The translations under genes and the position numbers were made by a program. Source: a virus. Taken from it: a stretch of DNA of 44,783 nt. The DNA is taken from IMG/VR virus record IMGVR_UViG_3300048834_000376, positions 1-44,783 of that record; one strand, written 5' to 3'. The notes beneath the pieces are model-generated. The model had not been told where the DNA came from. It saw only the letters and a program-made list of their open reading frames with translations, and searched no databases. Numbering within the stretch: the first letter of the stretch is position 1; the number at the start of each line of letters is the position of its first letter. Shown here piece by piece: positions 1-44,783 of the stretch.

Positions 1-127
1 CGCGCGGTGAACTGATGCACGCGATCTTGACCGGCGGCGACGGTATTTACTGGTACGACCGCCTCCGTAAGGCCGGCTTCGACGTCTGGCAGGCCGTTTG
101 ATCCTTCATGCCCGCGTCGAAGGTGGC
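1..127. repeat. Terminal direct repeat, left copy (contig overlap)
   Basis: Bases 1..127 are identical to 44657..44783. An exact overlap of 127 is a common assembler k-mer length, so this most likely marks a circular contig and not a biological terminal repeat. The join falls inside a coding gene (44404..44757), which argues against a natural molecule end here. Confidence 0.95.
3..101 (+). CDS. 3' end of hypothetical early protein (same gene as 44404..44757)
   Basis: This is the last 32 codons of the gene that starts at 44404, duplicated by the contig overlap. The frame reads through the first base of the window and stops at the TGA at 99..101. It is not a separate gene. The product is described under 44404..44757. 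Confidence 0.9.
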   Translation, partial: RGELMHAILTGGDGIYWYDRLRKAGFDVWQAV

Positions 128-132
128 GCGGG
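111..132 (+). other. Short hairpin after early gene
   Basis: CCCGCG (111..116) and CGCGGG (127..132) can pair over 6 bp around a 10-base loop, just after the stop at 101. There is no T-tract, so it is at best a weak terminator or an mRNA 3'-end stabiliser. Confidence 0.3.
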
Positions 133-165
133 TATCGAGGACTAAACACTAACCTGGAGGATATG

Positions 166-777
166 ATGTCTGGGACTTTCGACTTCGGAGACGGCAAGGG
201 ATCGGTTCCCGCCCACAAGCACCCGAACGGCGCCGGGTGGGTAGCCGATACGGCGGCCGCTGATGCTTCCGCTTATGTCGGCCCCGACGCCGGGGTGTAC
301 GGCAACGCCAGGGTGTACGGCAACGCCGGGGTGTACGGCGACGCCAGGGTGTACGGCAACGCCGGGGTGTGCGGCAACGCCAGGGTGTACGGCAACGCCA
401 GGGTGTACGGCGACGCCTCGGTGTACGGCGACGCCTCGGTGTACGGCAACGCCGGGGTGTACGGCGACGCCAGGGTGTACGGCAACGCCGGGGTGTGCGG
501 CAACGCCAGGGTGTACGGCAACGCCAGGGTGTACGGCGACGCCTCGGTGTACGGCGACGCCAGGGTGTACGGCGTGATGCGTTCGGACGGGTATGCTTTT
601 ATCGCGCTGCTCTGCGAGGACGGCCAGGTCCGCGTGATCGCCGGATGCCGCTACCTGACTTTCCCGGAAGCCCGCGAACACTGGAAACACCGAGCCGGGA
701 CGCCCCTCGGGGACGAGACGGACCTGATCCTCGATTTCCTTGAAGCGTCGGTGAAGATCAAGGGATATGGAGGCTGA
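166..777 (+). CDS. Hexapeptide-repeat (left-handed beta-helix-like) protein
   Basis: This protein of about 203 residues is dominated by 16 tandem hexapeptides of the form V-Y-G-[N/D]-A-[R/G/S] (residues 44 to 139), the last one degenerate. Valine at position i and alanine at i+4 is the spacing of inward-facing residues in left-handed beta-helix folds of the bacterial transferase hexapeptide type. This suggests a rigid prism of about five coils. A non-repetitive N-terminal cap (about 43 residues) and a C-terminal domain (from about residue 140, with a RVIAGCRYLTF stretch) flank it. No catalytic residues are recognised. Two ATGs stand in tandem (163 and 166). The second gives the 5-base spacing from GGAGG seen in other early genes, so I chose it. 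The gene is early and its function is unknown. Confidence 0.8.
   Translation: MSGTFDFGDGKGSVPAHKHPNGAGWVADTAAADASAYVGPDAGVYGNARVYGNAGVYGDARVYGNAGVCGNARVYGNARVYGDASVYGDASVYGNAGVYGDARVYGNAGVCGNARVYGNARVYGDASVYGDARVYGVMRSDGYAFIALLCEDGQVRVIAGCRYLTFPEAREHWKHRAGTPLGDETDLILDFLEASVKIKGYGG
295..582 (+). repeat. 18-bp tandem repeat array coding hexapeptides
   Basis: Sixteen units of 18 bp start at 295. Units 2 to 8 (313..438) and units 9 to 15 (439..564) form a second-order duplication of 126 bp, identical over its first 123 bases. Such an exact repeat sits just under the apparent k-mer length of 127, so the true copy number could be larger than assembled. Confidence 0.95.
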
Positions 778-787
778 TGGTCGAGCC

Positions 788-813
788 CTGCCCATGGTCC
801 GAACCGTGGGCAG
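788..813 (+). other. RNA hairpin between early genes
   Basis: CTGCCCATGG (788..797) pairs with CCGTGGGCAG (804..813), nine Watson-Crick pairs and one G-U, around a 6-base loop. It lies between the beta-helix gene and the next Shine-Dalgarno at about 829. There is no T-tract, so it may be a processing or attenuation element and not a classical terminator. Confidence 0.5.
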
Positions 814-841
814 TCCTGGACTATCAACCTGGAGAACTGAA

Positions 842-1108
842 ATGTCACTGCGGTATTTTAAGGACGATCATACGTCCGTCGGCTTTCTGATCGCGCGTAC
901 GCATCCGCACCCGGAGCCGCGGCACTTGGGCAACGCCTTTGAAGAAAAGGACGCCCGTCTGTTCGCCGCAAGCGAGGATCTTCTGGCGGCGCTGGAATCG
1001 TGCCTTGGGTACTTGAAGCGGTACGCGGCAACACACGGCCCCGGGCCTGATCGGCGCCTTGCCGAAGCCATGGCAGCCATTGCACGGGCGAGAGGGGAAA
1101 CGCCATGA
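842..1108 (+). CDS. Hypothetical early protein, 88 aa
   Basis: I do not recognise a family. The product is 88 residues. A frame extension upstream exists, but the ATG at 842 is preceded by CAACCTGGAG with 6 to 8 bases spacing, the early-gene leader motif, so this start is preferred. The C-terminal half is alanine and arginine rich and predicted helical (FAASEDLLAALESCLGYL onward). The stop overlaps the next start by ATGA (1105..1108), so it is probably translationally coupled to the following gene. Confidence 0.65.
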   Translation: MSLRYFKDDHTSVGFLIARTHPHPEPRHLGNAFEEKDARLFAASEDLLAALESCLGYLKRYAATHGPGPDRRLAEAMAAIARARGETP

Positions 1109-1470
1109 CACCTGATGAATGGAACAACCTGCTGGCCCCGTCGGTGCCGTGGCGCCAGGCCTATCAGTCGGTCGGCCGGGAGGCCCGGGCTTACCTGGAG
1201 ATCACCCAGCCGGACGGTGACGGCCTGACGACGGCCCAGCTCGTCGAGTGCCTGTACCCTGCCGACGATGCGCGGGGCTCGGCAGGGCTCGTCGCCCGTA
1301 AACGGATGTTCCGTGCACTGGCGGCCCTCGCCGACCACGACATGAAGGACTGGTGCACGCGCGGGGAGAAGCGCCGGAACAAGTTCGGCAAGGAGGTCCT
1401 GCCGGTTCGTTGGCGGGCATACATGGATCCGGGGCCGGCCAGGTGCCCGCACTGTGGGGAGGTACTGTAA
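1105..1470 (+). CDS. Hypothetical early protein with C-terminal CPHC motif
   Basis: The 121-residue product has a helical N-terminal part that reads like a small winged-helix or helix-turn-helix region (residues about 40 to 85, GLTTAQLVECLYP followed by VARKRMFRALAALADH). A basic stretch (RGEKRRNKFGKE) follows and the protein ends in CPHCGEVL. A single CxxC cannot make a full zinc site, so pairing with another chain, or a remnant, is possible. It starts inside the previous stop (ATGA) and its stop overlaps the next ATG (TAATG). The role is unknown. DNA binding is an inference from charge and shape only. Confidence 0.65.
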   Translation: MTPDEWNNLLAPSVPWRQAYQSVGREARAYLEITQPDGDGLTTAQLVECLYPADDARGSAGLVARKRMFRALAALADHDMKDWCTRGEKRRNKFGKEVLPVRWRAYMDPGPARCPHCGEVL

Positions 1471-1676
1471 TGGACGCCCCATATTGCGAAATCTGCGGTG
1501 AGCAGCACGCTACGTGCGCGACTGAAATGACGGCGATGTGCGACGACTGTTTCGAGGAACACTGCCGGGCCGAAATGAAGGATCTGATGGGCGACGTATG
1601 CTGCAACGTCTCTCGCCAGAAGAACGGCCATCTTCAAATCTGCTTGGCGCCCTACGGCGTCGAGCATGAACACTAG
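1470..1676 (+). CDS. Small cysteine-rich (zinc-ribbon-like) protein, 68 aa
   Basis: The ATG at 1470 overlaps the TAA of the gene before and is preceded by GGAGG at 1457..1461. The 68-residue product starts with CEICGEQHATC and continues with MCDDCFEEHC, so two CxxC pairs lie about 18 residues apart, as in small treble-clef or zinc-ribbon folds. CC and one further Cys follow near the C-terminus. Many phages make such proteins to bind nucleic acid or host enzymes. Nothing in the sequence shows the partner. Confidence 0.65.
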   Translation: MDAPYCEICGEQHATCATEMTAMCDDCFEEHCRAEMKDLMGDVCCNVSRQKNGHLQICLAPYGVEHEH

Positions 1677-1693
1677 AGGCTTGGGAGGCCAAC

Positions 1694-1924
1694 ATGGACA
1701 GAATGAAAACGGTTTTGGTCGATGGCGTGCCGGTGCGGATCCGTGCCGACATGCCCTTCCTGGAGGAAATGTACCGCCAGGAAGGGCGGGATGCCCTGTA
1801 TCAACTCGGCTTTGATGAGGCAAGCGAAGAACACGCGGGTGACTTCGACAACGGCTATAAGGAAGGATACGACGAGGGCGAAAGCGCTCTGGCCGGTCGC
1901 ATTCAGAAAGTGCTGGACCACTAG
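1694..1924 (+). CDS. Hypothetical acidic early protein, 76 aa
   Basis: This short acidic protein starts at ATG 1694 behind a GGGAGG (1682..1687). A second overlapping frame (start 1722) is possible but lacks a ribosome binding site and ends in a proline-rich tail, so it was not chosen. The product has an N-terminal beta-like stretch (KTVLVDGVPVRIRAD) and a helical acidic C-terminus. It is the last plus-strand gene before the reversed primase gene, which converges with it from 3904. No family is recognised. Confidence 0.6.
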   Translation: MDRMKTVLVDGVPVRIRADMPFLEEMYRQEGRDALYQLGFDEASEEHAGDFDNGYKEGYDEGESALAGRIQKVLDH

Positions 1925-1957
1925 GCCGGCAAGTCCGTTCGACCTGACGTAGCGCAG

Positions 1958-3904
1958 CTACGCAGGGAGAAACCACACCAGCACGTTCCCGTCCTTTTCA
2001 CAGTAGCCGGCCAGCCGGGTCCTCGAGAGTTTGGCAAGCTCGCGGGTGGCCCGGCTGACCTGTCTCTGCCATTCCTCATGATCCTGATTGGGTTGCTGCG
2101 GCACCAGGTGCTGCGCCAGGACGTGCGTCGAAACCCCCTTGGTGATCCCGAACGCTTCCAGTGCCCTTAGTGCGGCGCCGACGGTGGCGTTGCCCATGTA
2201 GTCCTCCGTCGCCAGGGCCTTGCGCGCTTCCGCTTCGGTGATCGGGGAGAAATACAGGCTATCCGCGACGGGGGCGCCCTTGAAGAACAGGTGGAAGCCG
2301 TCGTCGGCGTCGCGGTGTTGGACCACGTGAAGGTCGAGGATCATCTTTTCCTTGTTGCTCTCAACCTCGATGTAGGTGTCCATGTTGGCGCGCAACGCCG
2401 AGCTGCCCCGTGGACCGCGGGTCTTGTCCTTCCCGAGATGGGCCAGGATCACCACGGCGACGCCGGGAAACTCCCTGATGAGGCGGTCGGCGTAGACGGT
2501 GAACAGGCCCACGTCGGCGGCGTCGTTCTCGTTGAGGCCGCCCATGGTCCGGGCGTAGGTGTCCAGCACGATCATACCCGGCTGCTCGAGCTCGTCCAGG
2601 GTGTCGCGGATGCCCCTGATGAACGCCTCCCCTTCCGACGGAATGGAGATGCGCGGGATCGGCATGACGTAGAAGTTGGGTACGCTGTCCAGTCCCTTGA
2701 CCAGCCGCCATGCCGGCGACCGCTTGCGCCTGATGTCGTTGCGCCCCTCGCCGGCGCCGTAGAATACCCGTCTGGGGGGCGTGGAGGCCCGTCCGGCGTA
2801 GGGAAGGCCCGTGGCGACGCTCATGGCCATGTCGAGGGCCGCGAACGTCTTGTAGTGGCCTGTTTCGCCGGCCAGGACCGTGGCGCTGTCGGCAGGCACC
2901 AGCCCGTCGATGATCCATTGCTGCTCGGGGATGCCGGCCCACTCGCTGTCATTGGTCGGCCGGAAAGGATTGGTGGGAACCGGAGACGCGGATTCGTTGG
3001 CGGGGAGCTTGACGAGAGCATCCGCGAACACCAGCGCCGCCGGTTCCCGTAGATCCACCGCGCTTGGTCCGGTGTAGCCGGATTGCCTCGCGTGATGGAG
3101 AATCGTGCCGTAGCCGACGCCGTCGTCGCGCGGGGGCATGGTGTCATAGACCTGATCGACCTCGTCGGGGCCGGTGTAGTTGTACGGGGCATTGCCGTCC
3201 CAGAACTGGCCTTCGGACCAGTTGTGCGCCAGATCGCGCGTGCTGGTGTCGCAATTTGTATTGGCCAGGGCGGCGACGACGTTACGCCAGGTATCCCGGT
3301 CGCAGCCGGGGTCGATGCTTGAAAGCAGGTCGAGCAGGTGGTGGTGCGCGACGGGGGCACCGAAGGCGCCCGACTTTTCCTGCACGTCGGCGTCGAGCAG
3401 GGGCGGCAGCCATGCCGGCAGCGGCGCCACGTCTACGTCGTTCTCGACCGTGTAGGGACGGCCGTTGACGATGCTCGGGGGCAGCAGGACGTAGCCGCCG
3501 CGGCCGCGGGTGTCGATGCCGCCGACGCCCTTGTGGATTTCCTTCGCCAGGCGTTTCGTCGTCGAGCGTATCGAGCCGTCGAAATACAGGTGCCGACCGC
3601 CGCGGGGCGTGACTACCGAATATGTCGGGATTGCGGCGCCGTCGTGGTCCCGCTGGAGGGCCTGCCACTGTTCGAAGCCGCCCGCCTCGACGTCGATCAC
3701 GGCCCAGCCGAGATCCTCGGGGCACAGGGCCAGGTTGAAATTCGGATTGTCCGACCACCATCGGTCGATCCGGGCCAGGTCGGTGGTGGCGTCGTGGAAG
3801 CCGTTTTCGGTAGCCGGCTCTTTCCCGTTTTCCTTGCATGGGAACACGGGGATCCCGTTCGCGGCATATGTCCTTGCCGCGGCGTGCAATACGCCTATGT
3901 TCAC
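1958..3904 (-). CDS. Bifunctional primase-polymerase / RecA-fold helicase
   Basis: This 648-residue replication protein should make primers and unwind DNA at the fork. Residues 1 to about 170 form a primase-polymerase (Prim-Pol) domain with metal-binding D71-x-E73 (VIDVEAGG), H105 in TPRGGRHLYF and D131 in GIDTRGRGGYVLLPP. Residues about 190 to 275 look like a PriCT-type linker (DTWRNVVAALAN). Residues about 325 to 560 are a RepA/AAA_25-type ATPase with Walker A GETGHYKT (346..353), Walker B MIVLDTY (444..450) and AHLGKDKTRG sensor region. The C-terminus is probably a winged-helix DNA-binding tail. The start is GTG at 3904 with AGGGGA upstream. It is the only minus-strand gene in the early block and converges on 1694..1924. 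Confidence 0.92.
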   Translation of the reverse strand: MNIGVLHAAARTYAANGIPVFPCKENGKEPATENGFHDATTDLARIDRWWSDNPNFNLALCPEDLGWAVIDVEAGGFEQWQALQRDHDGAAIPTYSVVTPRGGRHLYFDGSIRSTTKRLAKEIHKGVGGIDTRGRGGYVLLPPSIVNGRPYTVENDVDVAPLPAWLPPLLDADVQEKSGAFGAPVAHHHLLDLLSSIDPGCDRDTWRNVVAALANTNCDTSTRDLAHNWSEGQFWDGNAPYNYTGPDEVDQVYDTMPPRDDGVGYGTILHHARQSGYTGPSAVDLREPAALVFADALVKLPANESASPVPTNPFRPTNDSEWAGIPEQQWIIDGLVPADSATVLAGETGHYKTFAALDMAMSVATGLPYAGRASTPPRRVFYGAGEGRNDIRRKRSPAWRLVKGLDSVPNFYVMPIPRISIPSEGEAFIRGIRDTLDELEQPGMIVLDTYARTMGGLNENDAADVGLFTVYADRLIREFPGVAVVILAHLGKDKTRGPRGSSALRANMDTYIEVESNKEKMILDLHVVQHRDADDGFHLFFKGAPVADSLYFSPITEAEARKALATEDYMGNATVGAALRALEAFGITKGVSTHVLAQHLVPQQPNQDHEEWQRQVSRATRELAKLSRTRLAGYCEKDGNVLVWFLPA

Positions 3905-3997
3905 TTTATTGTTTCCCCTGTTGCGCTCTCGTCACCATGACGATAAGATGGCAGGGACAAGGCAGTCAATGGCCTTGTGGTAACCTGGAGGTTCCAA
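3899..3997. promoter_or_regulatory. Divergent control region between primase and Lar-like gene
   Basis: On the minus strand a TTGACT (complement of 3964..3969) and a TATCGT (complement of 3940..3945) stand 18 bases apart, a reasonable sigma70-type promoter for the primase gene with start near 3933. On the plus strand 3907..3920 reads TATTGTTTCCCCTG, a near copy (12 of 14) of TATTGTTTCACCTA found upstream of 8069 and 43129. The plus leader ends with TAACCTGGAGG, six bases before ATG 3998. Promoter strength and start sites are inferred. Confidence 0.5.
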
Positions 3998-4429
3998 ATG
4001 ATCGAGAATGACCCGAAAGGGGTAGTGGTGCCCGTCGATACGGCCGCGCTGAGACGGCTGGCCGAGGAAGGTGGGTGGTCGCCTGTCCCTAATGCCAAGA
4101 CCGCCGCCATCGTCGCCCTCTGCGACGAGGTTGACAGGCTGAGGGAGGCGCTGGTGGACGCGCTGACCGGCGATATGGAGCCAGGGGAACTTCGCCCGTG
4201 CCCGTTTTGTGGGGGTGATGCCGAGCGCGTCGATATTCCCGAAGCGTGCAGCGAAAACGATCTTTCCGGAGAACCGAATGCCGGTGGCTCTTTTATCCGA
4301 TGCGTCAAATGCGACGCCTGCACATCCTTGGAGTTTGGGCGGAAAGAGACATTGGAGGAACGGTGGAACAGCCGTTTCATCAAAGGCGTGCCGGCCCTGA
4401 TAGCCGAACTGGAGAAGCGCAATGGATAA
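3998..4429 (+). CDS. Lar-like restriction alleviation protein with paralogous N-terminal module
   Basis: The 143-residue product carries a Lar-type zinc ribbon: LRPCPFCGGDAE, then IRCVKCDAC and ETLEERWNSR. This CPFCGG...CxxC...WN pattern is the signature of the restriction alleviation protein Lar, which lowers host type I restriction. Residues about 13 to 57 form a separate helical module (DTAALRRLAEEGGW and TAAIVALCDEVDRLREAL) that occurs again, split, in the next gene. The chosen ATG has TAACCTGGAGG six bases upstream. A longer frame from 3977 lacks a ribosome binding site. Anti-restriction is a family-level inference; the methyltransferase gene further on fits the same need. Confidence 0.8.
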   Translation: MIENDPKGVVVPVDTAALRRLAEEGGWSPVPNAKTAAIVALCDEVDRLREALVDALTGDMEPGELRPCPFCGGDAERVDIPEACSENDLSGEPNAGGSFIRCVKCDACTSLEFGRKETLEERWNSRFIKGVPALIAELEKRNG

Positions 4430-4874
4430 GCCGCTTGACACCGCCGCGCTGAGACGGCTGGCCGAGGAAGGCGGGTGGCGCTCCGATATGGAGAACGCGC
4501 CGAGGGATGGCTGGATAATGCTGGGCAAAATTGTCGGGCATCCCAGTCACCCGACCGCACTGTGGTGGATCGTTAAAGGAGAGTGGTCCGAAAAATATCA
4601 GTGCTGGTGGGACGGCATAGAGCCGTCCGGACTTGCCGGGCCGAACTGTTGGATGCCGCTACCGTCGACCGACCCCGACGCCCCCTCCCCCTCCCCCACG
4701 ACCGCCGCCATCGTCGCCCTATGCGACGAGGTTGACCGGCTAAGGGAGGTGTTGGGCCGCATTGCGAGAAATGCCCGTCAAATGCACGCGGCGACGAAAA
4801 CCGGCATGTGGGAGGTGTGTGCGTCTGACGCTGAACGCGCCCTCCTGCCGTCCGACGAGAAGGGGGCGCAGTGA
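4422..4874 (+). CDS. DUF551-like protein sharing a split module with its neighbour
   Basis: The 150-residue product begins with the module DTAALRRLAEEGGW and carries TAAIVALCDEVDRLREVL at residues about 94 to 111. These match the gene before almost exactly. Between them lies a stretch of about 75 residues with MENAPRDGWIMLG, WWDGIEPSG and a proline-rich end (DPDAPSPSPT), resembling DUF551/ENAPRDG-type small phage proteins full of tryptophans. The start overlaps the previous stop region (4422 against 4429), so the two are probably co-translated. The DUF551 label is moderate. The shared module is plain from the sequence at both DNA and protein level. Confidence 0.75.
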   Translation: MDKPLDTAALRRLAEEGGWRSDMENAPRDGWIMLGKIVGHPSHPTALWWIVKGEWSEKYQCWWDGIEPSGLAGPNCWMPLPSTDPDAPSPSPTTAAIVALCDEVDRLREVLGRIARNARQMHAATKTGMWEVCASDAERALLPSDEKGAQ

Positions 4875-5047
4875 TGAATGAGAATTGGGTTCCGATTGTG
4901 TTCTTTGTCTGCGCGATTTTCATAGTGGCCAGCATGAGCACTTGCAGCGTCATGCGAAATCGCGACGACAACCAACTGAAACTGGAGTGCGTCAAGTCCG
5001 GCAAAGCGCCTGACGAGTGTGCCCGGCTCTGGAGGGCCACCTCATGA
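4874..5047 (+). CDS. Small membrane protein, 57 aa
   Basis: The start ATG (4874) overlaps the previous TGA, and the stop TGA (5045..5047) overlaps the next ATG (5044), so the gene is locked into the operon. The product has a hydrophobic segment WVPIVFFVCAIFIVASMS at residues 5 to 22, long enough for one membrane pass. A charged tail of about 30 residues follows, with Cys40 and Cys49. The tail would face the cytoplasm or periplasm depending on topology. A role in superinfection exclusion or membrane remodelling would be guesswork. Confidence 0.65.
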   Translation: MNENWVPIVFFVCAIFIVASMSTCSVMRNRDDNQLKLECVKSGKAPDECARLWRATS

Positions 5048-6039
5048 CGCATGAAGCCGTGAAGAACGCCGAGGCGGTGCTGGCTCACCCAGACGATGAA
5101 TGTTACGGCGGGGTCAAGCATCACCGGCTGGGCGAGCGGTGCCCAAAATGCAATGCGCTGCCGAGCGAGAGTTGCGGCTACGCTGGCGTTCGGATTGCCA
5201 AACTTCGTGAAGCCCTCTCCGCCGTCCTCGCGCTGTTCAAGGCCGTGCCCCCCGAGGTGGAGAAACTGGCTCAGTTCATGGAGGACATGGCCAGCATTCT
5301 CGAATTGCGGGGCGACAATCTATTGGCCCTGCGCTCCCGTGAAGCCGCCACCCTGCTCCGGTCCCTAGCCGCCGAGAATGTGCGCCTCGAAATCCGCAAC
5401 AAGAGTTGGCATGAACAGTTCTGGGAACTCGAAGCCGAGCGGCAAGCCATCTGTATGGCTGTGGAGCATCACTCCAATTCCAGCACGCCCGTCTCGCACG
5501 TCGTCAAGCAGAAGATCGCGGGACTCGAAGCCGAACTCGCGCGCCATACCGCCCCGGTAACTGACCCGGAGGTGGCTGGGCTGCTCGAAGCGACGGCCGA
5601 TCACCTGACGAATACGCGGCAGTGGCTACCCACAACGCCGCTGATTGAGCAAATGCGCGCCCTGATCGAACGCCTGCACCGCCAGTCCGCCCCGGTGACG
5701 GGCGATAGGGCGGAGTTGGTGAAGTGGCTGCATGACCGCCTCGGCGGCGTCAGCACCCCTTCCATGGGTGGCGACAATCTGGCGATCCTGCTGTGTGGTT
5801 ACTTCGACGACGGCGAAGAACCGGACGATGGGCGCAGTTGGTCGCCTACCGCTATTGCCGCATGCAAGGAAGTCCTAGACGCGATCCGCGAGCACTACGC
5901 CGCCATGCTCGAAGCCGACGCCCGCCGCGAGGCGGCAATCGCGATCGCAAGCACCGAAAGTGGCTGGGATCATTACGACGACTTCGGCAGAAGCATCTTC
6001 CGCCGATACGGCCGCGCTGCCCTGGAGGCCGGCCGGTGA
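5044..6039 (+). CDS. Coiled-coil hypothetical protein (Ead/Ea22-like composition)
   Basis: The product has 331 residues from ATG 5044, chosen because it overlaps the previous stop (ATGA). An upstream extension to 5017 is unlikely. It opens with a short Cys-rich patch (ERCPKCNALPSESC, residues 30 to 43) and continues as long helices with heptad character (EKLAQFMEDMASILELRGD, LAAENVRLEIRNKSWHEQF). Two HxAPVT linkers separate modules (RHTAPVTDPEVAGLL and RQSAPVTGDRAEL). Repetitive modular helical proteins of this kind in early phage regions are often called Ead/Ea22-like; that is a resemblance in style, not a firm assignment. Function is unknown. Confidence 0.7.
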   Translation: MTHEAVKNAEAVLAHPDDECYGGVKHHRLGERCPKCNALPSESCGYAGVRIAKLREALSAVLALFKAVPPEVEKLAQFMEDMASILELRGDNLLALRSREAATLLRSLAAENVRLEIRNKSWHEQFWELEAERQAICMAVEHHSNSSTPVSHVVKQKIAGLEAELARHTAPVTDPEVAGLLEATADHLTNTRQWLPTTPLIEQMRALIERLHRQSAPVTGDRAELVKWLHDRLGGVSTPSMGGDNLAILLCGYFDDGEEPDDGRSWSPTAIAACKEVLDAIREHYAAMLEADARREAAIAIASTESGWDHYDDFGRSIFRRYGRAALEAGR

Positions 6040-7661
6040 TCCTCGATTTCTACCCGGAGACGGGTTTCTACACCCTGGCGGTGCCCCGGACGGCCCCCGT
6101 CACGGTCAAGGAACTCATGGAGGAACACGGGCTCGACTTTTCGACCCGTCTGTCCAGTACCGACCAGGCCGTCCTTATGACGAGGGAACCTTATGCCGCC
6201 GCGTCCTTTTCTGCCTTTGCATCTTCGGCTGCGAGCCAATCACTTGGCCCGTTACTCCACCAGATTGAAAGGTCCTGGGCTGCGGACAGTTCCATCCGCG
6301 CGGCTTGTCCCGCTGATCGAGAACTGTGGCCTTTTCAGAGGGCGGACATTGCGTATGCACTCGACCGACGGAACGTACTCGTTGGAGATCAACCTGGCCT
6401 GGGCAAGACACCGATCGCCATCTGTTACGCGAACGAAATCCAGGCGCAGCGCGTCCTGGTGATTGTCCCGGCGTCGATCCGCCTCCAATGGATCCGCCAG
6501 ATCAGGAACTGGACGACGATGTCCTGGCCCTACTCGATCCACGGCATCTTCCACTCCCGCCACGGCGTCCACCCGTCGGCCAACTGGACGGTCCTGTCCT
6601 ACGAGCTGGCGAGGCAGCCGGCGATCTGGACGGCTCTCGCGAAACTGAAGTTCGACCTTCTCATCATGGACGAGGCCCACTATGCAAAGACGATCGACAG
6701 CCGAAGGACGCGAGCCATTTTTGGTGGCGGCCATAATCCTGTTGCTGATCCCCTCGCTGACCGTTGTGAGCGGATTATGGCGCTCACGGGAACACCCCTC
6801 CCCAATCGTCCTCGAGAGGCATACACCCTCTCCCGCGGCCTATGCTGGGACAGCATCGACTGGATGTCCGAGGACGCCTTTCGTGGACGTTTCAACCCCT
6901 CGGTAAAGCGTACCCACGAGGCGACCGGCAAGGTCTGGATCGACGAGCGCAGCGGCCGGCACGGCGAACTCCAGAACCGGATGCGCGCCAATTTCATGAC
7001 CCGGCACCTGAAGCGCGACGTCATGACCCAGTTGAAGATGCCCGTCTACGATCTGATCCAGGTCGAGGAGACGGGTCCGGTCAAGCAGGCATTGGCCGCC
7101 GAGCAGCTTCTGGACATCGACCCGGAAACCCTCGAAGGCGCCGACGCCACCGTGCTGGGGCACATCGCCGAGGCCCGCCGGATGATGGGCATCGCCCTCG
7201 CGCCCCAGGTCGCCGACTACGTCGACATGCTGATCGACGGCGGCGAGGAGAAGATCGTCCTGTTTGCCTGGCATATCGAGGTGCTGGACATACTGGAGAA
7301 GCGGCTGGCCAACCATCGACCTGTAAGAGTTGATGGTCGGACGTCGTCGGCCGGCAAGGAAAAGGCCATCGAGACGTTCCAGCGTGACTCCCGGTGCCAG
7401 GTGATCATGGGCAACACCCTGTCCCTCGGCACCGGCACGGACGGCCTCCAGCACGTCGCATGGCACGCCCTGATCGCCGAGCCCGACTGGACCCCCGGCA
7501 ACAACGTCCAGTGCTTTGACCGGCTCGACCGGGGCGGGCAAACCCGCACTGTTCAAGGGGACATCTTCGTCGCGCCGGGATCGATCGCTGAGAAGGTATT
7601 GGCCTCGGCCCTGCGGAAAATGCAGACCACTCACAAGGCTTTGGACAGGAGAATAGCGTGA
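6036..7661 (+). CDS. SNF2-type DEAH-box helicase
   Basis: A 541-residue superfamily 2 helicase/translocase. Visible motifs are a Q-like region ELWPFQRADIAYAL (96..109), Walker A GDQPGLGKT (117..125), Ia VLVIVPASIRLQW, DEAH at 212..215 (LLIMDEAHYAK), motif III LTGTP (250..254) and motif VI RLDRGGQTRTV (about 496..506). The layout is that of compact phage SNF2 proteins that remodel replication forks or protein-DNA complexes using ATP. The open frame extends back to 5793, but the GTG at 6036 overlaps the preceding TGA and begins a normal N-terminus (MILDFYPETGFYTL). The stop overlaps the GTG of the next gene. Confidence 0.9.
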   Translation: MILDFYPETGFYTLAVPRTAPVTVKELMEEHGLDFSTRLSSTDQAVLMTREPYAAASFSAFASSAASQSLGPLLHQIERSWAADSSIRAACPADRELWPFQRADIAYALDRRNVLVGDQPGLGKTPIAICYANEIQAQRVLVIVPASIRLQWIRQIRNWTTMSWPYSIHGIFHSRHGVHPSANWTVLSYELARQPAIWTALAKLKFDLLIMDEAHYAKTIDSRRTRAIFGGGHNPVADPLADRCERIMALTGTPLPNRPREAYTLSRGLCWDSIDWMSEDAFRGRFNPSVKRTHEATGKVWIDERSGRHGELQNRMRANFMTRHLKRDVMTQLKMPVYDLIQVEETGPVKQALAAEQLLDIDPETLEGADATVLGHIAEARRMMGIALAPQVADYVDMLIDGGEEKIVLFAWHIEVLDILEKRLANHRPVRVDGRTSSAGKEKAIETFQRDSRCQVIMGNTLSLGTGTDGLQHVAWHALIAEPDWTPGNNVQCFDRLDRGGQTRTVQGDIFVAPGSIAEKVLASALRKMQTTHKALDRRIA

Positions 7662-8008
7662 CTGGAGAACGCTGGTACAGGATTGATGATCGGTTGTACT
7701 CGGTGGCGAACGAGTGGGGCGAGCATGACTACAGTTACCAGGACGTGCATCTGACGGAGTTTCCCGTCGTGAGGCACACCCCTCGGGGTGTCTGGGTCGA
7801 CACCGGGTTCGGTTACCTTCGGTGGGTCAGCCACGGTGCCCGGAAGCGGTTCGCCTGCCCGACGATCGAAGCGGCATTAGAGTCGTTCGTCGCCCGCAAA
7901 GACAAGCAGGCCGCCATTTATGATGCGCGGGCTAACTGGGCGCGTGAGGCGAAGGCAAAGGCTTTGGGAAAGTGGCGAGAAAGAGGCGGCGCTACCCAAA
8001 TTGGGTAA
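7658..8008 (+). CDS. Hypothetical early protein, 116 aa
   Basis: The start is a GTG at 7658 overlapping the helicase stop (GTGA). The product is rich in aromatic residues in its first 75 positions (RWYRIDDRLYSVANEWGEHDYSY, then RGVWVDTGFGYLRWVSHG), suggesting a small beta fold. It ends in a basic helix (ANWAREAKAKALGKWRERGG). No family is recognised. The stop codon lies within the palindrome at 7993..8007 that precedes the next promoter. Confidence 0.65.
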   Translation: MTGERWYRIDDRLYSVANEWGEHDYSYQDVHLTEFPVVRHTPRGVWVDTGFGYLRWVSHGARKRFACPTIEAALESFVARKDKQAAIYDARANWAREAKAKALGKWRERGGATQIG

Positions 8009-8044
8009 TCAGGTGTTGACAATATTGTTTCACCTATCTAGCTT
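7993..8044 (+). promoter_or_regulatory. Palindromic operator and sigma70-like promoter for the recombination operon
   Basis: TACCCAAATTGGGTA (7993..8007) is a perfect 7-bp inverted repeat around a central A. Nine bases later comes TTGACA (8016..8021), and 17 bases after that TAGCTT (8039..8044). The element TATTGTTTCACCTA (8023..8036) recurs exactly upstream of 43129. The downstream gene starts at 8069 with CGGAGG as its ribosome binding site. A repressor on the palindrome would sit next to the -35 box. Confidence 0.65.
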
Positions 8045-8068
8045 AACAGCATCAACGGAGGAACCAAC

Positions 8069-8872
8069 ATGGCTCAGGTAACAGGCGGCAAGGTCGTCTA
8101 CTCTCGCAAGGTCCAGGCCGCGCAGTACGAACCCAAGGACGCGACCGTCGAACTGTCGTTCTCGATCGACGAGGGCGAGCGCGACTACGAGAGCTTTCTG
8201 GACCAGGTCGCCAACGCGGCCGTCGTCAAGGTCCACACCATGATCGGCCTCGCGATGCCGACGCTGAAGGCGTCGATGGAATACCAGTTCACGCCCAACG
8301 ATGGCGCACTTCCCGCCGAGGGAACGACGGACCCTTCCGAGCGTACTAAGGATGATCTGGCGGCCGAGAAGATCGCCGAGGTCACCGACCCGGCATCCAT
8401 CGAGCCGAAGCCGGAACGCAAGAAGCCGGGCCGCCCGCCGAAGGTGAACAAGGATCCCGATCCCGCTGCCCTCAGCCCCTCTGGGGATACAGCGGAGGCC
8501 CCAGCCCAGGCGGATGCAACCGTCAGGTCGACTGAGGCCAAGCCCGACCCGTCTGTCATCACCGCCGAGTCCCCCTCGGGAGAGGGCGGCGGGTCGGGGA
8601 CCATCACGGCGGATGATCCCGCCCAATCGGGAGCGCGGAGCGACACGACCGATCCCGCCTCCCTTGGCGGCGCCGAGGAATGGGAAGCCACCCCGCCCCC
8701 GTTGACGGACGCCGAGGTGCTGTCGGCGATCACGCGCACCAATGCGCGGGTCATGCAGCCCGAGGCGATCAAGCAACTGGTCTGGAAGTTTGCCGGCAAC
8801 CCGCCGAAAACGTTCCGGGACATACCCCTGGAAGTGCGCCCCACCTTCGTCGCCGAACTGGAGGCGCTTTGA
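8069..8872 (+). CDS. Hypothetical protein with AT-hook-like motif and disordered middle
   Basis: This is the first gene of the operon that also holds the DUF2800 and DUF2815 genes. Residues 1 to about 75 are ordered (YSRKVQAAQYEPKDATVELSF, then helical). Residues about 80 to 210 are low-complexity Pro/Asp/Ala/Ser rich, with RKKPGRPPK at about 117..125, an AT-hook-like core that could touch the DNA minor groove. The last 55 residues are helical (LTDAEVLSAITRTNARVM, LVWKFAGNPPKTF). The position beside single-strand binding and nuclease genes suggests a recombination or replication accessory role, by inference only. No family is recognised. Confidence 0.75.
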   Translation: MAQVTGGKVVYSRKVQAAQYEPKDATVELSFSIDEGERDYESFLDQVANAAVVKVHTMIGLAMPTLKASMEYQFTPNDGALPAEGTTDPSERTKDDLAAEKIAEVTDPASIEPKPERKKPGRPPKVNKDPDPAALSPSGDTAEAPAQADATVRSTEAKPDPSVITAESPSGEGGGSGTITADDPAQSGARSDTTDPASLGGAEEWEATPPPLTDAEVLSAITRTNARVMQPEAIKQLVWKFAGNPPKTFRDIPLEVRPTFVAELEAL

Positions 8873-8946
8873 CCGACGGGCCGCTGCACGCAAGACGCTT
8901 CGGCTGATCTGCGGCGGCCCACCCAATTCTCAACCTGGAGGACGAG

Positions 8947-10122
8947 ATGGACGCCGATACGAAGGAATTTTACGCCATGCTGAAGCCCGAGGCTGACCGG
9001 CCTGCCCACTCCCCCCTTGGCGCTTCGAGCGCGGAGAGGTGGATGAAGTGCCCCGGTTCGGTGCGCCTGATCCAGTCTCTGGACCTGCCCGAGACGGACG
9101 AACCGGACTACCGGACTCTCGGCACCGCTGCCCACGAAGCCTGCGCCCAGGCCCTTGCGACCGGCGCGGACGGCTGGGAGCTGATCGGCGAGTGCTTCGG
9201 CCCCCACAAGGTCGACGCCGAAATGGCCGAGGCGATCCAGGTCTACCTCGATATCTGCCGGGAATATATCGCCTGCCCGGGCATCTACTATATCGAGGAA
9301 GCCGTTTCGGCTCCGGTCCATCCCGACTTCTACGGCACCGCCGACTTCGTCCACTGGGACGAGAAGCACGCGACCCTGACGGTCGTCGACTACAAGCACG
9401 GGCAGGGCATCACCGTCGAGGCGGTGGATAATCCGCAGCTCAAGTATTACGCCTATGGCGCCCTCCAGAAGCATCCGGACGCCCGCGAGGTGGTGATGTA
9501 TATCGTCCAGCCCCGCGGCTTCCACATGGACGGCCCGGTGCGTGGCTGGCCGATGAAGGCCGATGCCCTGTGCGAGTGGGTGGAGAAGGACCTGGTCCCC
9601 GCCATGAAGCGCACGGAGACGGACCCGGCCCTCGACATCGGCGACCACTGCCGGTTCTGCCCGGCCAAGCTGGTCTGCCCGGAGATGGGCAAGGCGATGT
9701 ACGAACTGCTCGACGGCGAGAAGCCGGACCTGGTTCCGGACGTCAGCCTGGCGGGGAAGTGGGAGAAAGCGCAAGCTTTAAAGCATCTGATCAAGGCGAT
9801 CGAGGCCGAGGTGGCCAGGCGCCTGAACGACGGCCGCGCCATCCCCGGGATCAAGCTGGTCGACGGCAAGGCGAACCGGATATGGAAGGACGGCGCGGAA
9901 GCCCTGTTCCGCCAGCGGTTCGGGGACCAGGCGTTCGAGCCTCCGTCCTTCAAGTCCCCCGCCGAGATGGAGAAGATCGGGCCGGCTGCCAAGTCGCTGG
10001 TCCATGAGTGGGCCTACAAGCCGCAGGGCAAGCCGACGGTGGCGCCGGACGACGATCCCCGTCCCGCCATCAAGGTCCAGAAGGGGTCGGACGTTTTCGC
10101 GGGAGTGCTGGCCGATGGGTAA
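8947..10122 (+). CDS. DUF2800 family Cas4/RecB-like PD-(D/E)XK nuclease
   Basis: The 391-residue product matches the DUF2800 pattern common in phage recombination cassettes. It has HSPLGASSAERWMKCPGS at the N-terminus, GTAAHE with His63, then a nuclease core FYGTADFVHW (D133), TVVDYKHG (D148, K150) and QLKYYAY (Q164, Y168). Cys35 with Cys235, Cys238 and Cys244 (HCRFCPAKLVC) could ligate an iron-sulfur cluster as in Cas4 and AddB. Expected role: 5' or 3' end resection or processing of replication intermediates together with the DUF2815 protein. The start follows CAACCTGGAGG by five bases. Confidence 0.85.
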   Translation: MDADTKEFYAMLKPEADRPAHSPLGASSAERWMKCPGSVRLIQSLDLPETDEPDYRTLGTAAHEACAQALATGADGWELIGECFGPHKVDAEMAEAIQVYLDICREYIACPGIYYIEEAVSAPVHPDFYGTADFVHWDEKHATLTVVDYKHGQGITVEAVDNPQLKYYAYGALQKHPDAREVVMYIVQPRGFHMDGPVRGWPMKADALCEWVEKDLVPAMKRTETDPALDIGDHCRFCPAKLVCPEMGKAMYELLDGEKPDLVPDVSLAGKWEKAQALKHLIKAIEAEVARRLNDGRAIPGIKLVDGKANRIWKDGAEALFRQRFGDQAFEPPSFKSPAEMEKIGPAAKSLVHEWAYKPQGKPTVAPDDDPRPAIKVQKGSDVFAGVLADG

Positions 10123-10312
10123 ATATTTCAGCGACTTGGAAACCCCGCTTCAGATCAACGTCAATCGCTGCGACGCGGGGTGGATTGTCGAATATACCCC
10201 GCCTGATGGTCCGATCTTTATTGCTGCGTGCAGTGAATGGGTCGACGTCCAGGTAGCCGTAAAAGACGCCCTGGAATTTGTCAAAAACGGCGCTGCGCCT
10301 GACCAGAAGTGA
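10115..10312 (+). CDS. Small hypothetical protein, 65 aa
   Basis: The ATG at 10115 overlaps the end of the nuclease gene by 8 bases. The product looks like a compact mixed alpha-beta fold (LQINVNRCDAGWIVEYTPP, then IFIAACSEWVDVQVAVKDALEF). A longer upstream reading (from 10004) would lie wholly inside the nuclease gene and has an arginine-rich shadow composition. Function is unknown. The location between the nuclease and the DNA-binding protein hints at a modulator. Confidence 0.6.
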   Translation: MGKYFSDLETPLQINVNRCDAGWIVEYTPPDGPIFIAACSEWVDVQVAVKDALEFVKNGAAPDQK

Positions 10313-10370
10313 TACCCTGATCGTGTCTAGAAGATGGCCAATTCCGGTCATCACAGTGAGGAGAAAGAAC

Positions 10371-11075
10371 GTGGCCAAGACTGAACAGTTCTACGAACAC
10401 TACGACCTGACGGCGCCGGTTCTCATGGCGTTTCCGAACCTTTTCGTGCCCAAGCCGATCGCCGGCAAGGGCGACCCGATGTACAGCGCCAACTTCATCA
10501 TGGGGCCGGATCATCCCGACCTCGACCCGATCAAGCGCCACATCGTCAAGCTCGCCAAGCAGAAGTGGCCGAACGTCGACATGTCCCAGGTGCACATTCC
10601 GCTCAAGTCGGGCACGGTGCTGGCCGACAAGCGCATCGCCGACCTGCGGAAGAAGGCCGTCGCCGCCGGCAAGGATCCGGACGCGATCACGCCGGACGGG
10701 GAATACCAGCGCGGCAAGGTCGTCATCAACCCGACCAAAGCGATCAAGACGCGAGAAGGCAAGCCCCTTCAGCCGCCGGCGCTTTCGGCGATCGTCAACG
10801 GCCGTATTATCGACCTCGACACGCCGGAGCTGCGTGCCCAGTACGAGAAGCAGTTCTTCTTCGGCGCCGAGGTGCTGGCCCGCATCAACTTCGGGACCTA
10901 CGACGGCAACGGTTCGACGATCCAGGACGGCGTGACGTCGTATCTCGATATGGTCCTGGCGACGGGCAAGGGCGAACGCCTCGGGGGTGGACCGCGGGCG
11001 GCGTCGGAGGTATTCTCCGGCTATGTCGGCTCCTACTCGGCCGAGGACCCCACGGGTCTGGGCCTGAGTATCTAA
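10371..11075 (+). CDS. DUF2815 single-stranded DNA-binding protein (Enc34-type)
   Basis: The 234-residue product matches the DUF2815/Enc34-type phage ssDNA-binding family: an N-terminal APVLMAFPNLFVPKPI strand pair, a conserved YSANFIMG, a lysine-rich helical middle (KKAVAAGKDPDAI) and FFFGAEVLARINFGTYDG toward the end. Such proteins coat single strands during replication and recombination. The start is GTG 10371 behind GAGGAGAAAGAAC. The reading frame extends to 10278 but without a binding site. It always tends to neighbour DUF2800 nucleases, as here. Confidence 0.85.
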   Translation: MAKTEQFYEHYDLTAPVLMAFPNLFVPKPIAGKGDPMYSANFIMGPDHPDLDPIKRHIVKLAKQKWPNVDMSQVHIPLKSGTVLADKRIADLRKKAVAAGKDPDAITPDGEYQRGKVVINPTKAIKTREGKPLQPPALSAIVNGRIIDLDTPELRAQYEKQFFFGAEVLARINFGTYDGNGSTIQDGVTSYLDMVLATGKGERLGGGPRAASEVFSGYVGSYSAEDPTGLGLSI

Positions 11076-11112
11076 GCGATCCGTCCGGTAGCGTCATGAT
11101 GCCGGATGTTGA

Positions 11113-11149
11113 GGGGGCAGCTTTTTCCCTCCAGGTTGGAGCTGCCCCC
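11113..11149 (+). other. Hairpin displaying an anti-Shine-Dalgarno loop (early transcript)
   Basis: GGGGGCAGCT (11113..11122) pairs perfectly with AGCTGCCCCC (11140..11149). The 17-base loop contains CCTCCAGGTTGG, the exact complement of CCAACCTGGAGG. That matches the CAACCTGGAGG leader of the genes at 8947, 43888 and 44198 over 11 bases, and those at 166 and 3998 over 10. No T-tract follows, so a simple terminator is unlikely. It could act as an RNA regulator of early translation (inference). Confidence 0.55.
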
Positions 11150-11180
11150 GACTTAGCCTGCAAGGCTTAGGCGGGGCGAC

Positions 11181-12017
11181 ATGCACTACTACAACGAGTT
11201 CGACCCGTTCGCGGCGGCATGGCTGGCCGAGCTGATGAATGCGGGGCTGATACCGTTCGGCCAGATCGACACGCGCTCGATCGCCGACGTCAAGGGGGCG
11301 GAACTTGAAGGCTTCACTCAATGCCATTTCTTTGCCGGCATCGGCGGCTGGCCTTACGCGCTTCGGCTCGCTGCCTGGCCTGACGATCGTCCTGTATGGA
11401 CGGGAAGCTGCCCCTGCCAGCCCTTCTCCGTCGCCGGAAAAGGCAAAGGCGCCGCCGACGAGCGGCATCTCTGGCCCGAGTTCCAGCGCCTCATCGCGGA
11501 GTGCCGTCCTCCAGTCGTCCTTGGAGAGCAGGTTGCGAGCGCGGCTGGGCGTGGATGGCTCGCCGGAGTACGCACTGACCTGGAAGCACTGGGATATGCC
11601 GTCGGGGCCGCCGATCTGTGCGCTGCGGGCGTCGGCGCGCCGCATATCCGGCAACGGCTGTACTGGGTGGCCGACGCCGACATCCCTGTCGCCGGCGAAG
11701 GACGGGAACAACGAAGCCGGCAACTCGGCGGGGCTGGTAGCGATCAGGAAGATCGCACTGGACGTAGCGGGCTGGCCGACACCATGCCAGCAGGATGGAC
11801 CGCACGGGGGACCAAACCAGGGAACGGATCGCCTGCCTGGAGCGGCGGCGCTTGGCTCGACTGCCGGGACGGAAAGCGCCGGCGCGTTGAACCCCGCATT
11901 CCCTTGCTGGCTCATGGGGTTTCCAATCGCGTGGGAAAGCTGCGCGGATTCGGTAACGCGATCGTCCCCCAGGCCGCGGCGGCCTTCATCGAAGCGTACC
12001 GGGAAGCTGTAGCATGA
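11181..12017 (+). CDS. DNA C5-cytosine methyltransferase
   Basis: This 278-residue methyltransferase would put methyl groups on cytosine in phage DNA, probably to escape host restriction. Motif I is HFFAGIGG (49..56), motif IV is GSCPCQPFSVAGKG with catalytic Cys79, motif VI is reduced to GEQVAS (115..120), motif VIII is IRQRLYWVAD and motif X is GNAIVPQAAAAFI. The target recognition part is short and rich in Gly and Arg (residues about 170 to 245). That part overlaps a second open frame that also looks conserved (see 11305..12012). The stop overlaps the polymerase start (ATGA). Confidence 0.88.
   Translation: MHYYNEFDPFAAAWLAELMNAGLIPFGQIDTRSIADVKGAELEGFTQCHFFAGIGGWPYALRLAAWPDDRPVWTGSCPCQPFSVAGKGKGAADERHLWPEFQRLIAECRPPVVLGEQVASAAGRGWLAGVRTDLEALGYAVGAADLCAAGVGAPHIRQRLYWVADADIPVAGEGREQRSRQLGGAGSDQEDRTGRSGLADTMPAGWTARGTKPGNGSPAWSGGAWLDCRDGKRRRVEPRIPLLAHGVSNRVGKLRGFGNAIVPQAAAAFIEAYREAVA
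11305..12012 (+). CDS. Overlapping reading frame within the methyltransferase gene
   Basis: A 235-codon open frame lies in the +1 frame of the methyltransferase gene. Its second half reads like a real phage protein: GSPEYALTWKHWDMPSGPP, two GWPTP boxes followed by DG (TGWPTPTSLSPAKDG, AGWPTPCQQDG) and LNPAFPCWLMGFPIAW. From memory, such WPTP...DG and NP-x-WLMG-P-W blocks recur in proteins encoded at cytosine methyltransferase loci of other phages. That would make this a true dual-coding region. The start is uncertain, since no ribosome binding site is clear at 11305, and it may be made by frameshifting. Confidence 0.4.
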   Translation: MKASLNAISLPASAAGLTRFGSLPGLTIVLYGREAAPASPSPSPEKAKAPPTSGISGPSSSASSRSAVLQSSLESRLRARLGVDGSPEYALTWKHWDMPSGPPICALRASARRISGNGCTGWPTPTSLSPAKDGNNEAGNSAGLVAIRKIALDVAGWPTPCQQDGPHGGPNQGTDRLPGAAALGSTAGTESAGALNPAFPCWLMGFPIAWESCADSVTRSSPRPRRPSSKRTGKL

Positions 12018-14023
12018 TCCCCGTCGTCTGCGATTTCGAGACGGCCAGTGGGTGTGACCTGAAGGTCGCCGGCGCGGCTCGCTATGCCGAGGACCCGACG
12101 ACGGAAGTGATCTGCTTTACCTTCGCTCAATATTTCTGGTCGCCCTACGACCGGCAGCATGAGGACAAGCTGCACGAGGTCGCCGGCAGCCCGGACTACC
12201 TGTTCGTCGCCCACAACGCGTTCTTCGAGAAGTCGATCTGGCGGAACATCATGGTCCCCCAGTTCCACTTCCCGGACATCCCGGACGACCGCTGGCACGA
12301 TACCATGGCCTCCTGTGCCATGAAGAACCTGCCCCTCTCCCTCGACCGTGCGGCGATCGTGCTGCGCCTCCCCTACCAGAAGGACACGGCCGGCTCGCGG
12401 CTGACCAAGTCCCTGTCCAAGCCGAAGAAGGATGGAAGCTTTGACCGATCTGCTGAAACTCTCGGGCGAGTGTACGCCTATAACCAGGCTGACATTGCTG
12501 CAACAGCAGCTCTCCACCGGAGAGTTTCGGTTCTACCTCGGGATGAACAGGCCGTTTGGCAACTCGATCAGAGAATTAACCAGAGAGGAGTGCGCCTCGA
12601 TCTTGGCTTTGTGCGGGCCGCCCAGCGAGTGGTGGACCGAGCCAGCGGACCCCTTGGACAAGAGTTTGCCGCCCTCACCGGAGGGCTGAGTTTCAACCAG
12701 GTCGGCAAGGTCGGCGAGTGGGTCAAGGCCCGCGGCGTCGATCTCCCGAACCTACAGAAGGAGACGGTCGATGCCGCATTGGCTCTATCGGACGATAGCG
12801 AGGATGAATCCCTTTCTGACGAACACGGCGATGATCCTGTCGGGCATGATCCTGGCCTGCCTGATGATGTACGGCGCGCACTCGAAATACGTCGCCTCAT
12901 CGGTTCAGCCAGCGTCAAGAAGCTCCGGGCCATGGACCGCTGCGTCTGCGCCGACGGCCGGGCAAGGGGACTGCTCCAGTACCACGGCGCCGGCACCGGG
13001 CGCTGGGCCGGGCGCCTCCTCCAGCCCCAGAACTTCCCTCGCGGCACCCTGAAGGACATCACGCCGGAACAGGCCGTCGACGCGATCATGACCGAGGATC
13101 CGGACTGGGTCGAGATGGTCCTGGGCAAGCCTCCCGTCGAAGCCGTCCTGTCGTCGCTGCGGCACGCCCTGATCCCCGGCGAGGGGAAGGTGTTCGCCGC
13201 CGGCGACTTCGCCCAGATCGAGGCCCGCATCGTGCTGGCCCTGGCCGGGCAGTGGGACAAGGTCGAGCTGCTGGCCAAGGGCGAGGATCCCTACCTGTCG
13301 CTGGCCATGCGCGTCTACCACCGTCCATTGACGAAGGCCGACGGCAAGGAGCGCCAGGTCGGCAAGTCCGGTGTCCTCGGCCTCGGCTTCGGCATGGGTT
13401 GGGCACGGTTCCAGGGCTGGGTCCAGAAGTCGTCGGCGATCACGCTGGCCGAGGACCTTTGCCGGTCGGTCGTCGACACCTACCGGAAGGAATGGGCGCC
13501 CGAGGTTCCGAAGCTGTGGTACGCCCTCATGGATGCGGCTACGAGCGCCGTGTGGGACCGCCGGCCGCGCGAGGCATATGGCGTGCGCTACGAGGTCGAG
13601 GACGGTTTCCTGACGGCCCTGCTGCCGAGCGGGAGCAAGCTGTACTACTGGAACCCGCAGCCGACGAAAGAGGCGATGCCGTGGAACCCGGATGACGTTC
13701 GTCCCGGGTTCACCTACCAGGCCATGAAGTCGGGGCAGTGGAGGACGATCAAGGCATTCGGCGGCCTCCTGTGCGAGAATGTCGTGCAGGCACTGGCCCG
13801 GGATGTCATGGTCCACACGATGTTCCTGTGCGAAAAGGAAGGGCTTCCCGTCGTTCTGACCGTCCACGACGAGGTCGTGACGGAGCCGGATGAGTTTTGC
13901 AATACGTGGGAGGACAGCGGGAAAGTCCTTGAACAGATCATGTCGGATATTCCGCCCTGGGCAAAGGGTCTGAATATCCCCGTCAAGGCCGAGACGTGGG
14001 TCGGCGACCGTTACCGAAAATGA
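12014..14023 (+). CDS. Family A DNA polymerase with 3'-5' exonuclease domain
   Basis: The 669-residue polymerase replicates the phage genome. The exonuclease domain starts with DFETAS (7..12) and continues with FVAHNAFFEKSIW and YNQADIAATAALH. The polymerase domain has motif A DFAQIEARI (D398), motif B RQVGKSGVLGLGFGMGWARF (R447, K451) and motif C VHDEVV (D619). Length and layout fit phage PolA-type enzymes without a 5' nuclease. Residues about 255 to 285 (DDSEDESLSDEHGDDPVG) form an acidic insert where relatives usually have a short linker. That stretch also codes a hydrophobic second frame (12771). The start ATG overlaps the methyltransferase stop. Confidence 0.93.
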   Translation: MIPVVCDFETASGCDLKVAGAARYAEDPTTEVICFTFAQYFWSPYDRQHEDKLHEVAGSPDYLFVAHNAFFEKSIWRNIMVPQFHFPDIPDDRWHDTMASCAMKNLPLSLDRAAIVLRLPYQKDTAGSRLTKSLSKPKKDGSFDRSAETLGRVYAYNQADIAATAALHRRVSVLPRDEQAVWQLDQRINQRGVRLDLGFVRAAQRVVDRASGPLGQEFAALTGGLSFNQVGKVGEWVKARGVDLPNLQKETVDAALALSDDSEDESLSDEHGDDPVGHDPGLPDDVRRALEIRRLIGSASVKKLRAMDRCVCADGRARGLLQYHGAGTGRWAGRLLQPQNFPRGTLKDITPEQAVDAIMTEDPDWVEMVLGKPPVEAVLSSLRHALIPGEGKVFAAGDFAQIEARIVLALAGQWDKVELLAKGEDPYLSLAMRVYHRPLTKADGKERQVGKSGVLGLGFGMGWARFQGWVQKSSAITLAEDLCRSVVDTYRKEWAPEVPKLWYALMDAATSAVWDRRPREAYGVRYEVEDGFLTALLPSGSKLYYWNPQPTKEAMPWNPDDVRPGFTYQAMKSGQWRTIKAFGGLLCENVVQALARDVMVHTMFLCEKEGLPVVLTVHDEVVTEPDEFCNTWEDSGKVLEQIMSDIPPWAKGLNIPVKAETWVGDRYRK

Positions 14024-14034
14024 GGGGGATTATC

Positions 14035-14217
14035 ATGAGAGTGAACGATTTCTTCGACACGTTCCTGAGTGTCGGGGGCACCATACTGGCCATCCTGTTG
14101 CTGGTGGTGACGGCGGCCGTCGTGGTCGCCGTGTGGCAGGAGAACGAGGAAGTCCGGATCGTGCGGGAAACCTGCGCCGCCATGCAGCAGGCGTGTCCAA
14201 GGGACTGGCGGCAATGA
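14035..14217 (+). CDS. Small membrane protein, 60 aa
   Basis: The ATG at 14035 follows GAGGGGG by 6 bases, 11 bases after the polymerase stop. Residues 10 to 35 (LSVGGTILAILLLVVTAAVVVAVW) form one strong transmembrane helix, followed by a short charged tail with two cysteines (ETCAAMQQACPRDW). The stop overlaps the next start (ATGA). It could anchor something at the membrane. The sequence does not say what. Confidence 0.65.
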   Translation: MRVNDFFDTFLSVGGTILAILLLVVTAAVVVAVWQENEEVRIVRETCAAMQQACPRDWRQ

Positions 14218-14681
14218 AGATCATCGCCATCGATGTCGGCTCCAACATGGCTCTCGCCCACAACTGTGCGCCGGGAAGGCCGCCCGTCGTGGTCAGTGAA
14301 TCGTTCAAGGGCACCCGTGAGGTTCGTGCTGCGGCTACCATGGACTGGCTGCTGGAATGGTTTGACGCCATCCAGGTTTGCCACCATGCCGACGCTGTCG
14401 TCTATGAGAGGCCCTTTGCCCGTGGCCGGGACGCTACCAGATCCCTGTGGGGCCTCGCCGGTATCATCGAGGCGGCAGCCACAAGAGCCGGGATGGCCGT
14501 CCTCGACGTCGAGAACCAGACGCTGAAGAAGTTCGCCACGGGCAACCGAAAGGCGTCGAAGGAGCAGATGATCGAAGCCGCCCAACTCATGGGCTACACT
14601 GGCAACAACGAGCATGAGGCCGATGCGTGGTGCCTCCTGCAATACGCAACGGACAGGGTGCAATGGGAAAGCAAGAACTAG
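14214..14681 (+). CDS. RuvC-like Holliday junction resolvase
   Basis: The 155-residue product has the RNase H-fold resolvase pattern: IIAIDVGSNMALAH with Asp7, AVVYERPF with Glu65, and a C-terminal NEHEADAWCLL with Glu135 and Asp137. These acidic residues bind the two metal ions that cut branched DNA. Phage enzymes of this type resolve recombination and replication junctions before packaging. The start is the ATG at 14214 overlapping the preceding stop. A longer frame (14133) would lie inside the previous gene. Confidence 0.85.
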   Translation: MKIIAIDVGSNMALAHNCAPGRPPVVVSESFKGTREVRAAATMDWLLEWFDAIQVCHHADAVVYERPFARGRDATRSLWGLAGIIEAAATRAGMAVLDVENQTLKKFATGNRKASKEQMIEAAQLMGYTGNNEHEADAWCLLQYATDRVQWESKN

Positions 14682-14920
14682 ACCCCGATCTCCGGGACCT
14701 TCGGCATACCCTGTCGGAGAGGATCAAGGAAGCCCGGCGCACGCGCGGTCTGACCCAGGGCCAGCTCGCCGAAGCCATGGGCGTGCCGCGGTCGCTGGTC
14801 AACCGGCTGGAGCGGGGCTCCCGTATCCGGGACGTGATGACCGCCACCTCCCTGTTCCGGGTCGCCAAGGCCCTGGGCATGAAGCTGAAGATCGAGTTTG
14901 TCGAGGAGTGGGAGGCTTGA
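14663..14920 (+). CDS. XRE-family helix-turn-helix regulator 1
   Basis: The 85-residue product has an XRE/Cro-type helix-turn-helix at residues about 20 to 75: IKEARRTRGLTQGQLAEAMGVPRSLVNRLERGS. It closes with LGMKLKIEFVEEWEA, a tail shared with its neighbour. The start ATG 14663 lies within the resolvase end. Such proteins repress or activate phage promoters; HigA-like antitoxins look similar, but no toxin gene is adjacent. A plausible target is the TACCCAA-TTGGGTA palindrome found three times in early control regions (inference). Confidence 0.85.
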   Translation: MGKQELDPDLRDLRHTLSERIKEARRTRGLTQGQLAEAMGVPRSLVNRLERGSRIRDVMTATSLFRVAKALGMKLKIEFVEEWEA

Positions 14921-15123
14921 GCGCCGGCAACGCTATTCGCGCGGCGCGTACAAAGGTCGGCTGGTCCCAGGACGCGCTGGCCGCTTCACTCGGCACGTCG
15001 CATCAACTCGTCAGCAAGTGGGAGAACGGCCGCGTATTTCCCCGGATGCCGACCATGCAACGCATTGCTGATCTTCTCGGCATGGACCTGAAGATCGAAT
15101 TTGTGGAGAAATCCGATGGATAA
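14917..15123 (+). CDS. XRE-family helix-turn-helix regulator 2 (tandem paralogue)
   Basis: The 68-residue product begins at TTG 14917, overlapping the previous TGA. It is almost wholly a helix-turn-helix domain: IRAARTKVGWSQDALAASLG, then SHQLVSKWENGRVFPRM, ending LGMDLKIEFVEKSDG. The order of motifs and the LGM-x-LKIEFVE tail repeat those of the gene just upstream, so the two arose by duplication and could form homo- or heterodimers. The TTG start and tight overlap suggest low, coupled expression. Confidence 0.8.
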   Translation: MSAGNAIRAARTKVGWSQDALAASLGTSHQLVSKWENGRVFPRMPTMQRIADLLGMDLKIEFVEKSDG

Positions 15124-15430
15124 GCAGTTGGCGGACGCTTTGGAAAAAGCGAAGGCGTGGATGGCAACGGCTTCCGATTCCGAGAAAGAAGCTATGTGGC
15201 AGGCCCAGCGAGAAAGCTGGGCGCGCGGGAACTCGGGTTGGGACGAGGGGACCACGCGGATAAAGCCCGACCATGCCGAACCCGTCGTCACGGCCCGCTT
15301 CGAAACCTACGGCCGGCCGGTCGACATCCTGCGCGGCGGGCACGTCATGGTGAAGGTCCGCTACCGGGATGAGGCGTGGCAGCTTCTGGAGACGCTGATC
15401 AAGGCGTTTCCGGGCCTGCCGGATCGTTGA
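15116..15430 (+). CDS. Hypothetical protein, 104 aa, last plus-strand gene
   Basis: The ATG at 15116 overlaps the end of the second regulator by 8 bases and has GGAG about 7 bases upstream. Residues 1 to 45 are helical and charged (DKQLADALEKAKAWMATASD). Residues about 60 to 85 look like beta strands (VVTARFETYGRPVDILRGG, HVMVKVRYR). The 3' end overlaps the oppositely oriented Rz-like gene by 32 bases, so the early and late blocks converge without a spacer or visible terminator. No family is recognised. Confidence 0.65.
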   Translation: MDKQLADALEKAKAWMATASDSEKEAMWQAQRESWARGNSGWDEGTTRIKPDHAEPVVTARFETYGRPVDILRGGHVMVKVRYRDEAWQLLETLIKAFPGLPDR

Positions 15431-15926
15431 CGGCCTTCACGGCTGCGTCATACTGGGCGTAGCACTGCTTGAGGGCGAGCCGGAGGGTGTCGGCTCGCTG
15501 AGCTTCCCGTCTAAGAAACTCGCCGTCGTCCCGATAAAGCTCCCTTCCAGTGCAGAAGCGTTGACCTTGGCCAGCGGGGGCAGTTGCGGCGGCGCCGGGT
15601 ACTGCGGCGGGGCGGGCGGGACGGTTGAGCAGGAGGCCATCGATACGGCGATTGGCAGCACCAAGAGCCGCAAGCGCATCAGCCTCCCGTTGTTTGGACA
15701 GAACGATTTCCTCAGCAAGACTTTGCTCCTTTCTGCGATTGGCTTTTTCGGCGGCGTGGAGGGCCGCCAGGGCCTGTCTGTCCCGCTCGGCGTATTCCGC
15801 CCTCACTTTCGCCTCACGGCGATCAGCGGCCCTGTCCGTGACGAAGGAGTAGGCCCCGGCGAGGAGCCCAAGACCAAGTGCGCCTGCCGCGATCCTGATC
15901 AGCAGTCCTGCCGGGATGCCCCACAT
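15399..15926 (-). CDS. Rz-like i-spanin
   Basis: The 175-residue product has an N-terminal signal-anchor helix (LLIRIAAGALGLGLLAGAYSFV, residues 8 to 29) followed by a long charged coiled coil (about 30 to 95: DRREAKVRAEYAERDRQALA). The C-terminal part has two Cys. This is the inner-membrane subunit of a Gram-negative two-component spanin, which joins inner and outer membrane in the last lysis step. The nested outer-membrane partner lies in another frame at 15437..15679, the classic Rz/Rz1 arrangement. It closes the lysis cassette. Confidence 0.8.
   Translation of the reverse strand: MWGIPAGLLIRIAAGALGLGLLAGAYSFVTDRAADRREAKVRAEYAERDRQALAALHAAEKANRRKEQSLAEEIVLSKQREADALAALGAANRRIDGLLLNRPARPAAVPGAAATAPAGQGQRFCTGRELYRDDGEFLRREAQRADTLRLALKQCYAQYDAAVKAVNDPAGPETP
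15437..15679 (-). CDS. Rz1-like o-spanin lipoprotein, nested in Rz-like gene
   Basis: The 80-residue product from ATG 15679 lies entirely inside the Rz-like gene in another frame. It starts with MRLRLLVLPIAVSMASC, a short signal peptide ending in a lipobox-like cysteine at position 17. A proline-rich stretch follows (STVPPAPPQYPAPPQLPPL), the hallmark of Rz1. The longer in-frame start at 15718 would put 13 residues before the signal peptide and is less likely. The lipoprotein would sit in the outer membrane and bind the Rz-like coiled coil. Confidence 0.75.
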   Translation of the reverse strand: MRLRLLVLPIAVSMASCSTVPPAPPQYPAPPQLPPLAKVNASALEGSFIGTTASFLDGKLSEPTPSGSPSSSATPSMTQP

Positions 15927-15927
15927 G

Positions 15928-16206
15928 CTACTTCTCCACGAAGTGAGAGCAGTAATATTCAGCGGGTTTGGAGATGTTTTCCCACACGGGATTCAGCGTG
16001 CAGTACCCGTAAAAGTCGCTGCGCGCGTCTGTACTCGGATACGCATCTTGGTAGCGGCGGCAGCGAAGGCATCTTCCGGCACCGGCATTCAGCATGAACT
16101 GGCTATGCCGTTCGGCTTTCTCATCCGCTTGCTTCCACCCCTCATCGCGCGCCTTGCGACGCTCTCGGGCGGCTTCGCCGGGAGACACCCATCCGAAAAT
16201 ACGCAT
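15928..16206 (-). CDS. Small cysteine-containing hypothetical protein, 92 aa
   Basis: The gene lies between the pilin-like gene and the Rz-like gene, one base from the latter. The product has a basic helical N-terminal half (PGEAARERRKARDEGWKQADEKAERH) and a C-terminal half with four cysteines: RCLRCRRYQDAYP, YGYCTLNP and YYCSHFVEK. The spacing CxxC-C-C could bind a metal or form disulfides. The C-terminal pattern is like that of small phage proteins next to lysis genes, but no family is recognised. Confidence 0.6.
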   Translation of the reverse strand: MRIFGWVSPGEAARERRKARDEGWKQADEKAERHSQFMLNAGAGRCLRCRRYQDAYPSTDARSDFYGYCTLNPVWENISKPAEYYCSHFVEK

Positions 16207-16208
16207 GA

Positions 16209-16358
16209 TCAGACCTGGGTGCTGACTGTCTCGAACAGCGTACTCAGGTTGCCGCCGAGGGTTTCAAGGGCGACGACCAGGGCCACGGCGATCAATGCCG
16301 CGATCAGGCCGTACTCGATGATCGTCACGCCGGCGCGGTCGTGGATGAACTGGCGCAT
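16209..16358 (-). CDS. Flp/Tad-type IVb pilin
   Basis: The 49-residue product reads MRQFIHDRAG, then VTIIEYGLIAALIAVALVVA, then a short tail LETLGGNLSTLFETVSTQV. This is the complete pattern of a Flp pilin: a charged leader ending in Gly10 as prepilin-peptidase site, Glu at +5 and Tyr at +6 of the mature chain, one hydrophobic helix and a GxNLSTLF tail. Bacterial Flp pilins build Tad pili and serve as phage receptors. AGGGAG lies 6 bases before the ATG, and the gene sits between two late genes. The family is clear. Why a phage carries it is not (decoy, plug or repurposed membrane protein). Confidence 0.85.
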   Translation of the reverse strand: MRQFIHDRAGVTIIEYGLIAALIAVALVVALETLGGNLSTLFETVSTQV

Positions 16359-16359
16359 G

Positions 16360-16602
16360 TCATACTCCCTGCCATGCTTCGATCGCGGCTTTCGTAGCCG
16401 GGACCATGGTGTGCCACCACTCGTCGACCATGCGCCGGGAGGCGGGGTTCATCACCAGCCACGCGGCGCGGGCCGGCAGCTCGTATTTCTCCAGGTCCTC
16501 GACGGAGATCGGTTCGTCGAGGCCGGGCATGATCTTCTTCGCAGGCTCGTTGACGGGCTCGATCACTTCGACGGGCCTGGCGTTCGGTATGCCTCTGGGC
16601 AT
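16360..16602 (-). CDS. Hypothetical protein in lysis cassette, 80 aa
   Basis: The start chosen is ATG 16602, with AAGGA 7 bases upstream. An in-frame ATG at 16620 is an alternative. The product has a proline-rich N-terminus (MPRGIPNARPVEVIEPVNEP) and a helical, Trp-rich C-terminal half (RAAWLVMNPASRRMVDEWWHTM). It overlaps the transglycosylase gene by 40 bases and ends one base before the pilin start, so all three are in one operon. No family is recognised. Confidence 0.6.
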   Translation of the reverse strand: MPRGIPNARPVEVIEPVNEPAKKIMPGLDEPISVEDLEKYELPARAAWLVMNPASRRMVDEWWHTMVPATKAAIEAWQGV

Positions 16603-17219
16603 GAAATGGTCCTTCCCCATTTGGTGTAGTTGAACTGTCGTTGATACAGGATGCGCCGCGGGTAGTCGCGGTTTTCCTTCATGGCCCAAGCAGCACGTCG
16701 AGAATGTTTCTCGACATGCCCGAACCATCGGTCGGGCTCGCAGCCGGCCGCACTTCCACACAAACGACGGTCCCGAGTGACCCATCCAGGTCCACCGTTG
16801 TACCCTGATAGAGTGAAACCGAAACGGTCGCATTCGCTGGCACTCGGCACAGCGGTATCGAAGATTCGCCGGTTATAGGTAACCAGCGCGCGAATAGCCC
16901 ATTGTGGATTAAAGGGGTCTCTATCGCCGAGTTCCTTCGGGTACGCGCCGCTGATCCAGTCGGCAGTCGCGGGAGTGAACTGGGCCAGGCCGCAGGCGAA
17001 AGGGGAACACACCTTCGGACGCCACGCGCTTTCCTGCTCGATCTGGCCGGCGAACAGGGCGATGGGAGCATCGAGGCCCCAGACGGCCCGGGCTTCGCGG
17101 ATGACGTCCCGCTTGTATTCGAGGGAGGCGCGCGGCTCGGCGAAGGCAGCCTGTCCCGTGCAACCGGCGAAGGTCAGGAGCAGGATGCAGATGCCGAACA
17201 GGTCCGAGCGCCAGGTCAC
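16563..17219 (-). CDS. Lytic transglycosylase (SLT-type) endolysin with lipobox/signal anchor
   Basis: The 218-residue product has a hydrophobic N-terminus ending in LTFAGC (Cys20), a lipobox or signal-arrest-release-like segment. A goose-lysozyme/SLT fold follows: IEQESAWRP with catalytic Glu63, GLAQFTPATADW (77..88) and FTLSGYNGGPGWV. It would cut peptidoglycan glycan strands in the periplasm during lysis. The frame is open back to 17354, but the GTG at 17219 overlaps the stop of a 29-residue gene (GTGA) and begins the signal peptide. It sits just after the holin candidate. Confidence 0.85.
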   Translation of the reverse strand: MTWRSDLFGICILLLTFAGCTGQAAFAEPRASLEYKRDVIREARAVWGLDAPIALFAGQIEQESAWRPKVCSPFACGLAQFTPATADWISGAYPKELGDRDPFNPQWAIRALVTYNRRIFDTAVPSASECDRFGFTLSGYNGGPGWVTRDRRLCGSAAGCEPDRWFGHVEKHSRRAAWAMKENRDYPRRILYQRQFNYTKWGRTISCPEAYRTPGPSK

Positions 17220-17305
17220 GGGTTGCCCATGGTTTTCATGTAGATGAAGCCGAGCATCCCGGCGGCGCCGAGGGCGAGGCCAATCCCCAGCCCGAGCCAG
17301 AACAT
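17216..17305 (-). CDS. 29-residue membrane microprotein in lysis cassette
   Basis: ATG 17305 overlaps the TGA of the holin candidate (TGATG), and its TGA (17216..17218) overlaps the GTG of the endolysin. The peptide is one hydrophobic helix (WLGLGIGLALGAAGMLGFIYM, residues 3 to 23) plus a short basic tail (KTMGNP). The double overlap shows it is translated in step with both lysis genes. It could be an antiholin or second holin, an inference from place and shape only. Confidence 0.6.
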   Translation of the reverse strand: MFWLGLGIGLALGAAGMLGFIYMKTMGNP

Positions 17306-17595
17306 CAGACGGCCAGTGCGAAGGCGAGGATCGTCGAGCCGACGATGATCGCACGGCGGATCATGGCGTTGCGCTGGTCGATGTTGTCACGCATCTTGTC
17401 CGGCCGCGCATAGGGAAAGATCGCCCGGTCGATGCGGTAGCCGAGGAAGCCGCCGAGGGTGATCAGGGCGCCCTTCAGGATGATGACCGGAAGCTGGACC
17501 GGCGAGATCAGGTAGATGACGACCAGGAGGATGATCGCCGGCAGCAGCAGGGACCCGGCGCGAAGGTGCAGCCGTCCCTTGGTCATTACGGGCAT
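17305..17595 (-). CDS. Putative holin
   Basis: The 96-residue product has two hydrophobic segments: LLLPAIILLVVIYLISPVQL (16..35, running into VIILKGALITLGGFLG) and AIIVGSTILAFALAV at the C-terminus. A cytoplasmic loop between carries RIDRAIFPYARP and DNIDQRNAMIRRA. This YRIDR...FPYARP loop resembles a class of putative phage holins. Such proteins form membrane holes that release or activate the endolysin, whose gene follows. GAGGA lies 5 bases before the ATG. The holin function is inferred. Confidence 0.75.
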   Translation of the reverse strand: MPVMTKGRLHLRAGSLLLPAIILLVVIYLISPVQLPVIILKGALITLGGFLGYRIDRAIFPYARPDKMRDNIDQRNAMIRRAIIVGSTILAFALAV

Positions 17596-17606
17596 GATGG
17601 TCCTCG

Positions 17607-18038
17607 TCAGAGTTCGTCACACGTTGGCGGGATATATTCTCGCCCTGTTATGGCCTTGTAGTCAAGCTGCGCTTCTTCGAGGTGCCGCCGGGTGCTGGCC
17701 TTCAACGCGGCGTCGCGGTCGTTGATGGCCGCGCACTGCTCCCGCCTCGCGGTCAGGATGTCCTCGCGGATCTGGCGGCCCTCGATCCGGGCGAGCTGGT
17801 TCTTCATGGTGCTGACGGCGGGATTGACGTCGCCGGCGAGGGCGAAGCCGGGGATGCCGAAACTGGCAAGGGCGCCGCAGGCGACGGCGATATGGAGGGC
17901 AAGGGCCGCTCCGAGGCCGGACAGATACATGACGATCCTCCAGTTATGCCGGTAGACTTCTTCCGGCGGGGCGTCCGGGGGAGGCGGCGCAAGCCAGCGG
18001 AAGATCGCCGGAACGGCCGCCACTGCTTTGTCCCACAT
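17607..18038 (-). CDS. Membrane-anchored coiled-coil protein, 143 aa
   Basis: Residues 1 to 33 include PPPPDAPPEE, then a hydrophobic segment (IVMYLSGLGAALALHIAVACGALASF, about 35 to 60) followed by a charged helix with heptad spacing (MKNQLARIEGRQIREDILTARREQC). The C-terminus has Cys in IPPTCDEL. It opens the lysis cassette, 12 bases before the holin candidate. A periplasmic coiled coil after one membrane pass is spanin-like, but the Rz-like gene is found elsewhere, so the role is open. Confidence 0.65.
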   Translation of the reverse strand: MWDKAVAAVPAIFRWLAPPPPDAPPEEVYRHNWRIVMYLSGLGAALALHIAVACGALASFGIPGFALAGDVNPAVSTMKNQLARIEGRQIREDILTARREQCAAINDRDAALKASTRRHLEEAQLDYKAITGREYIPPTCDEL

Positions 18039-18094
18039 ATGCGCCCCCTTTCCATACTACGTCCGAAGCTTGGCAAGATTAAGGCTTTTCCTCG

Positions 18095-18955
18095 TCAGCC
18101 GAAAACCGAGACGGGGGTCCGGTTTAAACCGTCCTCGTCCCAGCAGTAGAGCGTGTTCGCGACATTGCCGCCGGCCGAGTAGCCGTTCGACAGGACCGCG
18201 GAAATGTTGTCCCACCCGACCGACGACATGAAACTGCCCGACTTGGTGTAGTCCATGCCGCCAAGGCCGTTCCACGTGATCCCGTCGGTGCTGTAGACAT
18301 ACGCAACTGAAGTCGACGTCACGAGGATGCCGAGCCACACGATCCCGAGATTGATCGGAGCGGCGCCGTTGAGGAATATCTGGAAGAAGGTCGGCGACGA
18401 ATTGTAGGTCGTCGCATTGTCGTAGCGCGACATGATGGCGTAGACGAACGTGCCGTTGGCTTCGATCTTGACGTTCTCCAGTTTCGACGACGACCAGAAG
18501 CCGATGCCCCCGCCGGGCGTTGCCGAGCTGTTCATCGACACCGTGATGGCTGTGGCGAGCAGGTAGGGCAGCGTCGTCGGCGCCGGGCGATAGATCGACA
18601 TGATGTTGTGGGCGACGCCGCTCGGACCGGCCGTCATGGCGAGGCATTTCGTCACGCCGCCCGCCGGGGTTGCTTCCTGCAAGGTCAGGCCCGTGCCGTT
18701 GGCGATGGTCCAGGAACTGATCTCCGGAACGCCGGGCGCGTAGGGCCAGAAACCTTCGCTGCCGCCACCACCGGCCGCGGCGACCCGGCCGCCGATATAG
18801 CGGGCGAGGCCGCCGGGTCCGAGCAGGGCATCCCGAACCTGGGTCATCGGCAGCAGTTCGGCCGGGCCGTCTCCCTTGGCCAGCCGTCCCCATATGTAGC
18901 CTGACGGGGTCTGGCCTTTCAGGTTGCGGCGGACGATTTTCGGGGGCTGGCTCAT
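18095..18955 (-). CDS. Tail fibre-like / receptor-binding candidate
   Basis: The 286-residue product starts with MSQPPKIVRRNLKGQTPSG and DALLGPGGLARYIGGRVAA, a virion-attachment-like N-terminus seen in short phage fibres. The rest is beta-rich and Gly/Ser/Thr/Asn-rich with aromatic residues (GIGFWSSSKLENVKIEANG, YVYSTDGITWNGLGG), like a lectin or concanavalin-type jelly roll. It lies directly after the largest internal virion protein (ATGA overlap) and before the lysis genes. A host-binding role is likely from place and composition but unproven. Confidence 0.6.
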   Translation of the reverse strand: MSQPPKIVRRNLKGQTPSGYIWGRLAKGDGPAELLPMTQVRDALLGPGGLARYIGGRVAAAGGGGSEGFWPYAPGVPEISSWTIANGTGLTLQEATPAGGVTKCLAMTAGPSGVAHNIMSIYRPAPTTLPYLLATAITVSMNSSATPGGGIGFWSSSKLENVKIEANGTFVYAIMSRYDNATTYNSSPTFFQIFLNGAAPINLGIVWLGILVTSTSVAYVYSTDGITWNGLGGMDYTKSGSFMSSVGWDNISAVLSNGYSAGGNVANTLYCWDEDGLNRTPVSVFG

Positions 18956-21900
18956 TCTTCCGGCTTCCCTGCCTCGATCACGGCGCTGCCGTACTGGGAG
19001 ATCATGATCATGTTATTGACCAGGCTGTCGGTGAAGCCGCGCTTCTCGTCGACCGTCAGGTCCGGACTCTCGGCGATGTCCCGCACGACGGCCGACATGT
19101 TCCGCAGGGCCGTGGCAATGCCCGTCACCTTTACCGCCGACAGCCGGTCGATCGCCAGGTCCAGTTCCTCGGTATTGCCCCGATCGATGGCGAGGCGCAG
19201 ATCGTCCTGGGACGTGGCCACCTTCTCCATGTCGTCGTAGAAGTTCTGGATGCTCTGGGCGTTGGTGCCGGGCTGCCGGGCAAAGAACGCCCCGACGAAC
19301 GGGATGTCGGCAAGCTGGCGGGGCTGCTCGACCTTGAACGGGCGCTCCATTTCGCGCAGGACCTTCAGGGGAAGGGTCCCTGTCCATGCCCGCCAGTATT
19401 CTTCCAGCCACAGCGGCGACGGGTTCGGCGTCATGCTGTACTGCTGCACGCCGGGCTGACCAAGAATCGCCGCGATCTTCTTCGCCGTCTCTGTAGTGGC
19501 CGGGCCATACTGCATGTGCGGCGAATTGCCTTGGAGGGACGCCGGCACGACGGGCTTGTCGGTCAGGAGGTTCGTCCTGCTCCACAGGTTCTCGATGAAC
19601 GGCACTGCGGCGGTAGGGATGATCGACGGCAGGATCCACTTGTTCACGGACTGGAGCGCGTCGGCCATGGTGATCTCTCCCGACTCCCACGCGGCGTCCA
19701 GCGCCTTCTCGATCATGGCGCCGTAGAGATAGCCAAAGGTATAGGTGCGGCTGATTTTGAACCGCACGCCGGCAACTTCGGGGAGGACATAGTAGTTGTC
19801 GCGCTCGTACTGCGGTTGCTCGGAATACCGCCGATTCTGCTCATCATCGCCGTACGTTTCGTCGATGATCTTGTTGACCAACCAGTTGACCGTCGTCGGC
19901 AGGGTGACGAAAGCCACCACTGCCAATGCGGTAGTGGCTTGCCGTGTCTTGACGTCCCTGTCCACGGCGCGGCCGGCTGCTTCCAAATCCTTCATCACGG
20001 TGCGGGAGAAGATTACCCAACGGGACAGATTGTTCATCCAGGCGTTCGACAGGGCCTCGGCATGGTCGAGGTGGACAGTGCGGGACGTGGTCGCCGCCTT
20101 GGGGCCGGGCAGCTTGCGCTCGTTGACGAGGCGCTTGTAGGTGCCGAGGCGGCCGGCCGTGTCGATCCACATGCTCGCCGCCTCGAAGGCTTCCAACGGG
20201 TGACGGAAAGCGTTGGCCAGGGCGCCCTCGCTGCCGGTTTCCTCCAGCAGCTTCTCCATGTCCTTCATCAGGTACTTCTTTTCCAGCTCGGCGAGCGTCG
20301 CCCCGCCGCCACCCTCGCGGATCCAGCGATTGTACCATTCGCTGCCGGCCTTGCGGTTGGTGATCAGTTCGATGACGCCGTTGGTCAGGTCCTTGAACGG
20401 GGCCGTCTTGTACTGCTCGGTCGTCAGCTTGGCGAACTCACCAATGATCGCCGACCGGATCGGGAAGTCGGGGTTGAACACGATACCGGCGCGGGCGATG
20501 CGCGCCATGAGGGTCAGGCCGGCGGCGATCGGGTTTTCCTTGGTCGGCCAGCGCACGGCAAGAAGATTGACCAGTGCCGGGTTTTTCGCCTCCCACACTT
20601 CCGGCTTGCCGTCCCGCCAATAGAGAAACTGGTTGGCCTTCAGGCCCGAACGCAGTTCCCGGTCGGCGACGATCTCGTCCATCGCCTTTTCGACGTCCTT
20701 CGAGATCGGAATGCGGTTGCCGTCTTGGTCGAGGATTTCACCAAGCATGTTCTTGCCGTCGATAGTTGCCTGGGTCGTGGCGTATTTGTCGGCCATGCGG
20801 GCGCTGTCGGCGTCGACCTTGGTGATCGGCAGCGTCTCGGGAGATTTGCCCTGCTTCTCCAGGAACTCGATGCGGCCGACGATGTCGCCGATCGCCCGGT
20901 TCATGTCGGCCATCGCCACCATGAAGTGAATGTTGTCGATGTCGGCCATGACCGGATCGATCAGCATCCGGTCCGAACCTTCGAGTTTCTTCAGGGTCGC
21001 GGTCGATGAGAACTTCTTGCCGCCCCGGTAGGGCTTCGGCACATACTTGGGATCGAACACGCGGCGCATGACGATATGCTCGCGGTTCAGGTCCTTCATC
21101 TTCTTCGCCTGTTCCTTCGTCAGGCGACCGCTCTCCTGGTAGTAATCGACGGCGGCGTCCTTGACGCGGCCGAGCGTGTCGGCGCCGCGGCGGTAGTATT
21201 TATTAGCCTTGGGATCTTTCGCCAGCACTTCAGCAGCAGCGTCCGGCAGGCCGGTGTCGATGCCCTGCTTTTTCTTTTCCATGTGACGCATGGCGAGGCG
21301 CCACGCAACGAACTGGTCAAGGTTGCCGCCGTCCTCCTTCACTTGACGGTAGCCGAGGATGTAGTTGTCCTTCGACGTCTCGTTGAAGGCGATGGGCTCC
21401 AACGTGCCGGTGCGGACGAAATAGGACGCCCGGTCACGGGATGCATAGGTCTGGCGGACCATGTCCTCGACAGTCATCTGCTCCGGCGTCAGGTTCAGGC
21501 CCGACCGGGTGAACGCCGCGTCGACGCCGCGCGCCGTCTCCAGCTCGCCACTCATCGAGTTGTGGATGTAGCGAGCCATGTCGCGGTAGTCCCGCCACGT
21601 CTTACCTTCGCCGGACTGGCCGATGCGCTCCAGGATGATCTCGGTCGCCATGTCGGCGTTCATGCGCGGGCCGCGGCCGGGCGGCAGCATGGGCGGCTCG
21701 TCAGGCGTGCCGGCGCCGGGGGGACGCGGCGGTCCCGGGGGTTTGCCGCCGGGGGGCACCCAGTCGCCGTCCTGCGCCTTCATCACCTGGTCGATGCGCG
21801 TGTCGATGAAGTCGGTGTCGAGGAAGCCGTTCGCCTCGGCGCGCTCCAGGTAACGCTGGGTTTCGAGAGGAAGGTCGTCCATCTTCCGGCCGCCGGCGAT

Positions 21901-23397
21901 CCACTTCTTCGCCCGGCCGGGACCGGCGTTGTAGGCGACGAGGATGTCGACGAGGTTGCCGTCGAACTTCTCGTTGAGGTCCTTCAGCACGGCCTTGGCG
22001 GCCATCTCGTTATAGGCCGGCTCCGTCAGGCGGGTCGGATCGAGGCCGTAATATTTGGCCGTGCCGGGCATGATCTGGTAGCGGCCGATCGCCCCCTTCG
22101 GGGACACCTGGGGAACGCCGTTCCGGTCGGGACTGCCTTCGAGGGTACGGATCGCCGGCAACTGGGCTTCGACCTTCACTTCCATCGCCTGCTCGGGAGT
22201 CAGCGTCTCCCCTTCTTTCGGGGCTGCCTTCGGCTCCGTCTTGTCCTCGACCTTGACCGGCTTCGGGCGGTAGTAGGGCTGGACGTCGTCGATGGCCGCA
22301 CGGTTCGTGGCGGGGGTCACCTGGGTCCCGTCGGCAGAGCGGGGCGCCATGATCTCCTGCATGACCGCCGGGTCACGCTTGGCCATGGAGGCGAGGATGT
22401 CCGGCGGAATGCCCGTGCGGATGTAGATGTCCTCCATGTTCGCCTTGACGTCGTTGGTCTGGCGGCTGGCAACGAAGCGCCGGGTCGCGCCGACAGTCAT
22501 GCCGACGGCCTTCAGGCCGAGGGCCTGGACGACCATGATCGCCGCCATCTCGACGAACTCGCTCTCGTCGGGCACCCGCATGTCGAGAGCCGCCGAGGTT
22601 GCCGTCATCGACAGGGCCGCGGAACCGACCTCGGCGCCACCGGCCACGACCCGGTTGCCGCCTGCCTTGGTGACGGCGCTGCCGACATAGCGCCCCGTCG
22701 TGCCGCCGACCATGCTGATCACACCGGCCTTGGTCGTCTCGATGGCGGTTTCGGTCAGCCGCGCCATCACGTCGCGGAAGGTGAGGGGCGCACCTTCGCC
22801 GCGCTCGCGCCGCATCTGGATGGCCGTCTGCCGGATCAGCTCGGGAGCCGCGCCCGCACCGAAATTGCCGCCGAGCACGGCGCCGAACGGCGCTGCCTCG
22901 GGACCGGCGATGGCCGTCGTGATCGCACCGCCGACGGGTGCGCCGGCGAAATAGCCCGCCAGTGCCGGGGGAAGGTCGCCGATCTGCTGGCCGGTAGCCG
23001 CGACAATCTTCGCCCACAGTCCGGCGTCCTCGGGCAACACATAATCCTGCGGCTTCATGATCAGCGATGTCGCCGAATAGTCGAGGCCGGCCTGGAAATA
23101 CTCGGACGTGTTCGATGCGATTTCCGGTTGCTTCTCGGCGGGGATCAACTGCCAGTTGGCGTCGAACGCCTGCCGCATCCGGTCGATGCCGGGGTCCTTC
23201 TCGCCCCAGTATTCCTCGATCTCCTGCGGCGTGAAGCCGCCCTTGAACAGCTTCTGGTTCTGCTCCTCCTTCCACGCCATGACGTCGGCCGTGCTGAAAC
23301 CCCCGTCGAGCAGGCGCTGCATCTCGGCGGCCCCCGGGGATCCGGGAAGGCCGACACCGCCGTCGACATGCGGGATCTCCTGAACCTGCGGATCCAT
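18952..23397 (-). CDS. Large internal virion (ejection) protein with SLT transglycosylase domain
   Basis: At about 1481 residues this is the longest protein and corresponds to T7 gp16. A murein lytic domain sits at about residues 415 to 510: LEGSPDRNGVPQVSPKGAIG (Glu about 420), GRYQIMPGTAKYYG and VAYNAGPGRAKKW. Helical regions follow, consistent with a periplasm-spanning ejection channel. A long low-complexity Pro/Gly linker (GGKPPGPPRPPGAG) comes at about 545. A GTG at 23400 is possible, but the ATG at 23397 overlaps the previous TGA (TGATG) and is preferred. It would be ejected with the genome to breach the cell wall. Confidence 0.85.
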   Translation of the reverse strand: MDPQVQEIPHVDGGVGLPGSPGAAEMQRLLDGGFSTADVMAWKEEQNQKLFKGGFTPQEIEEYWGEKDPGIDRMRQAFDANWQLIPAEKQPEIASNTSEYFQAGLDYSATSLIMKPQDYVLPEDAGLWAKIVAATGQQIGDLPPALAGYFAGAPVGGAITTAIAGPEAAPFGAVLGGNFGAGAAPELIRQTAIQMRRERGEGAPLTFRDVMARLTETAIETTKAGVISMVGGTTGRYVGSAVTKAGGNRVVAGGAEVGSAALSMTATSAALDMRVPDESEFVEMAAIMVVQALGLKAVGMTVGATRRFVASRQTNDVKANMEDIYIRTGIPPDILASMAKRDPAVMQEIMAPRSADGTQVTPATNRAAIDDVQPYYRPKPVKVEDKTEPKAAPKEGETLTPEQAMEVKVEAQLPAIRTLEGSPDRNGVPQVSPKGAIGRYQIMPGTAKYYGLDPTRLTEPAYNEMAAKAVLKDLNEKFDGNLVDILVAYNAGPGRAKKWIAGGRKMDDLPLETQRYLERAEANGFLDTDFIDTRIDQVMKAQDGDWVPPGGKPPGPPRPPGAGTPDEPPMLPPGRGPRMNADMATEIILERIGQSGEGKTWRDYRDMARYIHNSMSGELETARGVDAAFTRSGLNLTPEQMTVEDMVRQTYASRDRASYFVRTGTLEPIAFNETSKDNYILGYRQVKEDGGNLDQFVAWRLAMRHMEKKKQGIDTGLPDAAAEVLAKDPKANKYYRRGADTLGRVKDAAVDYYQESGRLTKEQAKKMKDLNREHIVMRRVFDPKYVPKPYRGGKKFSSTATLKKLEGSDRMLIDPVMADIDNIHFMVAMADMNRAIGDIVGRIEFLEKQGKSPETLPITKVDADSARMADKYATTQATIDGKNMLGEILDQDGNRIPISKDVEKAMDEIVADRELRSGLKANQFLYWRDGKPEVWEAKNPALVNLLAVRWPTKENPIAAGLTLMARIARAGIVFNPDFPIRSAIIGEFAKLTTEQYKTAPFKDLTNGVIELITNRKAGSEWYNRWIREGGGGATLAELEKKYLMKDMEKLLEETGSEGALANAFRHPLEAFEAASMWIDTAGRLGTYKRLVNERKLPGPKAATTSRTVHLDHAEALSNAWMNNLSRWVIFSRTVMKDLEAAGRAVDRDVKTRQATTALAVVAFVTLPTTVNWLVNKIIDETYGDDEQNRRYSEQPQYERDNYYVLPEVAGVRFKISRTYTFGYLYGAMIEKALDAAWESGEITMADALQSVNKWILPSIIPTAAVPFIENLWSRTNLLTDKPVVPASLQGNSPHMQYGPATTETAKKIAAILGQPGVQQYSMTPNPSPLWLEEYWRAWTGTLPLKVLREMERPFKVEQPRQLADIPFVGAFFARQPGTNAQSIQNFYDDMEKVATSQDDLRLAIDRGNTEELDLAIDRLSAVKVTGIATALRNMSAVVRDIAESPDLTVDEKRGFTDSLVNNMIMISQYGSAVIEAGKPEE

Positions 23398-25016
23398 CAC
23401 TTACCGCCCGTCCGCTTCAGGAAATCGGCGGCGCTCTCGCCCTCGCGGCGGGTGTTGTCCTGCACCGGCACGGCGCCGGGCTGGGTAGCGTCGGGCACAG
23501 GGGCGGGCGGGGTCGGCGAACCCTTTATGTTTTCCAGGGTTTTCTTGAAGTCCGTCCTGATCTGGTAGCGGCCGATGTCGCGGCCGATGAAGTCCGGCGA
23601 CCGGGGCATCAGGAGATCGTAGGGGTTCTTGCCGGCCGCCAGTCCCTTCTGGTAACGCACCCGCATGTCCTGCGAGAACTCCATGAAGCGGAAGTCGCCG
23701 GCCGGGTCCTGGACGACCTTGAGGGGGTCCGTCGCGGAGATGTATTTCTTCTGGCCTTCCAGGAACTCGTTGAACAGTTTCTCCTGCTGACGCCCTTCCG
23801 GCCCTTCGTTGTTGAGAGCATCCGCCGCCTGCGAGAACATCGAGGTGTCGCTATCACTCAGCAGGTTGGCGGCTCGAGCCTGGAACACCTGGTCCTTGGT
23901 CAGCGTCCCGGCATTCAGGTTGCGGCGCAGGGCTTCGTACTGGAGAGGATCGGACGCCCGGTAGTTGCCGTTGATCTGGTCCTTCAGGATCGCCTCGTAA
24001 CCGTTCTTGATCGTTCGGATACCCGACACCTCGGCACCGGGCATCATAGCGATGTCAGTCAGGCGTTTAGCAAAATCCGGCGGCACGGTGATCCGGCCGT
24101 TCTCATCGATCATCGACAGTTCGAGCCTGATCAGTTCTTGATCGACGACCGCCTTCTGCTGTTTTTCCAGCGCCTTTTCACGGGCGGCAGTGTCCTGGTC
24201 GCGGTCAGCCTGCCGCTGGCGCGCATAGCCCTCCATCACGCGCAGGTCGTTGCCGTCGAGATATTGGGAGACGGCGCCCATCTTGTAGTAGTCCTTCTGG
24301 GCCTGCTCCGGGTTGATCTCGGCCATGCCGGCCATCGCCGACAACGTCACCTCACGCTTCACTGTCGCACGGTCGCCTTCCAACGCCGCCAACATCGAGG
24401 GGGTCAGCCAGCGGGCATTGGCCTGCACCATGGCGTCGAAGGTCGTATCGACCATGCCGAGGTTCATGGTCAGGGACGTCGGGTCCTCCTTCGACGCCAC
24501 GGAAAGTTGGTTGCCGAGAGTGTTGAAATTCTGCTTGAACGCCTGGCCGGCCTTGATCGCCTTGTCGGCGGCGGCCCGCTCGAAGAAATGCTGGCGCATC
24601 GACGCGGATACCCGGTCGGCGTATTCCTTGCCCTTCTTCGTCGTGAAGCTGTCCCGGAACTCGGTCAGCCGGGTATCGACTTCGTTGTTCAGGAAATCGT
24701 CGATAACCTGTGGCGCGACATTCGGATCAGCCTCGTTGACCCTTTGATTGAGGTCGGCCGACATCTTCGCCTGCATCGCCGCGGACGCCGCCGAGCCGGC
24801 CGAGATTTCCGCGGTCGCCCTGTTCTCATCGATGCTGTCGGCAACGGCGTCGTAGGTGCGGCCGATCGATGCGCCGATACCCGCGATGTCCCGGCCGATC
24901 TGCTCACCGGCATTGGCCCGCGCCCGGGCCGCGTAGGACATCGAATAGGACGCCTCGTCAAGGCCGCGCGTGTCGATGCCGGTGACCGGGTTGGTATATT
25001 CGGGGATCCTCGGCAT
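23397..25016 (-). CDS. Internal virion protein (gp15-like)
   Basis: The 539-residue, mostly helical, charged protein lies between the S74-domain protein and the gp16-like giant, the position of gp15 in T7-like phages. It has long helices with Ala/Glu/Gln heptads (IGASIGRTYDAVADSIDENR, AAREKALEKQQKAVVDQEL) and a Pro-rich C-terminal tail (PTPPAPVPDATQPGAVP). No enzyme motifs are visible. The start overlaps the previous TAA (TAATG). It probably forms part of the internal core or ejection tunnel, from gene order and composition. Confidence 0.75.
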   Translation of the reverse strand: MPRIPEYTNPVTGIDTRGLDEASYSMSYAARARANAGEQIGRDIAGIGASIGRTYDAVADSIDENRATAEISAGSAASAAMQAKMSADLNQRVNEADPNVAPQVIDDFLNNEVDTRLTEFRDSFTTKKGKEYADRVSASMRQHFFERAAADKAIKAGQAFKQNFNTLGNQLSVASKEDPTSLTMNLGMVDTTFDAMVQANARWLTPSMLAALEGDRATVKREVTLSAMAGMAEINPEQAQKDYYKMGAVSQYLDGNDLRVMEGYARQRQADRDQDTAAREKALEKQQKAVVDQELIRLELSMIDENGRITVPPDFAKRLTDIAMMPGAEVSGIRTIKNGYEAILKDQINGNYRASDPLQYEALRRNLNAGTLTKDQVFQARAANLLSDSDTSMFSQAADALNNEGPEGRQQEKLFNEFLEGQKKYISATDPLKVVQDPAGDFRFMEFSQDMRVRYQKGLAAGKNPYDLLMPRSPDFIGRDIGRYQIRTDFKKTLENIKGSPTPPAPVPDATQPGAVPVQDNTRREGESAADFLKRTGGK

Positions 25017-25666
25017 TACACCTTCTCCAGCCTGATCCCAAGGGCGCTGTAGTCGACCGCCTTGTAGCCGTCCGGCATCGTGTAAACGTGCTGCGGGAAC
25101 ACCGCCTCGACGTCATCGGCCATGACGCCGCGCCAGAACTGCTTCTCGCCCTTGTAGCGGAACTCGTACATGGGCAGTCCGTTCGGCCACTCACCGATGT
25201 GGACGATGTCCTCCTTCAGCCGGCGGTCGGACGCGGCCACTTGGGTAACGCCGCCGATGATCTTGAAGATGCCGCCGATCAGGCTGCTTTTCGCCATGGC
25301 CCGTTCCTGCGCCGCCTGGATTTCGTAACCGGCCTGCGCCGCCTGCTTGCCGAGGACGTTCACTTCGCCCTGGGCGCGCAGCAGCGCCGTCGTCAGGGCA
25401 CCCTGCGACTGGCTGTCGGCGAGCAGGTCGAACGAACTCTCCAGCCCCGAGGCGCCGAGGGCGGCACTCTGTGCGCCGATCGTCTTGTAGACCGTCCGCT
25501 CGGCCTGCATGACGGCGATGTCGGCCGACACGGCCTCGAGCCCGGCCGCCTGCTTCGAGTAGCCGGCCGCACGGTCGTACAGCTTCGCCGCCTGCTTGTG
25601 GCCCTTGGACGCGAAGATGTCGCCGATACCGGCGCCGATCGAAGCAATGCCCTCTCCGGTAGACAT
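25016..25666 (-). CDS. Internal virion protein (gp14-like) fused to S74-type chaperone domain
   Basis: Residues 1 to about 140 are an Ala/Gly-rich helical region with membrane-prone stretches (IASIGAGIGDIFASKGHKQA, LIGGIFKIIGGV), as in gp14-like ejection proteins. From residue 146 comes SDRRLKEDIVHIG, NGLPMYEF, RGVMADDVEAVFPQ and GYKAVDYSALGIRL. This is the pattern of an intramolecular chaperone auto-processing (Peptidase_S74) domain, which normally ends tail fibres and spikes and cuts itself just before the Ser of S-D-x-x-LK. It is a short version, about 70 residues. Confidence 0.75.
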   Translation of the reverse strand: MSTGEGIASIGAGIGDIFASKGHKQAAKLYDRAAGYSKQAAGLEAVSADIAVMQAERTVYKTIGAQSAALGASGLESSFDLLADSQSQGALTTALLRAQGEVNVLGKQAAQAGYEIQAAQERAMAKSSLIGGIFKIIGGVTQVAASDRRLKEDIVHIGEWPNGLPMYEFRYKGEKQFWRGVMADDVEAVFPQHVYTMPDGYKAVDYSALGIRLEKV

Positions 25667-25670
25667 GCCG

Positions 25671-28600
25671 TCACCTGTCCTGGGTCTGGGTGAACGCGCC
25701 GATGGTCAGTATCGTCGCCGGGAACGGCCGCGAGATTTCCCAGCAGAGCATCGCGTCATAGTCGTAGTCGCTCTGGATCGTCGTGGTGTAGATGCCCGAG
25801 AACATCTCGAGCTTGGTGTAGGCGGTACGGCCGTCGGGCGTCTTGAACAGCGCCGGGAACAGCCGGTCGAACTGTGTACCGAACTTCAGGACCTGGGTCA
25901 CGCAATTGTGAAGCAGGGTGCCGAACATGTGGTCGCGACGCGTCTTTGCGAAGCCGGGGCCATTGGCCGCGCCGGTACGGTCGGGCGCGATGGGCCGCAG
26001 GATCTGGCCCTGGGTCGTGTAGGTGTAGCCGATCACCACCGGGACGATCAGGCGCTCCTCGATCGTCGTCGGGCCGATCAGGTAGGAGCCGGGGTAAAGC
26101 TGCGCCCACTCCGACGCAAAGGACGTCGGCGTGTTGAAGATCGGTTCGGGACCCGGCCCGGTATAGTCGCAGAAGATGATCAGGTTGCCGGTCGTGTCGT
26201 CGCTCAACTGTGGGCTGTCGCGGTTGACATTGCTGACGACAACCTCGCCCGTGTCGACCTGGCCGGTCAGGGTGTGCATCCGCATCACGCTTTTCGGGAT
26301 GCCGATGCCGCCTTCAAAACTGCCCAGATAGCCCCGGCGCACCCGCGAGCCGAGAGTGAAATCGAAGCCGGTCGGCGGGACGATATTCCAGACGATCGAC
26401 AGGTCCTCGGGCCTGATCTTGATGATCCGCCACGGCGTCAGTGCCCCGGGCGTCGGCGACGTCAGGGACATGATGATATTGCCGTCCGTGTCGTCGAGGA
26501 TAACCGCCGTGGGATTGCTGACGTTGAACAACGCCCACTGGGGGTCGACGTCGGACGCGTTGATCCGGCCACGCTCCTCCCACGTCACGTAAGGATTGTC
26601 GAGGGCCGCCCAGCTTCCACCCGGCGGCGCCGACCCTGTCACCGGCGAGATGCACTCGAAACCGACCTGTCGCGCCTGGTTGGTGTACGTCACGCCGACT
26701 TTCTGGCCGACCACGTAGTTCGTCAGGTTGTTGTAGGGCGCGAGGTTTGACCATGGGTCCGCGGCCCGTTCATCGGTCACGGTGTAGATGTGAATACCGA
26801 TCGACGACGTCGTGTTGATGGCATCGGCCGTCTCGACCGCGTAGATCATGCCGCGCTCGCGGGGCGTAAGGAAAGTCAGGCGCGCGAGGATATGCGGAAG
26901 CGGTTCGGTGACGTAGGACATACCCCCATCGTCGTCCACCGAGATCAGGGCCGTGAACTGGTCGGCCGCGTGGCCCGAAATCGCCAGGAACGTCCATCCC
27001 TGCGCCCGGAACGCGCCGACGGTGCCGCCGTTGCCGGGCATCCCGTAGGGCCACGCGTTCGAGACGCCGGACTGGATGCCAAACATCCCGGCGGCTTCAA
27101 GGGCGTTGTTCCTGTAGTCGACCCGGCCGATCGGGTAGCAGTTGCCGCCGCCCAAACTGACATAGAAATATCCGTCCCGTGCGATGACGCCGTTGCTGTA
27201 TGCGGAGCCTAAAATATCGGGAAACAGGTCGCCGATCTGGCCGAAGGCGAGTTGCACGCCAAGGACGGTGTCGAACAGGAAGATGCCGCCCGACGTTACC
27301 GCCATGAAACGGTCCTCGTCCCAGTCGATGTACCGATTGGACGGCAACCCGAGCGGCGTACTGGGGATGAACGACAGGATCGTCTGGTTGATGTCCTCGG
27401 GCGGCTCGACCGTGACGACGCTGTCGACGAATACACCCAGGCCGCCGAAATCCTCGCCGCTCTCCGACACCTGCTCGAAGTAAGCGAGGGTGAAGCCGAG
27501 CGCCGGGTTCCACGGCACGAATATCTGTCCGTCCTCGATCGTCCATTCGCCGAGGTCGATGCCGGCGGCAAAGACGGTCACGCTGCGGCCGTTCAGGTGC
27601 CACAGGCCGTAGAAAGTCACGCCATCCTCGGTCGCGGTGGCGCCGGAAGGAGTGACCGCCCCGTCGAGGAACCAGGACTGGAGCAGGGTATCGTCCTGCT
27701 CGAACAGATTGGTCAGGATTTCAACCCAGTAGACGGGGGTTTCATCCTCCGGGTCGTAGGTCACCATGAACAGGCTGTCGGTGTCGCCGCCCGGAGACGC
27801 GCCCGCGGCGATGGAAACGACCTTGCGCTCGCTGCCCAGTTCGTGCCGGTGCCACGCCGTGACGTTCGTCACCTTGGGGTCTCCGCCGAGTGAGCGGCGG
27901 AAGGTGCAGCCGATCAGCTTGCCCTCGCCCGTCCGCGCCCACAGGCACGGGAACAATTCCTCCTGGTAGGCCAGCTCCTCGACATTGCCGACCGTCAGGT
28001 GTTTGGCCTCGAGCGACAGGTTGTTGCCCGCCAGCCGGGCATTGCCGCTCGATGCCGGCAACATCTCCGTCACCTTGCGGCCGTAACGCTGGACGAACAC
28101 AGTGGCCAGGCCGGCCTCGACCGGCTCGACCGGCTCGGAGCCGAAGGTGCTGATCGGGAATGCCTGCCGGCTGGTCGGGGTCAGCGGGTCCTGGAGCGAC
28201 GACGCCTGGATCAGCCATTCGGCATCCTGGGTGCCGACCAGCACGCCCATGTCGCTCGCCCGCGCCCACAGGACCGTGTTGATGGTGTGGGCGTTCATGA
28301 CCGTCGGGATGGCATTGTCGTCGGCAACCGTCCCGTCCAGATCGGACGGGGCCATGTTGAACGTGTCGTTCGACTTCGAGGCGTCGATGCGGTTCGGCTG
28401 CGCGCCGGCCAGCCAGAAGCGGCCTTCATGGTAGCAGCCGCACGTCGGGTAGCCGGTGGTGTCGCTATAGAGGCCAAGGCGCCAGACGAAGATGTCCTCG
28501 TCATAAAGCAGGTCACCGCCAAGGAGCTGGACGTCGATGGCATTGCTCTCGACGATGGCGGTGATTTCGCCCCATGTCCAGATCGCGCCGTTGACGTCGA

Positions 28601-29768
28601 TGGCCCAATATTCAAGGGCAACGTCCGGCTGCTGGTCCTCGTTGGGACCGGGCGGATCGTCGGGATTGGCCGGCGGCTCGATGGCCACGTAATAGGCGCC
28701 GCCATAGGCGACCTTGTCGCCGACCGCATATACCGTATCCGCGTCCCACGCCTCGGGCTGGGAAAACAGACGGATCAGCCGGCCGATGTCGGTGTCCTTG
28801 AACCGGGCATCGACGACCTGCCAGAACTGGCTCGTCGCCGACGGGGTGTTGCCGAGATTGTAGCCGGCCAGCGAGCGATAAACCGTGCCGGAATGGGTCA
28901 CATATTCGTCGAGGGTATAGACCACCTCGGCGTCCCATATCTGATACTCGGCAACCAGCGTGATCTCTCCGGTGATGGCGCTGGGATTGAGGCTGACACC
29001 CTTGATCGGATCCTGGTAGGGACCGTCGATGAAGAAGGCCGGCGCGAAGTTGAATTCGGCAAACGCGGCATCCGACGGGGTCGAAATCGCCTCCAGCACA
29101 TAGGGCTGGATGGTCGGGTGCAGCAGCAGCAAGGCGCGCTGGTCCTGCACCGTCCGCACCTGCCGCCATGCTTCGTCGTCATAGGGCGTCTCGATGTCGA
29201 CGATGCGCGACACCTGCGCCGTGGTCGCTTCCGGGTCCCAGCCGACGTCGGCACCGTTGACCACGTCTCCGGTGATCGGGTCGGCCAGGGTGAACGTGGT
29301 GTCGGACAGCATGTTCACGACGAACTGGCGATAGCGCAGGATCGCCGCCGCGCTGGTGCTGCTCGCGCTCTCGAACTCGAACTCCACCTGGTCACCGTCG
29401 GCCCAGTCGACCGAAGCATCCACGCTGACGACGGCCGGGTCCGTGTCGGTGATGCCGACGACGCCGACCGTGCCCTCCTTCACCAGATCGGGGCCGGCGA
29501 ACAGGCGCAGGTGGCCGTCCGTCAACTCGACATTGTAGGGCTGCGCCTGGGAAAAGCCGAACGAGAGCAGGACACCCGGGTTTCCGTTCCGGGTCGTGGC
29601 GGCAAAACGGGTGCCGGGGCGGCGCGCGGCCGCGCCTTCTTCCAGCGGGAGATTGTTGAGGCAGCGGTTCATCGCCGCGGCGTAGCGCGGGGAGTCCATG
29701 CGTCCCTGGTAGAACGGCGACCACTCGCCGCCCAGGAACGAAGTCTGGACGAAGGATGCAGCCGGCAT
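25671..29768 (-). CDS. Tail tubular protein B / nozzle-like stabilisation protein
   Basis: The 1365-residue product begins like T7 gp12-type nozzle proteins: FLGGEWSPFYQGRMDSPRY, then NRCLNNLPLEEGAAARRPGTRF, followed by beta-propeller-like repeats. It is far longer than T7 gp12. Part of the extra length is at least two modules with aromatic patterns (VVYTLDEYVTHSGTVYRSLA and WDADTVYAVGDKVAYGGAYY) typical of small carbohydrate-binding modules. It would form the tail tip that touches the cell envelope. It starts four bases after the gatekeeper gene ends. Confidence 0.8.
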   Translation of the reverse strand: MPAASFVQTSFLGGEWSPFYQGRMDSPRYAAAMNRCLNNLPLEEGAAARRPGTRFAATTRNGNPGVLLSFGFSQAQPYNVELTDGHLRLFAGPDLVKEGTVGVVGITDTDPAVVSVDASVDWADGDQVEFEFESASSTSAAAILRYRQFVVNMLSDTTFTLADPITGDVVNGADVGWDPEATTAQVSRIVDIETPYDDEAWRQVRTVQDQRALLLLHPTIQPYVLEAISTPSDAAFAEFNFAPAFFIDGPYQDPIKGVSLNPSAITGEITLVAEYQIWDAEVVYTLDEYVTHSGTVYRSLAGYNLGNTPSATSQFWQVVDARFKDTDIGRLIRLFSQPEAWDADTVYAVGDKVAYGGAYYVAIEPPANPDDPPGPNEDQQPDVALEYWAIDVNGAIWTWGEITAIVESNAIDVQLLGGDLLYDEDIFVWRLGLYSDTTGYPTCGCYHEGRFWLAGAQPNRIDASKSNDTFNMAPSDLDGTVADDNAIPTVMNAHTINTVLWARASDMGVLVGTQDAEWLIQASSLQDPLTPTSRQAFPISTFGSEPVEPVEAGLATVFVQRYGRKVTEMLPASSGNARLAGNNLSLEAKHLTVGNVEELAYQEELFPCLWARTGEGKLIGCTFRRSLGGDPKVTNVTAWHRHELGSERKVVSIAAGASPGGDTDSLFMVTYDPEDETPVYWVEILTNLFEQDDTLLQSWFLDGAVTPSGATATEDGVTFYGLWHLNGRSVTVFAAGIDLGEWTIEDGQIFVPWNPALGFTLAYFEQVSESGEDFGGLGVFVDSVVTVEPPEDINQTILSFIPSTPLGLPSNRYIDWDEDRFMAVTSGGIFLFDTVLGVQLAFGQIGDLFPDILGSAYSNGVIARDGYFYVSLGGGNCYPIGRVDYRNNALEAAGMFGIQSGVSNAWPYGMPGNGGTVGAFRAQGWTFLAISGHAADQFTALISVDDDGGMSYVTEPLPHILARLTFLTPRERGMIYAVETADAINTTSSIGIHIYTVTDERAADPWSNLAPYNNLTNYVVGQKVGVTYTNQARQVGFECISPVTGSAPPGGSWAALDNPYVTWEERGRINASDVDPQWALFNVSNPTAVILDDTDGNIIMSLTSPTPGALTPWRIIKIRPEDLSIVWNIVPPTGFDFTLGSRVRRGYLGSFEGGIGIPKSVMRMHTLTGQVDTGEVVVSNVNRDSPQLSDDTTGNLIIFCDYTGPGPEPIFNTPTSFASEWAQLYPGSYLIGPTTIEERLIVPVVIGYTYTTQGQILRPIAPDRTGAANGPGFAKTRRDHMFGTLLHNCVTQVLKFGTQFDRLFPALFKTPDGRTAYTKLEMFSGIYTTTIQSDYDYDAMLCWEISRPFPATILTIGAFTQTQDR

Positions 29769-29771
29769 GGC

Positions 29772-31049
29772 TCAATACCGCACAGTGATGTAGAGATCTT
29801 CCGGCGGCTGGATTTCACCCGCCTCGATCGCGTTCACCAGCCGCGCCTCCCTCATGTACTCGGTATAGAACTGGCCCAGCGCCGCCTTCTTCGTGTTCGA
29901 CTGGGTGATCACCTCGCACATGTTCAGGGCGATCCGGGCCGACAGCCCTTCAAGGAACATCGGGTCCATGCGCGGGATGTTGGTGACGTTGGCGATGAAG
30001 CGGATGTTCAGCGGCTGCGGATAGTTGGTGATCAGGTAGTTGCCCTGGAAAATCCAGTCGTTCAGGTTCGGCGCGCTCGGGGCGCCGAGGAACGCGTAGT
30101 CCCCCTGCTTCGGCGACTGCGGCGCCGTGCGGAGAAAACCGTTAGGCAGCCGGAAGATGTAACGCTGCGCCGGCACGGACAGGGGGCCGGTGCCGATCGG
30201 ATAGCCGAGGTTGAGGTTCTTCAGCGTCGCGCGCTGGGCGACCCACACCGAGCCGGTGATCGGCTGGGAGAATGCCGACGACCACAGCCACAGCCGATCA
30301 TCCGTCGTCCACCACGTCCCATTGTCGGTCGTCGGCTCATGGCCGGCGTTCGAGCCCTGTACCGACGTGTAGATTTTCCCGTCGATGCCGCCGACCGTGT
30401 CCCCGGCCGCGTAGGTCGTCGAGGCGTTGAACGGCGCCGGGCTATCGAGCGGGTCGTGGTTCAGGTTCACCGGAACCAGGTTCATGTAGTAGAAGCCGTC
30501 GGTCGCCTGCACGACGGCGCCCGTGGCGTAGGCCACTTCCGCGTCCCACTCGTCCGGGGCGCTCGGCTCGGCCATATTGTTGTTGATCCGCGACGCGAAC
30601 ACCGTCGTGCGGCCATAGTCGTCCGTGAGATAGACCAGTTCGCTCGCCCAGTATTTCGTCTCGTCGTCGTAGGCCGACGCCGTCAGGGGGCCGAAATAGG
30701 ACTGCCACGCATCGCTGACGCCGGGCTCCTCGCCGACATTGGCCGTCTCGGTCGTCCACCACAACTGCCCGTCATGGGAGACGATGGAGCCCGAGGCATA
30801 GCCGAGCAGGGTCGACCAGGCATCCGGCACGATCAGCAGGGTCGTGGAATCGACGGCGCGCAGGACGGTCTGGAAAGTCGCGAACGTCCAGAAGTTGCGG
30901 CGCAGCTCTGCCAGCCGGTCCTTGTCGTAGGCCCGCTCGAACTCGCCGGCATTCTTGCTGACTTCGTCCAGCGACAGGATCGACGCCGCGCCCAGGTGCT
31001 GCATGACCCGGTTGGCGACGTCGAGAACCGTCGTATATCCAGCCCCCAT
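29772..31049 (-). CDS. Tail tubular protein A / gatekeeper-like, with carbohydrate-binding-like inserts
   Basis: The 425-residue product has gp11-type ends: N-terminal TTVLDVANRVMQHLGA and AELRRNFWTFATFQ, and C-terminal FLEGLSARIALNMCEVITQ with KKAALGQFYTEYMREARLVN. Between them (residues about 75 to 280) lie inserts that look like chitin-type binding modules: WDAEVAYATGAVVQATDGFY with NHDP, and FNASTTYAAGDTVGGIDGK with GHEPTTDNGTWW. T7 gp11 has 196 residues, so more than half of this protein is insert. It forms the upper tail tube under the portal. Confidence 0.8.
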   Translation of the reverse strand: MGAGYTTVLDVANRVMQHLGAASILSLDEVSKNAGEFERAYDKDRLAELRRNFWTFATFQTVLRAVDSTTLLIVPDAWSTLLGYASGSIVSHDGQLWWTTETANVGEEPGVSDAWQSYFGPLTASAYDDETKYWASELVYLTDDYGRTTVFASRINNNMAEPSAPDEWDAEVAYATGAVVQATDGFYYMNLVPVNLNHDPLDSPAPFNASTTYAAGDTVGGIDGKIYTSVQGSNAGHEPTTDNGTWWTTDDRLWLWSSAFSQPITGSVWVAQRATLKNLNLGYPIGTGPLSVPAQRYIFRLPNGFLRTAPQSPKQGDYAFLGAPSAPNLNDWIFQGNYLITNYPQPLNIRFIANVTNIPRMDPMFLEGLSARIALNMCEVITQSNTKKAALGQFYTEYMREARLVNAIEAGEIQPPEDLYITVRY

Positions 31050-31061
31050 GGCCCGGCTCCC

Positions 31062-31352
31062 TTACTCGAACGGGATATTCGCCACCACGCCGTAGACCGC
31101 CGTCGCCGTCGTGACCTCGATCCGGTACTGGCCGGCGGGCAGGTAGAGCGGCGAGAAGAAGCCGTCGGCCGCGAAGTCGCCGTCAGGGATGTCGAGCCAG
31201 GTGGTGCCGTCGATCGACAGGGCCTGAAGCTGGATGTCGCCGGTACTCCACGTCGCGTTGGCCGACATGGAATACATGCCGCCCTGAAGCTGGAAAGGCG
31301 CGGTCGTGGCGGAAATGTTCGAGAACTGATAGGCGTCAGTCGCTTCGCTCAT
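31062..31352 (-). CDS. Hypothetical beta-rich structural protein, 96 aa
   Basis: The small beta-sandwich-like protein overlaps the Gly-rich protein before it by ATGA and lies 12 bases from the tail tube gene. Residues about 45 to 80 (LQALSIDGTTWLDIP, LYLPAGQYRIEV) echo the C-terminal end of the Gly-rich protein (DDWIDVSIPVIGDY, VALPPGTYRFAAN), so the two may share a domain. It is probably a virion decoration or fibre accessory. No family is recognised. Confidence 0.65.
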   Translation of the reverse strand: MSEATDAYQFSNISATTAPFQLQGGMYSMSANATWSTGDIQLQALSIDGTTWLDIPDGDFAADGFFSPLYLPAGQYRIEVTTATAVYGVVANIPFE

Positions 31353-33181
31353 AGGGGGCCTCTCCGGAACACACGAACAAGGGTGATGGCGGGGGTCCCG
31401 ACTACGTTCGCGGCGAACCTGTAGGTCCCGGGAGGCAGAGCCACGGTCGTATCATAGTCGCCGATGACCGGAATTGAAACATCAATCCAGTCGTCGCCCG
31501 GGATCTGCTGCTGGAGCAGGATCACTAGTCCGGGGTCCGGGTGAAGGACACGAAATGAATACCATCCCCCGAGCAGATAGAAAGCTTCCACCGTTACTAC
31601 GATGGGGCCTCCCGTCGTTGCTACCCCGAGCAGCATCGCGGGGTCGGCGTCAAGCTCGCCGGTCATGGTAAGAAGCTTCGGGGGAATCACGACAAGGCCG
31701 CTGACGGAAGCGCTCCCGGCAACCAGGACACCTGTGATATCCCGTGCGATTTTCATGTCGCCGGCGACGGACGCCGCACCCGCGTCCAGATCACCAGTCA
31801 TCCGCAATCCGAGGAACGCCGCACCAGTAACGGAAGCGGGGCCGGAAACGAGAGCGCCGTTCAACATCCTGTCAAACGCCATAACGCCACTGACTGACGC
31901 CGTTTGCGAGACGAGCGCGCCGGTCATAGACAGGTCAAAATACAGCGCGCCGGCTACCGACGCTGCTCCTGCCGCAAGAACGCCGGTCATGGGGTGCTCA
32001 AGCTCAGCGGCGCCCGCGACCGTGGAAGGCTGCGCGGTAAGAACACCTGTCAACGGATGCTCCAGTTCCGCCGCGCCTGCAACCGTGGCTGCCTGCGCCA
32101 GAAGCACGCCTGTCATAGGATGCACGACTTCGAGGGTACCGGACGCAGCAGCCGCCGGAGAGCTGAGAGCGCCGGTCAAGGTGACGGTAGCACCACTTGT
32201 TACGGTGTACGTAATGACGATGATGCCCTGAGCACCGTTGCCGCCGTTACCTTCAAAATTGCTTGAGATGGGGCCGCCGCCACCAGCGCCACCGCCGCCG
32301 TACAGGCCGCCCGCGCCACCAGCACCGGCGAGCGTGTTGAGCGCTGAAGGACTAGCAGAGCCGCCACCGCCGCCGCCGCCCGCACCTGCTACCGCGCTGT
32401 CGCTAGTCTGGGTGTAGTCGGCTCCAGGGCCGCCCGCTCCACCGGCAAAGCCAGCCCCGGCAGCAGGCTTAAACCCGCCACCGCCACCACCGCCTACGGT
32501 TCCCGCCCCACCTACGCCCGAACCGGACCCGGTGCCCGAACCTGCTCCAGCCGCGTTGTTGCCACCGTTGCCGCCCGTTGTTCCAGTCGATATGCTGCCC
32601 GCCGCACCGTTGGTCCCGGAAGCGCCCCCGCCGCTACCTCCGCCACCGTTGCCGCCGTTGGTAGAACCACTATTGTCCGCGCCAGCGCCACCGTTGCCGC
32701 GCTGCCCCGCCGCAGCACCGCCGCCCGCACCTGCCCGCAGAGCGGCACCGCTAACACCACCGTTACCGCCGGAATACTTGGTGCTACCAACGCCCGATGC
32801 AGACGCGCCGCCCGCACCACCTCCGGCAGCCGTACCACCCGCCCCGCCCTTCGCCAGCGCGCCCTGCGAGGTAAGCGTGGGCGCGGCATTGGACGTGCCG
32901 TTGAACCATGTATCCCCGCCCGTGCCGCCATTCGCACCGGAAGAAGCGCCGCCAGCGCCGCCCGCCCCTATCTGATAGTAGACTGTCTGCGAGGCAGACA
33001 GGGACCTGTCGCTGTCCGTGATCTTGGAATATGCGCCGCCGCCGCCGCCACTACCGCTGGCTGTCGAACCGCGCCTGCCACCACCACCAGGTCCTATGAC
33101 CTCGATTGTCCATGGGTCGCCAAAGTCCGATGGCAGTGACCCGCTTGTACCGGATGTGAGAAATATGACCTTAGTAGTCAC
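31349..33181 (-). CDS. Glycine-rich fibre/adhesin with 21-residue repeats
   Basis: The 610-residue product has three parts. Residues about 25 to 325 are extremely Gly-rich (GPGGGG, GAGGAGG), like polyglycine II sandwiches in phage receptor-binding adhesins. Residues about 333 to 520 hold about eight 21-residue repeats of the form MTGVLxAxxATVAGAAELEHP. The last 80 are a small beta domain (DDWIDVSIP, ALPPGTYRFAANVVG). The start is GTG 33181 overlapping the previous stop (GTGA). It is likely a tail fibre or adhesin displayed for receptor binding. Confidence 0.7.
   Translation of the reverse strand: MTTKVIFLTSGTSGSLPSDFGDPWTIEVIGPGGGGRRGSTASGSGGGGGAYSKITDSDRSLSASQTVYYQIGAGGAGGASSGANGGTGGDTWFNGTSNAAPTLTSQGALAKGGAGGTAAGGGAGGASASGVGSTKYSGGNGGVSGAALRAGAGGGAAAGQRGNGGAGADNSGSTNGGNGGGGSGGGASGTNGAAGSISTGTTGGNGGNNAAGAGSGTGSGSGVGGAGTVGGGGGGGFKPAAGAGFAGGAGGPGADYTQTSDSAVAGAGGGGGGGSASPSALNTLAGAGGAGGLYGGGGAGGGGPISSNFEGNGGNGAQGIIVITYTVTSGATVTLTGALSSPAAAASGTLEVVHPMTGVLLAQAATVAGAAELEHPLTGVLTAQPSTVAGAAELEHPMTGVLAAGAASVAGALYFDLSMTGALVSQTASVSGVMAFDRMLNGALVSGPASVTGAAFLGLRMTGDLDAGAASVAGDMKIARDITGVLVAGSASVSGLVVIPPKLLTMTGELDADPAMLLGVATTGGPIVVTVEAFYLLGGWYSFRVLHPDPGLVILLQQQIPGDDWIDVSIPVIGDYDTTVALPPGTYRFAANVVGTPAITLVRVFRRGPL
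31620..32190 (-). repeat. 63-bp tandem repeats coding 21-residue units
   Basis: About eight units of 63 bp code for the pattern (M/L)TGxLxxxxxxVxGxxxxxxx within the Gly-rich protein. The first two full units are most alike (AQAATVAGAAELEHP and AQPSTVAGAAELEHP). The rest have drifted, so the array grew by stepwise duplication. Boundaries are approximate. Confidence 0.7.
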
Positions 33182-33423
33182 TTCTCGGTTTCTCCGGCAT
33201 TGCGTGCTAGTTCGGCCTCTGCTGCCTGCTTCGCCGCGAGATATTCGGGCCGCATCTCGAACGATCCGGACTTCAGCACCCAGTTCCGGTCAACCGTACT
33301 ACCCGCTGGACGCGCAACGATGGTCATCCCCTTGGGCGCTTTGTCCCAGGCAGGGTCAGCCATGATCATGTTGATGACGTTTCCGTCCTTGTCGACTACC
33401 GCGCAGGCGACGGCCCTGGACAT
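33178..33423 (-). CDS. Hypothetical protein, 81 aa
   Basis: This short protein lies between the Gly-rich adhesin and a small structural gene and overlaps the former by GTGA. It begins with beta strands (AVACAVVDKDGNVINMIMAD) and ends in a charged helix (EYLAAKQAAEAELARNAGETEK). The VDxxGxVxNxI start and a WxxxxG middle resemble small phage proteins that sit with tail fibre genes, possibly assembly factors. No firm family. Confidence 0.6.
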   Translation of the reverse strand: MSRAVACAVVDKDGNVINMIMADPAWDKAPKGMTIVARPAGSTVDRNWVLKSGSFEMRPEYLAAKQAAEAELARNAGETEK

Positions 33424-33430
33424 AGGGCGC

Positions 33431-33814
33431 TCAGGCGGGCGCGGAATAGGTCAAGGACGAGCAAGACACCGTGTCGCCGGCACCGACGGACGTGTTGGAA
33501 ATGATGATGTCACCGCCCCCGCCCGATGCCGTCACCGAGCAAAGGATCGTTTCGACGTCGTCCCGGTCGCGCAGCGCCGCTTTTGCCGCAGTCCCTCCGG
33601 TCGCGTTGGTGTCGGACGTAATCGCGTTGGCTGTGGCCGTGCCGCTCGACGCGTTGCCGAAAGCCGGATTGGACAGCGGCAAGGTCGCCACCTCCGCGCT
33701 GCCGGCCGTCTGGATAATCAGACTTCCTTCTGCTGCCCCAGTTCCGGTATCGAGAATGTCGACGACGGCGTTGGCGGCGGCGTTGCGGGCGGCGACAGAA
33801 TGGGTGACGGCCAT
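33431..33814 (-). CDS. Hypothetical virion protein, 127 aa
   Basis: The product is Ala/Gly/Thr/Ser rich with beta-like repeats (SLIIQTAGSAEVATLPLSNP, GDIIISNTSVGAGDTVSCS). It resembles small phage structural proteins near fibre genes. It starts one base before the stop of the gene before (33816), so it is part of the same operon. No catalytic motif is visible. A decoration role is a guess from composition and place. Confidence 0.65.
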   Translation of the reverse strand: MAVTHSVAARNAAANAVVDILDTGTGAAEGSLIIQTAGSAEVATLPLSNPAFGNASSGTATANAITSDTNATGGTAAKAALRDRDDVETILCSVTASGGGGDIIISNTSVGAGDTVSCSSLTYSAPA

Positions 33815-33815
33815 G

Positions 33816-34076
33816 TCAGTAGCTCACTTTCCCTTCAGCTTTCCATTGCGGTAGCATGGCAAGCAGGGTTTCATCTCCGACGCGGGCGTTGTATTTCAGG
33901 CCGGCACAATAGACGCTCCGAAGCTCCAGGCTCTCGAAGTCCTGAAGCGCCACGAAGGGCTGGGCGACTTCGCCGCTATTCCGGCCGATCGTCACAATCG
34001 CCGGGCCAACTTCAAGCGCCGCGCCCGCGGGCTCCGACTGCCGGAACAGGTCCAGGATCTTGCTGGCGATGGACAT
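33816..34076 (-). CDS. Hypothetical virion-region protein, 86 aa
   Basis: The start ATG 34076 overlaps the preceding TGA (TGATG). A longer frame to 34160 would run inside the preceding gene and is arginine-rich shadow sequence. The product has a short helix (IASKILDLFRQSEPAG) then beta-like stretches (PAIVTIGRNSGEVAQPFVAL, KYNARVGDETLLAMLP). No family is recognised. It is translated together with its neighbours. Confidence 0.6.
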   Translation of the reverse strand: MSIASKILDLFRQSEPAGAALEVGPAIVTIGRNSGEVAQPFVALQDFESLELRSVYCAGLKYNARVGDETLLAMLPQWKAEGKVSY

Positions 34077-34282
34077 CAGAGCGGGACCGGATATTCGGAC
34101 TTGGTCGCCAGGTAATCGCCGATGGCCTCGAGGGCCATCTGCAACGTCTCGCGCGTCCACTCCTTGTCGTCCGCGAAGCGTACCTCGACGTCGGTCGACC
34201 CGGTGGACGAACCCACGGTGAAGGCACTGTCGCCCGTGAAGGCGCCGCCGTTGTTGTTGATGCCGATGAAACGATCAGCCAT
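34076..34282 (-). CDS. Hypothetical protein, 68 aa
   Basis: The ATG at 34282 begins MADRFIGINNNGGAFTGDS. An AAGGAG stands upstream on the minus strand (start of ttt/aaggagtttccc), which supports the choice over the longer frame to 34369. The product has a Gly/Ser/Thr-rich first half and a helical second half (WTRETLQMALEAIGDYLATKSEYP). The helix at the end resembles that near the C-terminus of the Ala-rich protein at 34994..35368 (RDQLRGAFAAIVDYAVGNGLVTP). Its stop overlaps the next start. Confidence 0.6.
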   Translation of the reverse strand: MADRFIGINNNGGAFTGDSAFTVGSSTGSTDVEVRFADDKEWTRETLQMALEAIGDYLATKSEYPVPL

Positions 34283-34292
34283 GGGAAACTCC

Positions 34293-34997
34293 TTAGCTGC
34301 TGGGAAGGATGCCCGTCGCCCGAATGAACTCGGTCCCCGACGCGGCACAGGAACTGAACTCGGCGACATTGTCGAGCAAGGTGGTGTCGCTCAGGATGAT
34401 CATGTCGGCCGCGGTGATCGTCTCGCTCGCCGACGTAAGGGCCGCGTCGAGAGCCGTAGTGTCGATGGCGTCCGTCACCGTATCCGCCGCGATGGCCGAC
34501 GCACTGGCCGTCGCCGCATCGGTGGCGGCGGTGGCGGCGTTCGTCGCGCCCGTGGTCGCCGCTGTCTTGGCCGAGGCCGTGTTCGTCTTGGCGGTAGCGA
34601 GCTTGGCGACCTGGGCGTCATAAAGCGTTTCGATGGCCTGAACGAGCCCGAGGGCCGTGGGATTGCCGGAAATGGTCGGATCGGCCAGTGCCGCGACAAT
34701 GGCGGCGTCCACGCCGGCCGTGTCGCCCTGTACCGTGGCAACCTGGTTGTCGGCCGTCGTCGCGGCCGTCAGGGTCGACGCCGCGTTGCTGCTGGCGGTC
34801 GCCACCGAACTGTTGGCCGTGGCCGCGTTGTCCTTTGCCGTCTCGGCTGCCGTCTGGGCGGCGGTGATTTCCGTGTCGACAACCGTGAGGGCCGCCACGG
34901 CGGCGGCGATGTCTCCGGCGATGTCGCTGGAGTCGACCGGAATGAGCCCGCTGGAAACGGGAGGCCCGACGTCGATGCCGATGGCGATCTGGGTCAC
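34293..34997 (-). CDS. Ala/Thr-rich coiled-coil structural protein, 234 aa
   Basis: This low-complexity protein is nearly all Ala, Thr, Ser, Asp and Val, with long helix-forming runs (AAQTAAETAKDNAATANSSV, TNTASAKTAATTGATNAATA), like trimeric coiled-coil stalks of phage fibres. Residues 96 to 124 (VDAAI to AIET) match a stretch in the next-upstream gene. The stop and start overlap the neighbours by few bases. It is likely a stalk or whisker component. Confidence 0.65.
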   Translation of the reverse strand: MTQIAIGIDVGPPVSSGLIPVDSSDIAGDIAAAVAALTVVDTEITAAQTAAETAKDNAATANSSVATASSNAASTLTAATTADNQVATVQGDTAGVDAAIVAALADPTISGNPTALGLVQAIETLYDAQVAKLATAKTNTASAKTAATTGATNAATAATDAATASASAIAADTVTDAIDTTALDAALTSASETITAADMIILSDTTLLDNVAEFSSCAASGTEFIRATGILPSS

Positions 34998-35368
34998 GGC
35001 GTCACCAGCCCGTTGCCGACGGCATAATCGACGATGGCGGCGAAGGCGCCGCGAAGCTGGTCGCGGGACAGAACGACCTCGCTGTCAAACGAGACGATGA
35101 CGTTGCCGGTGAGGCCTGCACTCGCGAGCGCGAGGGGCGCGCTGACCACGGCGAAATCCGTCTCGATCGTCTCGACAAGGCCCAGGGCGGTCGGGTCACC
35201 CGAAATGGTCGGATCGGCGAGGGCCGCCGTGATCGCCGCGTCGACATCCGCGACACCAGCCTGCGCGGTGGTGACGTTGGTGACCTGGTCGGTCGCGCCG
35301 ACAGCGTCCGACACGGGGCCGGATGCGAGGGTCGTCTGGATCGTCGCCTTGACGGTGGCTCGCGCCAT
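34994..35368 (-). CDS. Structural protein sharing a duplicated segment, 124 aa
   Basis: The product shares the segment VDAAI-AALADPTISG-PTALGLV (residues 42 to 70) with the neighbouring 234-residue protein, evidence of a local duplication. It ends in LSRDQLRGAFAAIVDYAVGNGL. The start ATG follows AGGAG by about 8 bases, just downstream of a 15-bp stem hairpin (35386..35464). No family is recognised. Late transcript position says virion. Confidence 0.65.
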   Translation of the reverse strand: MARATVKATIQTTLASGPVSDAVGATDQVTNVTTAQAGVADVDAAITAALADPTISGDPTALGLVETIETDFAVVSAPLALASAGLTGNVIVSFDSEVVLSRDQLRGAFAAIVDYAVGNGLVTP

Positions 35369-35385
35369 GGAAAACTCCTGTAGGC

Positions 35386-35464
35386 TTCAGCGGGGCGGGC
35401 GATCACCTGGAGGATGAGGGCCGCAAACGGGGAGGAAGACAGCACCGCTGCCCGCCCCGCTGAA
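35386..35464 (-). other. 15-bp stem hairpin with anti-Shine-Dalgarno loop (late transcript)
   Basis: TTCAGCGGGGCGGGC (35386..35400) and GCCCGCCCCGCTGAA (35450..35464) are a perfect 15-bp inverted repeat around 49 bases. In the minus-strand transcript the loop reads ...CATCCTCCAGGTGATC, the complement of ACCTGGAGGAT, the core of the early-gene leaders (11 bases for the gene at 166, 10 for 8947 and 44198). There is no T-tract after it. The next gene's ribosome binding site follows, so it may also tune expression after the capsid-region genes. Confidence 0.65.
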
Positions 35465-35468
35465 CTTG

Positions 35469-36011
35469 TTACGGCGTGACGTACTCGACCTTGCAGACCA
35501 CCTGGCCGCCGGTCGTAACCTGCGTGGTGATGTTGATCTGGATGTCGAAGAAGCCGCCGGGATCAGCCGTCAGTCCAAGCACCTGCCAGATCGGCTGCTC
35601 GTAGCGAGCATTCGTCAGGTAGGTGTTGGCGAACGTCTTTTCCGTCATCACGCCGGCCAGTACGAGGGACTGGGCAGCGCCGAACAGCTTGTTGTTGGCG
35701 GCCGATAGCTGCGGGATGGTGCCCCGCAGGCCCGGCTGGGTGCCGTCGGTCAGGCTGTCCGAGTAGGCGATGTTGATGTCGCCGGAACCAGCGGTCGCGA
35801 TGCGCGACATGATGCCGACATACTTGATGACCGCCATCGATGGGAAGCGGACCAGCTTGTAGGTGGAACTGGTGCTGTCCGCGTCGAGGGCGGTGACGCC
35901 GCCGGTGACCACCTGGATCGTGCCGGCCGCGTTCTGGCCGTTGGTCCCCCGGACGACCGGATTGGCGTCCAGGTTGGTGATCATCGCGGATTTGAGAGCC
36001 GAGTCTGCCAT
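35469..36011 (-). CDS. Putative capsid decoration / minor head protein
   Basis: The 180-residue beta-rich protein lies directly after the capsid gene. It has strands such as AGTIQVVTGGVTALDADS, FPSMAVIKYVGIMSRIAT and GFFDIQINITTQVTTGG. This place and make-up fit a head-decoration or head-completion protein seen next to major capsid genes of podoviruses. It is not closely recognised. The start ATG at 36011 has AAGGAG upstream. Confidence 0.65.
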   Translation of the reverse strand: MADSALKSAMITNLDANPVVRGTNGQNAAGTIQVVTGGVTALDADSTSSTYKLVRFPSMAVIKYVGIMSRIATAGSGDINIAYSDSLTDGTQPGLRGTIPQLSAANNKLFGAAQSLVLAGVMTEKTFANTYLTNARYEQPIWQVLGLTADPGGFFDIQINITTQVTTGGQVVCKVEYVTP

Positions 36012-36037
36012 TTGATTTCTCCTTGCTCAGGCCGCGA

Positions 36038-36952
36038 TTACGGCGTGGTGTCGTTGCCGGTGGTGTCGGCGCACTGGATCTCGATGACCTTGCCCTGCTC
36101 GAGGCGGGTCGCGCCGACCGACATCTTGCCGTAGATCTGCCACGGCAGGGACGACAGGTCCTTGCGCTGCGAGATATCGATCTCGATGTCGGTCCAGACG
36201 CCGAGATGCATTCCCGACCGGACGAACATCGGCACGCTGCGGACGTTGGACGCCCACGGCACGCGCTCCGACACGACGATGTTGATGCCGAGGAACCGGG
36301 TCAGCCGACCGTCCACCAGCACGGGCTGGGGGTTGAAGTCGCTGGACACGACCTGGGCCTGGTTCATCAGGTCCGATTCCTGCTTCGAGCCGATGATCAT
36401 GGTGAGCGTGTCGCTCTCCAGATCGTTGTGGGCATGACGCAGCATGCGCCGGGCCTCGATCATCTTGGCGATGGTCAGGCCGGTGTTGCCCGAGGCGCCG
36501 AAGGACTGCGACACCCGGAAATTGGTGGTGTCGAAGCTTTCGGTGGTCAGGGCCGACTCGTCGACGCCGATATAGGCATCGGCGAAAAACGCGGCGAGGA
36601 CACGGTCGTCCATCTCGCGGGCGGCGGCCGATGCCATCGCCTGGACTTCCGCGGACTGCGGGTCGACGATGGTTTTCAGCTTGTCGAAATTGTCGATCAG
36701 GATCGACGCTTCCTTGTCGATCGGCAGCACCCAGCGCCGGACCATGTCGGGGTCCTGGCGGTTGAGCGGCGAGAAGCGCCCGCTCGGGGCCTTCATCTGC
36801 ACGACACCGACCTGGTTCACGGGCGACGCCATCTTGCCGACGTGCGGGCCGCGCATGATCCACGGCGACACCAGGGACTGCTTCTGTTGGAGCAGGAGCT
36901 GGAGGTTCGCGGTGAACTGGGTCGTATAGAGTTGGAGAAGATTATCGGACAT
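36038..36952 (-). CDS. Major capsid protein (HK97 fold)
   Basis: The 304-residue product lies right after the scaffold gene and fits the N-arm/spine/A-domain pattern of phage capsid proteins: SDNLLQLYTTQFTANLQLLLQQ, DRVLAAFFADAYIGVDES, MIIGSKQESDLMNQAQVV, RFLGINIVVSERVP and a final QGKVIEIQCADTTGNDTTP. It should form the head shell. TTTGGAGG lies about 6 bases before the ATG. A strong terminator for the upstream scaffold gene precedes it (37046..37074), so it has its own, presumably high, transcription or read-through level. Confidence 0.85.
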   Translation of the reverse strand: MSDNLLQLYTTQFTANLQLLLQQKQSLVSPWIMRGPHVGKMASPVNQVGVVQMKAPSGRFSPLNRQDPDMVRRWVLPIDKEASILIDNFDKLKTIVDPQSAEVQAMASAAAREMDDRVLAAFFADAYIGVDESALTTESFDTTNFRVSQSFGASGNTGLTIAKMIEARRMLRHAHNDLESDTLTMIIGSKQESDLMNQAQVVSSDFNPQPVLVDGRLTRFLGINIVVSERVPWASNVRSVPMFVRSGMHLGVWTDIEIDISQRKDLSSLPWQIYGKMSVGATRLEQGKVIEIQCADTTGNDTTP

Positions 36953-37045
36953 CTCGGTCCTCCAAAGGGTTCACGGGGCACAGGGCCGTGTCCTTGCGGG
37001 GGCCGAAAGAGGCCGGACGTCCGATGCGGAGTGTGTCCGACAGTC

Positions 37046-37074
37046 AAAAGGGAGGGTAACGAAATTACCCTCCC
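37046..37074 (-). terminator. Rho-independent terminator after scaffold gene
   Basis: On the minus strand GGGAGGGTAA pairs with TTACCCTCCC (37065..37074 and 37050..37059) over 10 perfect bp around a 5-base loop. The stem is followed by TTTTGACTG. This is a textbook intrinsic terminator, 32 bases after the scaffold stop, between scaffold and capsid genes. It probably sets the dosage of the promoter-proximal packaging genes relative to the structural genes, so a further promoter before the capsid gene is expected. Confidence 0.85.
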
Positions 37075-37105
37075 CTCGTCAATTGCGATTTTTGTGGGGC
37101 GAAAA

Positions 37106-37972
37106 TCAGGCCGTCGCCATGCCGGCCATGATCTTCGTCAGGCGCTCGAACTCGGCCTTGTGCTGGGCGCTGCCCTTCAGGTACTTGTCCCGCCAGTCCG
37201 GGTCCTTCATGTTGGCGTCCATCTGTGCCTTGGCGCCCTCGACGGTCATCGGCACGTTCGCGCCGGGCGCAGGGCCGCCGCCGGGGAACGGGGCCTCCAT
37301 GGTCCGGGCGCCGACCTGGCGCAGGAACTCCAGCGTCTCGGAATAGCCGGACCCCCTCATCATGTTCTCGACGATCTCCGGCTTCAGGCCGAAGGTCGCC
37401 GCCGCGCGCCGGGCGACTTCGAGGTTGGCATCGAAATTGGCGCCCCAATTCTGCACCAGCTTGGCCTTCTCGGCTTCGAGGGCCGACTGCTCGGCCGCCG
37501 CGCTGTTGGTCCGCTGCTCGTCGAGATGAGCCGCGAGAGCCTTGGCGATCGCGCCGGCATTGTCCTTCGGCACCTTGGCCTCGAACGCCGCCGACCGCAG
37601 GGCCTTCACCAGCCCTTCGTCCAGGTCCTTGCCGTCGGCGTGCTTCACCGCCGAGAAGTCGTACAGGTCGGGGGCGGCGGGAACGCCGAGGCGCTGGTGG
37701 ACCTTGTTCCAGCCGTCCGTGTCGGACAGGTCCTTGGGCAGGCGCAGGATCTGGTCGACCGGGGCGCCGATGTGGCTCTCGGCCGCCTTGAACGCCTTGT
37801 AGGCTTCCTTCGCCGCGGTGGCGGCGTCGAGCTTGTCCCAGCCCCGGTTCTGGAGATGGCCGACATCGATGCCTTCCATACCCTCGTACCAGTTGGCGGA
37901 AGGGGGCGGGGCGGCAGGCGGAGCAGCGGGTGGTGCCGCCGGCGGGGCGGCAGGTGGTGCTGTGTCAGTCAT
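37106..37972 (-). CDS. Scaffolding protein
   Basis: The 288-residue product starts with a Pro/Ala repeat (TAPPAAPPAAPPAAPPAAPP) and continues with long charged helices (KLDAATAAKEAYKAFKAAES, ALEAEKAKLVQNWGANFDAN) ending in a basic helical tail (KGSAQHKAEFERLTKIMAGM). An elongated helical protein between the portal and capsid genes is the standard scaffold, needed to assemble the procapsid and then removed. The start overlaps the previous stop (ATGA). Confidence 0.8.
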   Translation of the reverse strand: MTDTAPPAAPPAAPPAAPPAAPPPSANWYEGMEGIDVGHLQNRGWDKLDAATAAKEAYKAFKAAESHIGAPVDQILRLPKDLSDTDGWNKVHQRLGVPAAPDLYDFSAVKHADGKDLDEGLVKALRSAAFEAKVPKDNAGAIAKALAAHLDEQRTNSAAAEQSALEAEKAKLVQNWGANFDANLEVARRAAATFGLKPEIVENMMRGSGYSETLEFLRQVGARTMEAPFPGGGPAPGANVPMTVEGAKAQMDANMKDPDWRDKYLKGSAQHKAEFERLTKIMAGMATA

Positions 37973-38325
37973 CGGTCCTCATCCTCCTGTTCAATTCTCA
38001 GGCGTATCCGCCTGTCTCCATAGATGTCGTACAACTCGGCCGGGGTCAGGTTCAGGTGGTCCTGGATGCGTTTCCAGATCTCGTTCCGCCCGATCAGGAT
38101 GTCCGTCTTTCGGGGATCCGGGTCGTAGATCGTCTCCATGGCGCGGCAGAATCGGGCCAGGTCCCGAAGGACCATCTGGCCGGCCGTGCTGCCGAGAAAC
38201 ACCCGGTCATAGGCTTCCGACATGGTTTCCGCTTCCCCGTCTACTGCGAAGGCGGTGGCATAGGCTGCCCTCCGCTGCCGCAGGAAATCGACCGTCCGTT
38301 CGTATTTCTCGCGATCGGACGTCAA
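37969..38325 (-). CDS. Bbp19-like protein
   Basis: The 118-residue helical protein has the pattern RVFLGSTAGQMVLRDLARFC followed by DILIGRNEIWKRIQDHLNLT, as in Bbp19-type podovirus proteins between portal and scaffold genes. Function is not known in the family. Here the gene is fused into the head operon by ATGA overlaps at both ends, which supports a morphogenesis role. Confidence 0.75.
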   Translation of the reverse strand: MTSDREKYERTVDFLRQRRAAYATAFAVDGEAETMSEAYDRVFLGSTAGQMVLRDLARFCRAMETIYDPDPRKTDILIGRNEIWKRIQDHLNLTPAELYDIYGDRRIRLRIEQEDEDR

Positions 38326-40004
38326 GCAACACCCTGCTGTGTCGCCATTTCATTCTGGGCCTTCATCATCGCGGCCTCGGCGGGCATGGCCTGGATGGCT
38401 TCCTGCCGGCGCTGGGCCTCGGCGCGCGCCTGGCGCTTGGCCGCCACCGACCGGGGATCGGCCATCCAGCGTACCGGCACGCCGAAGATGTCGGCCATCT
38501 CGGGCAAAGCGACGTCGAAATTGACCCAGTCGGTGTAGGACTGGTCCTGGGTCGCGTTCACGGCCTCGATCATCACCTGCATCATGCGGGCCATGCCGCC
38601 GGCTTCCTGGGCACGCATCGCCCGGGCCATCGGCGAGGTGTAGACGACCTCGTAGCCGGCGCCGGCCTCGCGCATCACTTCGGGCATCGGGGGCAGCATT
38701 CCCATCTGCGCCAGCACGTCGATCTCGCGGTGGATCAGCGGCCCGAGATATTCCGACTGCTGCCGGCCGACCGTCGGGGCGAGGAGGATGCCCTTCTCGT
38801 TGGTCCGCTCGATCACCTCGGTCGCCGTCATCTGGGGCGATTCCGTCAGGATCTGGAACAGGGTGACGAGGAAGGCGTCGTTGATCAACTGGGCCTCGAC
38901 ATCCATCATGTCCTTGCCGAGGGCGATGTTGCCGGTTTCCAGGGGAACGACGAGGGGTTGTCCGTCGGCGTTGACGCCGCCGGGATTGATGGCGCCGGGG
39001 ACCAGCGACAGGCTCATCAGCCCGTCATCCATGGTCAGGAGGGGCGGATCGACGGCCCGGTGGCCCTGCTTCAGGAACACCCGCTTCTGCGCGTTGATGG
39101 TTTTCAGGGTCGGCAGGACCTGCATGGCCGGCCCGCGGCCGTAGACTTCACCCGGGGTCTGGTCGTAACGGGTGGCGGCGAGGGGGAACGTCTTGTAGCC
39201 GCCGGTCTGGCACAGGCACTTGCCCTGGACGCAGACGACGGCACTCTCGTAGAGCATCCCTCGGTCGTCCGCGCGCCGCGGATCGTATTCCATGCGCGGC
39301 CCGACATAGTGGAGGAAATCCACCGGCATCTGGCTGTTCTGCTGAAGCTGGCTTTCCAGCGTCTCCGGGAACCGGAACGGATAGGCCGAGCCCTTCGTCA
39401 TGTCGGCGTACTGCTTCGCCTGGGCCGGCGTCCACCGCCACCAGCGGACGACGGTGTCGATCATGCCCTGGTGATTTTCTGCGAAAAAGGTCTCGCCGAG
39501 GGGGAGGGCCTTGTAGCGCAGGCCGTAGCCGTAGCGCGGATCCAGCTCGTCGATGAACATCGAGCCGGTGCCGAAGGCGCCGAGGGACTGGTAGACGTTC
39601 AGGTTCTGCGACGCGAAATTGGCGTTCGGGTTGTAGCGCATCTTGAACAGGAGATCGGTGACCTCCTCGAACCACAGCCGCACCTCGCGCATCCGGTCCA
39701 GGTCGGTATCCGTCGAGCGCAGCCCGTGCCACTTCATGTTGCGGGGGGTTAGCAAGCTATCACAGATAGCAGCAAACCTCGACAGGGCGAGCATCCCGGT
39801 ACTGTCGATCTGCTCCTGGGTTTTCTTCTGGCCGGGCCAGTTGAAGCTGCCGGGGAAGAACGTGTTCCGGGACGTCGGCAGGACGAGCTGGGCGACTTCC
39901 TCCCACTGGGACGCGAAGGTCGCCCGCCAGTTCTGGAGCTGCCCCCACAGGCGCATCACCTTGTCGTAGGTGTCGGACTGGCCGTAGTAAAGCTGTTCAG
40001 CCAT
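38322..40004 (-). CDS. Portal protein (head-tail connector)
   Basis: The 560-residue product starts MAEQLYYGQSDTYDKVMRLW and contains TSRNTFFPGSFNWPGQKKTQ and TGMLALSRFAAICDSLLTPR, then DELDPRYGYGLRYKALPLGE. These fit podovirus head-tail connectors (T7 gp8 family), a dodecamer at the special vertex through which DNA is packed and ejected. The C-terminal region (MARMMQVMIEAVNATQDQSY onward) ends in a Gln/Ala-rich helix. The start overlaps the small gene at 39997..40161, whose first residues copy its own. Confidence 0.88.
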   Translation of the reverse strand: MAEQLYYGQSDTYDKVMRLWGQLQNWRATFASQWEEVAQLVLPTSRNTFFPGSFNWPGQKKTQEQIDSTGMLALSRFAAICDSLLTPRNMKWHGLRSTDTDLDRMREVRLWFEEVTDLLFKMRYNPNANFASQNLNVYQSLGAFGTGSMFIDELDPRYGYGLRYKALPLGETFFAENHQGMIDTVVRWWRWTPAQAKQYADMTKGSAYPFRFPETLESQLQQNSQMPVDFLHYVGPRMEYDPRRADDRGMLYESAVVCVQGKCLCQTGGYKTFPLAATRYDQTPGEVYGRGPAMQVLPTLKTINAQKRVFLKQGHRAVDPPLLTMDDGLMSLSLVPGAINPGGVNADGQPLVVPLETGNIALGKDMMDVEAQLINDAFLVTLFQILTESPQMTATEVIERTNEKGILLAPTVGRQQSEYLGPLIHREIDVLAQMGMLPPMPEVMREAGAGYEVVYTSPMARAMRAQEAGGMARMMQVMIEAVNATQDQSYTDWVNFDVALPEMADIFGVPVRWMADPRSVAAKRQARAEAQRRQEAIQAMPAEAAMMKAQNEMATQQGVA

Positions 40005-40154
40005 TGCGATGGAACCCTACCGGAACGCGCTCGGTCACGTTGTGGATCGGCCGCCCGAGATGGTCGTACAGGCCCGTGAAATATCCGGCATCCTCCTCGA
40101 ACACCGTCAAGTTCATGTCCATCGCGTCCGACTGGCCGTAGTAAAGCTGTTCAG
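39976..40154. repeat. 25-bp direct repeat at portal gene start
   Basis: GACTGGCCGTAGTAAAGCTGTTCAG-type sequence is found at 39976..40000 and 40130..40154, 25 bases identical and 28 of 29 with flanks, 154 bases apart. It codes the N-terminus EQLYYGQSD in both the portal gene and the small upstream gene. It arose by local duplication or recombination. Confidence 0.9.
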
Positions 40155-40161
40155 ACGCCAT
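39997..40161 (-). CDS. Small protein with portal-like N-terminus, 54 aa
   Basis: The ATG at 40161 begins MASEQLYYGQSDAMDMNLTV, nearly the start of the portal protein, then diverges into FEEDAGYFTGLYDHLGRPIH and ends just inside the portal start (8-base overlap). The copied start comes with its DNA repeat. It may be a small virion protein that took its initiation region from the portal gene, or the reverse. Coding is supported by tight operon overlaps on both sides (40151..40163 with the gene before). Confidence 0.6.
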   Translation of the reverse strand: MASEQLYYGQSDAMDMNLTVFEEDAGYFTGLYDHLGRPIHNVTERVPVGFHRNG

Positions 40162-40363
40162 ACGGATTGCCCAGGCTCAGGAGGGACGACGTGTCCTGTC
40201 CCATGAGGCGCATCAGGCGCTGGCGCCTCTGCTCCTCGGTTTCCTCGGCCTGTTCGGCAAGCTGCGAGCCGAGACCCAGATCCATGACTGCCGCCCGGCC
40301 GGCGAGGGACATGCCCACGCCCGTCGGACGAGACGACATCGGATTGATACCTTGCCCGAACAT
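40151..40363 (-). CDS. Hypothetical protein, 70 aa, first gene after terminase gap
   Basis: The product is a short, Met-, Gly- and Arg-rich sequence: MFGQGINPMSSRPTGVGMSL, then a charged helix (LAEQAEETEEQRRQRLMRLM) and GQDTSSLLSLGNPYGV. It begins a new transcription stretch beyond the terminator at 40545..40577. Small proteins in this spot of podovirus genomes often belong to head assembly, but nothing here fixes a function. Confidence 0.6.
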   Translation of the reverse strand: MFGQGINPMSSRPTGVGMSLAGRAAVMDLGLGSQLAEQAEETEEQRRQRLMRLMGQDTSSLLSLGNPYGV

Positions 40364-40414
40364 GCTTCAGCCCCCGGATTACCCTGGAAGGGACACAATA
40401 CCGCCTTGTTCGTG

Positions 40415-40451
40415 GAAAAGAAAGAGGCTGCCAGAGGGAAAGCCGGCAGCC
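40415..40451 (-). terminator. Possible second terminator between terminase and portal operon
   Basis: On the minus strand GGCTGCC (complement of 40445..40451) pairs with GGCAGCC (complement of 40426..40432) around a 12-base loop, followed by TCTTTCTTTTCC. It is T-rich but interrupted, so weaker than the one at 40545..40577. It lies 52 bases before the next gene. Confidence 0.5.
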
Positions 40452-40483
40452 CCAAGTTGAGATATGGATGAACCTCGCGTGCT

Positions 40484-40517
40484 GCTGCTCGCCCGCTTAA
40501 AACGAGCAACATGTCAA
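40484..40517 (-). promoter_or_regulatory. Perfect -35 box and hairpin between terminase and portal operon
   Basis: TTGACA (complement of 40512..40517) follows the terminase terminator, and TGCTCG/CGAGCA (40486..40491 with 40503..40508) can pair over 6 bp. No good -10 stands 16 to 18 bases after TTGACA, so a promoter is only suggested. If real, it would restart transcription for the 40363 gene and the rest of the late block. Confidence 0.35.
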
Positions 40518-40544
40518 GATTATGGCGGGGAAGGGGCCGGGTCA

Positions 40545-40577
40545 ATCAAAAAGGGAGTGCCCGTCGACACTCCCTTT
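40545..40577 (-). terminator. Rho-independent terminator after terminase large subunit
   Basis: On the minus strand AAAGGGAGTG and CACTCCCTTT (40568..40577 and 40550..40559) form a perfect 10-bp stem with an 8-base loop, followed by a run of T (minus-strand 40552..40548) and GATTGACC. It lies 32 bases after the terminase stop at 40609. The late block is therefore read as at least two units. Confidence 0.85.
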
Positions 40578-40608
40578 CCGATGCGGTCATACTTCGGTCG
40601 AGACGGTG

Positions 40609-42063
40609 TCAGAATAAGTCGAAATCAACTCCCGACGCAACCCTCTGCTGCATGACGCCTCGAGGGGCCGACCCGAGGGGCACCGTCTTGGCGTATCTCA
40701 GCATCATCATGGCGATCCGGGTCGCCGACATCAGGTCGTCATGGACCTTGACGATCTGCCCGTCCTTCCGGTGATACATCCGGTATTCCTCGATCCACTC
40801 GGACAAATGGTTCGCCACCTTGAAGCGCCCCGTCGCCATGTATTCCTGCATCAAGGCGATGCCGGCTTCCGTCGACACCGACCCGTCGGGATGGGTGGCG
40901 TGCTTGGGGAGCATCGGCGCCCCATGGTTCCGGTATATCTGGGCGACGCCGATCCCGCTCCCCTTCTCCCGGGCCGCCCCGTCCTGGGGCCACGCGACGG
41001 GAACCTGGGCGCCGATCCGCTTCATCGCGTCCCAATGCTGGAGGGGATTCTGGTCGGCGACCCGTATGGTATGGAGGATATGAACGACGTCAGCATCCCT
41101 GTCCCATGCGAGCAGTACCGCCCCGAACGGGTGGTTGATGCCGAAATCAACGCCCCACAGCTTTGCCCAGTGGCCGGGGATTTCCTCTTTTCGCATGGTC
41201 GGTTCAAGGATCGTCTCCTCCGAGTATTTGAATACCTTGCCGGAGCCGAGCATGGGGATGCCCTTGGTCCGGGCGTCCCGTTCGTGGGGCAGGTAGCCCT
41301 CGATGATCTTCTTCCGGTCCTCCTCCGAGATATGCTCGGCCTCGTCGATCGTCATCGTCGTCACCGACCTGTCCGGCGACGGATCATTGAGGTACCGGAT
41401 GACGACCTCCGACATACCCTCGAGGGGCGTGAAGGTCAGGTAGATCATCCCCTTCGTCGCGGTGATGCGCGCCATACACTCCATGTAGATGTCCATGGGC
41501 GGTTCCTCGTCGAGCCAGACGAAGTCAAGGGTCGCGGACTGGAATTTCTTCCGCCCCTGCTCATACGCCTTGAACTGGATCGTCGAGTTGCCGTCGTGGA
41601 TCCCGTCCGTGTAATGCTTGACGACGATGGTATCGAACGCGTCCGCGGCCCCGCGCGCGAGGGTGGTGTCGACGAACTCGGCCCGCGGGAGGAACCCCGA
41701 CCCATGGTCGACGGCGACGCCGGGTGGCCCGCACAACTTGGCCTGGGAGGTATCGCGCGTGACAACCGAGCTGACGCCGCCGGCCCATGCCCTGACGGGC
41801 TTCCTGAACTTCCGGCCGGCCCAATCGGGAGGGTAAAGGCCCGTCAGGTGGACGGCGGCCTCGTAGGCGCCGACCGTAGTTTTCCCGACCTGGTTGGCCG
41901 CCATGAGCAGCCGTTCCCGCTTCGACAGGCCGGCCTGCATGAAATCCGCCTGCTTGCCGTAGGGCTTGAAGAACTCAATCTGGTTGAACTTGCGGTGGTT
42001 CGCGAGGCCGTCGAGCATCACCATGAGTTCGTCGAGGCGGCTGTCCCCGGACTGAATCGTCAA
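40609..42063 (-). CDS. Terminase large subunit
   Basis: The 484-residue packaging motor has an N-terminal ATPase with Walker A AANQVGKTT (55..63), Walker B FVWLDEEP (181..188) and YLTFTPLEG as coupling region. The C-terminal nuclease has WGVDFGINH (Asp306) and, near the end, KVHDDLMSATRIAMMM. It cuts concatemers and pumps DNA into the procapsid through the portal. The start at 42063 overlaps the small subunit stop (ATGA). The packaging style (headful or cohesive ends) cannot be told from the sequence alone. Confidence 0.92.
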   Translation of the reverse strand: MTIQSGDSRLDELMVMLDGLANHRKFNQIEFFKPYGKQADFMQAGLSKRERLLMAANQVGKTTVGAYEAAVHLTGLYPPDWAGRKFRKPVRAWAGGVSSVVTRDTSQAKLCGPPGVAVDHGSGFLPRAEFVDTTLARGAADAFDTIVVKHYTDGIHDGNSTIQFKAYEQGRKKFQSATLDFVWLDEEPPMDIYMECMARITATKGMIYLTFTPLEGMSEVVIRYLNDPSPDRSVTTMTIDEAEHISEEDRKKIIEGYLPHERDARTKGIPMLGSGKVFKYSEETILEPTMRKEEIPGHWAKLWGVDFGINHPFGAVLLAWDRDADVVHILHTIRVADQNPLQHWDAMKRIGAQVPVAWPQDGAAREKGSGIGVAQIYRNHGAPMLPKHATHPDGSVSTEAGIALMQEYMATGRFKVANHLSEWIEEYRMYHRKDGQIVKVHDDLMSATRIAMMMLRYAKTVPLGSAPRGVMQQRVASGVDFDLF

Positions 42064-42626
42064 AGCACGTCCTCCAGTCCTTCCGTGGATCCGACTTCCT
42101 CGAACTCGGCGTCGACGATTTCGCCCGGCCCGTAGCCCAGCTTGGCGAGCATTTCATCCCCGTCGAGGCCCAGGGCCGCGGCCTTGGCTTTCACGTTTGC
42201 CAGCATTTCCGCCACCGAGACGTTCTCGACCTTGACGACATGCTCGCTTTTGGCGTGAAGGCCCGTCCGGTTCATGATCATTTCCGCCGCCGTGAGCCGG
42301 ACCCGGGGGCTGACCGTGTCGTCCATGGCGATCTCGGCCACCACCGAGGTGGCCATCAGGGTGTAGGAGCCGAGGCGCTTGATGCTTTCTTCCTTCAGCG
42401 CCTTCTGGACATGCTCCTGCCGCGCCAGCTTCCAGCCGTACTGCGGGTGATACCCAGCCTTCGCGCCGGCGTCGTTCGCCCGGCGACCGCCGTTCTCCAT
42501 CAGGAACTCGACGAACTCCTGCTCCTTGTGGGAGAGGGCGTTCATGGCCGGCCCGTACCGGCCGAACTCCTCCTTCGACCGGGCGACGATGGGATGCTGG
42601 GTCCTGTTGATCGGCAATTCGGCCAT
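42060..42626 (-). CDS. Terminase small subunit
   Basis: The 188-residue product has an N-terminal helix-turn-helix (SHKEQEFVEFLMENGGRRAN, AGYHPQYGWKLARQEHVQKA), a typical small-terminase DNA-binding part, and then helices for oligomerisation (SVAEMLANVKAKAAALGLDG). It would recognise phage DNA and hand it to the large subunit. The ATG at 42626 has GGAGG directly before it with no spacing. A TTG at 42617 would have 9 bases, so the true start may be that one. It is the first late gene next to the control region. Confidence 0.8.
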   Translation of the reverse strand: MAELPINRTQHPIVARSKEEFGRYGPAMNALSHKEQEFVEFLMENGGRRANDAGAKAGYHPQYGWKLARQEHVQKALKEESIKRLGSYTLMATSVVAEIAMDDTVSPRVRLTAAEMIMNRTGLHAKSEHVVKVENVSVAEMLANVKAKAAALGLDGDEMLAKLGYGPGEIVDAEFEEVGSTEGLEDVL

Positions 42627-43128
42627 CCTCCTGCCGCGACTGTGACGTTATTCGGCCGCAATTTCAAGGCTGTCCCTTGTGCCGCTACTCCTGCTCGAAA
42701 AACTGGCCGCGCCATACTAATGTGCCGTTACCCAGGTAAGAAAATACTGGCGCGCCACAGTGATAGAAGCCGAACATATATAGTATTCGCACAGCTTGGG
42801 GGTAGCCGGCACCCCACCCCCGCCTCGGATTTACTAGGGTAGTATTATTGCCCTGCTTGTATATACAGGGCGGGTATGGGGCGAATGGTTGGGTAATATT
42901 ATTGCTATTGGCTGGGTTGTGGAATTATGCACAGCAATGTATGGGATACATGGTATATCTGGGCATAGACGCACAGGTGTTATGTTAAATTCCTCGCACG
43001 CGTGCGCGTGTATCAATCCCCAAGGGCATGGCAGGCAATACCCAAACTGGGTAGAAACACTATTGTTTCACCTAGCCGTGTTAGGATAGGGTTCAATCAT
43101 CGACAAACCTACAATCTGGAGAACAACA
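42627..43128. promoter_or_regulatory. Divergent control region between late and early blocks
   Basis: About 500 bp without a convincing gene, more AT-rich than the rest. It holds GGGTAGTATTATTGC (42837..42851) and GGGTAATATTATTGC (42891..42905), a 10-bp palindrome TGTATATACA near 42858..42867, ATGTAT-GGG-ATACAT (42937..42951), the 12-bp palindrome CGCACGCGTGCG (42995..43006) and the operator at 43039. Promoters for both directions and perhaps a replication start or packaging signal are expected here. Neither can be proven from sequence alone. Confidence 0.55.
43039..43087 (+). promoter_or_regulatory. Operator-like palindrome and conserved promoter block upstream of 43129
   Basis: TACCCAAACTGGGTA (43039..43053) is the same palindrome as at 7993 with one changed base. 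TATTGTTTCACCTA (43061..43074) is identical to the block upstream of 8069. The distance between the two elements is 22 bases here and 30 there, so they are separate sites. The -10 box is not clear (TAGGAT at 43082 is possible). It probably controls the first early gene. Confidence 0.5.
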
Positions 43129-43317
43129 ATGAAAGATCGTGCCAAAACATTTCGGAACGGCTGGAGCGTCGCGCTAACCGCCGATGATAACGGATGGATG
43201 TACACGGCCGTCGTGCGGAATGCCCGCGGCGACGTACACGATAAGGTAAGGTGCGACGACTACCGGAACGCGCTCACCTACTACAAAGCATTTTCCGCTA
43301 TCGCACAAAACACTTGA
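43129..43317 (+). CDS. Hypothetical early protein, 62 aa
   Basis: The first gene of the early block, starting behind CAATCTGGAG with 8 bases spacing, an altered form of the leader motif. The product looks like a small beta fold with a helical end: FRNGWSVALTADDNGWMYTA, then VRNARGDVHDKVRCDDY and NALTYYKAF. Being the first gene after the control region, it may shut off or redirect host functions; no family is recognised. Confidence 0.65.
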   Translation: MKDRAKTFRNGWSVALTADDNGWMYTAVVRNARGDVHDKVRCDDYRNALTYYKAFSAIAQNT

Positions 43318-43391
43318 TCCTCAAGCCTTGGGGCGCTTGTGCGGCGCCTCAATACTGGACGATTAATTCAACCAAACTGGAGGACTGGACC

Positions 43392-43661
43392 ATGAACAAG
43401 CGCCTTGCATACCTCGATAGCTTTAGCGGCCTAGTGCCGTGCACCGTGCTGGCAATCGAGCCGCAGCCGTGGCCAAACCCGTACGGCCGCCTGCACATCC
43501 GCGTAAGGATCAACGCCGACCGCGGCGCCTACAGGAAAGGCCAGGAAACTACCTATTCCTGCGAGCGTGTCATCCCTCGGGAGAACGTCATCCGCCGGCG
43601 CGCTATGTCGGGCGCCCGGATCATCGGCGGATGGAATTGGGCGGAACGCCTGAACTCTTAG
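43392..43661 (+). CDS. Hypothetical early protein, 89 aa
   Basis: The ATG at 43392 stands behind CAAACTGGAGG, spacing 8. A longer frame (43251) runs back into the previous gene and was not used. The product is basic and beta-like: VPCTVLAIEPQPWPNPYGRL, HIRVRINADRGAYRKGQETT, then RVIPRENVIRRRAMSGARII. Such small basic proteins often bind nucleic acid or a host enzyme. No family is recognised. Confidence 0.65.
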   Translation: MNKRLAYLDSFSGLVPCTVLAIEPQPWPNPYGRLHIRVRINADRGAYRKGQETTYSCERVIPRENVIRRRAMSGARIIGGWNWAERLNS

Positions 43662-43682
43662 CCTTCGACACTTAAGCCTGAA

Positions 43683-43752
43683 TGCCCATTTTGGGTAACA
43701 GGGATTGACTTTTTACAAAATCTATGCTATCGCATACGCTATGCCTTGCATA
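43683..43752 (+). promoter_or_regulatory. Operator, promoter and TATGC repeats upstream of 43888
   Basis: TGCCCATTTTGGGTA (43683..43697) is a diverged third copy of the palindrome. TTGACT (43705..43710) and TATCGC (43728..43733) stand 17 bases apart. Over the -10 region TATGC and GCATA alternate four times (43723, 43732, 43740, 43748), about 16 to 17 bases per repeat, like a second operator. Further on (43768..43790) GGCTTG/CAAGCC can form a hairpin in the leader. The rest of this 226-bp gap shows nothing else. Confidence 0.55.
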
Positions 43753-43887
43753 CGGCGGCCTGCTTTCGGCTTGCCGGATGCTGCCAAGCCAAGCCGCTGT
43801 GCAAGTCTAGCGATTGCGATTAGAGGTAGATTTTGACGGCCGGGGCGGGACGGTTTTTCCTGCCGATCGATCAACCTGGAGGTTGAA

Positions 43888-44073
43888 ATGGACGACTGCT
43901 ATACCCGCAAGAATTTCCCCGAGTTCGTCGCCAATCATGGAAATTGGGACATTTACATGAACCCCGAAACGCAGCACTGCGCAGCGATTCCGACTGACAA
44001 GGCGGCAGCAGAAGGGTGCAGGGCCACACATTTTGGGGACCGGGAGTACGTCAAGGCAACGTTGGGAGTTTGA
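43888..44073 (+). CDS. Hypothetical early protein, 61 aa
   Basis: The start follows CAACCTGGAGG by 5 bases, the best form of the early leader. The small protein (MDDCYTRKNFPEFVANHGNW, then MNPETQHCAAIPTDKAAAEG and THFGDREYVKATLGV) has three cysteines and several His, so a metal site is possible. It is followed by a strong hairpin at 44084..44114. No family is recognised. Confidence 0.65.
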   Translation: MDDCYTRKNFPEFVANHGNWDIYMNPETQHCAAIPTDKAAAEGCRATHFGDREYVKATLGV

Positions 44074-44083
44074 CGCCTGTAAC

Positions 44084-44114
44084 ACGAAAGCCCGGCGCAT
44101 TGCCGGGCTTTCGT
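44084..44114 (+). terminator. Intrinsic terminator-like hairpin
   Basis: ACGAAAGCCCGGC (44084..44096) pairs over 13 perfect bp with GCCGGGCTTTCGT (44102..44114), loop GCATT. It stands 10 bases after the stop at 44073. No pure T-run follows, but the GGGCTTT end is that of many GC-rich terminators. A second, smaller hairpin (GCGGGC TTT GCCCGC, 44135..44149) comes 20 bases later. Confidence 0.7.
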
Positions 44115-44197
44115 ACGGCCGCTTAGGCGACCTCGCGGGCTTTGCCCGCAACCCTGATATTCGATTTTCGACTTAACATCAACCTGGAGGACGATCA

Positions 44198-44395
44198 ATG
44201 AGCAAACATGAAAAGGTACAGGCGTTGCTGCGCTTCCATCGCCAGCACGTATTCGACGACGGCGCGGCCGGTGACCGTCACCACCGGGCATTACTGCGGA
44301 TCAAGAAAACCCGCGCGTTTGCTGCCATGTGCGACGACAACCGGGCACACGCCGATCATATTGCCTCGGAGCGCTTGCTCCGGGCTTGGGCGTAG
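44198..44395 (+). CDS. Small basic His/Ala-rich protein, 65 aa
   Basis: The start has CAACCTGGAGG seven bases upstream. The product is basic and helical (MSKHEKVQALLRFHRQHVFD, then DRHHRALLRIKKTRAFAAM), with eight His in 65 residues. It may bind nucleic acid or metal. The next gene begins 8 bases after the stop without its own leader motif, so both are probably one unit. No family is recognised. Confidence 0.65.
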   Translation: MSKHEKVQALLRFHRQHVFDDGAAGDRHHRALLRIKKTRAFAAMCDDNRAHADHIASERLLRAWA

Positions 44396-44403
44396 GTGCG
44401 GCC

Positions 44404-44757
44404 ATGACTGACATTTACGACCAGCACAAAGTCGCCTTCGCCAACGTCGCCGCCTACGTGGTCATGAAGGATGGGGACCGGGTGGCAACTGTCGCCTTCA
44501 AATACCCTCGCGACGGCGCCGGCCGCCTCTACGCCTACGTCCACGTCATCGGCCTGCGAATGGTCCGGGGCTTCGCCGGGGGCTATGGCTACGACAAGCA
44601 CTCGGCGGCGGTAGAAAACGCCGTGGCCAAGATGGGCGACTATATGGCGGGCACCGCGCGCGGTGAACTGATGCACGCGATCTTGACCGGCGGCGACGGT
44701 ATTTACTGGTACGACCGCCTCCGTAAGGCCGGCTTCGACGTCTGGCAGGCCGTTTGA
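44404..44757 (+). CDS. Hypothetical early protein, 117 aa (spans contig join)
   Basis: The ATG at 44404 begins MTDIYDQHKVAFANVAAYVV. A longer frame to 44329 would overlap the preceding gene and was not used. The middle looks beta-like (VATVAFKYPRDGAGRLYAYV) and then helical (SAAVENAVAKMGDYMAGTAR), ending DGIYWYDRLRKAGFDVWQAV. Its last 99 bases appear again at 3..101. No family is recognised. In the circular genome the beta-helix gene follows it. Confidence 0.7.
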   Translation: MTDIYDQHKVAFANVAAYVVMKDGDRVATVAFKYPRDGAGRLYAYVHVIGLRMVRGFAGGYGYDKHSAAVENAVAKMGDYMAGTARGELMHAILTGGDGIYWYDRLRKAGFDVWQAV

Positions 44758-44783
44758 TCCTTCATGCCCGCGTCGAAGGTGGC
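44657..44783. repeat. Terminal direct repeat, right copy (contig overlap)
   Basis: This stretch is identical to 1..127. See the left copy for the reading. With it removed the genome is 44,656 bp, and the early block runs without a break from 43129 through the join to 15430. Confidence 0.95.

Follow-up and report, generated by a model that had tools for sequence, protein, structure and literature searches.

A lone Flp-type prepilin gene among the lysis genes of a tailed phage, and its possible role in pilus receptor control

In many bacteria, Tad pili act as adhesins and surface sensors and also serve phages as receptors. What is a gene for a pilin of this type doing in a phage, packed between genes for host lysis? 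The gene lies in the IMG/VR record IMGVR_UViG_3300048834_000376, one viral contig of 44,783 bases that encodes a family A DNA polymerase and was analysed over its whole length (the window).

The pilin gene and its lysis cassette

The open reading frame at 16209-16358 (minus strand; 150 bases, 49 aa, 39 aa when mature) translates to MRQFIHDRAG/VTIIEYGLIAALIAVALVVALETLGGNLSTLFETVSTQV (full chain MRQFIHDRAGVTIIEYGLIAALIAVALVVALETLGGNLSTLFETVSTQV). It matches the Pfam model Flp_Fap (PF04964) with 62.4 bits against a curated cut-off of 32.2 (E 3.4e-17) over profile positions 1-45 of 46, and across the entire record the model matched at this single location. Among solved structures, those of Tad pilins come nearest: Caulobacter PilA 8u1k (the closest) and 8u2b. 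The leader MRQFIHDRAG (16329-16358, minus strand) has its predicted cleavage point after Gly10, and the junction MRQFIHDRAG/VTIIEY puts Gly at position -1 and Glu5 and Tyr6 in the mature chain, where the latter two are encoded at 16311-16316 (minus strand). A hydrophobic helix of about 20 residues (best 19-mer IIEYGLIAALIAVALVVAL, mean hydropathy 2.6) follows without a globular domain, and the tail reads GGNLSTLF. The Shine-Dalgarno-like AGGGAG (16365-16370, minus strand) stands 6 nt ahead of the ATG. Judged by profile, leader, Glu5/Tyr6 and helix, the gene encodes a complete Flp/Fap (Tad) prepilin. The first-pass annotation, made from the letters alone, had proposed such a pilin with Gly10, Glu5, Tyr6, a hydrophobic core, a GxNLSTLF-type tail and a good ribosome binding site; all of this is confirmed, the match to a Flp/Fap profile that it had suggested looking for included.

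The surrounding genes form a run on the minus strand. It starts with a putative protein of 143 aa, likely with a single membrane helix (17607-18038), upstream of a holin of the Holin_2-3 family (17305-17595; PF13272 E 3.3e-20, phrog_1528 E 4e-23) and a 218-aa endolysin with the SLT transglycosylase fold (16563-17219; PF01464 E 1.4e-7, phrog_669 E 1e-47) that is 53% identical to the endolysins of Pseudomonas phages JBD25, Ps59 and kin. An open reading frame for a soluble protein of 80 aa (16360-16602; 68 aa from an inner start at 16566) comes next, with its stop 1 nt ahead of the pilin ATG; after the pilin, the ATG of a 92-aa Cys-containing open reading frame (15928-16206) sits 2 nt past the pilin stop. 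The run closes with a 175-aa Rz-like i-spanin (15399-15926; phrog_312 E 1.6e-4, phrog_1327 E 2.7e-4) and, inside it in another frame, an Rz1-like o-spanin (15437-15679) recognised by eye from an SMASC lipobox and a Pro-rich start. The 80-aa protein has no match in Pfam, PHROGs or viral contigs, and searches of the same three with the 92-aa protein gave no relatives. By its predicted content (holin, SLT endolysin and Rz with an embedded Rz1-like gene) this is a genuine lysis cassette and not a chance arrangement. A promoter scan of the region gave one weak minus-strand candidate, ahead of the holin (17665-17636, 9/12); a scan of another viral contig, L095, gave none.

It had been proposed at the outset that the pilin is phage-encoded, tightly arrayed with the lysis genes and expressed late. 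The first two parts stand, with gaps of 1 and 2 nt in an operon-like run; the third would be expected from position only. No isolate is known for the record, which consists of one assembled contig, and host DNA misjoined to a phage contig might produce a stray pilin gene. The 1-2 nt gaps to phage open reading frames on both sides, together with the phage-like third-position GC (0.88 against a phage mean of 0.80, sd 0.08, about 1 sd off), make such an artefact very unlikely, and no further tad genes came up in the 44.8-kb record, T2SSE motor ATPase and Peptidase_A24 prepilin peptidase included; we give a misjoin next to no weight.

With its single membrane helix and its place between endolysin and spanins, the pilin might serve lysis itself and adjust its timing, as an accessory holin, an antiholin or a membrane perturber. 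A holin and a spanin pair are already present in the cassette, however, and PHROGs gave no convincing family for any of the phage pilins: the only match of the window pilin was to phrog_5975 (unknown function, E 0.31), with no PHROG lysis family, and one relative matched a holin family at E 0.06.

Relatives without the gene and unrelated phages with it

At 48% identity, the terminase of the window phage resembles those of RHph_N2 and related Rhizobium phages. Its pilin has Burkholderia pilins as nearest tree neighbours among those of hosts; the best match among plasmid records (63%) is a Burkholderia pyrrocinia pilin in a tad locus, adjoining prepilin peptidase and cpaB, and pilins of Devosia, Bosea and others are 57% identical. 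As host hints, the sequence affinities of terminase, endolysin and pilin disagree and indicate no single host.

Three other features of the window were noted. Two overlapping tandem genes at 14663-15123 (plus strand) encode what look by eye like different small XRE-like regulators, in a phage without a detected integrase. Close to one end of the record, 163-777 (plus strand) encodes a protein with VYGNARVYGDA-type repeats that resembles a left-handed beta-helix (hexapeptide repeat). The 610-aa protein encoded at 31349-33181 (minus strand) has a Gly-rich half and, after it, LTGVLxAxxxxVAGAAELEHPM-type units in tandem.

None of 46 records found through the portal protein, many of them fragments, has a Flp_Fap match, and the pilin is absent from six lysis regions inspected among these portal-related records, so the same gene in the same place, a check proposed with the original observation, was looked for and not found. 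It is also absent from Rhizobium phage RHph_N2, which is among the nearest by terminase, and from Pseudomonas phage Ps59, which is among the nearest by endolysin. Searches for the same lysis region elsewhere gave two distant contigs with the endolysin as query, both lacking the pilin, and no other contig with the 80-aa and 92-aa neighbours; the holin as query had no match in 50 viral records. Given these absences, and the location of most phage pilins away from lysis genes, the idea that a pilin is a normal part of the lysis cassette is not supported. In one related record (G031; L137:5024-5998), an integrase-like gene, recognised by eye, directly follows the lysis genes.

Two scans of viral contigs found a Flp pilin gene in 30 others, in unrelated contexts. 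Pfam confirmed all 10 of the pilins tested, which were drawn from different groups of the 30 contigs; two of the 30, L091 and L096, look by eye like bacterial DNA and may not be phage. The pilin neighbours terminase genes in L094, L097, L104, L107, L111, L112 and L115, and beside the terminase of L112 there are two Flp pilin genes in tandem (7965-8153 and 8254-8418). Replication or recombination genes are the neighbours in L099, L106 and L110. In L005 the pilin gene (7989-8171, plus strand) lies within an array of tRNA genes that run there on the minus strand; this region (L005:7132-12359) comes from a 128.9-kb viral record, IMGVR_UViG_2920292642_000002, with 26 tRNA genes within 16 kb. An endolysin or likely endolysin is found within about 2 kb of the pilin in at least 3 of the 30 contigs: in L002 the gene is flanked by a tail-fibre gene on one side and an endolysin on the other, in L003 a phage endolysin is 1.7 kb away, and in L108 a phrog_3108 gene, likely an endolysin, is near. 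These three cases speak for a helper of lysis, but most phage pilins are not near lysis genes. Judged by gene neighbourhoods, the lone Flp pilin is a recurrent gene of unrelated phages and not a constant of lysis cassettes. A tblastn search with three pilins against 50,697 named-phage records at permissive limits found none, a weak negative, plasmid pilins having reached only E values of at least 0.07.

No T2SSE ATPase and no Peptidase_A24 was detected in the 31 pilin-bearing records; any pilus must therefore rely on host machinery. Many of these contigs are temperate-like, with an integrase in 7 of the 30 and, in the L093-L105 group, the pilin on the strand opposite to the terminase. This accords with lysogenic conversion, in which a 'moron' cargo gene would supply an additional or modified Tad pilin to the host, of benefit in adhesion, biofilm or surface sensing, and its place in a lysis cassette would be incidental. 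Two papers also list Flp pilins among the genes of prophages (PMC12482185, PMC12429752). For the temperate pilin-bearing phages, simple lysogenic conversion explains the gene no less well than receptor control. In the window record, however, no tyrosine integrase was detected, and its pilin is packed among lysis genes, where expression in a lysogen is not expected; as an account of this gene we consider lysogenic conversion unlikely.

Assembly residues and selection on phage pilins

Glu5 and Tyr6 are kept in 30 of 30 other viral pilins, with Gly (27) or Ala (3) at position -1. Host pilins are alike, with Glu5/Tyr6 in 80 of 80 and Gly in 76 and Ala in 4 at -1. The initial scans used patterns containing Glu-Tyr and were thus open to bias; a scan for the helix only, with a pattern that starts after Tyr6, found 14 pilin loci, all in contigs already known and all with Glu-Tyr. 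The first-pass annotation had held that failure to match the Flp profile, or loss of the Gly-x4-Glu-Tyr pattern in relatives, would mark an ordinary small membrane protein. The profile matches, and the Glu-Tyr pair persists in every phage pilin of both sets (30/30 and 14/14).

In the structure of the Tad pilus, Glu5 and Tyr6 make core hydrogen bonds that are crucial for assembly, not for expression or processing (PMC11067988). Since these are assembly-only residues, the phage pilins look selected to polymerise, beyond residing in a membrane or being cut. The conservation favours pilus entry over a mere membrane or lysis helix, for which the pair and the cleavage Gly would be unneeded, and on balance we regard a role as lysis helper as distinctly unlikely. 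It also bears on a possible decoy, an abundant late prepilin that does no more than tie up the prepilin peptidase or insertion machinery of the host. An intact leader and cleavage Gly are what such a decoy would need, but processing does not require the Glu5/Tyr6 that is kept as well (PMC11067988), and we see only a slim chance that occupying the peptidase is all the protein does.

A tree was built from 80 host pilins and the 28 distinct ones of phages, on few columns and with many unresolved forks. On it the phage label has to change 12 times, and supported branches force at least 3 of these changes, which points to repeated capture and more than one origin. The window pilin and the L114 pilin form a pair (support 99/86), and the two phages have no other protein in common in the comparison made. 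Phage pilins are under purifying selection, with dN/dS mostly 0.1-0.3 and dS near saturation in many pairs: values are 0.08-0.45 in the L092-L103 clade (pairs with finite dS) and 0.14-0.16 in the L106/L108/L110 clade. In this last clade the pilins are 77-84% identical and the neighbours are unrelated except for one shared at 31%, so the pilin appears to have been kept or exchanged independently of its surroundings. Together this suggests that phages repeatedly take and keep a host pilin. The three phages of this clade (L106:7998-8150, L108:7983-8144, L110:7953-8135) have a GC of 45-63%, and their pilins all have Ala instead of Gly at -1.

The gene in the window could instead be a recent passenger, a host pilin gene acquired by chance and so far functionless in this phage; its absence from the relatives checked would suit that, as would a dN/dS of 0.55, from few sites, between the window and L114 pilins. 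Yet the reading frame is intact, has its Shine-Dalgarno-like site and is tightly coupled on both sides, its codon use is phage-like, and it groups with the L114 phage pilin, not with a host copy. We find a functionless passenger quite improbable.

Receptor control and known systems

The reading that we prefer, at a probability of roughly 0.45, is that of receptor control by a captured, working prepilin, which would join the host's Tad pilus and change or jam it. A Flp prepilin gene would have been taken from a bacterial tad locus and have landed in a tailed phage, between its endolysin and spanin genes, to be translated together with the lysis genes. The product would go to the host inner membrane, be cut by the host prepilin peptidase and join the host Tad pilus, or the pilin pool, as a foreign subunit. 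Produced late and in large amounts, this short, tail-less subunit might then alter, cap or jam the pili, and the infected cell and its debris would stop capturing pilus-binding phages, the phage's own progeny included. We infer late expression, processing and pilus entry; the benefit, receptor control, is a guess. Phage PhiCb5 attaches to the Tad pilus at exposed residues of the pilin and at its C terminus (PMC11067988), and pili are targets both of phages and of the Pseudomonas phage proteins Tip, Aqs1 and Zip, the last of which benefits progeny (PMC11656802). The receptor-control step is argued by analogy with these cases.

Delivery of the pilin late, along with the lysis proteins, would suit a role in shielding progeny from the pili of the dying cell, though the time is short. 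Other points weigh against receptor control: a Tad pilus in the host is assumed, expression from a late lysis operon would leave little time to act, and relatives of the window phage manage without the pilin. Against a poisoning of the pilus in particular, a mature length of 39-40 is also found among host pilins, and no poison-like difference was seen. In a wider form, the idea is that tailed phages repeatedly capture a host Tad subunit and build it as a copolymer into the pilus, which would thereby be capped, jammed or re-coated; in this phage the dose would come late, with the lysis genes. This we hold as doubtful, if worth stating. We know of no phage protein shown to act as a pilin copolymer. 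If true, receptor control by a captured pilin would offer an explanation for lone prophage pilins labelled 'virulence factors'.

In profile, leader, Gly at -1, Glu5/Tyr6, helix and size the window protein is like other Flp/Fap pilins (type IVb/IVc, Tad) such as Caulobacter PilA. These are usually linked to tad assembly genes, whereas the window pilin is a solitary gene in a phage lysis operon, and such genes were not detected in the record. The cassette of Ps59 has the order holin, small membrane protein, endolysin, small ORF and a membrane protein at the Rz place; it lacks a pilin, and the small ORF after its endolysin is by eye unlike the 80-aa ORF.

Our literature search found no functional test, cross-phage survey or lysis-cassette case of a phage Flp pilin; subscription papers were mostly outside it, and priority is uncertain. 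Phage-carried Flp pilins have already been listed, without function, in two papers, and the position in a lysis cassette is apparently new, if not certainly so. Lone Flp pilins are listed in the Vibrio harveyi prophages phi345 and phiGANI1709 (PMC12482185) and in Sinorhizobium phiLM21-like prophages (PMC12429752). They are likewise lone pilins in tailed phages, but these are prophages, the pilins appear as a virulence factor or a COG entry, and the passages on them mention neither a place in a lysis cassette nor a test of the assembly residues (PMC12482185, PMC12429752).

The closest functional parallels are Tip, Aqs1 and Zip, which likewise give phages control over a pilus receptor, with a similar possible benefit in superinfection exclusion or the sparing of progeny (PMC11656802). 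Searches of Pfam and PHROGs with the window pilin gave no family of their type. Those proteins bind PilB or PilZ of type IVa pili, whereas the window protein is itself a Tad-type pilin (PMC11656802). Known anti-pilus phage proteins bind the motor or its partners, and a phage that carries the pilin itself would, if our reading is true, have a new way to control its receptor.
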